DNA from: Ilex aquifolium
Lineage: Eukaryota; Streptophyta; Magnoliopsida; Aquifoliales; Aquifoliaceae
Length of the DNA stretch: 64,000 bases
Assembly (NCBI GenBank): GCA_951799425.1
Contig: OX637393.1
Location: 10,846,744 to 10,910,743 of the forward strand
Reading direction: 5' to 3'
In this document: one piece after another, positions 1 through 64,000 of the stretch
Numbering within the stretch: position 1 is the stretch's first letter
How the letters are laid out: each line of letters opens with the position of its first letter
Translations under genes and position numbers: made by a program
Notes under the pieces: generated by a model
Told to the model about the DNA's origin: nothing
Seen by the model: the letters and a program-made list of their open reading frames with translations, nothing else
The model's database searches: none

Positions 1-95
1 CATTCAGCAAATGAATGGTTTTTAGTTTAAAAGAATTGAATTATTTCATTGGTACATAATTGTCCCCCACCCCACCCCCTGGTGGTTGTGCTCGT

Positions 96-871
96 CTAGT
101 TGAACTGGGACCGAAAATCTTCGACTGTGGTCTTGTCGACCTGAAAGGCCTTGGCTAGTATGTCATCATCAATGGATGGGTTTGATCCAAAAACTGCATT
201 AGCAAGGGCAACAACACCGGGATTCTGGCTATTCAAGAAGGCGATAACAACAGTATTTCCACTGTCCACATTCTGTTGAAAATGCACAAGCCCCATAGGA
301 ATGACAAATACATCTCCCTTTTGAAGGATCTTACTGAAGACCCGGTTTTCAGGGTCGGAAGTCACGAAACCAACACGAAGTCTGCCTTCTAACACTATAA
401 CTATCTCAGTGGCACGAGGGTGTCTGTGGATAGGGACAACACCCCCTGGTGCAAAGTCAACACGCACCGTCGAGATGTCAAGTGTGTTTAGTCCAGGTAT
501 CTGATCCACGGTGAGCCGGTTTATGTTAGAGCCAAGGGGGTTTGAAGTGTTGCCAGCTATATTAAGCCCACTATAGGAGAAATGATCGGCTTGTACATAC
601 TTAGGGTCCAAGCAAACATGACCATTCACTTGTACTGCCATCATCAATGAAACAAGTTAGAAAGCAACAAAAAATTTCAAAACTTCTTTTACAACATAGT
701 TTCTGAAGTATAAAAGAATTTTATGGAAACAAAGAAGTATTATGCTATCGAGTCCTTACCTGAGCTCTCGAAATCGGCGACGCAGAAATCTTGCAAAGGA
801 CTAGGATCAAAGGCACTGGCCAGACTGAAACTAACTGCTAGCAAACTCAATAACAACATGTGATTAGCCAT
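96..871 (-). CDS. Germin-like protein (cupin), two exons
   Basis: Exon 1 is 760-871 and exon 2 is 96-634, separated by an intron with GT and AG ends. The spliced product is 216 residues, a normal germin-like length. Residues 1-20 are a hydrophobic signal peptide, so the protein should be secreted to the cell wall. C30 and C45 match the conserved N-terminal disulfide. Cupin box 1 (about 101-121) contains HRHPRATE, giving manganese ligands H107, H109 and E114. Cupin box 2 contains GDVFVIPMGLVH, giving the fourth ligand H155. Family members form hexamers and may show superoxide dismutase or, rarely, oxalate oxidase activity; which one applies here cannot be told. The start was chosen because it opens the signal peptide; the ATG codons near 640-647 lie in the intron and at the acceptor. 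A TATA-like TTTATATAT lies about 85 bases upstream, near 956-964. No defect is visible. Confidence 0.93.
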
Positions 872-1618
872 CTTGATCTCCTTCTTATTATTATTATCAG
901 AAACTATTTACTTTGAAATGTAAAAGTACTAGTGCTTGCACAAGCTCTTGTTCAGATATATAAACTTCCGTCTGGTAATGAAATGAGCTAAAAAGGCATG
1001 GCGCCGAATACTAATTCTTTCCAAGCAATAAATACAAATAAGATGACATACACCGTTTTAAACGTGGCGCTGCAATATGTTGAAGTTTAAAGTCCTTGCG
1101 CCGAATCAGTTTTAGATCCAACATGAAGGAAAGTATTTGGCCATTGAATTGATCATTTCAGAGTATTGTCGAAGACATTTTCAAAGTACGTTTGAAAACT
1201 GTAAGCTAATTCAACATTTCAATGGTTGACACACGCATTAGTTATTGACGTAAAGCTCAACCAGGTCAATACAAGTAATCAGAAGGGTACAGTCGCAGAG
1301 AATAATTACATTTTATTCATAATAGAAATAGCTTTTGGCCGGCTTAACCGTTAAACTAAGAGTTTACAGGTAGTCAGTTATATCTTGGCATGCCAATTCA
1401 AATGGTGACCTCCTTTAACCCATCAACTAGGTCCATTTCACATCAACGTAACTATGTAGTTAACTCGTGTTGGGATAATAATATGAAGAAAAAAAAAAGA
1501 GGGAGATAACAATAAAAACGACAAGCAAATAACTTTTGCTAGCTCCACCTGATTATTATTATTTTTATAATTAAATCCCGACGATACGGGGGAAAATTTT
1601 ATTAATACCAAAGGGAAT
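872..1618. other. Germin-like promoter and intergenic sequence
   Basis: No coding sequence is visible. The proximal part, to about 965, holds the TATA-like element and leader of the minus-strand germin-like gene. The rest is AT-rich unique-looking sequence up to the TAC target duplication of the CACTA element. Confidence 0.6.
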
Positions 1619-2723
1619 TACCACTACAAGAAATTATACTTTTAGCCGCTAGATTTAAATTGTAGCTAAAAACGTTGTCACTAAATATATATCTTTAATG
1701 ACAAAAAATTATTATTGCTACTGAAGATATGATATTCAAATTATTTAGTGATTACAATTATTTATCGCCACTAAAGATATATAACTAGTGGTGAAAAATT
1801 ATTAGTGTCACTGAAGATATGACAATGAATCTAGTTAGTGATAATTTGAATGTTGCGGCAAAAAACACATCATTAATTGATCACTAATTCTAAATATTTA
1901 GTGACAACAATATAAATTTAGTCACTAATTAAATTTAAATTTTTAGTCAAAAAATAATTATTGTCACTATATATAATATAATAAATTTAATGAGTGACAG
2001 TTTTATTGTCATGGCTAAAAAGCTAATTATTTGTCATTAATTTTTGATGAAAAAATATTTTAGTGGCAACAATTTATTTTTATCACTAATAATCTAGATA
2101 AACAATTATTTTTAGTCACCGCACTTTTTTTACTGCAGCTGATTCTCAGTTCACATGTATATACTCTCCCTCTCTCTCTTTCTCGACCTTTCTTTCTCTC
2201 ACACACAGGCCCTCCTCTCTCTTTCTCTCTCGCGACCTCGCGATCTCTCGACCTCGCGACCTCTCGACCTCTATCTCACACACGAGCTCAGTGATCGGCT
2301 AGGGCACAAAGTCTTATCTCTATCAACCTCTCAGTGATTGCAAAGCAGATCTGTAGAAGACGAAGCTATTGATTTGTGTTTTGCAGAGCAAATCTAGATA
2401 AACAATTAGTAAGCTCCTCTCTCTACTCTCTATGTTGCTTCTCTATTCTCTATCGAGCATTGATTTGTATTTTTTGTGTTTGTTTTTCTGCAACCAGATT
2501 CCTTTACCATTTGTCTAATTGTTTTCGATAAATTAGCTAAACAAATGACTCTTTTGATGAAATCAGTAGATGTCTTTGTTTCTTTATTGTTTCAATCTGT
2601 TGTTATTCAGTTTGATTTCTAGTTTATCGGCAAAAAGTTTATTGCTTGATTTCCAATCGGTAATTGTTTCTTGAACTGAAAAACTTGGGATTTCTTCCGT
2701 CCGCATCTCCCAGCCCAAGGTTC

Positions 2724-2728
<5 letters not shown>

Positions 2729-2790
<62 letters not shown>
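2729..2790. repeat. (CT)n microsatellite
   Basis: About 31 uninterrupted CT units sit 120 bp upstream of the captured ARL exon. CT-rich leaders are common in plant genes, so this probably came in with the captured 5' region. Confidence 0.95.
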
Positions 2791-2791
<1 letters not shown>

Positions 2792-2909
2792 ATCACTTCA
2801 AAATTTACGCCTTCAAGAATCGATTTATGTATGAATTTGAATTATTCAATGATCATAAAATCTATTGCGTTTTTGTGTTTGTGTGTGTGTGAGGGTTTAG
2901 GTAAAAAGT

Positions 2910-3101
2910 ATGGGGGCATTTATATCGAAATTTTGGTTCATGTGGTTTCCGGCGAAGGAATACAAGATCATAGTCGTTGGATTGGATAATGCTGGTAAAA
3001 CGACGACGCTTTACAAATTACATTTGGGCGAGGTTGTCACCACTCATCCTACAGTTGGTAGCAATGTTGAGGAGATTGTTTACAAGAACATACGGTTCGA
3101 G
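2910..3101 (+). pseudogene. Captured first coding exon of an ARL5/ARFB-type small GTPase
   Basis: The exon encodes 64 residues from an initiator ATG. It shows the ARF-family N-terminus (MGAFISKFW), the P-loop GLDNAGKTT and a switch I region TVGSNVEEI; the SNVEE form is typical of ARL5/ARFB rather than classical ARF1 (FNVE). The frame stays open to GAG followed by a GT donor at 3102, after which reading runs into intron-like sequence and stops. The next expected motif, WDLGGQ, was not found in the element, so this is a fragment of a host gene carried by the surrounding CACTA element. The CT-rich stretch just upstream probably includes part of the parent leader. A GTPase cannot fold from this exon alone; whether it is transcribed is unknown. 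Confidence 0.85.
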
Positions 3102-4246
3102 GTGCTTAATCTTGAATCTTTATTACTTTGTCTATTTTGATTATTACTTGCTAATGAAATTTGTGTTTGTTAAGAATTGAGGATGGGTTTTACTTGTACA
3201 TGATTGTTGTGTGCCAAAGTTAAGCAATGATTGGTGAATTGAGGTTTGTGATGTTGGGTCTCGTGTTTGTTGATTGTGCTGGCAATCTTTGTTTTCGTTT
3301 TCGTTTCCTCTCAAGAGAAGAAGTGGAACGTGAATATCGGTCTAAGTTATTATTTTCCTAATTTGCTAGTTGAGTTGTTCCAGACCACTGGTTGTCAAAA
3401 CTGCCCAATTCATCTGTATGTGTTTGATACTTTGATTGCCAAGAAGTAATTTTTGTAACTGTTGTGGGGTTTTTTTTTTTTTTTCCATTTTGTGTACTCA
3501 AGGGCTTGATGTGCAGTTGAAGTAAATTTGAAGGGAAGATTTGTACGCATGTTGTTACGAGTTTCTGATTTTATTCTTATGTGGCTGGCTCGATTGTAGA
3601 TCAGTATTGCCATTGCGGCTCAGCTGCAAATTTCGAGTACATCTCGGGTTGGGAGTTCTTGGTAGCAAGTTATGGAGTGTTAAATTAGAAGACTTAGGAA
3701 GGGTAAATAGTTGGGGTTGTTGAATTATAGTTTTGGTTGGAATACTGTGAAATGTGAGGGTGCTTTTCATTACGGTAGAAAATCTGTTAGCAGAAGATTA
3801 CTGAGCAATGATACCTGAGAGCTGGATTCTTTCGGTTGCTGATGTGGTGATATGTGGTTTAGTTATTGTTTGGTTAATACCGATCATTCTGCATTGGGGC
3901 AATTTCAATTGCAAGAGTAATATCATTAGAAATAAGAATGACTAGTGATGCACGACATGGTAGAAAGTTCAGTTGAATTGGTGTTGCATCATGGCTCTTT
4001 CCTGAAATTTTCTCCCAAAAAGTCTATCCAATTGGATATTAACTCATTCTTGTTGTATGCATCTTTTCACTTACAAGGAATAATAATATCAAAGAAGATG
4101 ATCATATCTTTCGCTCAAATTTCGAGGAATGATTGGGCTGGCAGGAGATCGAGAGAAGTCTATGTAAGTTATCCTATCCTTCTCCATTTCCTTGAAATAT
4201 CTTCTTACATAATGCTAAATTGATAGATTGTAATCTTTCCAAATGT

Positions 4247-4368
4247 AGAGCGACCTTAAGAGGCTAGAGGCTCAATCAATGGAGGAAGGAGCTACCCCCA
4301 TGACTGAGGATCAGAGGTTTGAAGCAGTGCTCAGTCCGGAAAAATCAGGATATATACGTGAAATTTGA
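4247..4368 (+). pseudogene. Transposase-like coding fragment (plant Ptta/En-Spm type)
   Basis: After an AG acceptor-like TGTAG the frame reads a short stretch including MTEDQRFEAVL and SGYIRE, then stops. This resembles the MTEDQ...VLG..SGYIRGLG block common in plant En/Spm (Ptta) transposases. Only about 40 residues remain. A further open stretch around 4500-4695 has no recognisable similarity. It supports assigning the host element to the CACTA superfamily but encodes nothing functional by itself. Confidence 0.5.
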
Positions 4369-5321
4369 AAATATTGAAAAATAAATTCTTTCAAATATGC
4401 GATAGGTTTCTTTGTTCATTTTAATGTATTGATTAGTAACGACAATTGAGTTGTGCTTGGCCTTTGTTGGATACTTTGGCTGAAATTAAGAAGATTCTGG
4501 GCAGAATGCAATATTCCCTGCAACCAATTTTGTTTCTGATGGACTGGCTAATAAGGCTGTTGAGGTTGGTTCTTCTCTTGACACCTCCAGTTTAAATCTA
4601 CTTCCTGTTGATTTGCGTTTGAAGGTGAGGCAGGATCAGAGATCTTTGCCTGTGTTGCGAAGAAGAACTGTCCTGGTCTTTGATGATCATGGCTAATGGC
4701 TGCTTGCTTGGTTTGGAAGATGTGCAGGTTATCTACTGGAGAGAGTACAGGTTATCAACTGGAGGATTTACATATACATAAGAGAATACTTGTATAGGAT
4801 TTATTCCAAATATTCATTGTAAATGCTGTTTTTTTTAAAGGGTTTCCCATTCTTTGCTTCTTGTAAAATTTTGATTTCATGGAATAAAATTGTTTCTTTT
4901 AAAAAAAATAAAATTAGTAACGACAATAAATTGTCAAAAATCATATTTCAAATTTTAGTGGTGATTTTAATTGTGGGTAAAATGTATACTTTTAGCCGCA
5001 ATTAATTTTTGTCACTACATGTTAGGTTTTAATAGGACTTTTAGTGGTGATATAGTATATTTTAGTGGCAAAATTTAGTTTATTTACTACAATAATTATG
5101 ACGGTTAAAAATTTCACATTTAGTGGCATTTTTCATGGTGCGGCTAAAAAATTTACTTTTAGTGGCAACAATTAAATGTCATAGCTAAATGATTTAGCCA
5201 CACACATATTGCCGCGGCTTAGTGGCAATAAAAATTTTGTCACTAAAGTATATAGTGACAATATTTATGCATTTAGCCGCAATAATTTTCGCGGTTAAAA
5301 GTCAAATTTCTTGTAGTGTAC

Positions 5322-6600
5322 ACCTAGTCAAGGGGGACATAAACCTTACCCCTTTGCATAAACCATTAATTTACGCACAAATACCGGTTCAAAATCATAC
5401 TCTGGGCCTGTTAATTCATGAAGAATATCAGTACTAAAGGTTTCAATTGATATGTTGATTCCTAACAATATCATATGAATTAGAAAAAATAGAGACAAGC
5501 CTCATCCGTAATATTGTTGATCAAAAATTGCTTAGCTCTAAGGCTCACAAGAGTATAAATAGAACTTATAAAACCTAAAACTAATTAAGAAATAATAAAA
5601 CGTGGCCTAATTATAACTAATCACGTAATTAGATCATTATTATAGATTTTGCCGAAAAAGAAAAGTTACAAACTAATCATACGACTAAAAATTTCTAGTG
5701 ACCCAGATTAAGGCAAAAACTGACAACGATCAATTCTAACTTAAGACAATGAAGTTATTCAACTACAAAAAATTACCAAAAAGGGCAAAAACTCGTTTTT
5801 CAAGTCTTAAACGAAGAAATTTACCCGAAATCCGGTGCGATGAGTTCATTTTGGCCCACCATTTCTGACTGGACATGACTGTTTCGAGACCCATGTATGT
5901 GGAAGTGCCTCCAAAAAACTAAACCCGTTTGACCGGTTCGACCTGCCTCTATATCGATCCCAGCGATCCAAGTATTATGCTGCGATCCGATCTACATCAA
6001 TTTTTTTTTTTTTTTGGGTACATTGAAATGTTTCCACGTCTCCACTAGGAGACTTGAAGTGACTCACATGCCATATTAGTTTGTTTTTAATAATATTATA
6101 TTTGTAATTATAAAGATAATTTTGGGTCAAAATCTGATAATTGGGATTAGGTCAATCTACCCACTACCAGATTGTAATTATCATATCAGTTGCGAGTTCC
6201 TTGATGCATGGAAGGAACCTGATGTAGGGCAGCATGGTAAAGAAACGAGATTAAATAACAGAAAATATAATCTGTTGATCATCGCAATAATTTCAGATTA
6301 AAGTCGTCAAAAGTCTTGTTGATTCACGAAGAATACCAAGTCTATTGAAAAAAAAAAATTCTTTATTTACGATTATTCAAATAAAACTAAAGTTGCAGAA
6401 TCAGTCTTACACATCCTTTAAATACTAAATCCTAACAGTCCTAAATTATTAGGAAACCCCAGCAAAATATGAAATATTAAACAAATACCCCAAACAGCGG
6501 GATCCAAAAAGTGCTAAAAAATTGGCCTTCGAAATGGAGTCTTAATAGATTTTCTGAAACTGTCGCCCAAAATCAGCCCAGAATAACGTCCGATCAGCGC
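5322..6600. other. Transposon-derived AT-rich sequence, probably decayed LTR material
   Basis: No gene is visible. Two loosely similar segments (about 5405-5640 and 6305-6600) share GTTGATTCACGAAGAAT-like starts and TATA-like stretches. They adjoin the 3' side of the minus-strand gypsy fossil, which suggests old LTR sequence. The ends could not be fixed. Confidence 0.35.
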
Positions 6601-8785
6601 TATTTTCGACGATCTTAATCCGCCATGTAGTCGTTTGTTAAACGTGTTGCAACATCCTCCCTAAATTGAAAAGAATTCGCCCTCAAATTAGAAGTATCAT
6701 CGTCAGAGCTATCCCCTATGTATGGAACGAGGTGCTTGACATTGAAAACATCAGAGGTGCGAATATGAATTGATAGGTTCAACCTGTAAGCATTATAATT
6801 AATCTTGTCAAGAATCTTCAATGGTTCAACCTGTTGTGCTGCCAATTTATTGTATTCCACAATAGGAAAACAATCCTTAATCAAACTGGCCCACACGAAA
6901 TCACCAACTTCAAACTCTACCAAACGCCTTTTCTTATCCACTGCTTGCTTGTATTTCATTGTAGCTTCAAGGATATTCTATTGTGTAGCCAGGTGAATTT
7001 GCTGCATAGTACCAATAAAAATATTGAGTCTTGCCATAAACACGTGTCATATCTGGGAGAGGGAGTAAATCAAGCAGGGATCGCGGAACGTTGCCGCAAA
7101 CGACATGGAAACGGCAGAACCAGGTGCTGTGATTAACCAAACGTTTATAAGCAAACTTTGTCGAGTACACCTTCTAATCCCAAATCTTCAAATAATCACC
7201 AACTAACTTGTGTAGAAGATCCCTCAATGAGTAATTAACTACCTCCGTCTGTCCATTAGTCTGAGGGTGGTAGGCACTACTGAAATTCAGTTGAGTGTTA
7301 CCCAATCTCCTCAAACTATACCAAAAGTGACTGAGAAATCGAGCATAAACAATGGAGAGAGGTAATCGATGTAGACGGTAGACCTCCCGAAAATACAGTT
7401 GTGCCACATTGATTGCATCAACAATCTTCCTACTTCCTACAAGGAATAAAGTTTGCCATCTTGAAAAAATTATCTACTACCGCATAAATGGAGTCATTTC
7501 CTCACTGTGTACAAGGAAGTCCCAAGACAAAATCCATACTTACATCAGTCAAAGGCTGTGTTGGTACCGACAATGGTATGTACAACCCAACATAACTGGC
7601 CTTTCCGACACTTGACAAATATGACAACCCTTTACAAATATGTGGACTTCTCACTGCATTGAAGGCCAGAAGTAACTAGATGCCACGAGTTGAAAAGTCT
7701 TGTCCCTTCCCACGTGACATTCACTATGCAACTCCTTGATAACTTGCAAGCGAAAACTAGATTCCGGAACACATAACTGATTTTCTTCAAACAAGAAACC
7801 ATATTTCATATGAAAATCTGAATGTTGTCATCATGCTAAAACATTACCCACCACTGGCACAAAATAGGGGTCAGTGGATAATAAATCACGAAAAGAATCA
7901 AATCCAAGTACCTTAGCTCGCATGACTATGAGAAAAGAAGCACGACAACTGAATGCATCTGCCATTCAATTTAAAGCACCAGACTTATGCTTAATGACAA
8001 ACGTGTATTGCTGCAAGTAAGTTGCCCAGTTGGCATGCCGTTAATACAAGTTGTCCTGGTTGTTAATGTGTTTCAAGGCATCATGGTCAGAATACAGTAC
8101 AAACTCATTGTGAATGAGGTAGTAGTGCCAATGCCGCAGGGCTTGCACAATGACATAAAACTCGACATCATAAGTAGTGTAGTTCAGCTAGGACTTGGTG
8201 AGTTTCTGACCGAAAAAGGCCACAAGCTTGACATTCTGATGAAGGACTACCCTAACATCAACCTTTGACGCACCGTAGTGCAACTTAAAGGGTTAATTAA
8301 AATTTAGAAGAATAAGGATAAGAGCATAGGTGAGCCTTTGCTTGATCAACTGAAAGGCCTCCGTAGTTTCTTTTGTCCAAGTGAATCTGCTATCCTTCAT
8401 ACAATCTGTAATAGGTGTCATGATGGCGCTGAAGTGTGACACCCAAAATTCGGGGGTCCTTTATCAATTCGTTAATCACCCATTAACCTGCAGAATACAT
8501 GTGGATACCGTATAATCCGATACCGCATCGTTATACCCCATTTACCAGGATCATAACAAAACGGAATTCGGGTAGAGTCTCATTTGCACAAGAGCACTAT
8601 CCAATACATAACTTGTAACACCTCATTCACCGGGATCATAACAAAACAGAATTCAGGCAAAGTTTCCTTTTCACAAGTATTTAATGGATTGATGGGTGAT
8701 CAACGACTTAAAAAAGGACCTCCGAATTTTAGAGTGTCACATGAAGTGAGGAATGAAACCTCAGTAAAACAACGCTAGCCCATGC
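6600..8785 (-). mobile_element. Fossil Ty3/gypsy retrotransposon (pol 3' half)
   Basis: Read on the minus strand, this stretch carries in order the end of a reverse transcriptase, an RNase H region (about 7900-8430), an integrase core (about 7170-7410) with the SAYHPQTNGQTE motif, and the integrase C-terminal region (about 6615-6960). Gag, protease and most of the reverse transcriptase are missing. The element is broken many times and looks old. A separate 307-bp element is inserted near its upstream end. Confidence 0.85.
8435..8741. mobile_element. Short palindromic-ended insertion (MITE or tiny solo LTR)
   Basis: The ends are inverse copies over about 28 bp, starting TGTGACACCCAAAATTCGG on the left. 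It is flanked by a perfect 5-bp target duplication, TGAAG at 8430-8434 and 8742-8746. Removing it and one TGAAG restores continuity of the gypsy sequence on both sides, which fixes the borders. Inside are two tandem related segments of about 90 bp, each containing GGATCATAACAAAAC. The TG...CA ends and 5-bp duplication fit an LTR; the long inverted ends fit a MITE. Confidence 0.75.
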
Positions 8786-8786
8786 T

Positions 8787-10161
8787 ACAACATAAGCAAA
8801 AAGAAATGGTTTTGGCATTTAGAAAAATCATACTTAAGGGTTCGTTGATAAGTCATCGTCATAAGAGTTATCAAAAGAAATATAAGAACGTTGTAAATCA
8901 TTTTGTGACTATGATTTGATGTAAAGCAATGACGATTTTGAAAAAAATAAAGACAAATAGTTTGTAAGCACATTTGTTAATTGTTATTGGGCATAATCAT
9001 TCTTATGTTCTACCAAAATTGTTCTTTTACTTCGAATGGATAGAGGAATAATTCAGTGAGAGAAATATTATTGTTGCGCAGGGCCGGTCTAACCACAAAG
9101 TTAACAAAGCTTGAGCTTTAGGCCACATATTTCAAGGAGACTCTAAAATTCCTAAGCTTATAGTTATCCAAATAAAAAAAAAATAGATCTACAAGATTTT
9201 AGGCCCCAAAAATAGTCATATGAAATTTAAATTAAATAAAAAATAAATTTGAGTAGTTTGAGTTCATAAATCCCAGCCCATAATATTAAATACACCAAAA
9301 TAATTTTTTTAGAAATAAAAAAAAAAAAAAAAAGCAAATGCTGAGTGTTGAAAAAAAATTTCAACTAGTCAACCGAAACAAATCACTCATTTTTAACCAT
9401 TCATTCTCTTTCTCTCCCTCTGTCTCCCCTCTCTGTCCAAAACGCAAAATTTTAAAAATCTCAAACATATCTCTCTCTCTCTACCCCCTCTATGTCCAAA
9501 ACATAAAACTTAAAAATCTCATTTTACGAATTATTTTTGATTTGTATTAAGAAAAATATACCATTTTTTTAAATGTTTATTAAACTTAAAAAATTAAAAT
9601 TAGTAGACCATGATTTTTTAATATTAAAGGATATTTTTTAAAATTAAAATCAAATGTTTTCATATGATAGAAAGGAAAAGGTGTTAATCCGCACGAGACT
9701 TCAAATAATCTTGGATTACACTTGTTGATGCGTTTAATGCCAATCTTTCAAACCCTCCTAAGGGTTAGTCACCCTTATTTTTTTAAGGACATATTTTAAC
9801 TCAGCTCAAGTTACGGTAGTTAGTCATTGAACTCGAAAGAAAAATCAATGTAAACTTAGACACATGTAACCAAAAAAAAGGAAAGATAATGTCTGTATTG
9901 AGTCAATAATCGAGTGACGACTCCAATGTTGGGTGTGCAACTGTTGTACTGCAACAAAGGATGTTTAAAGTACTCGGAGGATAGAAAGAGAACACATTGA
10001 GAAGGATTGGTACACATAAATGAAATAATTTATCATTAAGACATGTAGCATACTTTTATAAAATTACTCGGTGGATACATTTTTTTGATAAACAATTTTT
10101 TAAAAAAAATATGATCGGAGAATACATTTATTAAACAATGTGACCTAGTGCACAAGACTCT
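8787..10161. other. AT-rich intergenic sequence with repeat debris
   Basis: No coding sequence is supported. A hAT-like start (CAGGGCCGGT near 9080) has no matching right end. A CT-rich stretch lies at 9405-9500. A dispersed repeat at about 9757-9850 recurs at 26211-26300. Confidence 0.5.
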
Positions 10162-10185
10162 TGTCACTACAAAAAAAATCGTTTT

Positions 10186-10765
10186 TTGCGACGATTTTTT
10201 TCGTCGCTAAATTCAAAAAAATCGTCGCAAATTATTTTTTGCGACGTTTTTTTTTCGTCGCATGTTCGTCGCAATAGCCTCGTCGCAGAAAGTATTTTGC
10301 GACATAATTTCATTTGCATCGCAAAAAAAAAAATTTTGCGACGAAAAAAAATCGTCGCTAAAAGTCAAAAAAACGTCGCTAAAAACCCATTCCATCAGCT
10401 TAAAAAATCGAAAATAATAATGAAATTAATTTTTTGCGACGTAAAAAAATCGTCGCAAATAATTTTTTACATAAAAATAAAAAATAATAATTTAATTAAT
10501 TTTTGCGACGCAAAAAAAATCGTCGCTAATATTTTTTTACATAAATTAAAAATGTGAAAAATAATAATTTAATTAATTTTTGCGACGCAAAAAAATCGTC
10601 GCTAATATTTTTTTGCATAAATAAAAAATGTGAAAAATAATAATTTAATTAATTTTTGCGACGTAAAAAAAACGTCGCAAATAAGTTTTTTATAAAAAAT
10701 ATAAAAAAAAATAATAATTTAAGTATTTTTGCGACGTATAAAAATCGTCGCTAAAAAGTTCATTT
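10186..10765. repeat. Left-end GCGACG/CGTCGC hairpin array
   Basis: About eight short inverted repeats occur, each GCGACG, a T- or A-rich loop, then CGTCGC. From about 10430 they fall in tandem units of roughly 75-80 bp sharing AATAATTTAATTAATTTTT. The same hairpin motif fills the right end of the element. Confidence 0.85.
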
Positions 10766-11027
10766 TTTTTTATAATAACCCTTTATAAAAAATAATATTC
10801 TAATAAAATTTTTCACCTGTACACCAATAATACCTGTTTTAAAAATTGTATTCTAATAAAATTCTAACAAAAACATTTTTTTCTTTTTAAAAAGAAAGAA
10901 AAATTTTATTTCAAAAAATGCATTTACAAGAAGCAAAGAACAACAGCTCTACAAAAAAATAAAATGGCTTTAATCCTTCAAAATGGATTAAACCATTTCT
11001 AATTACAAATTGGAAATGTCAAAAAAA

Positions 11028-11360
11028 CTAAATGCCTTCAAACTTCATTCCATACTCCAGCTCACCCATCAACATGGCATCGCCTCGCCCAGCTGATCTT
11101 CCACCTTTATCATCTGCTACACTCTCGATGCCCATACTACAAGGAACATATTCAGTATCAAATATTAACCTAAGACAAACTTACCAGAATATAATTTTTC
11201 ATTTTGACAATATTAACAAAAAGGAAAAGTGGCTAAGAATAAATCAAGAAAAACAAGACAACCAAACAAAATAAATGTAGGTTTTTGATCCTGACCTCAC
11301 ACCACGAGTTCCATCAAAGGTGCATAATCCAATTTGGGAGCATATCTTATTTGCAATATC
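11028..11360 (-). pseudogene. Captured aspartic proteinase exons (PSI domain start)
   Basis: On the minus strand one segment (11296 to about 11360) reads IANKICSQIGLCTFDGTRGV and a second (11028-11136) begins SMGIESVADD. Together they match the start of the plant-specific insert (saposin-like swaposin domain) of plant vacuolar A1 aspartic proteinases. The second segment follows the family to about GDAM and then diverges to a stop. A short intron between them (11137-11295) keeps a GT donor and an AG acceptor, and the serine codon is split exactly across it. That means genomic DNA, not mRNA, was captured. Catalytic domains are absent, so this is a gene fragment. Confidence 0.82.
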
Positions 11361-12625
11361 AAAAATCATATATATACTAGCACTAGCCACGCGGCTAAAA
11401 ACACTTTGCAATATCAAAAATCGAGCTTTTTAAAATATTAGTTAGTGCACACGTGCGTTGCACGTGGACCAATTCGAGTTGTAATTTCAATTTTTAGTTT
11501 TAAATTTTTTGTTCAGAATGTGAGTATTTGAGCAAAAAAAAAAGACAAAGGAATATGTGTTTGAAGATATGTTTATTAAATGACAAAAATTGAAACAAAA
11601 AGAAGGAGATAGAAGAGTGCTTAGTACACATGATAGTCTACCTCCTTATATACAAAGAAGAGGAAGTTGAAACCTACTTGGTTCTCCTGTTAATGGTCTC
11701 TGGACAAGAGAATGATGTACTTGACCATATTTTTTTCCTCTGCATCACTCTGTCTTAGAACCAAATAAAGATTTTTATGCTATGTATACTTCTTACTCTA
11801 TAAATGCTATTTGAGTAGGTAGGGTTGTAGGTTCAATTCTAACCTCATCTCGATCCCCAACTTATAGTAGTTCAAATGATCACAACTAAGTTTTGTACTA
11901 CCATAAGATTTTTTTGATCAAATTTGGATCAAAGCTCTAGCTTGAATGGTTGATATACAACCCTTTGGTTTCTCCAAGCTTCAGTGTAATATATATGTAC
12001 ATTAGTTCAGCTAGAGCTTGATAAGAACCACTTTCCGGAAAGTCTGATGAGAACCAAACATAATTTCACCTAGCTTGTTTAGTATTATACTACAAACTTC
12101 ACTGACCTGCAACATTTTAGCACTCTTACAATTTGTTATTGCAATTATGAATTATAACATACTTCAAGATATACCATTTTATCAAGCTCTAAATCTATTT
12201 TTCTATCAAATAAATGACAAGAAATTGGACCAAATCAAATCAACAATCCCACAACTGTAATCATGTGCTCATACACCACATAATTGCAAGATAACATATT
12301 TGTTATGAACAAGCATCAAATTGAAATAAAACAAACCTAATTTGTGATTTCATATTGTGCACATACAAACTGTGTTGCTACAAAAAAAAACTTGTCCATT
12401 TCCTTGCAATTGAATGTTTGCAATTTCATTTCACATTAGAACAAGCAATTTCTCCAATGCCTTAAAGAGAGAAAGAGGGAGAGGGGAAGGTGAAAAAAAG
12501 GGTGAGTGTGTGTTTGTTTATGAGCAAAAAACATGAGTAGAAACCCATCAAACCTCTCATTATAACCAATGCCTGAATGAAGGGTTTTGAAAAGCAAATA
12601 ACTAATGCCAGAGAAAACTTCTTAC

Positions 12626-12695
12626 AACTCATTCATTTTGCTATCAAATTGACGACCTTCAAACTGAGATCCCTTTGGTGTGGCACCTGCCATGA
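12626..12695 (-). pseudogene. Captured first coding exon of eIF4A
   Basis: The exon reads MAGATPKGSQFEGRQFDSKM from an ATG at 12693, matching the N-terminus of plant eIF4A, the DEAD-box RNA helicase of translation initiation (family pattern MAG.APEGSQFDARQ.D.KMNELL). An AG acceptor lies just before the ATG and a GTAAGA donor at 12625-12620 follows NEL, as expected where eIF4A has an intron in its leader and another after this exon. No helicase motifs occur nearby. It is a fragment carried by the 11-kb CACTA-like element, on the same strand as the aspartic proteinase exons. Confidence 0.8.
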
Positions 12696-12786
12696 CTGCA
12701 AAAAAATTGACAATCATTAATAAGGTGAACTCATACAGCTCCAAAAATAAAGTAAATGACAGATTGCATGTTTGTATTCACAAAGC

Positions 12787-12822
<36 letters not shown>

Positions 12823-13239
12823 TTGAGGGAGTCTTAAACAAATTACAGGACATATTATAACCTGAAAAATATTTTTTTTTTCCATTAATTTGAACCATAC
12901 GCGCACTAAACATAACTCATTTGTTTATCAAATAATCCAGCCAACGGCTCCTTTTAATTCTTTTCCCCAATTGCATTTAACTCTATTCAATCGAGCTTCA
13001 ATGAGCAAAAAACTACATTACCAAAACCTAGATGCTTCCCCCGTCACCCTTTCCCTTTGGGTTTTTTTTTTCAATTCCACATAAAGATGGGAAATTTCAA
13101 AACCCAATACTTAAGAATAAAAAATTCTTCCTCCAACACACAACATAGCCCCAAATATTCATCCCAAAAAACTGAAGCATCGAACAAAATACAATTTGAA
13201 TAAATTTATATACACATACCATGCCACTCTTTCCTCTCA

Positions 13240-14075
13240 CGGAAGAAAACAAAGATTGCTATGTGATGTTCAAACAATAACACCTTGTGTTTTGATGCAG
13301 GTCAAGAAGCTTAAAGGGATCAAGACTCGTATTGTTTAAACTCATATGCATCTCATTCAAGAATATGCAAAGCCCAAGACCGACAACTTTATGGATGGGA
13401 TTGGGATTAACTCCAAATTGTCACATCCCTACAAAGAAAGTCAAACAAAAGAAAAGAAAGAAAGATTGCTATATGATGGCCAAGCGATAATCACCATACC
13501 TTGGTAGAGATCTAAAAAACTTGAAGGGATCAAGATTTGTATTGTTCAAACCCATATGCATCTCATTTAAGAATATGCAAAGCCCAAGCCTGAAAAACTT
13601 AGAATCATAAGATATCTAAAAAATACAAATCAACCTGCAGAAAGATCGGATTACTTCCAAATTGTTGGTTCCCCAAAAAGGAAAAAAATACAAAAAAAAA
13701 AAATCAAGGAAAGAAAGATTGTTGTGTAATGGTCAAACGATAATCTCCATACCTTGATACAGATCAAAAAGATTGAAGGGATCAAGTTTAGTTTGTATTG
13801 TTCAAACCCATAAGCATCTCATTCAAGAATATGCAAAGCTCAAGAGTAAAAACCATAGAATCATAGGATATCTGCAAAAACACAATCCAACACGCAGAGA
13901 GATAGAATTACCACCCAAGTTGTTAGTTCCCCAAAAAGAAAATAAAAATCAAGGAAAGGAAGATTGCTATGTGACGATCAAACGATAGTACATCACACTT
14001 TGATAGAGATCAAGAAGCTCAAACGGTTCAATATCTGTATTAATCAAACCTATACGCAGCATTCAAGAATGGTTG
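13240..14075. repeat. Four-copy tandem repeat of about 240 bp
   Basis: Four diverged direct copies begin near 13250, 13465, 13715 and 13965. Each contains AAGATTGCTATGTGATG-like sequence, then AGGGATCAAGA, then CATTCAAGAATATGCAAAG. The copies differ by many substitutions and small gaps, so the duplications are not recent. A GA microsatellite follows at 14106-14127. Confidence 0.8.
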
Positions 14076-14832
14076 AGTGTCTATGTATATTTGCTCTGCC
14101 AAAAAGAGAGAGAGAGAGAGAGAGAGATTTACTACTCTCTTCCTTTTGGGTACTAAATATCTGCTAGTTGTTTTACAGGGTATTATAATAAAAAATATCT
14201 TCTTTGCTTTTTATATTTCTTGATCTAGTTGCTTAAATATTACTATAGAATGAAATAGTTTTTGATTTAATTTTGCTGGAATGTGGATTAAGTAAATTTT
14301 TAATACATGGTGTGACCTCTGGTAGATTTTGTTAAAAGAAAAAAAAAAAGGTTATAGCCTTACAATTTCTAACCCACTAATTAATCAAAAATAACAAAAC
14401 ACACCACATAACACATAAATTCTTTATTTTTTTTGGTAGATTGAAAAGTTATAATACACGAATTCAACATAACAATTATAAAGCATGACAGATTTCAATA
14501 AATTCATCTGATGGTCTCAAATAGATTCATCTAACGGCCACCAACATCCCTCTCAAAATCATTCACATTATAATTCAAATGTGACGTCAACACCTAAGTT
14601 GTTTTATAAGATTGATCTTATAGGGATAGGGGGGAAGAATACCGATCACCTACTTAATGAAGGTCCACTGAAAATGCCTTATCTTTTTTCCAAAGGATTT
14701 AACAACACTACTAATATAGAGCTCGAAAGACTATAACAACATAAAAGTTTTGCTTCTTTTTTTTCTGCTCTAAGTTGCAATTCAAAAAAAAATATAGGAT
14801 ACTTGACAACCATATAATGAAAGTTATGTAAC

Positions 14833-15129
14833 TTATGTTATAAGTTTGATGTAATATGGCTTATCAGTCATATTTTCTAAATTTACATCAGTGGGACTTA
14901 GAATGCCAATTGTTCTAGATGACCTAGAAGAGAATGCTTTTGGGACAAGTTGCCTAAACTTCTCTCTGGGAACATCCAACGGACACCAACCTCCTTCAAA
15001 AAATGGAGCACCCATTACCACATCTAAGTGAGTTAGAGATTCAAAGATGATAACATGAACTAAAAACAAGAGATTCAAAGGTGGACAAGACGTCCAAACC
15101 AAAGACAAGTCGAAGCAAAGAAAATACAA
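14833..15129 (-). pseudogene. Unidentified coding-like stretch inside the CACTA-like element
   Basis: A minus-strand open frame of 98 codons has coding-like composition in its central part (FEGGWCPLDVPREKFRQLVP and TDVNLENMTD). A possible AG acceptor (TTTTTAG) lies just before VHVIIFESL near 15063. I do not recognise the family. It lies between the captured eIF4A exon and the CT-rich leader-like region and shares their strand, so it may be another captured exon or a remnant of the element's own gene. Confidence 0.4.
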
Positions 15130-15844
15130 TATAAAGAAACCAAAACTACATCACACAATAAGCTGTCCAATTCGAAAATACCCGAGTTTTTGATTAAAAT
15201 GCATCAACTGTTGAGCTCAGCTGGTATCTCAGGTTCCTTCCTTCACGGAAAAGGTACAAGATTTTCGAAAGACATGGTATTGGGGATCCTTACTTCCTTC
15301 AGAGAAAAAGAAAAGGTAAAAGAGCTTAGAAGGAGAATAGTAGGGAAGGGTTTATGGGTGAGGGAAAGGCTACTCGTCATTTAGCCCATGCTGTTGTACC
15401 AGAAGAAGAGACAAATTGAAAGCCAATCAATGTCTTCTTTCCATTTTTTGGAAATGGGGCCAATAAATTTCAAGTATGTTATAAGTGTAGAATTCTTGCC
15501 AAGCTTAAGGTATCTATAGGCAATATAACACATGGTTGCGCATGAATGCATCTCATTCAATACAGTCATCCTTAATCACTGTAGGGCTTAGATATTTGCC
15601 AATCCCTGAGTAAGAAAGGTACAAAGATTTATATTCAAACATTAATATGTCAATTTCTCAAAACTCTACTGCCAAACCCATCACCCCCACCTCCAAAAAC
15701 AAAGAAGGAAAGGAAAAAGAAAGAAAGATAACGGCAATATAATAACAGCTATCTGAAAAAACCAAGCCATTGCACATAGAACTTGGACCAGACTCAAATT
15801 TCCATTATCGTCTCAGGAAACAACTGAAACCGAGGCCAACCCAT

Positions 15845-15995
15845 ATACAAATTGAAACCCACAAAGGAAAAAAGTTGCAATCAAACAATGTATAGTCATC
15901 GAAGAGGTAAAACAAATAGAAACCCACAAAGAAAAACTTGCAATCAAACAACGTATAGTCATTGAAGGGGTAAAACAAATAGAAACCCACCAAAA
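15845..15995. repeat. Two-copy tandem repeat of about 65 bp
   Basis: Two direct copies share GAAACCCACAAAG, CTTGCAATCAAACAA and GTATAGTCAT with few differences. They belong to the interior of the 11-kb element. Confidence 0.75.
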
Positions 15996-16084
15996 AAGTA
16001 CCCGAGTTTTTGGCCAAACTAACAGTATTTTCCAAAATAATTCCCAAGTTAACACCCCAAATGCCTCATACGGCAACATTAAAC

Positions 16085-16790
16085 ACATAAACCCAGATGA
16101 GCTACAAATCTGAAGCAGCAAATCTGAGAGAGAGAGAGATAGAGAGAGAAAGAGACCATACCGTGGAGCCTTCAGCCGGTGGAGCCTCAGTTCAGACAGT
16201 GGAGCCTCAGACGGTAGAGCCTCAGTTTTGGTGAAAATTTGAAGCAGCTTTGTTCGATTTTGATCGATTGATTTTGAGAGAAAGAGCTTTGTTTATTTTG
16301 ATCGATCGATTTGTTCGATTCTGAAGCAAATCTGAAGCAAATAGCTACGCAAATCTGAAGCAGCAATCACTGCGATAGATCTTCTGTGGAGCCGATGGAG
16401 CCTTCTCGGTGAAGCTTCAGTGATATTCGGTGAAGCCTGCGATGAAGCCTTGTCGGTTCTGTGCTGTGGAGCTTCAGTGAGACAGAGAGAGAGAGGGCCA
16501 GCGGTGGCTTGTGGCTTCGACTAGCAGGGAGAGGCAGAGAGAGAGAGAGTCTGTGCGTGTGTGTGTGTGTGTGTCGACTGAAAACGAAGAGGCAACGACG
16601 GGGAAAGAGATAGAAAAACAGAGAGAGGGAGACGGTGAGTGAGAGAGAGAGTGTTGGAAACGGGAAGGTGAAGAAGAAGGGGCAGCTAGGGCCATGGACG
16701 TATTTAAATACTAAAAACGACGTCGTTTTGAGTATAAATGAATTTTCTTTCGCCCAAAAACGATGTCGTTTCTCTTTTAAAAAATATATT
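16085..16790 (-). promoter_or_regulatory. Leader-like CT-rich region with possible promoter
   Basis: On the minus strand this stretch is strongly CT-rich, with repeated GGCTCCAC-type motifs, several CT runs and a short GT run near 16557-16574. A perfect palindrome AAAACGACGTCGTTTT lies near 16715, and TATTTAAATA and GTATAAAT lie close by. Plant leaders often look like this, and the captured exons lie downstream on the same strand. Calling it a promoter is inference. Confidence 0.35.
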
Positions 16791-17025
16791 TTGCGACGAA
16801 ATATAAAACGTCGCAATTAATATTTTAATTCTAATTTAAAATTACAAAAAACAGAATTCTGCGACAAATATAAAACGTCGCAAAAAATAATTTTATTCAG
16901 CTCCCGCCATCTTTCAGGCCAAAAATAAATTGGGAGGGAATCACATTTTAGCGACGTTTTCCAAAAACGTCGCAAATGAAATTGCCAAAAAGGAAATTTG
17001 CGACAAAATTCAAAAAACGTCGCAG
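16791..17025. repeat. Internal GCGACG hairpin cluster
   Basis: Four inverted repeats of the GCGAC...GTCGC type (near 16795, 16861, 16952 and 17000) lie at the left border of the satellite. A segment here (CTCCCGCCATCTTTCAGGC, then GGGAGGGAA) resembles the unique piece near 21105-21135 (CCCGCCAGCTCTCCCGCCA, then GGAGGGAAA), so two related end modules bracket the tandem arrays. Confidence 0.75.
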
Positions 17026-17035
17026 ATAGTAAACA

Positions 17036-19863
17036 TTTAAATTATATCATTTCAATTTCATTCAATTAACACCCAATTCATCAAATTAACATTCAGATTT
17101 AACAAACTGACATTCAATTTCATCATATTAACATGTAATTTCATCAAATTGACTTTCAATTTTATTAAATTAACATTCAATTTCATCAAATTAACATTCA
17201 ATTTATGAAATGGACCTTAAATTTCATCATATTAACATGTAATTTCATTAAATCGACTTTCAATTTTTTAAATTAATATTCGATTTATCAAATTGACATT
17301 CAATTTCATCAAATTAACATTCAATTTATGAAATGGACATTAAATTTCATCATATTAACATGTAATTTCATCAAATCGACTTTCAATTTGATTAAATTAA
17401 CATTCGATTTATCAAATTGACATTCAATTTCATCAAATTAACATTCAATTTATGAAATGGACTATAAATTTCATCATATTAACATGTAATTTCATCAAAT
17501 CGACTTTCAATTTTATTAAATTAACATTTGATTTATCAAATTGACATTCAATTTCATCAAATTAACATTCAATTTATGAAATGGACCTTAAATTTCATCA
17601 TATTAACTTATAATTTCATCAAATCGACTTTCAATTTCTTTAAATTAACATTCGATTTATCAAATTGACATTCAATTTCATCAAATTAACATTCAATTTA
17701 TCAAATTGACATTTAATTTCATCAAATTAACATGTAATTTCATCAAATCGACTTTCAATTTCATTAAATTAACATTCCATTTTATCAAATTAACATTCAA
17801 TTTGATTAAATTAACATTCGATTTATCAAATTGACATTCAATTTCATCAAATCGACTTTCAATTTCTTTAAATTGACATTCAATTTCATCAAATTAACAT
17901 TCAATTTATGAAATGGACCTTAAATTTCATCATATTAACTTATAATTTCATCAAATCAACTTTCAATTTCTTTAAATTAACATTCGATTTATCAAATTGA
18001 CATTCAATTTCATCAAATTAACATTCAATTTATCAAATTGACATTTAATTTCATCAAATTAACATGTAATTTCATCAAATCAACTTTCAATTTCATTAAA
18101 TTAACATTCTATTTTATCAAATTAACATTCAATTTAAGAAATGGACATTAAATTTCATCATATTAACATGTAATTTCATCAAATCGACTTTCAATTTGAT
18201 TAAATTAACATTCGATTTATCAAATTGACATTCAATTTCATCAAATCGACTTTCAATTTCTTTAAATTGACATTCAATTTCACCAAATTAACATTCAATT
18301 TATGAAATGGACCATAAATTTCATCATATTAACATGTAATTTCATCAAATCGACTTTCAATTTTATTAAATTAACATTTGATTTATCAAATTGACATTCA
18401 ATTTCATCAAATTAACATTCAATTTATGAAATGGACCTTAAATTTCATCATATTAACTTATAATTTCATCAAATCGACTTTCAATTTCTTTAAATTAACA
18501 TTCGATTTATCAAATTGACATTCAATTTCATCAAATTAACATTCAATTTATCAAATTGACATTTAATTTCATCAAATTAACATGTAATTTCATCAAATCG
18601 ACTTTCAATTTCATTAAATTAACATTCCATTTTATCAAATTAACATTCAATTTGATTAAATGGACATTCGATTTATCAAATTGACATTCAATTTCATCAA
18701 ATCGACTTTCAATTTCTTTAAATTGACATTCAATTTCATCAAATTAACATTCAATTTATGAAATGGACCTTAAATTTCATCATATTAACTTATAATTTCA
18801 TCAAATCAACTTTCAATTTCTTTAAATTAACATTCGATTTATCAAATTGACATTCAATTTCATCAAATTAACATTCAATTTATCAAATTGACATTTAATT
18901 TCATCAAATTAACATGTAATTTCATCAAATCAACTTTCAATTTCATTAAATTAACATTCTATTTTATCAAATTAACATTCAATTTATGAAATGGACATTA
19001 AATTTCATCATATTAACATGTAATTTCATCAAATCGACTTTCAATTTGATTAAATTAACATTCGATTTATCAAATTGACATTCAATTTCATCAAATCGAC
19101 TTTCAATTTCTTTAAATTGACATTCAATTTCATCAAATTAACATTCAATTTATGAAATGGACCATAAATTTCATCATATTAACATGTAATTTCATCAAAT
19201 CGACTTTCAATTTTATTAAATTAACATTTGATTTATCAAATTGACATTCAATTTCATCAAATTAACATTCAATTTATGAAATGGACCTTAAATTTCATCA
19301 TATTAACTTATAATTTCATCAAATCGACTTTCAATTTCTTTAAATTAACATTCGATTTATCAAATTGACATTCAATTTCATCAAATTAACATTCAATTTA
19401 TCAAATTGACATTTAATTTCATCATATTAACATGTAATTTCATCAAATCGACTTTCAATTTCATTAAATTAACATTCCATTTTATCAAATTAACATTCAA
19501 TTTATGAAATGGACATTAAATTTCATCATATTAACATGTAATTTCATCAAATCGACTTTCAATTTCTTTAAATTAACATTCGATTTATCAAATTGACATT
19601 CAATTTATCAAATTAACATTCAATTTATTAAATGGACATTCAATTTCATCAAATTAACATGTAATTTCATCAAATCGACTTTCAATTTCATTAAATTAAC
19701 ATTCAATTTCATCAAATTAACATGAAATTTCATCAAATCGACTTTAAATTTCATTAAATTTACATTCAATTTATCAAATTGACATTCAATTTCATCAAAT
19801 TAACATTCAATTTATAAAATGGACATTCAATTTCATTAAATTGACATTCAAATTTACATGTGA
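17036..19863. repeat. Hierarchical satellite: ~20-bp, ~128-bp and 850-bp periods
   Basis: The base unit is about 20 bp (TTAACATTCAATTTCATCAA and close variants). Variants are ordered into blocks of about 128 bp that contain ATTTATGAAATGGACC and AACATGTAATTTC. These are again grouped into an 850-bp unit: TTTTATTAAATTAACATTTG starts at 17511, 18361 and 19211, exactly 850 bp apart. Two full 850-bp copies and a partial third are present. No coding sequence is present. The array lies wholly inside the CACTA-like element. Confidence 0.92.
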
Positions 19864-19888
19864 ATTAAATTGATATTTTTTTTAATTT

Positions 19889-21090
19889 TGTTAAAAAGCA
19901 TCCAAGTTAATTTTTTTGTTGATTTTTAATTTTGTTAAACTGTTATTTGCGACGTTTTTTGAAAACGTCGCTAAAAAACATCCAAGTTAATTTTTGTTAT
20001 TTTTTATTTTTTGTACACTGTTATTTGCGACGTTTTTTGAAAACGTCGCTAAAAAGCATCCAAGTTAATTTTTTTTGTTGATTTTTAATTTTGTTAAACT
20101 GTTATTTGCGACGTTTTTTAAAAACGTCGCAAAAAATCATCCAAGTTAATTTTTGTTGATTTTTTATTTTTTGTACACTGTTATTTGCGACGTTTTTTGA
20201 AAACGTCGCTAAAAAGCATCCAAGTTAATTTTTTTGTTGATTTTTAATTTTGTTAAACTGTTATTTGCGACGTTTTTTTGAAAACGTCGCTAAAAATCAT
20301 CCAAGTTAATTTTTGTTGATTTTTTATTTTTTGTACACTGTTATTTGCGACGTTTTTTGAAAACGTCGCTAAAAAGCATCCAAGTTAATTTTTGTTGATT
20401 TTTTATTTTTTGTACACTGTTATTTGCGACGTTTTTTGAAAACATCGCTAAAAATCATCCAAGTTAATTTTTGTTGATTTTTTATTTTTTGTACACTGTT
20501 ATTTGTGACGTTTTTTGAAAATGTCGCTAAAAAGCATCCAAGTTAATTTTTGTTGATTTTTTATTTTTTGTACACTGTTATTTGCGACGTTTTTTGAAAA
20601 CGTCGCTAAAAAGCATCCAAGTTAATTTTTTTTGTTGATTTTTAATTTTGTTAAACTGTTATTTGCGACGTTTTTTAAAAACGTCGCTAAAAATCATCCA
20701 AGTTAATTTTTGGTGATTTTTTATTTTTTGTACACTGTTATTTGCGACGTTTTTTGAAAACGTCGCTAAAAAGCATCCAAGTTAATTTTTGTTGATTTTT
20801 TATTTTTTGTACACTGTTATTTGCGACGTTTTTTGAAAACGTCGCTAAAAATCATCCAAGTTAATTTTTGTTGATTTTTTATTTTTTGTACACTGTTATT
20901 TGCGACGTTTTTTAAAAACGTCGCTAAAAATGAACAAAGTTAATTTTTTTGTTGATTTTCAATTTTCTGTAAACTGCTATTTGCGACGTTTTTTAAAAAC
21001 GTCGCTAAAAATGAACAAAGTTAATTTTTTTGTTGATTTTCAATTTTCTATAAACTGCTATTTGCGACGTTTTTAAAAAACGTCGCTAAT
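19889..21090. repeat. Fifteen-unit tandem array, ~80 bp, one hairpin per unit
   Basis: About 15 units of 77-82 bp each carry GCGACGTTTTTTGAAAAC followed by GTCGC, an inverted repeat able to form a stem of 10-11 bp. The spacer contains CATCCAAGTTAATTTTTGT and TTTTTTGTACACTG. One unit (near 20505) has a changed stem (GTGACG / TGTCGC) that keeps partial pairing. Three more hairpins continue to the right end of the element. They probably grew from the subterminal repeats. Confidence 0.9.
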
Positions 21091-21295
21091 AACTTTTCCC
21101 GCCAGCTCTCCCGCCAAAGACAATTCGGAGGGAAAATCATTTTTGCGACGTTTTAGTAAAAACGTCGCAAAAAAACTTGCCAAAATTGTATTTTGCGACA
21201 AAATTTAAAATCGTCGCTCATAGTCTACTTTTTGCGACGATTTTAAAAACGTCGCAAAAAAAACGTCGCAAAAAAAGTATTTTGTTGTAGTGTGT

Positions 21296-21518
21296 CACTA
21301 TAGGATCTGGGAAAAGTCAGAAATATATAGCACTACTTCTCATGCAGAGAGGCTGTTCTACGACTCGAACTGTTGATACATATGCAATTATGAAATAATC
21401 TTATCAATGTGCCAAGACCCACACTCATATAATACATTCATTAAATATTAAAATTTAAGATATTTTCAAGTCATCCTAACAAATAAATAACTTGTAACAA
21501 AAAATCCCCAAGTATGCG
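21296..21518. other. Short intergenic spacer
   Basis: Nothing recognisable lies between the large CACTA-like element and the first hAT element. Confidence 0.5.
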
Positions 21519-21908
21519 TTGTGAGGTAGGGGTGTGCAATAATTCGAAAATTCGACTCCGTGTTCAACTCCGGTCCAACTCCACCTCTGCCTCCGTCGGA
21601 GTTAGAGAAAAATTGCAAACTTCGATCGGAGTCAGAGTTTGCAGTCCATTCTGAAAAAACTCCGACTTCGACTCCGACTTTTATAAATTAATAATTTTAT
21701 ATAAATTATAAATTAATAATATATTATTATAAATCCAAAATCCTAAGCCCAACCCACCAAAATATTTAAGCCCCTAAGCCTTGTCCCTAAACACTACAAC
21801 CCCCCTCTTTCTCTTTCTCTCTCTCACTCATTCAGACACAAACACACACACACACACAAGTCATCTGAGACGACGCAGGCAAGCCCTTCGATCTCTCGTC
21901 TCTATCTA

Positions 21909-21939
<31 letters not shown>

Positions 21940-22055
21940 TAGTCAAGGACGAGGAGCCCAACCCCTCCATCTCTCACTCTTATGATGGAATACCACACAA
22001 ATCCTCAGATTTGAGATCTCAACGAAACATCTCTGACAAAGCTCTTCCAGACAAT

Positions 22056-22058
<3 letters not shown>

Positions 22059-22103
<45 letters not shown>
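22059..22103. repeat. (CT)n microsatellite
   Basis: About 22 CT units lie inside the first hAT element. Confidence 0.95.
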
Positions 22104-22106
<3 letters not shown>

Positions 22107-22345
22107 ATATATATACATATGTGTGTGTGTTTTACATTATAAAATTTATATGCACTGTCTAATATTTTTTTTTAATTGTGTCAATTTCTGAAATTCCGGT
22201 CCTACTCCGATTGGCGAAGACGGGGGCGGAGGTGGAAGCAATGTATTGTAGAGTCGAAATCGGAGGAAAAAACTCACTCCGACTAAAGTTGTTGTTGGAG
22301 GTCGGATTGATGTCTTCGACTTCGTCGGAGTTGGTGCCCACCCCT

Positions 22346-24140
22346 TGTGACGACCCCATATAAAAATAAATAAATAAAATCACTAACACGCTAATTAGGT
22401 CGTCAATTATAATTGAAATTTATTTTTTTTAACAAATGGACCCTAAATATATTCTTCACGTGAAAACAAGTCAAATGACTATAACTAAGGTCAAAACTCG
22501 TAATCATATATATATATATATTTATGTGTGCAGGTGAAATGACAAAGATAAATATATTCATATCTATATATATGTAAGGGAAAGGACAACTGTCCTACTT
22601 TAGATTTGCAAATATCTTCCTATCTATACATATATATATGTGTTGTTTGTGGGAAAGGACGCAAATATCTTCATATCTATACATACATATGTGTTGGTGT
22701 GAAAGGACAATGTCCTTTCTAGATTTGCAAGGATTTGAAAACGTGTTCTAAGGAAAAAAAAAAAAAAAGAAAAGAAAGAGGGAACGGTGAAGCAACAGAC
22801 AGTTGTCCAAGTAATGATGTCAGCCATGGCCTAAGGGGGCAAAAATTTCGGCTATAAATAGCCAAGTTCAGAACCTTTGATCGGCACAACAGAGAAGTGA
22901 AAAAGAGAGAGAGGAAGGAAGGAAGGAAGGAAGGAAGGAAGGGAGAGACAGAGAAGAAAGAAAATGGGTCCAAATTTTATTGACCGCTTTTGAGTAAAAT
23001 TTTTCTTTTGGTAAGATTCTTTGTTTAGTCTGTAGATTTGAATTACTTAAAGTTGATCCTTATTAAATGTTTTTGGATCAAATTTAAGTATCGTTATTTT
23101 TTTAGTTATTTCAAAAATTATGTTAGCTTTCATTGCTTATTGTTATTCTAAAATATTATTTTGGTAATTTTGTCACAGTACACGGTATCGAGTAGAAGTC
23201 AAGACAAAGATAAATTTTTTTTTATCTTTTACTATCATTGATGCATTTCATGCATGTTTGTGGGTTTCATGTTAAATATATTTTTTTATGGATTATTATA
23301 TCGTTTTAATCATGGGGTCAAACTGGGATTTTATAAATAAATCGTGATCATGTACATTTATATCAAGACCCTAATTATCTTATGAAACCACGTTGTATAA
23401 CAAATGTTTTATTATTATTAGTATTTAATGTTTGGTTTACTGTTGGGTCTGACTACGATATGATTTTATTTTGTGATTTTGGTAAAATTATTATGAATGC
23501 ACATAATCGAAGTCAGAGGGTTAATAGATGCGTGATTCTTGAGAGGATTCACAGGATTTCTACTAGTCCTTGGGTTCACTGGTTAGTAATATCGATTGTC
23601 GTGGTAGCATGTGTGGCACCACATAATTTTCGGTATTGGTGTTTCTAGAAAAGCAAGAAGGGCATTAGGTTTCCCTAGGGTGCAAGACCCCAAAGTTTTC
23701 TCCGGAGGCGGTCCATACGTGGATCAGAAAATTGACGGATTAATATTATCGATATGTGCTGAAATTTATTTATTTATTTGATTCATTACTTTGCTATATT
23801 CCTGCATTTATCCGTTGTTTAATTATATTATGCATTGTTTTAAAAACCCTTGGTAGTCATTGATAAACGTTATCCTACTGAGCTGGTGAGCTCATCCCTA
23901 TCTAACATTTTTCAGAAATATGAAGCGGGGCCAGAGGATAGGCTGAAAGGACAACGGATAGAGGCTGCTATTATTATTTCCTTTTATCAAGAATAATTGA
24001 AATGATCATGTGAAGATTATGAACTCGTACGTGGAATATAATAATACAAATAAGGTTATCGTAAGTTCGGTGTGATTTTATTATTCAATCACGCCCGAGT
24101 ATTTCTTTAAAAAAGGAAAAAAAAAATTCGGGGCATTACA
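22346..24140 (+). mobile_element. Solo LTR, probably Ty3/gypsy
   Basis: The sequence begins TGTGACGACCCC and ends GGGGCATTACA. It is flanked by a perfect 5-bp duplication, CCCCT at 22341-22345 and 24141-24145. At 1,795 bp with no internal domain it is a solo LTR left by recombination. A TATA box (GCTATAAATA, 22851-22860) marks plus-strand orientation. A GAGCTGGTGAGCTCA motif near 23879 is usual in plant gypsy LTRs. The exact duplication suggests moderate rather than great age. Confidence 0.88.
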
Positions 24141-24153
24141 CCCCTATTGCGAG

Positions 24154-24855
24154 TAGGGGTGTTAAACGTGTCAGGTTAAACGGGTGACGGGTGAAAAATA
24201 TGTAAACTCATACACAACACGTTTAATAAACGGGTGAAAAATCTCAACACGAACACGACTCGTTTAATAAACGGGTAACACGACACGACTCTTTTAACCA
24301 GTTTAATTTTAAAAAAAATTATATCAACAAATTTTAATACTCCATTTTTTTTTATTGTCAATTGTATTTACCTCAAAAAAAAAAAAGAATTTTTAGCCAA
24401 ATCTCATAAAAATCAGACTTAAAGGCTTAAAAAAAATGAAAGAGGTCATTGTCTTTTATAGGCAACTCAACCCTCACCATCTACCCTCATTTTCCAATGT
24501 AGGACAAAAACAAAAAGCATTGGTTTGTCTTTGTCTTTGAAGTGCTCCCCATCTCCCCTCCTTTGTCTTTGAACTACTACTTTACTTTTTTTTTTTTGTA
24601 TTGATTTCTTTACTTCTTTTTTTCTTGCTAATTTTTTAAAATAATTATTAATTTATTATTATATTAATTTTATTTAAACGGGTAAACGTGTGATAAACGG
24701 TTTGACAGGTCTTACTTGAACACAGCCCGTTTATTAAACGTGTTTGGCGTGTTAACTCATTTATCACCCAAACTTTTTGAAATCTCACCCAAACCCGTTT
24801 AATTCGTGTCGATTCGTGTCGGTTAATCGTGTCGTGTCAGATTTTAACAGCCCTA
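24154..24855. mobile_element. Non-autonomous hAT element, 702 bp
   Basis: The ends are TAGGGGTGTTAAAC and its inverse, TTTTAACAGCCCTA. A perfect 8-bp target duplication, ATTGCGAG, flanks it at 24146-24153 and 24856-24863. Both arms are full of AAACGGGT and ACACG words in opposite orientation, typical of hAT subterminal regions. No transposase is encoded. Confidence 0.92.
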
Positions 24856-25033
24856 ATTGCGAGGATTCATGTGCTAGCAACGTATCCAAGTAGAAGTGAG
24901 TTGAAAAAACGCTCGTCTAATGCAAGAGAAATTTTTTTAATGAAATAGTGATATCAGATCAATATTATAATATGCTATCACTCACTCAATATTCAATTAA
25001 CAAGTAAATAAGTGAATACAACATTAATTTTTA

Positions 25034-26127
25034 GGGTTAATTATAATTTGCCCTCTCCAACTATATCTTACGTAGCAATCAACTCCCAGTAGTTTTATTT
25101 CCAGCAATTTGACCCTTTCTTGTATCAAAATTCAAATTAGTAACGAAAACACAGTGAAAAGTAACGGAAACATTGGAATCTTTTGGAAAAAAATATTTTC
25201 AAGACAATGTTACCCTTATCTTCCAAGGGTTAGAAATTTTGCTATTTAAGAGGAATGAAACTTTTTTTTTTCTCTTTCCCTCATCTGAGACCACAACTCT
25301 TTTTCTCTTTCCCTTATCTCTGCAACCTCTCATACACAATGCCTTTCATTTCTAACCATCTGACCCATATCCTTAAAAAAAATGGCTTCGAGTGAAGCAT
25401 CAACTCATGGAGAAACTGAAAAACTATATTATTGCGGATTGAAATGCAAATTCAAGATTTCATCGCACCACTACCATTCACAGTATCATCAATTGTACCC
25501 TTCCCAGATTTCTTTCCAACATCATGTGCTTGACTGCCTTTGGTTTTACTTGCAACAGACCTTGCTATCATCCCAACAATCCACTGACCCACATGATTCC
25601 CACCAAAATTTTAATTTTCAATAAACTAATACAACAAAAGGTGACAAAAAAAATCTACGATTCATCAGTTATAGCAAACAAAACACACCCCATGTGTGGA
25701 CCTATCATGCACAGACGTGAACCCAAGCGACAAAAACCCCACAGACAGAAAAATTGCATCGTTACTTACCTACGATATTGATTGCAGCGGCTCAAGACTT
25801 CAATCGGCCTTTTATACATCCTGTACCTCAATCGACGACTTCAACCATTTCAAGACTTCGAGCATCGCAGAGACTGGTGTGAGGGTGGTTTGAAAGAGTG
25901 GTTAAATGAGTTAGGACAACTTTTATACCAGGCAAAAAATTTAATTATGGTTAATATTTTGGCGTTCCCATGGCTGAAGGGTTTTTTGGGAAATTCCTCC
26001 TCTATTTGACGACCCTTAGCCTGCTTTTTCTTTTTTGATATAAGAAGGGGGCAAATTGCTGGAAATGAAACCACAGGGAGTAAATGCTACATAGGGTATA
26101 GTTGGAGAGGGCAAATTGTAATTAATC
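25034..26127. mobile_element. MULE-like TIR element, 1,094 bp
   Basis: The left end starts GGGTTAATTATAATTTGCCC and the right end is its inverse with few changes. The inverted ends run past CTCTCCAACTATA to a GTAGCA-type word, about 50 bp in all. A perfect 10-bp duplication, TTAATTTTTA, flanks it (25024-25033 and 26128-26137); Mutator-like elements usually make 9-10 bp. Internal short frames, one starting MASSEASTHGETEKLYYCGL at 25382, are too short to assign; a distant likeness to a GRF zinc-finger start cannot be supported. Confidence 0.85.
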
Positions 26128-26137
26128 TTAATTTTTA

Positions 26138-27080
26138 TGGTTGGTTCAATTGTTAAGTCTGACATCTGATAACTCAGATGTTTTAAATTAAATTTATTAT
26201 CATATTCTTTAAGGGCTAATCACCCTTGTCTTTTTAAGAACATATATTAACTCAGGTCAAACTACGATAGTCAACCGTTGAACATTGAGTTTAAAAAAAT
26301 AGTCGGCCAAGTCTAAAAAATTTGCAGCCAAAAAAAATAAGTGAATCAGACATCCGAGGTCCACCTAAAGTAACTAAAGTAGGACCGACCACTTGATATT
26401 TATAACTATGGTAACGACAAAGTCGAGACTGTTTGGACCATTTGTTTGAAAGTTTTCCCTCTTAACAAAAGTCTATGGAGAATGGTTGTTGAGCACAAAA
26501 CTGTGGGCGTCCATTGCACAATGGAAACATCAGAATTAGATAATCAAAACTCGTCCGAAACAAATAAGGCATAACAAGTCATGTGACTCTATCAACTAGA
26601 AGGGACGGAGTTAGACCGAATTTGTTGATTTAATTAATCATTGTCATTAAATTGATTGTGGTCTCGGTATTAGTTGAATTTCGTTGTCAACCAATAAGTT
26701 ATATTGTAAGTTATTGTATCATATGTAAGTTATATTGTATTAAAATTTACTCAACTCATATTTGATTTATTTATATTTATATATAACTAAATTCATATAT
26801 TGTGAAGTTCATAAGAGTTAATATCATATTAATTTAATTTAATTTTAATTAATTAATTTATTTAATTTTATTCAAGTACGTTAATTTTGGTGAGCAACTC
26901 GTTAATCATCTGTAAAATTGTCAGCCTAAATATATGAGCAGAAACACACCAAATTGTTCTCCATTTGCCGGACTGTAACGTGGACTGCCAGACTGGCACT
27001 CGATGGAATCCAACGTGAGGAGCTGCTGGCGATTCCAAGACGTTTTGAATTGGACGGTCATGATCTGTCTATCAGCATCA
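26138..27080. other. Intergenic region and upstream side of the FAH gene
   Basis: No gene is visible. A dispersed repeat at 26211-26300 is related to 9757-9850. From about 26690 the sequence is very AT-rich. The proximal promoter of the downstream hydroxylase gene probably lies at the right end. Confidence 0.5.
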
Positions 27081-30000
27081 CCATTTTATATTCACCCAAA
27101 AAAAATCAGATCTAGCAGGGCCTCTTCTCCCACTATCCACTTCTCAGCTGAGACAAACACCCAACACAGACAGTGCTCTGTGTTTGTGGGTTAGAGAGAG
27201 AAAGCCTTTTGGCTTCTGGAGCGTAGTAGTCGTGGTCTAGAGAGAGATTATCTGGCTAAACGTCATTGATTGGACCAGCATTTTTGTTGGGTTAGTCTTC
27301 GTTTTCTGTTTACAATTAATTACTTGTTTAGATATGAATAGATCTGAGATTGTTGCTAATTTATGAAGATAATTCTGGTGGTATTTCAGAATTTGTTGGG
27401 TTTCATGTGTGATTTGAAATGCTTCGATAAAAGGACATTATGGGCTTGACAATTGATTAGGCTTTATATGTTTACTTTGTAATTTGGAGTGGTTTTTGAA
27501 AATACATTGTGGGTTTTGCTTGGTTTGATTTGTTAGGCAAAAAGTCTCTTTCTGATAGCCCATCAAGTTCTTGAATTTCAGGGGTATATTGGGAAACATC
27601 TTTCTTTCTGACCAATTTGAAAAAGGTGTGCTTTTCAAGCAATTTTACAGTATTTTGTGTTGATTTTTCATTTGAAGTAGTTATGTGAAGGTACATTGTG
27701 TGCTTCGCTTGATCTGAGTCTGTTTCTGATTGGATACAGAGTTTTTAAATTTCATGGTTTATAACGGAAATGCCATTTTTTTTGGGATTTATTTGGTTTT
27801 CTTTGTTGATTTTACTTATGGAGTGGCCTTGTGGAAGTGCATTGTATATGTGGTTATTGGTTGCTTGCTTCTATTAGTTAGGTTAGAAGTCTCTTTTTTT
27901 GATGTTGTGTGCTATTTAATTTCATTCATACTTTGGAAAACATATATCTTATTCCTGGCTTCATGTATATAAAAAGCTGATAGTAGTTGATTTTGCCAAA
28001 TCACTATTTTGAAATTTGAGTGGTTTTGGATTTTTAGTCTAGCATGATAAGATAAATTTCACTAGTTGTTCACCAAATAATAAAATCTAAAGAACAACTA
28101 CAATTTTTCAAAACTAAAGAACGTCTTTGATGGGATTAAATTATTTCGATTTTCTTGTCACTTTTGGGGAAACTTAATAAATTTTTGGATTTATCTTTCT
28201 TTCTATTGTTATTAATTATTTTTGCTCAATATTTGTGCATATAGCCATACCAGCCATGCATAAGTATGAATGTACGGTTATGAGAAATATGCAGTTGAAA
28301 TGATGACCTCAATAATAACTTGATATTGGATAAAAAAAATAAATAATAATCTTGATATACCAACTTATAAGGAGTAGCACCTTTGGCACTCCATTTTGTT
28401 GGTCTATACACTACTTTCCATGTTTTATACATATTCATACACAATACATGGAGTGCGCTTAGCTAAAGATGAGTGCTAATAGTGCTGCCCTTTCTAAATT
28501 CAAAAGGTCCATAGACTACAAGGATGCATTTGATTGTTTGCTTGAAAATTGTCTTATGTCTGTTAGATTGGGGCAAAATCCCTTTGAGAATCAAGCCATA
28601 AAGAAAAGGCTGCCTCTGTCACAACTGCTAACAGAATTTGGGATGATAAAATTCATGAGACCTTAAAACTATTGTTATCCCATAAGTTTTGATGTTTCCA
28701 TTTTTCTTCCAGGGACCTACTATGATAGATCTGCAGATCCAAATACCATCAAACATACCCAAATGCACTATATAGTCACTTGATGCTACTAATCGCGGAT
28801 GCTTCTGTGACCAAGTCTTACCTTTGATTGTAGGAGGAATCACTCAACTCCAAGCAAGAGAAACTTGTAGAAAATTATGTATCTAAAACACTTGCAGTAT
28901 TTTCATTTCTCATCGATACTTATATGCATATATAAAAGTATAAGCATTGAGACTCACAATTAATGCTAGACAACTATAAAGCCAAATACATTTTAGGTAG
29001 ACAATTAAAGGATGGTTGTGAATCTGGACTGCATCAGTATTTGCTTAATCTTTAACAAGGTTTCAAGTTTTGTGAAAGGGGAGAAAAGGAAATTGCTTGG
29101 TCTTTCATTTATCGTGGTCCTTTGTAACGTTTTTGTGGGGAATAGAGCTATAATTTTTTAATTAGATGATAGAAGATGCATAAGATTTGAGTACTGTCGC
29201 CCATTTCCATATTAGACAAATGTCCTCTTTAATCAAGACGATTTGAGCTTTTTATTTAATATTCCAGCATCATAATTTGGTTCCCCTTGAAAAGATACTG
29301 TTTTTCAAGCCGAGTCATAAATCATTTAAGACTTAATCTTTGTTTAAATGACTATCATTTCTCAAAAGTTTGAGATTAGAATTGAAGTGAAGGGGGGGTG
29401 AATTCGGATTGCTCTGTGTAATAAAATATCAATTATGAAGATGCATAAGATTTGAGTACTGTCGCCCATTTCCATATTAGACAAATGTCCTCTTTACTAA
29501 AATCATGGATTAAATATTTACTAAAATTTCATGTGTAATAAAATATCTTCTCTATTTATGTTTGGCCATTGGAAGCCACTTTACACACATAGAACTGTTC
29601 TAAATTTATGTACACACTAAATAAGAGGTGTGGTACTTGTGGAAAGGTGGGATGATATTGGTCACTTGCTTTAATCAAAGGTACAACTATTGCCTTAAGA
29701 GTTCATGGAGTATTTTCTTACAGGTGGTTTGTTTGTTTGGTTCTACTTTACCCAATGGTTATTGTGGAGCCATTTTTAAACCAGAGGGGTTCCTGGATGT
29801 TATTTGGTTTCTGCAGTGAAAAATTATCTATTAACATAACATGAATTTCAAAGCACACAAATCAGGAAGTGCAATTGAATGAAAGAGTTTCCAAAAAGAG
29901 TGAAACTTTACATTTAAGCTGCCCCTATCTCAAGACTTTCCCACGGTAAGCTGGCTTACCCTGCTGCCTCCATCCCATTGTAGAGACATTATGGTGGAGT

Positions 30001-31248
30001 TAAAATTTAAGGCAGGACAGGATCCTCTTGATTCCATGACTGAAGAGAAGTGCATGGTTTTCTTAATGGATTTCGAGGGATAGTGGGGTACTAGGTAGTA
30101 GGTAGAGAAAAAGAAAAATTACTCTGGCACCTCATGCAAGCATTGGAGCTTTTTCTTGGATTGAAGAGACAAGGCTTGCATTTGAGGTCTTCTATTCATA
30201 ATTTGTAGATGGTTCAGTACGTATATAGATATAAGTCTATTAACTGTCTCAAATTCAATTGGCTATATTACCATTTCTCACAGTTCATTACCTATTGAGT
30301 GGAAAGAAACTTTTTCATGGTTGATCAATTTTGATTTCTGCCAAAAAGAATTATGTTTCTAATGGAAGTCTTTTTTGGTTTTAAATCATATGACCTCATG
30401 GTGGCTGTCTCTGTAAATTGTAAATTCTATCATATATATAACTGTTAAACTTGTTATGCTTTGTTTCTTAGTTTCTTTGGCTTTGTTTCTTAGTTTCTTT
30501 GGCTTTGTGTACTTTTTTTGCATTGAAGGCATGTCACCCTGTTGTTTTGGTAAAATTTGCTTGCTTTTAGTGACATTCAAATGTAGGTTATGATGTTGAT
30601 ATTCATTGTAAAATGGAAGTACCATTGGTCTCTCAACAAAAGTAATGATAGTAACAATAATAGTGATGGTGATAATAGCATTGGTCAAGGACTCTATCAG
30701 TTATTATGGGGCTTGTTTTAGAAAATCTGTGTAGGTTTTGTGCACTCGCTAAGTTGAGATCCTAAGATAGCCCCTGACTCTATCTCGTATACATGTATCC
30801 TCCATCAGAGACAACTGGATTCAGAATTGAAAAAAAAATCCAATGTACATTTCCAGAAACACCAACTAGATGGGGAATATAATGTCAAATTACGTATCAT
30901 AAACAAGAGAGTAATGTTTCCCGGTTATGTGCTTCACAACTATTTTCTATGATTAAAAAGGTCGGAAAAGGAACTTGCAAGCATGATCTGACCAATGAGT
31001 GACAGACAAACCATTGTTGCCCCATGACTTCTCAATATATGAAAAATATATTCTTCAAAAAATTAAGAACATCTATCAGTATCTGGGAACAAATGTGATT
31101 ACATTTTTTCACGTGTTTCGAATGTTCAACCATTCCCTATGTAATCTATGTGCTATTTAAGCTTTTATGAGTTTTGTCACCTGCTCAACTTTCTGCCTTT
31201 TCCTTGTTTCCATTCATAGTGATATCTGTTGCATTGTAAGCTGCCAAG
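27080..31248 (+). promoter_or_regulatory. Probable FAH promoter, 5' leader and 3.9-kb leader intron
   Basis: A TATA-like TTTATATTC lies near 27084, followed by a CT-rich leader. A plausible donor (GG|GTTAGT) is at 27291 and an acceptor (CATTCATAG) ends at 31219, 29 bases before the ATG. That gives a leader intron of about 3.9 kb, which fits the lack of any other gene in this stretch. Inside are a 60-bp direct duplication (29171-29234 and 29438-29497) and a 24-bp tandem repeat at 30456-30508. Exact transcript ends cannot be read from sequence. Confidence 0.5.
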
Positions 31249-31899
31249 ATGGTTGCACAGGGCTTTGTAGTAGATTTGAATAAACCCCTTGTCTTTCAGG
31301 TAAACTTTGCTGCTCATGCCTTCATTTGTATTTGATGCACTTCAGTATACTTACGGTTGCTTAGTCCACTGTCCTTGTAACTGCATGGAATTTTTCACAG
31401 GTTGGCCATCTTGGAGAAGCTTATCAGGAGTGGGTTCACCAGCCCATAGTTGGCAAGGAAGGCCCTAGATTTTTTGAAAGTGATTTTTGGGAGGTATTAC
31501 TTTTGTCTTTGAACATAAGAACTAGTAGAGAGCCATAGGTTCACACTTTACTCACACATACATTAGTGTCCATGCATGTGTGCTCTATGCATCTAAGTTA
31601 GCTTTTGGAATATCAGGTGCAATATAAGGCAATGTATTTTGACTTGTATGATATGGCAATACATAAAGCTGCAATTGACTCGTTTCTGTTATAAAACAGT
31701 TTCTAACCCTCACAGTATGGTGGGTAATTCCACTCATTTGGCTCCCTGTTGTATGCTGGTCAATCTCCATGTCGTTACGGATGGGCCACACACTTCCTCA
31801 GGTAGCGGTAATGGTGGTCTCTGGCATTTTTATATGGACATTGATGGAATATACTCTGCATCGCTTCCTTTTTCACATCAAGACAAAGAGCTATTGGTT

Positions 31900-31935
<36 letters not shown>

Positions 31936-33548
31936 GTATGGGTGTGCGTGTCTGTCTTATAATTTACATTCTTTCCACTATTATTGTCAAAATCTTTTTA
32001 CAGGGGAAACACCATTCATTATCTTCTTCATGGTTGTCATCATAAGCACCCCATGGATGGCCTACGCCTTGTTTTCCCTCCTGCTGCAACAGCTATTCTG
32101 TGTGTACCAGTATGTTTTATTCCTCACTATTCCTCTATTTGTTCTTCCCGAGAAATTATATGACCTGGAATCATCTTTGTTTTTGACTCTTACTGTTTGT
32201 GTTCTCTCTTTGACATGTGGCCTTGAATTCCTTTCTTTAGATTATATGGTAACTGCCGGTGATCCTTACTTTCTGCAAACGGATGCTATTATCTGAATGA
32301 TCTTGCTATTTATGACTTCCTGTCAACTATCAGTTGTCATCTCTATTATTGTTGACCTATGTGGATGTGGTAACTTCTGGCTGTTGAATAAACCGAGCCA
32401 TCTGAGCTCAACTTGTGCCCATTTCAGTGTTGGGTTGTTCAGCTTGGATCAATTAGAAAATGACTCGAGCATGATTAAATCTTTAAGCTCAAGTCTGAGC
32501 ACAAATTTAAGCTCACACTCTGAAAAGGATCAAAGAACAGAGAACTGGAGCATATGATTTAGAAACTAATCTGAGCTTGAGCAAGAATTCACTTGAGCTT
32601 GAGCTGTGATAGACTCAAGCTGATCCTGAGCACATCAAAGCTCAAGGCTCAGTTTAATTAACGCTCCTACTGCCAATTCTGTCCTTTCATACTGCGAATT
32701 CGACAAGTCAGTTGGTTTGTGTTGCAATCATTGGGACACAGTTTTTTGTTTTTTTGGTCTGGCTTTGGACACGGTTCACTACTTGCTTTTACGAATTTTT
32801 TGTTTGAAGAACAATGTATGTGAATGCTGGCCAAGCCAGCTAGTTTGAAAAGAACAAAGGAGCTTACTTTGCACCAAACATAGAAGAAGCACTGATGTAC
32901 GGAACATGAGCATGTCAAAAATATTCTTGATTGGTTTTCTATTCCTTCTTACTGCCTGTTCTCCATCGTTGCCAGTTCTGGAACTTGGTTCGAGTCATGT
33001 CTACTCCTTCTGTGACTCCTGCTGTATTTGGAGGTGGTTTGCTGGGTTATGTCATGTATGATGTCACTCATTACTACTTGCATCATGGACAGCCAACCAG
33101 TGAAGTACCTCGAAATCTTAAGGTAAAGAGATATTACCGTTGCATGTTTTCAAAGGGAATCTTTGTATCCACAACTTGCTTTCTAGTCTGGCTAACTAAT
33201 CAGATGAATCATTCCTTAGTTTGCTTTATTTCTTTTTTCAGCTTCACGAAAGCTTCTGAAGCTGGTTATTCTATGAAATAAATAAATCCATCAATTCATA
33301 CTTTTCCACATCCGTAGGAGAATTCAATAGTCTTATGATTATTGTAGGGTGAATTAGGGTGAATTTGTCAAAGTAAAAGTGTTATGATTATTGTGTTTCT
33401 ACTGATTTCGGTTCCTTCTGTTATGCAGAAATATCACCTAAATCATCATTTCCGCATCCAGAACAAGGGCTTTGGTATCACTTCCTCCATATGGGACAAG
33501 GTGTTCGGAACACTACCTCAATCAAAATCAGCTGAGAAGAGTAAATGA
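31249..33548 (+). CDS. FAH1: Dihydroceramide fatty acyl 2-hydroxylase (FAH1/FAH2-like)
   Basis: Six coding exons, all with GT...AG borders: 31249-31299, 31401-31493, 31700-31896, 32004-32109, 32976-33122 and 33429-33548. The spliced protein is 237 residues, the same length as Arabidopsis FAH1, and opens MVAQGF. It lacks the cytochrome b5 domain of fungal and animal FA2H, as plant members do, and so needs a separate b5 partner. Two hydrophobic spans lie near residues 49-68 and 79-98. Di-iron histidine clusters are HRFLFH (102-107), HYLLHGCHHKH (119-129), HYYLHH (181-186) and HLNHH (201-205); all are intact. The enzyme should add a 2-hydroxyl to very-long-chain acyl groups of ceramides in the ER membrane. 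No defect is visible. FAH1 and FAH2 paralogues cannot be told apart here. Confidence 0.95.
31902..31932. repeat. (CT)n microsatellite at the third FAH intron
   Basis: About 15 CT units begin five bases after the splice donor of coding exon 3, inside a 107-bp intron. It is the polymorphic-looking part of an otherwise ordinary gene. Confidence 0.9.
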
Positions 33549-33990
33549 TTTAGTAGTGTAGGGCAGTTCCAATTATGAAAGCTTTGGCGTTCCATTCATT
33601 TTCTTCATCCTAGTTATTCTTTTTATGCTGTTTATCACATCTATGGTGTTCTTTTCTAAGCTTTGGTAGCATGTCGGCATTGTGTTACTTGTTTTTCCTG
33701 AGATACAAAAATCTGTATAAAACGAATTGATGATCTTGGATCCATTATTGATTTATTCATAATAGACGTGTTATCTTCATTTTTTATATTTTTACGTTTC
33801 AAAATTGTAGAAAAATGTTGATCTAAGGAATTTTGTCAGTATGTTTTGGCCATGACTTAGCTGCCTGAAGTTCAGATAGTATGTAGTTTGTCAGCATGAG
33901 TTATTTTCTACTGTTCATCATATTTGTTCTCAAAAGAGCAAGATAAAATGTTCCAATTTCTTGCGAGGATGACTACGATACTGAAAGATG
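33549..33990 (+). other. FAH 3' region
   Basis: The first part is the 3' untranslated region of the hydroxylase gene, with AT-rich possible polyadenylation stretches near 33715-33770. Nothing else is recognisable before the nested TIR elements. Confidence 0.55.
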
Positions 33991-34327
33991 TACCATATCA
34001 AAAGTTATAATTTTTTAAGGTGTAAGTTACAACTTTAAAGGCATAATTGCTCAAAATATTATGATCGTTCACAAAATGTTATGATCGATTTTGAAAATTA
34101 TAACTTTTAAATGTTAAGTTATACCTGTTAAAGGTCAAAGTACACTTACTAGAATGTGAAATTAGAGGATCTCAAATACACCCTCTATTTACACTCAACT
34201 CTCTATTTTGAAGAGTTGATTATTAAAAATTAAGTTTAAATAGACTCTTTATTTAGACTAGTTAAAATAGAGAATCTAATTTGACTCTCTATATTTGGAG
34301 AGTTTAGTCTACTCTCTATTCTATTTT

Positions 34328-37299
34328 GGGTAAATTACACAAAGCCTCTTTGAACTTAAAGCCAATTGAACATCACCTTCTTCAACAATTATGGATTGCA
34401 CTTAACTTCCTCTTACTTGTGAATAAAGTGCAAACCATGACAAACCTAACGGTTTTTACAGACTAAAATGCCCATCATTTGTCTTTTTATTTCCTTTGTA
34501 ATGCCATCCATTCCAGCAACTAAACACCCAAAAAAAACCCACAAGCAAATAGGCAGAACCCTTTCTCAACCACTAGGGCTGTTAAACAAGCCAAGTTTGA
34601 ACATTTTTTTAGGCTCGTTTATGTGTAAATTAGACTTGAATTAGACTCGAATTCAGCTCGATTATCACCCCTATCAACGACCATAATTGTCCTACTCCCA
34701 CCACGACTGGTCCATCCCTACCCCAAACTCTCCTTTCCACCTCGTTGACACACCAGTCAAAAGCCCCTAGCTCCCCCAACACACCCCTCCCAAACACTAG
34801 TCAAAAGCCCCCACCAAAATGACCCGTTTGAATAAGTAGTTTTGGATTCTAGGCAATGTAGAAGATGATGGTGATCAAACCCTATCTCGGATCTTGCAAG
34901 ATCCGTGGATCAGATCCTCCATCATCCGATTAGACCTTGGCACGTTTCACTTTATGCTGCTTACTTACTTGACAATCAGTGTTATACCTCTATGATCTAG
35001 GCAAAAACACAAGCAGACATTGTTAGATACAGAAATGTGCAAGTATAGTTGAATTCATGGAATGAGTTTTGAGAATGGTGTTCTATGATCTCATAGCCAG
35101 GGTCATGGCTTGATTCAACCTCAAATTAATTAGGGTGTGGAAGAAGATTTGATTTTTTTGGTAATTGGGTATAAAAGAAAACAGGGGTGGGTAATTGGGT
35201 ACAAAGAGTCGCAAAGGTGTGGGGTTGGGGAGTTACTATTATTAACCAACTGAGCCTACTCACAATTAGTTACAGTGAACCTCAGCACATTGTAGTAGCT
35301 CAACCAAATCCAGCTGATCAACACACGTGAAACTGTTGTAACTAACTCCACTTATCTGTCCAGCTCAGCAAGATCTGTAACAAATTGACAGTTAGTTAGC
35401 CTAAGAATTGTGTATAAATACAACATCATGTACAAATTAAGTGTGCAAGGAAATAAATCAAGAATGAAAATTCTCTGTCTTTATCTTCTTCATTTCTCTG
35501 AAACTCTGAACTTCATCATGGTATCAGAGCTATAAATCAGACAAACGTCTGTATCAATGGCAACAAATTCAGTAGGTACTTCATCTTTTTCTTCTTCGTC
35601 TTCAACTACTATAAACACAGTCTCATCTTAGTCTCCTATCTACCTTATGTCAAACATATGTAACCTGATATCTCTTCGTCTGGATTCTACAAATTATGTG
35701 TCATGGAGATTTCAGATCTTTGCACTGTTATGTGCTCATTCTTTTTCCACTTTCTTGATGGATCAAATCCATGTCCAATGCAATTTCTTCCTGATGAAAA
35801 TGGTACATCTACTGCTGAAATCAATCCACAATATCAGCAGTGGATTGTCCAAGACCAAGCACTAATGACACTAATAAATGCTACTCTCTCACAGTCAGCT
35901 ATTACACATGTTATAGGATACACTAATTCCTAAGAAGTTTGGCTACCTTTGGAAAAAAAGGTTTTCTTCTTTATCTCGAGCAAATATCTTACAGCTTAAG
36001 ACTACTTTACAAACAATTACGAAAGGAACATAATCCATAGATGAGTATTTGCAGAAAATAAAGGAGTCACGAGATAAGCTTGCAGCAGTTTCAGTTCTGG
36101 TAGAAGATGAATATCTGCTTATATGCACCTTGAATGAATTGCCAGCTGAATATAGTGTCTTTCAGACTGCAATTCGAATCAGATCACAACCACTTTCTTT
36201 AGAAGATCTGCACTCTCTTCTTAAGGCTGAAGAACTATCCATCAAAGCCAACTCAAAGTTGCAAGTGAGTTATTTCAATCCTATTGCCATGATAGCACCA
36301 CAAATCAGACAACCCTTCTATAACAACAATGGTAGAAACTATTCAAGTCAAGGAAGAGGAAACAAAGGTCGCAATGGTAACAGAGGAGGTAGAAATCAGA
36401 ATGGTCACAATAACAGATTCAATACACAGTAGCAGAAGTCTAGCTCAAATCAATACAACCAGAATAGATCTCCACCAACTACTTGTCAGATCTGTAACAA
36501 AATTGGTCATAATGTTGCAATTTGTTATCATCACATGAATACTGCTTATCAGGGCCAAAATCATCAATCCTTAGCTTCATTTAATGCTATGATTGCTACT
36601 TCAGACTATTCTCCTAATCAACAGTTCAATCCCAATGATTTTACATCTGAATATTCACCCTACACTACTATGGCTACTACATTTGGTCAACAGAGTCCAA
36701 ATTTTTGGCTTATTGATACTGGTGCTTCACATCACATCACTTTAAGCCTTGCAGATCTGTCTCTTGTCTCTCCTTATTTTGGTGAAGACAAAGTGTCTAT
36801 TGGAAATTCATTTCTCTGAAAATCTGAACTTCATCAGTTATAGCAAGGGTGGGTTAGGTGGGAGGAGTTGCATCGCCTATGGAGTGGGAGTGGGGGTGGG
36901 GGTGGGGGTGGACGAGGAGATGGGGGTGGAGATGTTATCGGTGGTGGGGATCGCGCGGAGGTGAAAGGGTTACAGAGAGAGAGAGAAAGGTGACAGAAAG
37001 GAGACCACTAGAAATCTATGGGTTTTATGTTTGCCCAGTAAATTTTTTCTGTTGGATAAAATTTGGATGAAGGGTAAAATTAGTAATTTAATTTTTTAAA
37101 TTAGGAAAAAATTATTTATTTTATAACATGCGTTTAATTAACGCGTACAATTACCGTGTCGTTATAAACTTATAATAAACTGATTTTGTTATATTTGCAT
37201 TTTATTCACAAGTAAGAGGGGGTTAAGTGAAACCCGTAAAACTTGAGAGGGTGATGTGCAACTGACCTTAAGTTCAGGGAAACTTTGTGTAATTTATTG
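34328..37299. mobile_element. MULE-like element with ~115-bp inverted ends, hosting a copia fossil
   Basis: The left arm starts TAAATTACACAAAG at 34331 and its inverse copy ends at about 37295. Similarity continues for about 115 bp, to the shared CTCTTACTTGTGAATAAA. Long inverted ends suggest a Mutator-like element, but the flanking duplication is not recognisable. It contains the copia fossil and a G-rich stretch at 36885-36935. Confidence 0.7.
35021..36836 (+). mobile_element. Fossil Ty1/copia retrotransposon, strongly shortened
   Basis: A probable 5' LTR (about 35021-35518) is followed directly by a TGGTATCAGAGC primer-binding site matching initiator tRNA-Met, as copia elements use. A gag-like region with a zinc knuckle (CQICNKIGHN) and the start of a protease (DTGASHH) follow. 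The element then passes directly into the last bases of a 3' LTR. Integrase, reverse transcriptase and RNase H are absent. It is broken and cannot be whole. Confidence 0.82.
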
Positions 37300-37619
37300 T
37301 TGAATGAAAAGATGATACATATACATTTTTTTATTAAATGCTCTTGACTATAAAACTATTTTTCTACTAGAATAAAGAGTTTATTGGAGTTGTCTAAAAA
37401 ATTTGACACTCTATTTCAAATTTTCATCAAACATGCTTTCTATTTACAAAAAATGTTCTCTAAAATAAAAAGTACTATTGGATATTCTCTTACAACTGAT
37501 TGAGGTTATTCATGATCGAACACAATATTCTATGATCGATTATGAATAACTTTAATCAATTGTACCTTCATCTAAAAAATGTGTAATTTAACTGCTAAAA
37601 AAAATAACTTTTGGTATGG

Positions 37620-38800
37620 AATTTTGTTTTTTGGGATACCCTATTGCTACAAGTTCACTTTTGCAAGGTCACTACTAGCAGAAACAAGTTTTTGGCACCA
37701 ATTCTCAACAGATTAGTCTTAGGTTTAAACTTGCTCACACTTTGATAATATTGTGATTGATTTCATCTTTTTTTTAAAAAAAACTTTTATAATATTGTGA
37801 ACGGTAATGCTATGCTGCCCAAAAAAATCTCTAAATTTATTTGCCCAATGCACATGGCATATTCCACATGTATTTGTGGGACCCAATGATTTAAAGTCTT
37901 TCCCTTACCAAACTGACACGTCTACACTACACGACGCCACTTGCCCAAAGAAAATATATCCCCGGCTGAGTTCTTCATATGCTTTTTCTTCTCCGGTGAG
38001 TTCTTCCTTATCAGATTAGGTGTAGCAACAGAGAAAATTGACCGACAAGCTTGAACTTCACCGGTGATACAAAGTCTTCCATCAAACTCGATGCCGTAGT
38101 CGGGAGCTCCATTGTCTCCAGCTTCTTCCAGCACCTCATTTTGAAAGAAGCTATTTTTGGTTTTTTCTTGGTCCAATTATTTTTGGTTTTGTTTTTTATT
38201 TTTTCAAATTGGGTTTTTGTGTATCTTTTCTTTTTTGAACTAAATTTTTTGTGTATTTATTATTATTGATCCCAAAAACTGCACCAATGGAATGTAAGAT
38301 GACGTGACAATCGTCAGTGGGCTCCTGCAAAGAAGTCGAAGACCGGAGGGACTCCAGTGATCAACCTTTTGATGATTAAGTTAGTAAAGGCGAAGAGGAT
38401 TAATTGGAATTGAGCTGGGAGGAATTACTTATTTGGCTCATAACTAGCCCCTCTCCTTTATAGGCTGAGCTCTTTGTTACCGTTGAAGCTCTTCAGCTAC
38501 CTCTTGAATGAGGTGGCAAGGAAAATGGAACCTCCATCCTGAAATGTTCGAACTGGTTTGAGCTATTATTGTTGGATATGGGCGAGCAAGTTGATATGTA
38601 GTTTTGGATTATGGAGGAGGATGTATCACATCAGATTATGTCCTCTGATTCACATGCTCACCTCATGGCTATCTCCATCACATGCCCAACCATTCATGTG
38701 CTCGTCTTAGGGCTAATTCTATTTCCTTCAGTTGCCCCCTAGCTCAGACAAGTGGAAAGCACGCTCTATGCATTAATTACACTTGCTCGTTAGATAGGAT
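37620..38800. other. Intergenic sequence, T-rich
   Basis: No gene is supported. A T-rich stretch at 38150-38270 gives spurious hydrophobic frames. The part from about 38290 probably belongs to the leader side of the next transposon fossil. Confidence 0.45.
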
Positions 38801-41800
38801 TGGAATCATTTGCTTCGTGCACGCAACCGCCAAAGAGCCATTATGGGCCCAATATATATGAGTTATCCTTTTACTACTCTGGCTGTCTTTAAGGGCTTCT
38901 GGAATTTTGTACGCCTTTGCCTCTTTGCCCTAATCCTTTTTTGCTTTCTTACTTCACCACTATTCCTCGTTCTAGAGCGCATAGGTTGGAGTAATATATT
39001 CCAATTTCACTTTTATCGCTTTTTCTTTTTGCGATGGAGGAACTCTAGCCTTGAATATTTAGGATTTTTTGTGAGCAAATCTGTTAGTACTTGGCTTGCA
39101 TCTATGCTAGAGTTTTGCCTTTGTTTAGTTGCTAACAGACTTAATCTTTTTCTCCCTTCAAATTTATACATTAACTACCACAGCTTCCCGATTATGGCGA
39201 TCGACTCTGATCAATCCCCCTCTAAGAGTGTTCCGACACTCGTAGCCTAAGCCGAAGCGGCAAACGAGGATTCTGACTCTATCCAAGAGATTGGGTCATC
39301 GACTCTAAGAATCAGTGGGGTTAATAATTATCACAGTTGTCTGAATGAGAGCTCTCTTCAAGAGCTAAAGGCTCAATATTCGATCCTCGACTTTGTGCGT
39401 TTGCGAGTCCCTTCCGCTGATGAGACTAGCAATTCCTTTTTTCCTGATGAGGCTTGCTTCTAAGAGTCTATTCTCAAAGCTAGATTCCATTTTTTGATCC
39501 CTAAAAATATTAGGGAGACCCTTTACTTTATAATCCTTGCTCCTGCCCAACTGACCTCAAATAGTTAGGGTTTTTTTGATTGGTATGGGCGTCATCTGGG
39601 CTAAGGTGAACGGTGCTGGCGTGCAGCCAACCTTTGCTGAGTTTATGCAGTGCTACAAGCTCACCCCTTGCTCTGGGCAAGGCTTGGGGTGGTTCTACTT
39701 CTTGAAAAGAGAAGGTTTGACCTTATTGATAGGCTACTCCTCGAATGTGAAGGAGTAGAAAGATAAGTTTTTCTTTGTTTTCAGTCTCGGTTGGGAATTT
39801 GGTCCCTTTGAGGCTCTTTCTAGTAGCTGCTTTCGGGTTCCCCGCATTTGGGGGACTCTTACCCCTCTTCCAAGTAAGTGCGCTCCCTTTCAACAATTCC
39901 CTATATTGTCTTTGGGTTCTTACTTTTATCCTTTTTAAAGTGCAGATAAATCAGATCCCATTTTCTCTCAGTCGAGGAAATGGATTAAACAGGCGCTCGA
40001 CTATCCCACAAAGGACCTCTCCAAGCTTGTAAGTGGCCAAGCTTTCTTTGAGTGTCTACTGGGACCTTCTCTAGGTGGCCTCGTTATTCCGCTTGCAACA
40101 ACCGCTCTCCCAAAAGGTATAAATATTTCTTTCTATAATTCGTCCTAGTTTCAGACATGCCCTAACTTTTGCAATTCTCCAGCTATGAACCCTAAGGTCA
40201 TTGACAAGAAGTCCCTCTAGGCAGTTGAAGGCAGGAGGGCATCTGAAACCAGCCCCTTTTCTCGCAAGAGACTGAGGATGTTCTTCCCTCGAGTGAACGG
40301 GGTGTCTCCGAGCTCTAATACCTCTCCAACCTATCTTCCATCTGCTAATATCATCCCAGGGGATGCCACCTTTCAGGTTTCCAGTACTAGGCTAGCCAAG
40401 TCTCTCTTTCAAGTGGAAGCTCCCCTTACTCTTCCGACAGACAAAGGAAAGGGTGAGGCTTCGGGAGTTACTGAGTAAAAGTCCTGCACCATACCATCTC
40501 TTTTGACAAGCCCAACAGCTGCTCCTCAGTCCATGTGGGATAATGTGGAGGAGACAATGACTCGGCTTCACCATTTTGTTCATAAGGACGAGGTGCAAGC
40601 CACAAGCCACCTTTGACTTGAGGCCGTCTTGGGTAACCAAAAACTTGGCCCTTATTGTTGGAAAGGTAGACCTTTGACTTCTCTGAGTTTTCTTGTATTA
40701 TCTTTTATTTTAATCCCTTTTCCCTTTTTCAGCTTGCCATCCTTACTACGAGCCTCTCTTACTCTGCTCTTAGCGGGAAGAAGTCATGTGAGGAGGAAAT
40801 CTAGTCTCTTTTTTCCCAGCTAGAGGCAAAAGAGGAGGAACTAGGCTTTGCACGTAGAGACGCTCTCTGCTTCAGGGAGACTACCGAGAAAGCTTCAAAC
40901 AAACTTTCCTTTGTCAAGATGGATAGATACAAGGTCTCGAAGTACAACAGTGAGTTGTTGGCTATGTTAAATAGGGTTACAGTTGAGCTTTCTAAGTTTT
41001 CATTGAGGATCAAGCACCTGGAGGGAGAAAATGAGACCCTTACCCAAAAGGTCCTAGAGCTTTCTGCCTCTTCTGAACAAAAGGAGCTTGAGCTAAAAGC
41101 TACTAGAGCCCTGGCTTTATCTACGTATCAAGATTCCATGGAGTTCAAAGAGGATATGTTGGAGTATTATGTGGATGGGTTTAAGGACTTTAGGAGACAG
41201 GTCCAGAAGAGGTTCCCTGATTTGGACTTTTCTTCTTTCAAATCTGGCAAATTTGTGGCCCCAGTAACTGTTGATGACAAGAAGGTGAGTGATGGTGAGG
41301 AGGTGATCAACTTGCCTTCAACAAAGACGAGGGACGAGTTGGCTTTGGCCTGTGCCAAAGATCCTCTTGATGTTGCCAAGGAAGCGGCTGAGGCGATTGT
41401 TGGTTCTTCGAAAGTCAATACCACTGCTTTTGCCCTGCTCCCTAGAGAGACTACCTGATGTTTTTTTGTAATCCTTCAGATATATTAATAGAAAAATTTG
41501 TTTTAATTTTTGCTCCTTTTTTTCTTAATACTATTAAGACTTGTCTTCGAAGGGACTCATGGCTGACCCATGCTATATTTGAGACCCAAGACTATTTTTA
41601 TTTTAGGTTTAATTTGGGCTAGATTTACCCATTGGTCCAAGTTGGTGAGGGAGACAAACTCGTGTCTTCCTCATGATGTTTGTAAATGACGTGTGAATGA
41701 TAGTTACACTCTACCTTAACTGCCATGCCGCCAAAAGAAATGACTGATGTCGTTTCATCTCCATGATGCTTGTATTCTGCATTTAAACCCATTTAAGGAA

Positions 41801-42138
41801 AAAAGGAGCACCCTCTATTTAAGCTTCTTTAGAACTTTGCATTTTTCACTATCTTCCTCAAACACTCTGTCTACATTTTGCACTTCCAACTTTCTCATGG
41901 ATGCTCAGCGTCAAAATAGAATCTTTAGGAGATGTGCCGAACTTTTCATGGAATCGGCCAGGGCTGACCTATTGGTTCTGAGCATTATGACGATGGTTAA
42001 CCTACTGGCCATTCAAGAATGTTACGGATTTCTTGCTGGGATCCGGGTTCGCGTCCCCAGACCCGACTCCCCCTACAATGTTGTTTCTCCTTGGACTTAC
42101 TTCTTTAAGCATGCCTTTGAGGCTGGTCTTTGGTTTCC

Positions 42139-42199
<61 letters not shown>

Positions 42200-43060
42200 A
42201 TAAGGGCTGTTTTCTCTTACTTCAACTTATGCCCTGCCCGTATCTCCATGGAAGGGTGGGGGTATTCTTGTTGAAGAAATGGTTGTCTGGTGCTTAGCCA
42301 AGCTAGGTCATTCTCCTACACTAGTTGAGTTGATCAACCTCTTCTGCTTGGCCCCCGACAATTAAGGCTTCTACCAATTTCTTCGAAGAGAGGACATGCT
42401 CGAGCTCGTCTCTGAACTTTTACACCCTCCCTTTAGTTGGGAAGGGAGATTCTTCTATGTCTCTAGAGATAGCTGGGATTCTGAAGGGGCTATAGAGACT
42501 GGTCCTTTGGTTTCCCTGATCTGGTACCCTCCATTTAACACAAGTTAGTTTTGTTACTGCTTTTATTGTGAACTCATGCCTTTTTTTTTTTTGCTTTAAA
42601 TGACTCTTGCTTGTTCACGTCTATTTTGGAGAGGCCTCCTTTGTGCTCAGACAAACGGGCCAAGATTGAGAGAGTTGCTGAAGAAGGGCCCATGCCTCTT
42701 AGGAGTTTAATTACCCCTGAGATACTTGCTTTCTTGGGTCTTGGTCCCCCACTTGCTGTTGCGGAGGAGATCCCATATGCAGATGAGGGACCAGTAGCGG
42801 TTTCAGAGGAAGATGATGCAGAACCAACTGTGGAACTGGTGGTTGAGTCTGCTGCCTCTCGTAAGTGGAGCTGAGAAAAGGGATATTCTTCATTTGGGAA
42901 GCAGCAGAAGGGGGCTGACTGAGCTTCGACCATGCTGCTTTTTATTTTCTTTTTCAGAAAAATTGTAGAGTAGTTTGTTAATGAATGAGATGATCGCTTC
43001 TTTGCTCTCCTCCCTGCCCTCTTGAATTTTGAAAGAATGTTAATTTTGTAAAAGTCACAT
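38800..43060 (+). mobile_element. Fossil of a 'putative gypsy-type transposon' family
   Basis: Short coding stretches resemble the plant protein family annotated as putative gypsy-type transposon (Transposase_28 type), with motifs such as the APAQL block near 39540 and a KFFFV block near 39765. The longest open stretch, 40919-41458, is a coiled-coil-like region rich in E, K and L. A further related-looking segment starts near 41740. A TC-rich microsatellite lies at 42139-42199. The family is broken here in many places; the termini were not found. Confidence 0.6.
42139..42199. repeat. TC/TTTC microsatellite
   Basis: Imperfect TC runs with TTTC interruptions lie within the gypsy-type fossil. 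Confidence 0.9.
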
Positions 43061-43077
43061 TTGAACTTTATTCGAAC

Positions 43078-43608
43078 TAGTTGAGGAGCTCGAAAGTCTT
43101 AACTGTACTTCTGTTGAGTCAAATAGACTCAATCCGACTAGGTGAGGGACTTAAAATCCCAACTTTGCTTCTACTGAGTCAAATAGATTCAATCTAAGCT
43201 ACGCGAGGGGATTGAAAGTCCCATCTTTGCTTTCGTTGAATCAAATGGACTCAATCCGAGCTAGGCGAGGGGCTTGAAAGTCCCAACTTTGCTTTGCTTC
43301 TGTTGAGTCAAATAAACTCAATCCAAGCTAGGTGATGGGGCTTGAAAGTCCCAACTTCGCTTCTATTGAGTCAAATAGACTCGATCCGAACTAGGCGAGG
43401 GGCTTGAAAGTTCTAACTTTGCTTCTGTTGAGTCAAATAGACTCAATCCAAGCTAGGTGAGGGGCTTGAAAGTCCCAACTTTGCTTTGCTTCTGTTGAGT
43501 CAATAGACTCAGTCCGAGCTAGGTGAGGAGCTTGAAAGTCCCAACTTTGCTTCTGTTGAGTTAAATAAATTCAATCCGAGCTAGACGAGGGGCTTGAAAA
43601 TCCTAATT
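43078..43608. repeat. Tandem repeat of about 65 bp, 8-9 copies
   Basis: Each unit reads approximately GAGGGGCTTGAAAGTCCCAA, then CTTTGCTTCTGTTGAGTCAA, then ATAGACTCAATCCGAGCTAG. Two units have an extra TTGCT insertion. Copies differ by a few bases each. The array directly follows the gypsy-type fossil. Confidence 0.92.
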
Positions 43609-46126
43609 TCATACTTGCTCATCATAGAAAAAAACTTTATTCTTCTATTGAAAAAGAGATAACACAGCTTTATTCTGAAGCAAGTACATTCAAGATTCAT
43701 GTAAGCTACTGGTAGAATCTTTTTAGGTGTTCCACATTTCAGAGATGTGGTAATTTTGTTTTTTTTTTTCAGAGTTTCCAAATGATAAGTCATAGGTTTT
43801 ACTATCTTTATAACTATATAGGGGTTTTTTATATACAATTTCATTAGAAATAATGAATATTTTTGTAACACAATATTTTTTTAAATTATATTTTTGAATT
43901 TAAAGTAGTAGAGTCAAAATGGAAAAAAAATAAATAATGTATAATTTTATTTATAAATAGGGGAGGAACTGCATCACAAAAAAATAAACACATTCCAACT
44001 AGTTTGACACCTACCCCCTATCTATCATTTGCACAACTCTATCGTTTAAAACGTGTATGTTTAATACATAAAAAAGAAAAGAATACATTATTTATAATAT
44101 CTAAATTTTTAAAACTTCGAATTCCAGTATTGGAGGATTTATTTCCATGTTTTGACTGGGCTAGGCGGGCGGGTGGGCCCATTAGGTTGGGCTGGACGGG
44201 CGGGTTCTTGGGCCGGATTTTAACAGGCTTCTTTTGTGGGTGGGCTATTGGGCCGGGTAATGGGTTTTGGGGTAGGCCAAAGTCTTTTCTTGAAGGATAT
44301 TGAGCTCGGACTCAGGCGGGCCAACATCGAGTCTATTGTGTTTTTAGCCTATTTTTTTCGGGACGGATAACGGGACTCGTGGGCAATCTCGCCCATGGAC
44401 ACCCCCTAGTAATAGAGTCTCCAAATGAATAACAACAATTCATTTCTCTCAAGTGAACATTTCAAGTTTTAAAATTAAATCTACAAATCTTCAATTATCT
44501 TCAATTCTTTGTTTATTCTCAATCCCCGATCCTCTCACCAACCTCAACCTAAAAAATATGTAAGGGTATTTACCCAAAAGAAATTCAAGTATGGGTGAGC
44601 TCAATAAGCCTAGTAGGCTATTTATGTAACACTCCAAAATTCACAATTATCGACATTAACTATGTATAACCCATTAAACTATGCGAGCATGCTAAAATAT
44701 TATTAAATCCATACAACCATGCATTATCCAATATCTAACTAAATAAAACTCAAATAAAACATAAATAAATCCTTAAGGTTACAACCAAAACCAAAGTAAT
44801 AATACTGCAACCAACTAACTACCAGAAATTAAAAATATTGTTTCATCATTAGAGTGCATAATTTATAAACTAAAGAGAACATCTCTAAACATCTACTTTC
44901 GGATCCACGACATGATTCGCCTCAATATTCCAATCTACCTGTTCACCTAGAGTTATATCTTTCTCAATGCTAAAATCTGAAAATTGTTTATATCGTAAGA
45001 TGAGCAAACAAGCCCAATAAAAAAACATTTTCAAACACAAACAAAAATTAGAAATCACAAAAATAGGTAAGTCTCACTTATAAAATAACATATGTTAATT
45101 TGAAGTAAAATAGTGACAGTTAATGAGATCTCAAGTTTATGGTACAAAATAGTAAAGTTCATAAAAGAGCAGAATCAATTCTTAAAACAATAGATAATCA
45201 CCATTTTATACTCATGTACGTAGGTAGACTAACATGAATCCACAAATCGAGAATATCCTGGCCTACACTTACACACACCATCATCCAACCAATCATCGTA
45301 AGGATACAACACTTTAGGAATGACATATACCGACGAATGGTAGTCATGAATCTTTCCCAGTAATAGTATACTAGCTCCAAGCCTCAATCCCCATGAGTGA
45401 ATAATACAAATTCTTGAACCTTGCAAGGAACCAAGCAATCCCACTATGAGTATATGCACTTTACGATATACGATCGAATGTAACCCACGTTCATCAGACT
45501 CACTAATACACAAGATAATAACAATGATTTTCCTTAAAATTCACTTATAATCACGAATCGTGGCTTCACCATTGTCAAAATAGAATCACTTCAAGAAAGC
45601 ATGCAAGAGATCTTCAAGAAACATCTTTAAATTGATTATAATCAAGAACTAAAATATTTAAATCAATAACATGAAATTTGTTATTGGAATCTAGGATTTG
45701 TTCTTGCAATATGCACTAATATGCTAGATTCTCATTGCATACCAATATGCACTCCCTGTGGTTAAGTTCTTGGAATCTAGGATTTGTTCGCAATCGATTT
45801 CGGACTATGGTATTTCCTGCTATCAATTCTCTTTGTTAGTTTGCTTGTTATTGTTGTCAACCTCTAGATTCTAAAATGATATTTCAAGAGTTTTTAGTTG
45901 AAAACATAGATTGATTGGTCGCAAGCCGTATTTGCAATGTTTCATGAAGTATTTGGAATGTATTTAACTTCAATGTGCTGTGCTGATCCAAATACTTGCC
46001 TTTGAATTTCATATTGTATGGACTCAAAAACTACCAAGAAAGACATGTTTGTTGAGTGATACTTTGATGAACCACATTCTACAACAACTGAATAGTTTTC
46101 TAGCATAAAATTATGATCATGCTTCT
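43609..46126. other. Intergenic sequence with repeat debris
   Basis: No gene is supported. A GC-rich stretch at 44155-44400 with GGGCGGG and GGGCCGG words ends in ACACCCCCTA, like the right end of a hAT element, but no left end was found. An LTR-like start (TGTAACACTCC) lies at 44634. The rest is AT-rich, and the right end is the 3' side of the BBE-like gene. Confidence 0.45.
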
Positions 46127-48458
46127 CTATTTGTATTGCCTTCTCAACGTAGGAAGCGGCGGAATACTTTGTTCATTCCTGAAGAAATTGTCTGGATCAA
46201 CCTCGCTCTTCACTTGTGCCAATCTCTCAAAGTTACCCTTGAAGTACTTTCTTCCCCAAACCACTGCTTGTGTGTAGCTTGAGTTATCCCCCGGGTTGGT
46301 CCCTAAATCGAGATCCCTATAATTGAAATACGAAGCCCTAGGAGAGTGGGAAACATATAGCTTCATGTACTTATAGAGCCTTCTGATCCAGTTTAAATGC
46401 CTGTTTGTTGCCCCAACCCCATTGACATCCCATTTTACTATGTATTGTATGTTGTACAAATTGCCTTTTCTATGAGGGAAAGGAAGCTCAGATTCCGAAA
46501 TTTCACTCATTTTTTCACCATAAGGATCCATTATCATGAAAACTATCTCTTCTTTCAAAAACATTTCCCAAATCCCTTCCAGTGCACTTTCCGGCATTGG
46601 TTCCTTCACATAGTCTGATTTTGCCTTGAAATTGCTCTTATATGGGACAATTCTGTCGAGTAAAACATCCAAGGGCTCTTCTTTCCCATATCCTGCAAAA
46701 TAGACAATAGATTCAATCCAACTCATTTCAATGCAGTCTTTAGCCCGCATACCCAACTCGGGGAACCTCTCATTCATCAAAGGGATTAGCTCTTCAATTT
46801 TCCCAAGAAATAACGAGTTAAATGAAACTTGGACTGTTTTCTTCTTGCCTTCGCTTTCTCCATTCATATTTTGAATGATAATTCTGACAAACAGATTTTT
46901 GTGTAGTTCATGTGCGATATATTGCCACCGATGAACAAGTTTGGTGGTGTTGTCGTCTAAAGTGTTTGGAACAGTGAAAACAGTCACAATGGGTGGAACA
47001 CGAACCAGTTTGATTTTCCATGAAACTATGATTCCAAAACTTTCAGCTCCTCCCCCTCTAATTGCCCAAAATAAATTTTCACCCATGGTTTTTCTGTCAA
47101 GAATTCTGCCATTGACGTCGATCAAGTAAGCATCTATAATATTATCTGCTGCAAGTCCATATTTTCTCGACGTGGTACCAAACCCTCCTCCACTGAAGTG
47201 CCCACCAACACCTAGTAGAGAAAATTCAAATCAAACTAGTAGACTTAATAATTTGAGAATTTATGTATCTAACAACTATCTAGCATACAATTATCTAGTA
47301 TGCCACGAAAAAAAAAAAAAAAAACCAATTTACATATATGTATTGAGTTGCCCTGTTAGTTTCTTTTCTGGTCATCAGTTGCCCTGCTAGTTTGAACGAC
47401 ATGCAATCACTATCCTAAAGTAAGTGTCATCATGTGATAGTACCTCTTCAATGTGATGCTTAAATTGCCCAAAAAAGCTCAAAAATTATAGTGCCAGCAA
47501 GAATTATGGAAAATGTTCGGTCATAAGGATGATGAGTCACTTGATGATAGTTTAGGATGATCCCATTATGCAACTTGGACCTTCTTATACAGGTTTCAAC
47601 CTCAAGAACACAAAGGCAAAATGGTAAAGCCTAATTATTTTGTAATAAAAAAGCTACAATGATATCTATAATATAAAATAGAGCAGACTTCAATAAGTCC
47701 ATCCGACGGTCTCAAATAGACTCATCAAACGGCCACCAATATCCTTCTCAAAACCATTTACAGTACACAGTGCCTTCAGGTACGGTTACCCTTAGTAATA
47801 TTATAAAAAACAAAGGTAAAGTTGAAAAAAAAAAAAGAGAGATTAAAACGAAAAACAAAATCATATATGTTGAATATTATAAGTCCTAAAAACTTTAATA
47901 AGAATATGAGAAATAAAGTAGCATTTTATACTCAAATTCTAACCCACCTACACTGGGGCACAACCCTGCTGGGAATCCATGGATTTCACTTTCTTGAGCA
48001 ATACTATAATAAAGTTCCCCAATTGTTGCCCCAGATTGAACCCATGCTGTTTCTTTTTCGATATCAATACTGATCGATCGAAGATTGATTAAGTCGATGA
48101 TGACGAATGGTGTTTCGCAGAGGAAAGACTGGCCTTCATAGTCATGGCCTCCGCTTAGAACTCGGATTTGGAAGCCATTCTTTCTGCTACACAGAATGGT
48201 TGCTTGGATTTGGGTTTCTGTGTATGGTGTGATGATGAAGAGTGGTTTTGAGGTTGTGGAATTGACCCATCTGGGATTTTGTTGAAAAGACTGTAGGAGA
48301 TATGAATATGAAGGAGTGACTGAGGGGTAAATGTATTTTGTGGAGTTAATAGAGCTAGTAGAATTGATGGACATGCACTCAATGAAGTCTTCATGAATTG
48401 CATTACACACTCCCCATGAAACTGCTAGCAGTAGTGAAATTATTGCAATGAAACCCAT
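46127..48458 (-). CDS. Berberine-bridge-enzyme-like FAD oxidoreductase, complete
   Basis: Exon 1 is 47948-48458 and exon 2 is 46127-47211, with a 736-bp GT...AG intron. The spliced protein is 531 residues, the usual length. Residues 1-20 form a signal peptide, so it is secreted or enters the endomembrane system. The FAD-binding domain has both residues for bicovalent flavin attachment: H105 in SGGHDYEG and C167 in GLCPSVG, the codon after the valine being split by the intron. The C-terminal BBE domain carries the family motif [11 protein letters not shown]-like enzymes oxidise alkaloid intermediates, monolignols or oligosaccharides; the substrate here is unknown. The start is supported by the signal peptide and by AAATGG context, with a CT-run leader before it. 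A TATATAG lies near 48520. A related gene lies at the right edge of the window. Confidence 0.94.
47212..47947 (-). other. Intron of the BBE-like gene
   Basis: The intron holds an A-rich run (47308-47324) and a dispersed repeat at about 47685-47780 that is related to 14470-14570. Confidence 0.8.
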
Positions 48459-48544
48459 TTACTCTCTCTCTCTCTGATTGTAGAATTAGAGGTTGAACTA
48501 ATAGCTGTATAAACATATTAGCTATATAACATAGTCCTCTTGTT

Positions 48545-48670
48545 CCCTGGGTTGTATCGAGAGAATATTCAACATAGCCGACTATGGGGATGTGCTCTCT
48601 ATATTAGGTCGAGAGAATATTCAGCATAGCCGACTATGGGGATGTGCTCTCTATATTAGGTCGAGAATAT
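48545..48670. repeat. 52-bp tandem repeat upstream of the BBE-like gene
   Basis: Two near-identical copies and a partial third contain CGAGAGAATATTCA, CATAGCCGACTATGGGGATG and TGCTCTCTATATTAGG. The first two copies differ at a couple of bases. It lies about 90-210 bp upstream of the start codon, so it falls in the proximal promoter. A GGGGATGTGCTCTCT match recurs at 50765. Confidence 0.88.
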
Positions 48671-50988
48671 ATTCAAAATAATGGTAAAATTATTTTATTA
48701 TTGACACATTTTTTTTTTCTTCAAAGCCACCCAGTGTGGGTGGGGGGTTTGACAGGACCCTTACCTGTATATATAATTAAAAGGGAAAAAATACAAGAGA
48801 GGAGGACAAAGAGCCAAGTCTCTAGAAGTAAAAAGTGAGAGGATCAAAACAAAAGTAAGGTGGTGACTCACCACCAAAAACATTAAAACAAAGTGGGGAC
48901 TCCCCACACAACAAAATAACTGAAAACATAAATGAAAATAAAAAACTCACCTACGAATGTGAGGAGTCTGTCGAGCATCCAAGGCGAGGATGCCAGCAAT
49001 CCCAGAAGGAAGGGATGACGAATCAGGAAATCGCTGATTGAGCTGCTGAGAACAAGCCCAATTATCCATGAAGTCGGCAGCCTAATTCGCCTCCCGCAAG
49101 ACGTGGCAGACTAATTATAAACCAACAAATAAACTTTGTGAACACTTCTTAATCTAAGTTCTTTGCACTCACTAATTCCAATGTTCCAATAACGAGTCTG
49201 TTGAATCATTGGCCATTTGACTATAATGATGGGTCGCATTGCATTTTGACTAATGAACACACAATGCACAAATATAAATTTGGATTGGATCACTTTATCC
49301 CCACTTGAACGAATAGATTAGACCCGAGTCATACTATGATCCAAGTCTAATATGTGTGGGTAGAAAGTTTTGTGTCATACAAGTAGTGAAGCACACCAAG
49401 CAGTTTCTTTAAAGGCCACTAGAATTGTCACTATCAGCTATTATATATGGGTTGGTGTGGATCGTGTGGGAGACCAAATTACAGCTCGTTTATTGCTTGA
49501 ATACTACTAGGGCAGCAAGTTGTACCTCAGTGTAAGTTTTTCCAAGTTTCCCACCACTTTGTCATGAAAGTCCTTAGCACGCGTAGAACTTACGTAATAC
49601 TACAATATCGTAAATAGAACTGATAATTAAGTCGAACTATTCGGGCTTGGTTTAGATAAGACTCGAAATGAGTCGAGTTCGAATAATTTTTTAATCTCGT
49701 TTAAAAAAATAATCTCGATAAACTCAGCTCAAACTCGTACAGTAGAATCTTAATTAAATTAGAAAATCAAATAAAATAAATTTTAATTAAATTAAGAAAT
49801 AAAATAAAAAAATCTTATCATTTATTCTCCATCATACGATCTTGAAGAACTTTCTCGTATCGTATGGTGAGTAGAAGTGTGACAACCTTGGCTATTATGG
49901 TTGGCGAGGATAACGTGAGCGAACAACCCACCAGCACCACTGATTTTATTGCTTGAATACATGGGGCAGAACTGCAGTTATCTTTCAAACAATTTCCGAT
50001 CACCAGTGAGGCAGTGACAGAACATGAATTGGCCAAGGGGACCATGGCCCAACTCTATGATCCGGAATGATTTCAAAAATCATAATGCTCCCCCTTAGTT
50101 TTTCAAAAAGTATTGTAGATAATTTTACTTGGTGTATACAAAAAGTTCAATGGGTTCACATGCCTTTACAGTGAGTATACTTGTTTGGATGAATATCATA
50201 CCCAAAGGAAAAAAAAAAGTGAAATAATCGTAAAATCGAGTTATAAATATGACTTAGATTAAGAGTAGTGTATCAATTAATGACTTATTTCTAATATACA
50301 TGGTATCATTTGAAATTACTGTTTGCAAATGTAATCCGTTCGTAATCATTACATCATATCATAAATGAGAGAATAAATGACTGATATTATTGTCACAATA
50401 TAAATATTTATAACGGTAGTAAGAACCACTTTTAAAATTTTATAATACATAAAGCCTTTATAATTGATCGATAATACTACATGTTAATAATAATATGATA
50501 TCACTGAATGTTTGTTGAATTGTGGGGTGAAAATTTTCCACAAGGGGATATGTTTGATGTTGTCTCTTAGGAAAGAGTTCGTACGTCAACCTAGTCGAAA
50601 GTGATGATTCCAATGTAAGATACAAAAGCTCTCAAAACAGGATTCGGTTGTTTGTCCTTTTTTTTATTTGTATCAGTCGGCAGCTGTTTTATTATCATGA
50701 ACCGTTCTCATTTGCATGCTTCTACATGTGTCAAACGAAAGCCGACTTGCCACTATCCATGCATGGGGATGTGCTCTCTCCTGACATATAGTAGTGCCTT
50801 TGTTGGAATTTTTTAGTCAATTTTGAGCAAAAATTCAAGTGGGATCTACTTATCGTTTGAGGCGTTTTGCATTGGAACGCGTTTTTTCTGCGAAGTATAC
50901 TTGTTCAAATTGAGTAATATGTTAAAGAGAAAATCATATCCATAACGACCCATATGAAAAGTGGAAATTTAGTTTGAAACACATGATT
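48671..50988. other. Intergenic sequence, no gene supported
   Basis: Mostly AT-rich sequence without a recognisable gene or bounded transposon. A 75-codon minus frame at 49818-50045 could not be assigned to any family. Confidence 0.5.
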
Positions 50989-50996
50989 ATGAATTT

Positions 50997-51686
50997 TAGG
51001 GGTGCAACTTAGGTGGGTTGGATGGGTTGAGAGATCAACCCTAACCCAACCCTAGATATATAATCTTCAACCTTAACTCTAACCCTAAACCTACCTCAAC
51101 CCGAGTACTGCCCGAGTTTAATTCGGGCGAGCTCGGGTTGAATTCGGGTTACTTAATTCGGGTTAATTTTTTAAAGTGTAGATTTGATTTTTTTAAGTGT
51201 AGATCTGATTTTTTCAAGTGATCTGAGATGAAAAGCGAGACGCAAATGAAGAGAGAGAGAGTGAGAGAAGGAGGAATGACGAGTGAGAGAGGGAGGCTGA
51301 GAGTCTGAGACGACTCAGACGAGTGACGATTGAGAGAGGGAGGCTGAGAGAGGGAGTGACGAATGAGAAAAGGATTTGAGAGTGATGGAGACGCAGATGT
51401 GAAGACTTGAAGTGAAGTGAAAATTTTGACTCTAAAAAGTGAAGATAAATACTAACTCTAGTTAAATATATTTATATATTTATGTATATTCGGGTTCAAC
51501 CCGATTTAATAATTTGGTTCAACCCTACAACCTGAGGTTTCAACCCGAGACTTGCCCAAATTCAATTCGGGTTGGAGTTTTTTTGCCCAGACCCAACCCA
51601 AGTATTAAAAATTCTAACTCAAACCCTATTTTTTTCGGGTTGGGCTTGAGTTGAATTCAGGTTGGCCCGCCCAAGTTCCATTCCTA
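50997..51686. mobile_element. Non-autonomous hAT element, 690 bp
   Basis: The left end, TAGGGGTGCAACTTAGGTGG, faces an inverse right end containing GCCCAAGTTCCATTCCTA. The 8-bp target duplication is ATGAATTT (50989-50996) and ATGAACTT (51687-51694), one mismatch. Both arms carry many GGGTT and AACCC words; the middle is GA-rich. No transposase is encoded. Confidence 0.85.
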
Positions 51687-51694
51687 ATGAACTT

Positions 51695-52100
51695 AATCAC
51701 ACATTGGGTCCGCCAGACATATAAAATGCAGTGTTTTTTCTGTGAGTTTTAGATCATTGCATTCGAGACACAAACACTCTAGAGATTCTTATGCACTAGC
51801 ATGGGGTCAAAATTTGTTAAGGATATAGTGTTAAACATTAGTCTTAATCAGTTGTTTTGTATTCGGGTCAGTTTACTTGTTATAATTTCTTGCATTACTT
51901 ATTTACTTCCAAAAATCACAGTAAGTATATTGCATGGTATACTTCTTCCCAACAATTTGTGTGTGAAACTCTAAAGAGTAGCTAAAGTAGTAACTGTTGT
52001 CCAAAGTATATGTATAATCATAATTAAGGAACTAATTACTGTAGCAAATTCTAAATCTACTAACTATATTGTCTTATGCAATTTAATAAATAAAACATAA
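51695..52100. other. Intergenic sequence
   Basis: Nothing recognisable lies between the hAT element and the LTR of the copia fossil. Confidence 0.5.
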
Positions 52101-52371
52101 TGTTAAAACAGAAATGCACTTACAGTGATGTAGAACATCAATTAATAAAATAATAATTCAGAAATCCAGAATTAATCTGAGCCCTATGTAATTATAATTT
52201 CCTTAAGATAGATTTACTCTCTCTCGGTGCTTAAGGTTGATAAGTAACTGTCTTCCAAGATAGAAAAAATTTATTTCTTGCAAATGCAACACTTCAATCT
52301 TCAAGACTCCAGCGAACATAACTTTGTGTTTTGTACTTGAACCGTACAAAAATGATAATGCAGCAATTTGC

Positions 52372-52419
<48 letters not shown>

Positions 52420-54245
52420 AAAGCTAAATATAGAATTCAGAATTTGGGATGTATTCAAAATGACAGTAAGACAGTCTATTTATAAACCGTTAGTGTCCCT
52501 TCGGATTGCCTGAAGAGCCATGAGATACCATTGTTCGTTGAACTTGTTCGGATCGAAGAGACATACCATTAATCTTGAACAATAACGAAAGGAAAATACA
52601 TCTCTGGAATGAACAGATCCAATTCAATTTCAGTGCCAAATTCAAATTTAACGGGCATAAAAATTTAAAATTCGGTTGGATATTTAAATTTCAATTGGAA
52701 GACTAATTGCGATTTGTGTTTAGATTCGTTTGATTTGACCCACAAACCTTACCATACCAAATGAATTTTTTTTTTAGAAAGATAATATCTTTTTAACCCA
52801 AGGCCCAAGCCCGGCCCGGCTGGGACGAGGCGGGCGGTGCACACGTGTGTGGTAACCAAGGTTGTGTAGGTGCTCGTTCCGCTCACAAAAGTGTGGTACC
52901 CCTTGAGGCCCAATTTATGAAGCCAACTAGGAGTATATTAACTCACCAAAGTTTTGGTCTTCTTATAATGTGGGACAAACCTTATACACTGCACATCATT
53001 AAACTTAATTCCTTCCATCTTTTCAAGGGGTCACTTCTAGACATAATTTCTCATTCAATACTTAATGATTTTGAACAAATAAATATACCACGTTAATCTC
53101 CCCAAGGAGGAGAACACTTTTAAACTTGGTCTCACCAATTTCGAGGTATGGGTTCCATTATTATTTAAGCCTAAAATTACTCAAAACTCAATTGTTTAAA
53201 ACTATTTTTTTCCAACAATTCCCCACATGAATGAAAATTCAATGTATGAAAATGCAGATTCTAATTCAAGTGTAATTGAAAGGTTACTGCATCGGGATAA
53301 GTAGTCTAGTGGACTTGAACTTTCTATAGTGAAAGACTATTGGATTTACTTGGCTAATTAGTGGAATTGATGTCTTTCAATTGTTAACTATTTGTATAAA
53401 CCAAGACAATAGAATTCACAAAGTTCCATTCGAAAACAGTTGATTCTCACGTTTGTGTTCATTTTAGCCTTGAATACCACTTAGTTTCATGATTAATTTA
53501 GAGCAATCAGCCTACAAATCTCATAGAAGCAGTCCCTTCTTACTCACATAGGTGATTTCTAATTGAGAGTATCATATTATACCCTACTTGGACTCTTCCA
53601 AGTCACAGAAATCATTAAAAGCGTAACTTACCTTAGTTCTAGTGGCAGATATGCACTGTCTTATCATAAGAATGAGAAGGAGTTAAAAACCTCCTTAGTG
53701 CGTCTCTGAGTTACACATAATTCAGTTGTCCCTTTAAACTTAGATCTTGAGATCACTAGTCAGCTAAGTTAGGTTGCCATTATGATGACTCTTGGTTAAG
53801 TAATAGGATTTAAGCTCATTCCCCTTGATTAGCTTTCTACTTGCTCTCTAGTTAAACTTTTTGTGAGTAGATCCATGATATTATCCTTTGACTTTACATA
53901 GTCAATGGATATAATACCATTCGAGAGCAACTGTCTAATAGTATTATGTCTATGACGTATGTGTCGAGACTTATCGTTATACATATAATTTTGTGCCCTT
54001 CTAATTGTAGATTGGCTATCATAATGTATACATAGTGTTGGCATAGCCTTTAGCCAATTTGAAATATCCTCTACGAAGTTGTGAAACCATTCTACTTCTT
54101 CTCCAGCTTTATCTAAGGCAATGAATTCAGATTCCATTGTAGATCTATCAATACATATTTACTTTAAGGATTTTCCAAGATACAACTGCAATACCCAAGG
54201 TAAAGATATATCTGATGATTCACAAAAGTGGATTTATGTACAATC
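52101..54245 (-). mobile_element. Fossil Ty1/copia retrotransposon, 3' end with one LTR
   Basis: On the minus strand the end of a copia pol is visible: a reverse transcriptase tail followed by an RNase H region with MESEFIAL and DNIMDLLTK motifs (about 53829-54240). A polypurine-like tract (GTGGGGAAT) directly precedes a probable 3' LTR running from about 53221 down to 52101, starting TGTTGG and ending TTTTAACA. A TATA box (TATAAATAG) lies near 52480. Gag and most of pol are missing. The element is broken. Confidence 0.75.
52374..52417. repeat. (GA)n microsatellite in the copia LTR
   Basis: About 21 GA units lie downstream of the LTR TATA box. Confidence 0.95.
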
Positions 54246-54870
54246 AACAGTAGGGTGTATAATTTAGGGAAATTAATAAAACAATCAATAAAACAATTAA
54301 TAATGGAAGGCAAAGAATGGGTGGTTGGGTCGAGGTGACCAAACCACTGATTGCGGCAACAGTAGTCGGAGAACTTTATTAATAAAGTAAAATGTGTGTG
54401 TGTGTGTGAGAGAGAACAAAGGTAACCTCTAGGAGAGGTTGGATAGCTATGAGAGAGATAGTCGTGTAAAGGGTGTGTAACGAGATGCCCTCTCATGTGG
54501 AGAGTGCTTACAATTTATATGCACATAGCCTTAGTTGAGGCAGTGGCGTGATTGGTAGGTTACTAGCTTTTTGGGGAGGATAACTACAACTAGGATAAGT
54601 CCAACTAAAGATAGTCTTGATAATTGAGAGTGGCTATGCCTATAATTACTCCCCACGTGTGCTAATCTTCCTGGATCCCTTGAACTTTGGTTTGAGCTAA
54701 ATCCACGAGTTGAGCTTGACCTGCCTTTTACCTAATTTGGGCTTACCTCATTAATTGGGCTTGACCCAAACGGATATGGACTCATCATTCGCCCCCCATG
54801 CCCCGGTTGTGAGAAAGAGGGTTGAGGGTATGAGTAAGCTTTGAATAGGCAAAAGGTATCTTGCGTCCCA
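54246..54870. other. Sequence joining two transposon fossils
   Basis: No gene is supported. The copia similarity stops near 54245 and composition changes. A short (TG)n run lies at 54390-54410. Confidence 0.45.
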
Positions 54871-56960
54871 CGGCTTCATCCTTACACCCCTCTGCAATTG
54901 CAGAGCTCTTCCTCTCGGTTTGATAATCACCGTGGTTGGAAAACTGTTGTATCGGCAATCATGGTATCTTGTTAAGCTTGACAATAAAATCCCCTTTTTC
55001 ACCTAGGGCATTGTTAGTAGGAGCATTTCTTGCCCAACCCATCATATCCCCTTTAGAACTATGGCTCAAACACACCATCCCCCTTACCCATTCCACAAAC
55101 CATTGGGTGAACTTGAAGAAGATAAATATGGAGACAAGGGAGAAGATGGAAAGGGGTTTCTCTGGTGGCTCTGCGTGGGAAACCTCGGTGAAAGAGAGAG
55201 AAGACGAAGCTCGAATTTCAGGCAGCCGCGGAGGGCTGACAATGGGCGCCGATGGTGATGGGGTCATGGCCTAGGCGCTCGGCGATGCTAGCTAACTGCT
55301 GGGCAGTGCCAGCGCACTGGGAGGCACCAGAAGGCTGATGGGCAGCAGTGGCTTTGGTTTGGGCGATGCCCATCTTGCCTCCAAGGATCTAGGTGGCATC
55401 GATTCTGCTTCCATAAACCTAGGCGCTGCTAGTCCAACTTCCAAGGACTTGGGCGGCGCCAAACTAGCTGCGAGGACCCCGGAATTGACCTAAGGAAGCG
55501 ATGTCCGTGTAGCAGGCAATGACGAAAACAACGACGAAGACATGTTGGATGGCCGCCTGATCGGCACTGGTGCAGAAGAGAGAGGGGCGAAGCTCGGGAC
55601 GCGCAGCAATGCGCTAGGCGGTGCGAGTGACGTCCTTTGCATGAGAGTCGACGCCGAATTAGGGGAAAAAATAGGCCTCATGGGGGCTGGTCTTGGCTTG
55701 GGCGATGCTAGGCAACGAGCTGACTTGGGCAACGTCAAACAGCATGGGTTTGCGACTGGAGGGGCCCTGCTAGGCGTTGACGCCATTCCTTGTGAACTCC
55801 CAAGCGGCATCACTGTTTTTTGCGACGATCTGGATAGCGTCGGTACTCGTGACGAGACGTTGGTTGGCTTCTGGGGACGCGGTGCTCGGCCGAGCACTGT
55901 CAGGCATTCCCTTAGGTCATTGGGAGATGGTAGACCACATCCTAGAATGTTGGGCAATGGTGCTTTGGAGACCAGCAACACGATCGGGGAGCCAGGTTGT
56001 AAAGGTGATGTCCTGAGCTCTGCTAAAAGGAGGCAGTGTAAAGGTATGACGACCGTGCCCTTTCTTCAGCACATTAGTAATCCCAACGCTCACTTGATAT
56101 TTTTACTTTGTCAATTTTGCTTTTGACATTGGTTCTTATCGTTGGCAGACGCCACCCCTGATAAAGGCATGATGAGGAATGATTCGCTGGATTCCCAACG
56201 AGACAAGGGGACCGCTGAAGGAGACGTTTCAAAGGTAATCTCCATATTTAGTTCCATAGATTGTGATGATGAAGTTGCCCGCATTATGTCATTGTATCGC
56301 ATCCCTCCTACTCTCAGGTGTCGTCGAGCCGAGGGGACCACCGGCATTTTTTTGACTCCTCTGGGGAGATTTTTTTTTACGAGGATGTCCTGGAGGTGGG
56401 GTTGAGGTTTCCCCTATCTGGGTCCATCTGTTGAACTTTGGGCCACTTGTCACTCACTTCGGGGAGACTGACTCCGAATTGTTGGAGGGTAATCTTGGCG
56501 TTCTTTTCGGTATGGCAGTTGGTCCTGGTGCTGACGTTCCTCCTCATTTTGAGGAGTTCTTGGCCTCGTACGTGCTTCTAGATAACCCTACTGCTCATCA
56601 AGGGTTGTATTGATTTGCCTTGATATCGAACAAGTTTAACACAGGAGTACCTTCGAATTGCCACAGTTGGAAATCTAGGTTCTTCTTTGTCGGAGGTGAG
56701 TGGGCCGCTGAGGAAGACCGCCACCTAGTGCCTTCAAGGTGGGACGCTGCTCTAAGGACCTTGCTAGGTAAGGGTTTTTACGTTTTTATTTTCACGTTTG
56801 ATTATCATGTCCCTGTACTTACTACATGTTTGGTTTCTTTGCAGCTCCACCCACATTATCTGCAGAGTAGGAGAATAGGCTGTAGGTCGTGCGGGATCAT
56901 CCTTTCAAGGAGTTTCTAGCCATCATGTCCGCATCGGGTCATCCTAGAGCCTCTCTTAGG
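54870..56960 (+). mobile_element. Second fossil of the gypsy-type transposon family, GC-rich part
   Basis: Coding-like pieces near 56360-56490 and 56650-56770 (SRFFFVGGEW) resemble the same family as 38.8-43.0 kb. The upstream part, 55265-56130, is unusually GC-rich and is built from degenerate repeats around GGGCGATGC and GGCGCTGCTAG, giving a glycine-, alanine- and leucine-rich frame. The element is broken in several places; no LTRs were identified. Confidence 0.55.
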
Positions 56961-58552
56961 CAGAAGAGGAAAGATTTTTGATCCTCCCAATAGACTTTTG
57001 ATAACCGTAATAATATAGATAAAATATTTTACAAGGGGTATGGTTTTTAGAAATGGGTCTTCTTTCCATTCCTAATTGGTTGTTGGTGTGACTCTATTGG
57101 TGACATTTATTTATTTCATGTTGGTGGTCTTCTCTATTTCTTTACTCGGTGGATCATATAGGTGGGTTATCGTTTAACAAGTAAAACCTGATAGAAGGAA
57201 AAAGAATATGAAAGATAAAGAGAGTAGGCAATTGAAAAGAGAATACAATTGGAAGTCGACACCAGCCACCAGATCTCACTCTTCAATTCTTAAACTCAGA
57301 CATAAGAGAGGTACCAATTACGTAGTAATCTATCTAGTAGTCTACACGTAACTAATTCCTAGGAAATAAAATGAGAGGTTGACATTAGTTAGACATGTTT
57401 GTCAATTGTAAATGTTTGGCATTAGTTTTAAACATGTTTGGAATTAGTTAAACATGTTTTTCAATTTGCTTTTATGAGTAACTAGTAAATGCCCACGTGC
57501 ACTGCATGTGGATTATTTTGATTAGCAGTTTTAATTTTTATTTGTTATTCCTATTTTTACATTTTAAGTTTAATATTGGGCAACATATGTATCTAGATGT
57601 GTTTTTATTAACAAAAAAATTGAACCATAAAAAAGAGCATATTGGAAATCCTAATTTTGCAAATGATTTCTTCCAAGAAATATTTAATTTTTCACCAAAT
57701 GAATTTCACTCTTACCAATGGAATATCTTACATAATTCCACTCTTACCAATCCACTACTTATTTTTATTAAATGACAAAATTCTTGTTGTGAGTAGATCG
57801 ATTAATAACACTATCCTTTTTTCAGGCAATTTAGGAATAGCGATAAGTCAATTCATGCATGTCAAGTCACCTTCATATTGTTATTTTTGGATCGTATCAT
57901 TCTAATTCATAATGTAGTTGTGCCGATGGATAATATTGACACTGTCGTTCAAGAATATAGAAAGAAATAGGGCATTGGAGTGTGGTCCAATACAATAAAC
58001 TTTCGGTGGAAAGGAAGGTGATAAATTTGAAGTGAGAGCTAGTCTTCATAGCCAAGAAGCATGATCCCATAGTGATTTAAGTTTGAAGCCAACTAAGCAC
58101 CTCTTCGAGTGTCCACAATGTAACAATACTCAAAATAGTTTGTTGAAACATTTGGAACTTAGCATGATTTTCAAAATTTTACCATTTTCAGATTACCAGG
58201 AATTGTAGAGTTGTTTATTCATTTTTTTCAAGCTTTATCATGCTTTTGTCAATTGGAGCAAGCGTTTTTATGAATGGAACCATGTGCACAAGTTTCCTAC
58301 TACCAAATTTCCATGTCCTCTTTGAGCAGCAAAAGAGGTGAATATGATGTGAAGTAATAGCCAACACCACGATAAGAATTAGTGCTATTGTACAAACCAA
58401 AAAAAAGGTTATGTCTCATTATAATAATCACATTCCGTAGATGAAGACCAGTTGCTTACAAGACAATAAAATGAACAATAAAACAATCATGTATTTAAAA
58501 TTTTTTTAGCCAGTTTCTAACTTTATTTCCCTAAATATGAGACATTACAACT

Positions 58553-58597
<45 letters not shown>

Positions 58598-60633
58598 CAA
58601 CGGTGGAAAACAACATTCCAAAGCCATGAATTCATAGATAGTCTATGTACACATTTTTGGAAATCTTAGATGGCTATTAAAAAGTAATAAGCAAAAATGA
58701 CAGGAGCCAAAGTGAGGCTGCTTGGATGATAGGCGAGAGCCCTTTTGCCCTTCAAGTTGAGTTTGCTTGAAACTGTAAGGGGTTGAGCATGAGTATCCTG
58801 AAGAGAATCCCTTCCTATTGCAATACATTCTTGTTGAAAAAAAGTCATATTCTCGTGCGTCGTAGTAATGATCACTGGACATGTCACTTGGGATAGCTAA
58901 ATATAGTGATGAAACATGGAAGCAAAACTCGCTATTCCTAGACGATTGCTATGCAAGTGCAAGGGAAAATACATTTTTTTGGGCGAAGTCTGCAGATGAA
59001 AAGAAATGGGAAATGGGAAACATCCACTGTTGAAAAAAGAATGACTAAAACAAACTCCATCAATTCAATGTACATAATTGTCATTGAATGAAAAACTTTT
59101 CAGTTTTCATCAAAAGAATTTACCGCACAAAACCAACCGGTACACCCTTCCTCAATTCAATATATATAATTGTCAATGAAGGGAGAATTTGAAGAGACGA
59201 ATTCAATATGACCATTATTATTGATTCAATGGTAGTATAAGAACCAATAATTTTTCATATTAACTAACACATTGAATATCGATGGAATACATTAAAATCA
59301 TTAGTTATAAACTTTAATATCAATGAGTTTAAAGCATTATTACCTGAATTTTTAATGCCTAAAATCTAAGTAATTATAGTAACTATTGGATCAAGGATAA
59401 GGATGAAATGAACTTTATGACAGTGAGTAAATAAAATTGATGGTCTAGAGCCTTTACTCTTAGAAATGGAAGATGTTAAAGGGCATGTTTGATATTATAA
59501 AATTAATAAAGTGCAAATAAGGGAAGTAAAAATTTTTCTCCTTAAGCCACTTTTAGAAGTAGTATAGATAACTTGAAAGAATATGACTAAAAGCAATCTA
59601 ACAGAATGAAAATATGTTAACGTTTGAAAGTCCATTTAACACAATTATAGTGCCACTCAGAACGATTATTAACCTCCACATGGTGCACAACTGTCTGCAA
59701 ACTTGATTCCTTCCGTAGACCTATATGGCTTAGTGTAAGCTTTCTACTGATTCATCAATATGGTGCATACACTCGTGTGGATAACTTATGTATACACTAT
59801 TTTCCATTGCCATAATTTTAACATGAATTCTAGAAATGCATATATCTATATACACACATAAATAAATTAAACCGATTGTTTGAGGAGTTTCTTAGATTTA
59901 ATGTATATGGATTAACAAAGTGTATTTTTAAAATAGAACTTATTGTCAAACTATTTTTTACAAAATGAAAGACTCAACTTATAATCATATGCCAAGAATG
60001 GTTTACTACCAAACAGTCAATGTGTGTGACATGCACCAACAATTTCCTTACATATAAAGCTACAAATAAATTTTTTTGGACAAAATTATACAAGAAAGGG
60101 ATTAGATTACAAAGAATCTGAGCAGAAAATCTAAACTAATGATAAGCTTTATCATTATAAGTTGAAGTGTGAGTATGAATGTGAGTGGAGCACGACTCTA
60201 CTGGTTGGTTAACAGTGAATTGGGGGCTAATTTCATCAGAAAATTGTGTAATTCAGATTAAAATGAAGCACCTAGTGCTATTGTTTACATCTTAATATAA
60301 AAAACATGAGGTAAAGATATGTGGAATAACAGGATGTGCCAAAGAATTGGGGCATACAAACAGAATTGACTACCACATTATAGAGATGCGATATAGCGGA
60401 GAGCCGGTTACGGAAAGTTATCTAACGTGTTGTTTAGCACTGAATAGTTCATATTTCATAAGCTAATCCATTTATTTTATGTGTTAACTCATGTTTATTC
60501 CTCCTGAAAGTGGGCTGGAAATTGATTAAATGTGTATTTGTGGTTGTAGGTGTATGAGAGATGATGAGAAGCAATGAAAAGACTGTTAAAAACTTAAGGA
60601 GAAAGAGGAGATGCACCATAAAGGACTGCAATA
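56961..60633. other. Long intergenic stretch
   Basis: No gene is supported. A Helitron-like 3' end on the minus strand lies at 57480-57515. A GA microsatellite lies at 58556-58592. Two related words of about 30 bp around TAATTGTCA(A/T)TGAA lie at 59070 and 59160. A 73-codon minus frame at 58666-58887 has coding-like composition but could not be assigned. Confidence 0.45.
58556..58592. repeat. (GA)n microsatellite
   Basis: About 18 GA units. Confidence 0.95.
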
Positions 60634-60930
60634 GACAATTGAGGAAAAACATGACCAACTGGTTGGACTTCAACAAGTTCATCAGGCTACAGAAGGGACT
60701 TCAACCGATTCATCAGAGATTTCTTGAATATACTGGGATGATTTGAGATACTGTGAGCATTTCAGTCGGTTGAATCTCATTTTTAACCAGTTGAATAGGG
60801 GAACTTCAAAAAAAAAAAAGTACTGGAAGCACTTCAACCGGTTGAACATTACTTTCAACCGATTTATCAAACATTTTTCAAACAAGAACAAGATACTGAG
60901 AGTACTTTAATCAATTGAACAAAATTATTT
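60634..60930. repeat. Cluster of CAACCGGTTGAA-type palindromes
   Basis: At least six variants of the palindrome CAACCGGTTGAA (for example AACTGGTTGGA, CAACCGATTCATCA and CAACCGGTTGAACA) occur within 270 bp, at spacings of roughly 30-80 bp and in alternating orientation. No coding sequence is evident. Confidence 0.65.
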
Positions 60931-60933
60931 AGG

Positions 60934-62040
60934 GGAATTTAGAAGCTGGTACAATTTTTTAGACTTATTTAGGCAAAAGTACAACTCAAAAACTTATTTG
61001 GTGTAAAGTGCATATTTTTTTAAAATGTCATTATTGCCATCGGTAAATAGCAATGTATGAAAATTTATCATCTTCCATCCATTTTTTAAACACAAAATAG
61101 TTACAATATACAAGATCTACCAAAATAGACATTGGCTGAAAACTTGCATACAAGAACAGTTACACTAAAAAATAACTTTGATTTTTTCAACACAGTTACA
61201 CAACAGTTACTATTTACACGAAAAATAGTTACACCCATTAAAAACCAAATTAGTCTTTTTTTTTCAACACAGATACACAACAGTTATTGTCTATACGAAA
61301 AATAGTTACACCCATTAAAAACCAAAACAGTTTTTTTTTTTTAACACAGTTACACAACAGTTACTTTATATACGAAAAATAGTTACACCTATTAAAAAAC
61401 AGTTACATCAATTAAAAACCAAAGCAGTTTTCTTTTCCCTTTATCCCAACAACGAACAACATAAAACAAAATCGAAATTACGATTTCCCAATAAAAATGA
61501 CTGAATAAAAGAAGAAATATAATTATTAAAAACTTATCTTCAAGCCGATGATTGTGATCGGTATTTGTAATTTCTTTTTCCGAAGAAATCCTCTATTGAT
61601 TAAGAAAAATAAACTTTGGAAGCAAACAAAAATAAACTAATAATATACCTCAACCGGAGAAGTAAATCGTCAAGCCGTACGTTGAACGAAATCGCAATGA
61701 AACCGGCTGTTGAAGAAGACTTTTACTGCAGAGATATATTAGAAAAAAATTCTCAGCCGTTGAATACACACTTTTACTGCAGATATACCACAAAAAAAAT
61801 GCTCATTCAAAATTGAAAAATGAATGATAACAAATATGTAATCTTGACATATTTGTTTCCTCAAATAACTGTCAATGATAACTGCATAAATTAAGGAAGG
61901 GTGTTTAGGTAAAAAAGATTTTAATTCATTTGAATTTTGTACCTAAACACAAAAAGTTTTATACTTAATGAAATAAACAACTTATCCATACATTTTTGCC
62001 TAAATAAGTCTAAAAAATTATACCCACACCTAAAAAACCC
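60934..62040. mobile_element. TIR element of about 1.1 kb, first of two tandem copies
   Basis: The left arm starts GGGGAATTTAGAAGCTGGTA and the right arm ends with the inverse of its core, TTTTTTAGACTTATTTAGGC. The arms match over about 50 bp. Inside, three related segments of about 100 bp (61180-61420) repeat CAGTTACACAACAGTTAC and ATAGTTACACC. No transposase is present. The flanks AATTAT (60925-60930 and 62041-62046) may be a shortened target duplication. Confidence 0.65.
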
Positions 62041-62045
62041 AATTA

Positions 62046-62396
62046 TGGGGAATTTAGAAGCTGGTACAATTTTTTAGACTTATTTAGGCAAAAGTACAAC
62101 TCAAAAACTTTTTTGGTGTAAAATGCATATTTTTTTAAAATATCATTATTGCCATCGGTAAATAGCAATGTATGAAAATTTATCATCTTCCATCCATTTT
62201 TTAAACACAAAATAGTTACAATATACAAGATCTACCAAAATAGATATTGGCTGAAAACTTGCATACAAGAACAGTTACACTAAAAAATAACTTTGATTTT
62301 TTCAACACAGTTACACAACAGTTACTGTTTACACGAAAAATAGTTACACCCATTAAAAACCAAATTAGTCTTTTTTTTTCAACACAGATACACAAT
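62046..62396. mobile_element. Second, truncated copy of the same TIR element
   Basis: The first 350 bp of the preceding element are repeated in the same orientation with only about five differences. Similarity stops abruptly after AACACAGATACACAA, where a GCACGTGCAATGCC motif begins. The copies are therefore young. Confidence 0.88.
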
Positions 62397-63033
62397 GGCT
62401 TAAATGCACGTGCAATGCCCAAATCACCGTATATCCAATGGCTCCAATCTTGAACAAATAAAAATAATTAATAGCAACAACAAATTAGAATCAAAATTAT
62501 AATTCAAATTTATTCACGGGCAATGCACATGTGTATTAATTAGTCTAAATAAGTATGAATATGTCATAGACACTTTCGATTAAAAATTGGACACATTGTA
62601 GCTCAATTTGTATTTTTTAAAATTATGAGATCATTTTGTTATTGCATAAAAATTAGAATTATTATTTGACAATATTTATAAACGCTTCTTATATACATAA
62701 AAATTAGGTCAATAAAATTGCTTGGAATTGTATTTTTATTGGCTTTTATTTTTCTACCGTTGGTCGCTATGCAAATAAATATATAAAGTATCATATTTTT
62801 ATTAACTGGGAAAAAAAACTATTCTTAAAATGTCTTCCCTAGACTTAATTCCTGGCTCCGCAAAGTGTTTAGACCAAATTTTGATACCCATATAACGTGA
62901 CTCACCCGCAACCGTCAAATAAACGGGTCCCACTAACATATAACTAGCACAACTTTTATAATATAAAAAGCATTACATTATTTTTGGATGACTCTGCAAT
63001 TGACAGATAGTTCTACATAACCATACCATGCCT
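62397..63033. other. Intergenic sequence upstream of the window-edge gene's 3' end
   Basis: AT-rich, with no gene. Two GCACGTGCAATG / GGGCAATGCACATG words near 62410 and 62518 resemble Helitron 3'-end hairpins. The right end is the 3' untranslated side of the second BBE-like gene. Confidence 0.45.

Positions 63034-64000
<967 letters not shown>

Follow-up and report, generated by a model that had tools for sequence, protein, structure and literature searches.

Does a stretch of plant DNA that joins CACTA-type ends, pieces of host genes, and long tandem arrays form one mobile unit, and do its arrays grow within it? We addressed this for an 11,128-bp segment (10165-21292) of the window, the 64,000-nucleotide stretch of the 800-Mb Ilex aquifolium genome analyzed here, and consider it very probable that the segment is a non-autonomous, gene-carrying DNA transposon of the CACTA (En/Spm) type. 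The CACTACAA and TTGTAGTG ends and the TGT duplication reported in the original prediction are confirmed (Table 1), and a pair of such ends separated by 0.5-20 kb and bordered by matching trinucleotides arose in only 1 of 100 Markov-1 resamples of the window; the real window has two, the second being at 1622-5318. The target site lies within a SINE-like dispersed repeat, and the joined flanks align gaplessly across the junction to five diverged copies of it (69-74% identity), in each of which the homologous target trinucleotide is single. These loci are relatives of the flanking repeat, neither orthologous nor allelic sites, and their target bases are CGT, TGA, CGT, CGC, and AGT, so that the anticipated empty sites exist as element-free loci with one trinucleotide but not with a TGT. 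At the level of sequence, the target duplications and the element-free repeat copies indicate that the element has moved in the past.

We compared 10 related copies, chosen as the best full left-end matches, so that CACTACAA at the start of all 10 reflects the selection itself. A TTGTAGTG end with a matching 3-bp duplication is found in nine of them (10/11 counting the window copy), the exception being C2b, with mismatched flanks (TAT/TTG); CACTA terminal inverted repeats and a 3-bp duplication are features of the CACTA superfamily, as are the subterminal repeats in direct and inverted orientation that are also present. The copies span 0.48-13.8 kb: four (C2a, C3, C6, and C14) share the interior of the window copy, one of 2.08 kb has the same ends without the 21-bp array, and one of 0.48 kb consists of the ends alone, so that same-ended copies devoid of arrays or exons do occur, as had been anticipated. 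Genome-wide, a 29-base end motif has 309 exact matches (153 + 156), and a reversed-pattern control has 0. The interpretation of 10165-21292 as a single mobile CACTA-type unit is thus supported, as are gene capture and the assignment of the arrays to this unit.

Table 1. Features of the element, in window coordinates
Position	Strand	Feature	Match
10162-10164		Left target-site duplication, TGT	
10165-10193	+	Left terminal inverted repeat, CACTACAA, then imperfect extension reaching TTTTTTGCGACG	
10411-10754	+	Left subterminal array of 4.6 copies (76-bp period), each unit with GCGACG/CGTCGC	
11072-11353	-	Fragment of phytepsin (aspartic proteinase), with an intron between two exon parts	95% to gene at C3:1.13 Mb
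11363-11655		Repeat pieces	
12522-12805	-	Fragment of eIF4A that includes the first coding exon	89% to locus at C3:45.74 Mb
12843-13214	-	Upstream piece from this eIF4A locus	79% to C3:45.74 Mb
14132-14588		Segment matching an unassigned locus	89% to C14:29.19 Mb
14596-15175	-	SPARK-domain gene pieces, apparently intronic	Donor at C11:6.65 Mb
15193-15997	-	TRIP4-like gene, first-intron pieces	98% and 97% to C14:22.53 Mb
15847-15997		63-bp repeat, within the TRIP4-like piece	Present in donor intron too
16055-16800	-	CT-rich (minus strand) module, whole or in part common to many family members	
16869-17038	+	Inner duplicate of right subterminal block	75% to 21074-21232, E 4e-27
17051-19851	+	21-bp (83/124) tandem array, 135 copies	
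19892-21089	+	79-bp hairpin array, 15 copies	
21285-21292	-	Right terminal inverted repeat, TTGTAGTG	
21293-21295		Right target-site duplication, TGT	

Alignment to the genome shows that the interior holds pieces of four host genes in genomic form, introns included, and that these genes lie far apart. The two identifiable gene fragments noticed originally, with exons of phytepsin and eIF4A, were traced to donor loci, and the element accordingly has the Pack-CACTA feature of host coding DNA between CACTA ends. The phytepsin fragment matches 1qdm prophytepsin in the PDB (E 8.5e-7), with Pfam SapB_2 under the cut-off (E 0.047), and its other exon piece returned nothing from the PDB; nor did the two N-terminal pieces of eIF4A, which we assign because of the neighboring donor exon and the DNA match. 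Of the repeat pieces that follow phytepsin, which we take to resemble the 3' end of a Helitron, 11363-11444 has an 89% match also within the phytepsin intron, and 11435-11655 is 94% identical to C9:12.376 Mb. A possible third fragment had been suspected, and two more exist, although both, from the SPARK-domain and TRIP4-like genes, are apparently intronic: the former comprises 14596-15037 (99%) and 15043-15175 (97%), with the intervening 302 bp missing, and the latter has lost 278 bp at a TTCAA microhomology. A P450 identity for 14836-15150 (minus strand), raised by a weak PDB match (E 0.018), was rejected because this interval maps between exons of the SPARK-domain gene and its coding nature is unproven.

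Four kinds of tandem repeat had been recognized in the element, and TRF recovers them as periods of 76, 63, 21 (83/124 super-periods), and 79 bp. They are not all the element's own, as had been supposed, since the 63-bp repeat is shared with the TRIP4-like donor intron, so that it must have arrived with this intron and was not generated by the element. Period-76 arrays occur in nine of the 10 other copies, and C5 has a period of 78. The element contains 26/28 of the window's GCGACG motifs and 33/33 of its CGTCGC motifs, a concentration that agrees with the hairpin arrays proposed for both ends. As DNA, one right-end unit folds better than 200/200 shuffles (z -3.8), whereas one left-end unit folds weakly (z -1.5; 18/200 shuffles equally good). 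One stretch of the 21-bp array gives z -2.4, with 6/200 shuffles equally good, and Rfam at gathering cut-offs finds nothing in the window. Nor are the motifs confined to the ends, as first described, given the inner duplicate of the right subterminal block, which has a counterpart at the inner place in eight of the other 10 copies (an incomplete one in C11b, C18, and C2b). Next to this duplicate, the CT-rich module is probably the promoter/5' UTR of a leftward transcription unit.

The claim that the element grows its own satellites is borne out only insofar as array length changes inside copies. Five unique segments are 97-99.8% identical between the window copy and C2a, C3, C6, and C14, apart from one C6 segment at 83%, yet the TRF length of the 21-bp array is 2801 bp in the window, 1971 in C2a, 1705 in C3, 1201 in C6, and ~1720 in C14, and that of the 79-bp array is 1198, 1198, 1908, 1149 (a motif count gave 641 bp), and 1227 bp, respectively. 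Differences between close copies thus reach 1.6 kb for the 21-bp array and, in one copy, 0.7 kb for the 79-bp array, from which we conclude that the arrays turn over; because the 79-bp arrays of the window copy and C2a are equal, turnover there is indicated mainly by C3. Across eight other copies the 21-bp motif spans 1.15-4.84 kb, and it is absent from C9 and C5.

The arrays could instead be true satellites that invaded the element or were captured by it, and the Chenopodium authors describe a satellite in a CACTA element as "captured (or possibly generated)" (PMC8978399). One motif of the 21-bp array forms 21 clusters on C1. For 7 of these no exact family end is listed close by and no family module was seen there, but 12 lie 5.0-11.1 kb inside an exact family end, all on the same strand, against an expected 0.07. 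No free satellite was seen on C1, where the longest of the 21 clusters is ≤4.7 kb; the arrays are also carried by the diverged copies C2b and C18, and we regard an origin as invading satellites as very unlikely.

The origin of the unit itself can be read in two other ways. It could be a composite of two CACTA insertions, one represented by the inner duplicate at 16869-17038 and the other by the outer end, with the outer ends now co-mobile: both large arrays lie between the inner block and the right subterminal block that it duplicates, and the Pack-CACTA model predicts hybrids of neighboring insertions (PMC8903248, PMC13317346). Part of the inner block, however, occupies the inner place in the diverged C2b, C18, and C11b (73-75%), which makes the duplication older than the window copy, and the present two ends co-occur with matching duplications in nearly all elements compared, so that we consider a composite unlikely. 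It is far harder to credit the reverse direction, with element pieces inserted into host genes. Transposon debris is common in introns, and two of the four host matches are apparently intronic, but those to phytepsin and eIF4A span coding exons of recognizable genes at the donor loci. Moreover, no CACTACAA end with GCGACG motifs was seen in the donor stretches inspected (phytepsin, SPARK, and TRIP4-like), and the 278 bp of the TRIP4-like donor are kept in C3, C6, and C14 and missing from the window copy and C2a.

To judge from its sequence, the window copy has no recognizable transposase, although small remnants may be present: a Pfam scan of nine selected window ORFs gave no match to a transposase model, and none of the listed genomic PF02992 (CACTA transposase) matches (150 of 293 candidates scored) falls within the window. 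The genome has at least 151 PF02992 matches, and we compared the 47 listed on C1-C4 with 100 end motifs listed from C1 to part of C4. Among these 47, four lie on the opposite strand 9-15 kb inside an end motif, none inside on the same strand, and two outside; random placement, ignoring transposon clustering, puts a mean of 0.16 and a maximum of 2 (in 2000) inside ends. Statistically, family ends therefore lie near CACTA transposase genes in a set orientation beyond chance, and among the matches listed on C1-C4 a candidate partner is indicated by position alone. No listed exact end motif lies within 1.5-18 kb of the other 41 of the 47 listed matches, so other CACTA families could also supply the transposase.

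A TnpD-type transposase from relatives with the family ends would move the element in trans, recognizing the terminal repeats and the subterminal GCGACG/CGTCGC motifs. Capture may have been stepwise, through either the fusion of neighboring insertions or error-prone gap repair drawing on other templates; deletions, including the one at the microhomology, would then have followed, and the 21-bp and 79-bp arrays would change length in each copy through replication slippage or unequal repair. The family's transposase genes are inferred to be transcribed leftward, and all four identified host genes of the window copy point that way too, as does the only host ORF recognized in relative L045 (SHMT and ribosomal protein S26e models), giving five oriented genes in total. 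The phytepsin intron and the eIF4A exon are still bordered by splice dinucleotides, and with the sense orientation this means that an element promoter could make chimeric mRNAs. That the lineage traps exons in sense orientation and expands its own ends is nevertheless an unlikely proposal; were it true, growing right-end hairpin arrays would add binding sites for transposase accessories and favor a copy's own movement.

Identities in the relatives were assigned sparingly. Two C11b ORFs that we presumed to be TNPA-like gave one Pfam match under the cut-off and nothing, respectively, and are not claimed as such; an L046 ORF that we took to be APC2 matched nothing in the PDB or Pfam and is not counted, and a second L046 ORF has one Pfam match under the cut-off. 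The copies form a readable series, with the same ends carrying no cargo, one captured gene, or several, and arrays of differing length, and the donor loci persist in the genome alongside, so that capture order, use of microhomology, and rate of array change become measurable in one family. The significance would be greater if captured exons were shown to be joined in transcripts, or array length to affect movement.

Gene capture by CACTA elements has been described before, as have satellite arrays within them, and literature retrieved for three end-like sequences included no transposon paper by title. The original view that the size of this element and its linkage of exons to satellites are exceptional is not supported, given a 16.5-kb CACTA element of Chenopodium quinoa whose satellite array extends over 5.5 kb, the same paper's CACTA elements that have captured gene fragments (PMC8978399), and soybean Tgm-Express1, with five gene fragments (PMC1947982). 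Tgm-Express1 is likewise a CACTA element, whose host gene fragments are unrelated to one another and retain exons and introns, but it measures 5.7 kb and its abstract names no internal arrays (PMC1947982). Pack-CACTA and other Pack-TYPE elements share the CACTACAA ends, target duplications, and host DNA from several loci, and fusion of neighbors has been proposed for Pack-CACTA capture, whereas the Pack-PIF and Pack-Mariner examples are small (311-535 bp) (PMC8903248, PMC13317346); the terms "satellite" and "tandem repeat" are absent from the main text of PMC8903248. Captured gene fragments, as well as satellite arrays near the 3' end, also occur among Jozin and further Chenopodium CACTA elements, but there the array unit is 171 bp, the array-bearing elements keep the transposase domain, and gene fragments and arrays are described in separate elements (PMC8978399), whereas the Ilex element carries both.

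The window (C3:10846744-10910743, in a searched genome of 800 Mb and 103 contigs whose genes, phytepsin and SPARK-domain genes among them, suggest a plant) holds an 11-kb CACTA-type element that was predicted, from its matched ends and TGT duplication, to be one unit, and its relatives bear this out. End pairs with matching 3-bp flanks arose in 1 of 100 Markov-1 resamples of the window, against two pairs in the real window. When the left 336 bp were used as a genome query, 40 of 701 first-look candidates were scored, all 40 matched the full query, and 20 kb were taken at each of ten of them. The left terminus begins every copy at the homologous base, partly an effect of choosing full left-end matches, and in nine the right terminus closes the copy, with the trinucleotide next to it repeating the one just before the left terminus (TCA, GCA, TCT, GTA, TTG, TCA, TAT, ATT, and TAA); the sole exception, C2b, has no matching 3-bp flanks (TAT/TTG). 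Copy lengths span 483 to 13,839 bp: the C9 copy (2,082 bp) retains its two ends (99-100% identity) without any counterpart of window 11778 to 20837, and the C5 copy (483 bp) consists of ends only. Matched duplications in nine of ten copies, together with these short copies lacking the interior, therefore argue that the two ends belong together and not to different elements.

Features of the element and of the surrounding window
Feature	Window position	Strand	Size or period	Counterpart (identity)
Second CACTA-like unit, CACTACAAGAAAT... ...ATTTCTTGTAGTG, TAC at both flanks	1622-5318		3.7 kb	
SINE-like insertion target	around 10125-10164 and 21296-21430			
Element, CACTACAA / TTGTAGTG, TGT on either flank	10165-21292		11,128 bp	
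Left array	10411-10754		76-bp period	
Phytepsin fragment, exon-intron-exon	11072-11353	-		phytepsin gene, C3:1.13 Mb (95%)
Piece shared with donor phytepsin intron	11363-11444		82 bp	L039 (donor locus) 1328-1409
eIF4A fragment	12522-12805; 12843-13214			one locus, C3:45.74 Mb (89%; 79%)
Further segment	14132-14588			a place on C14 (89%)
SPARK part	14596-15037; 15043-15175			gene at C11:6.65 Mb (99%; 97%)
TRIP4-like part	15193-15997			first intron of gene at C14:22.53 Mb (98% and 97%)
63-bp repeat	15847-15997		63-bp period	
CT-rich module	16055-16800	-		
Inner block	16869-17038		170 bp	right subterminal block (75%, E 4e-27)
21-bp array	17051-19851		21-bp period	
Right (79-bp) array	19892-21089		79-81-bp period	
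Separate tandem array	43083-43603		62-bp period, about 8 copies	
Two long ORF sets	46127-48458; 63034-63999	-		

A 29-base end motif has 309 exact genome matches (153 + 156; reversed pattern, 0). Among 100 listed motif places are three facing end pairs, each of which may be the two ends of a single element, so that 309 counts ends, not elements. At C3:36865246-36910397, four family ends lie in one orientation, spaced 20.7, 11.8, and 12.7 kb, through either tandem insertions or segmental duplication. The second CACTA-like unit of the window has different subterminal sequence.

Empty sites with a single TGT had been proposed as a check, and a query was made of 550 bases of joined flanks, retaining one TGT. 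Besides the two flanks themselves (100%), it found five element-free places (69-74%) that span the junction and align there without a gap, and the element therefore sits in a dispersed repeat, which we take to resemble the plant Au SINE. The empty form has a single target copy, seen in diverged relatives of the repeat and not at the window locus, and the target bases in those places (CGT, TGA, CGT, CGC, and AGT) are not TGT. CACTA directly follows the right TGT because those bases belong to the repeat.

The two captured gene fragments originally reported are confirmed as phytepsin and eIF4A, both with donor loci on C3. A PDB search with the protein piece of one phytepsin exon matches prophytepsin 1qdm (E 8.5e-7), with no PDB match for the other exon piece or for the short eIF4A N-terminal pieces. 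The next exon of the second donor locus matches eIF4A (E 1.4e-6), and the captured piece presumably reads as the eIF4A N-terminus. Splice dinucleotides persist at the phytepsin intron (GT and AG) and on either side of the eIF4A exon (AG and GT). Window 11000-11353 recurs at five further genome places (95-98%), and at two of them the next, 82-bp piece appears among the listed matches roughly 650 bp beyond it; the first capture therefore probably took in more DNA. In the donor intron this piece lies some 660 bp away from the exons that were captured, and it looks to us like a Helitron end.

The possible third fragment resolves into two, both apparently intronic. The SPARK part adjoins, in its donor gene, a SPARK-domain exon (E 3.7e-13), its counterpart there being apparently an intron, and lacks 302 bp that are absent from all 11 elements examined; the TRIP4-like donor has a zf-C2HC5 domain (E 1.9e-13; TRIP4 match below cut-off), and the window lacks 278 bp of this part, at TTCAA microhomology, that are kept in the C3, C6, and C14 copies. 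Since introns are retained in the cargo, capture came from DNA. The spread of cargo among copies (phytepsin in 7/10, the SPARK/TRIP4 block in 4/10) suggests that capture was stepwise, with phytepsin earliest. A relative known from its left end and module, L045, carries other cargo, an ORF with short matches to SHMT (E 5.5e-8) and to ribosomal S26e (E 4e-7). In another family member, L046 (C10:6631500-6637700), a different host-like ORF, given no identity by Pfam or PDB, replaces the window's cargo.

No transposase model matched any of nine ORFs scanned in the window, and none of the listed matches to PF02992, the CACTA transposase model, falls there; genome-wide there are at least 151 (150 of 293 candidates scored). 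When the 100 ends listed from C1 through part of C4 are compared with the 47 PF02992 matches listed on C1-C4, four matches lie inside an end, at a distance of 9-15 kb and on the strand opposite to it, no same-strand match lies inside, and outside the ends there is one match on each strand; uniform random placement, which ignores transposon clustering, gives 0.16 inside-opposite on average (maximum 2 in 2000 trials). Some 4 kb from copies of the 16.6-16.8 kb part of the module, and on the opposite strand, are PF02992 matches at C3:50.94 and 50.98 Mb, two sites that may have arisen by duplication of a single stretch. Position near ends and module indicates that candidate transposase genes of the same family exist, transcribed leftward in window orientation. 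The sense strand of the phytepsin, eIF4A, SPARK, and TRIP4-like pieces is the window minus strand, and the L045 ORF also runs in the inferred direction; this 5/5 agreement (two-sided chance about 0.06, unplanned sample) is suggestive only.

The arrays only partly fit the idea of an element that grows its own satellites: lengths do vary between copies, and on C1 no free satellite is seen. Across five unique segments, the four copies sharing the interior (C2a, C3, C6, and C14) match the window at 97-99.8%, apart from a single C6 segment (83%), and over wider blocks identity drops, to 85% in C6 and to 88% in one block in C14. By the tandem-repeat finder TRF, the 21-bp array measures 2801 bp in the window and 1971, 1705, 1201, and about 1720 bp in C2a, C3, C6, and C14, and the 79-bp array 1198, 1198, 1908, 1149, and 1227 bp in the same order; thus the 21-bp array changed after these copies parted, as the 79-bp array clearly did in C3. 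All three arrays (left, 21-bp, and right) are shared by C2b and C18, which are diverged copies, so the array plan is old. The 21-bp array sits directly interior to the right array, and the inner block and the right subterminal block flank both; the inner block keeps its place in 8/10 copies (95-99% in five; partial, 73-75%, in C11b, C18, and C2b).

A 37-base array motif has 1200 exact genome matches, and those listed on C1, 94 in all, fall into 21 clusters. Of these, 12 lie same-strand 5.0-11.1 kb inside an exact family end (0.07 expected), two more adjoin family modules, and the other seven show neither feature. An opposite-strand end also lies <15 kb from three of the clusters, fitting facing end pairs. 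With C1 clusters mostly inside family ends and the longest 4.6 kb, the arrays look like internal minisatellites. The 63-bp repeat occurs in the TRIP4-like donor intron too and is therefore the host's own. At C1:9784976-9787983, some 1 kb separates two clusters of the 21-bp-array motif that run in opposite orientations, and the listed exact family ends include none within 15 kb of them on the expected side. Elsewhere in the window, the two similar-looking ORF sets, which we take to resemble berberine-bridge-type oxidases, are perhaps a local gene duplication.

Set beside the window element, earlier reports make gene-carrying CACTA elements an already known kind: soybean Tgm-Express1 holds five gene fragments in 5.7 kb (PMC1947982), Pack-CACTAs carry genes and have a proposed fusion mechanism (PMC8903248, PMC13317346), and Chenopodium CACTA elements contain captured gene fragments or satellite arrays, one spanning 16.5 kb with a 5.5-kb array (PMC8978399). 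In the open-licence literature, surveyed mainly by titles and abstract openings, we found no other clear case of captured genes and arrays in one CACTA. Gene cargo and arrays within a single element are unusual, not a new principle.
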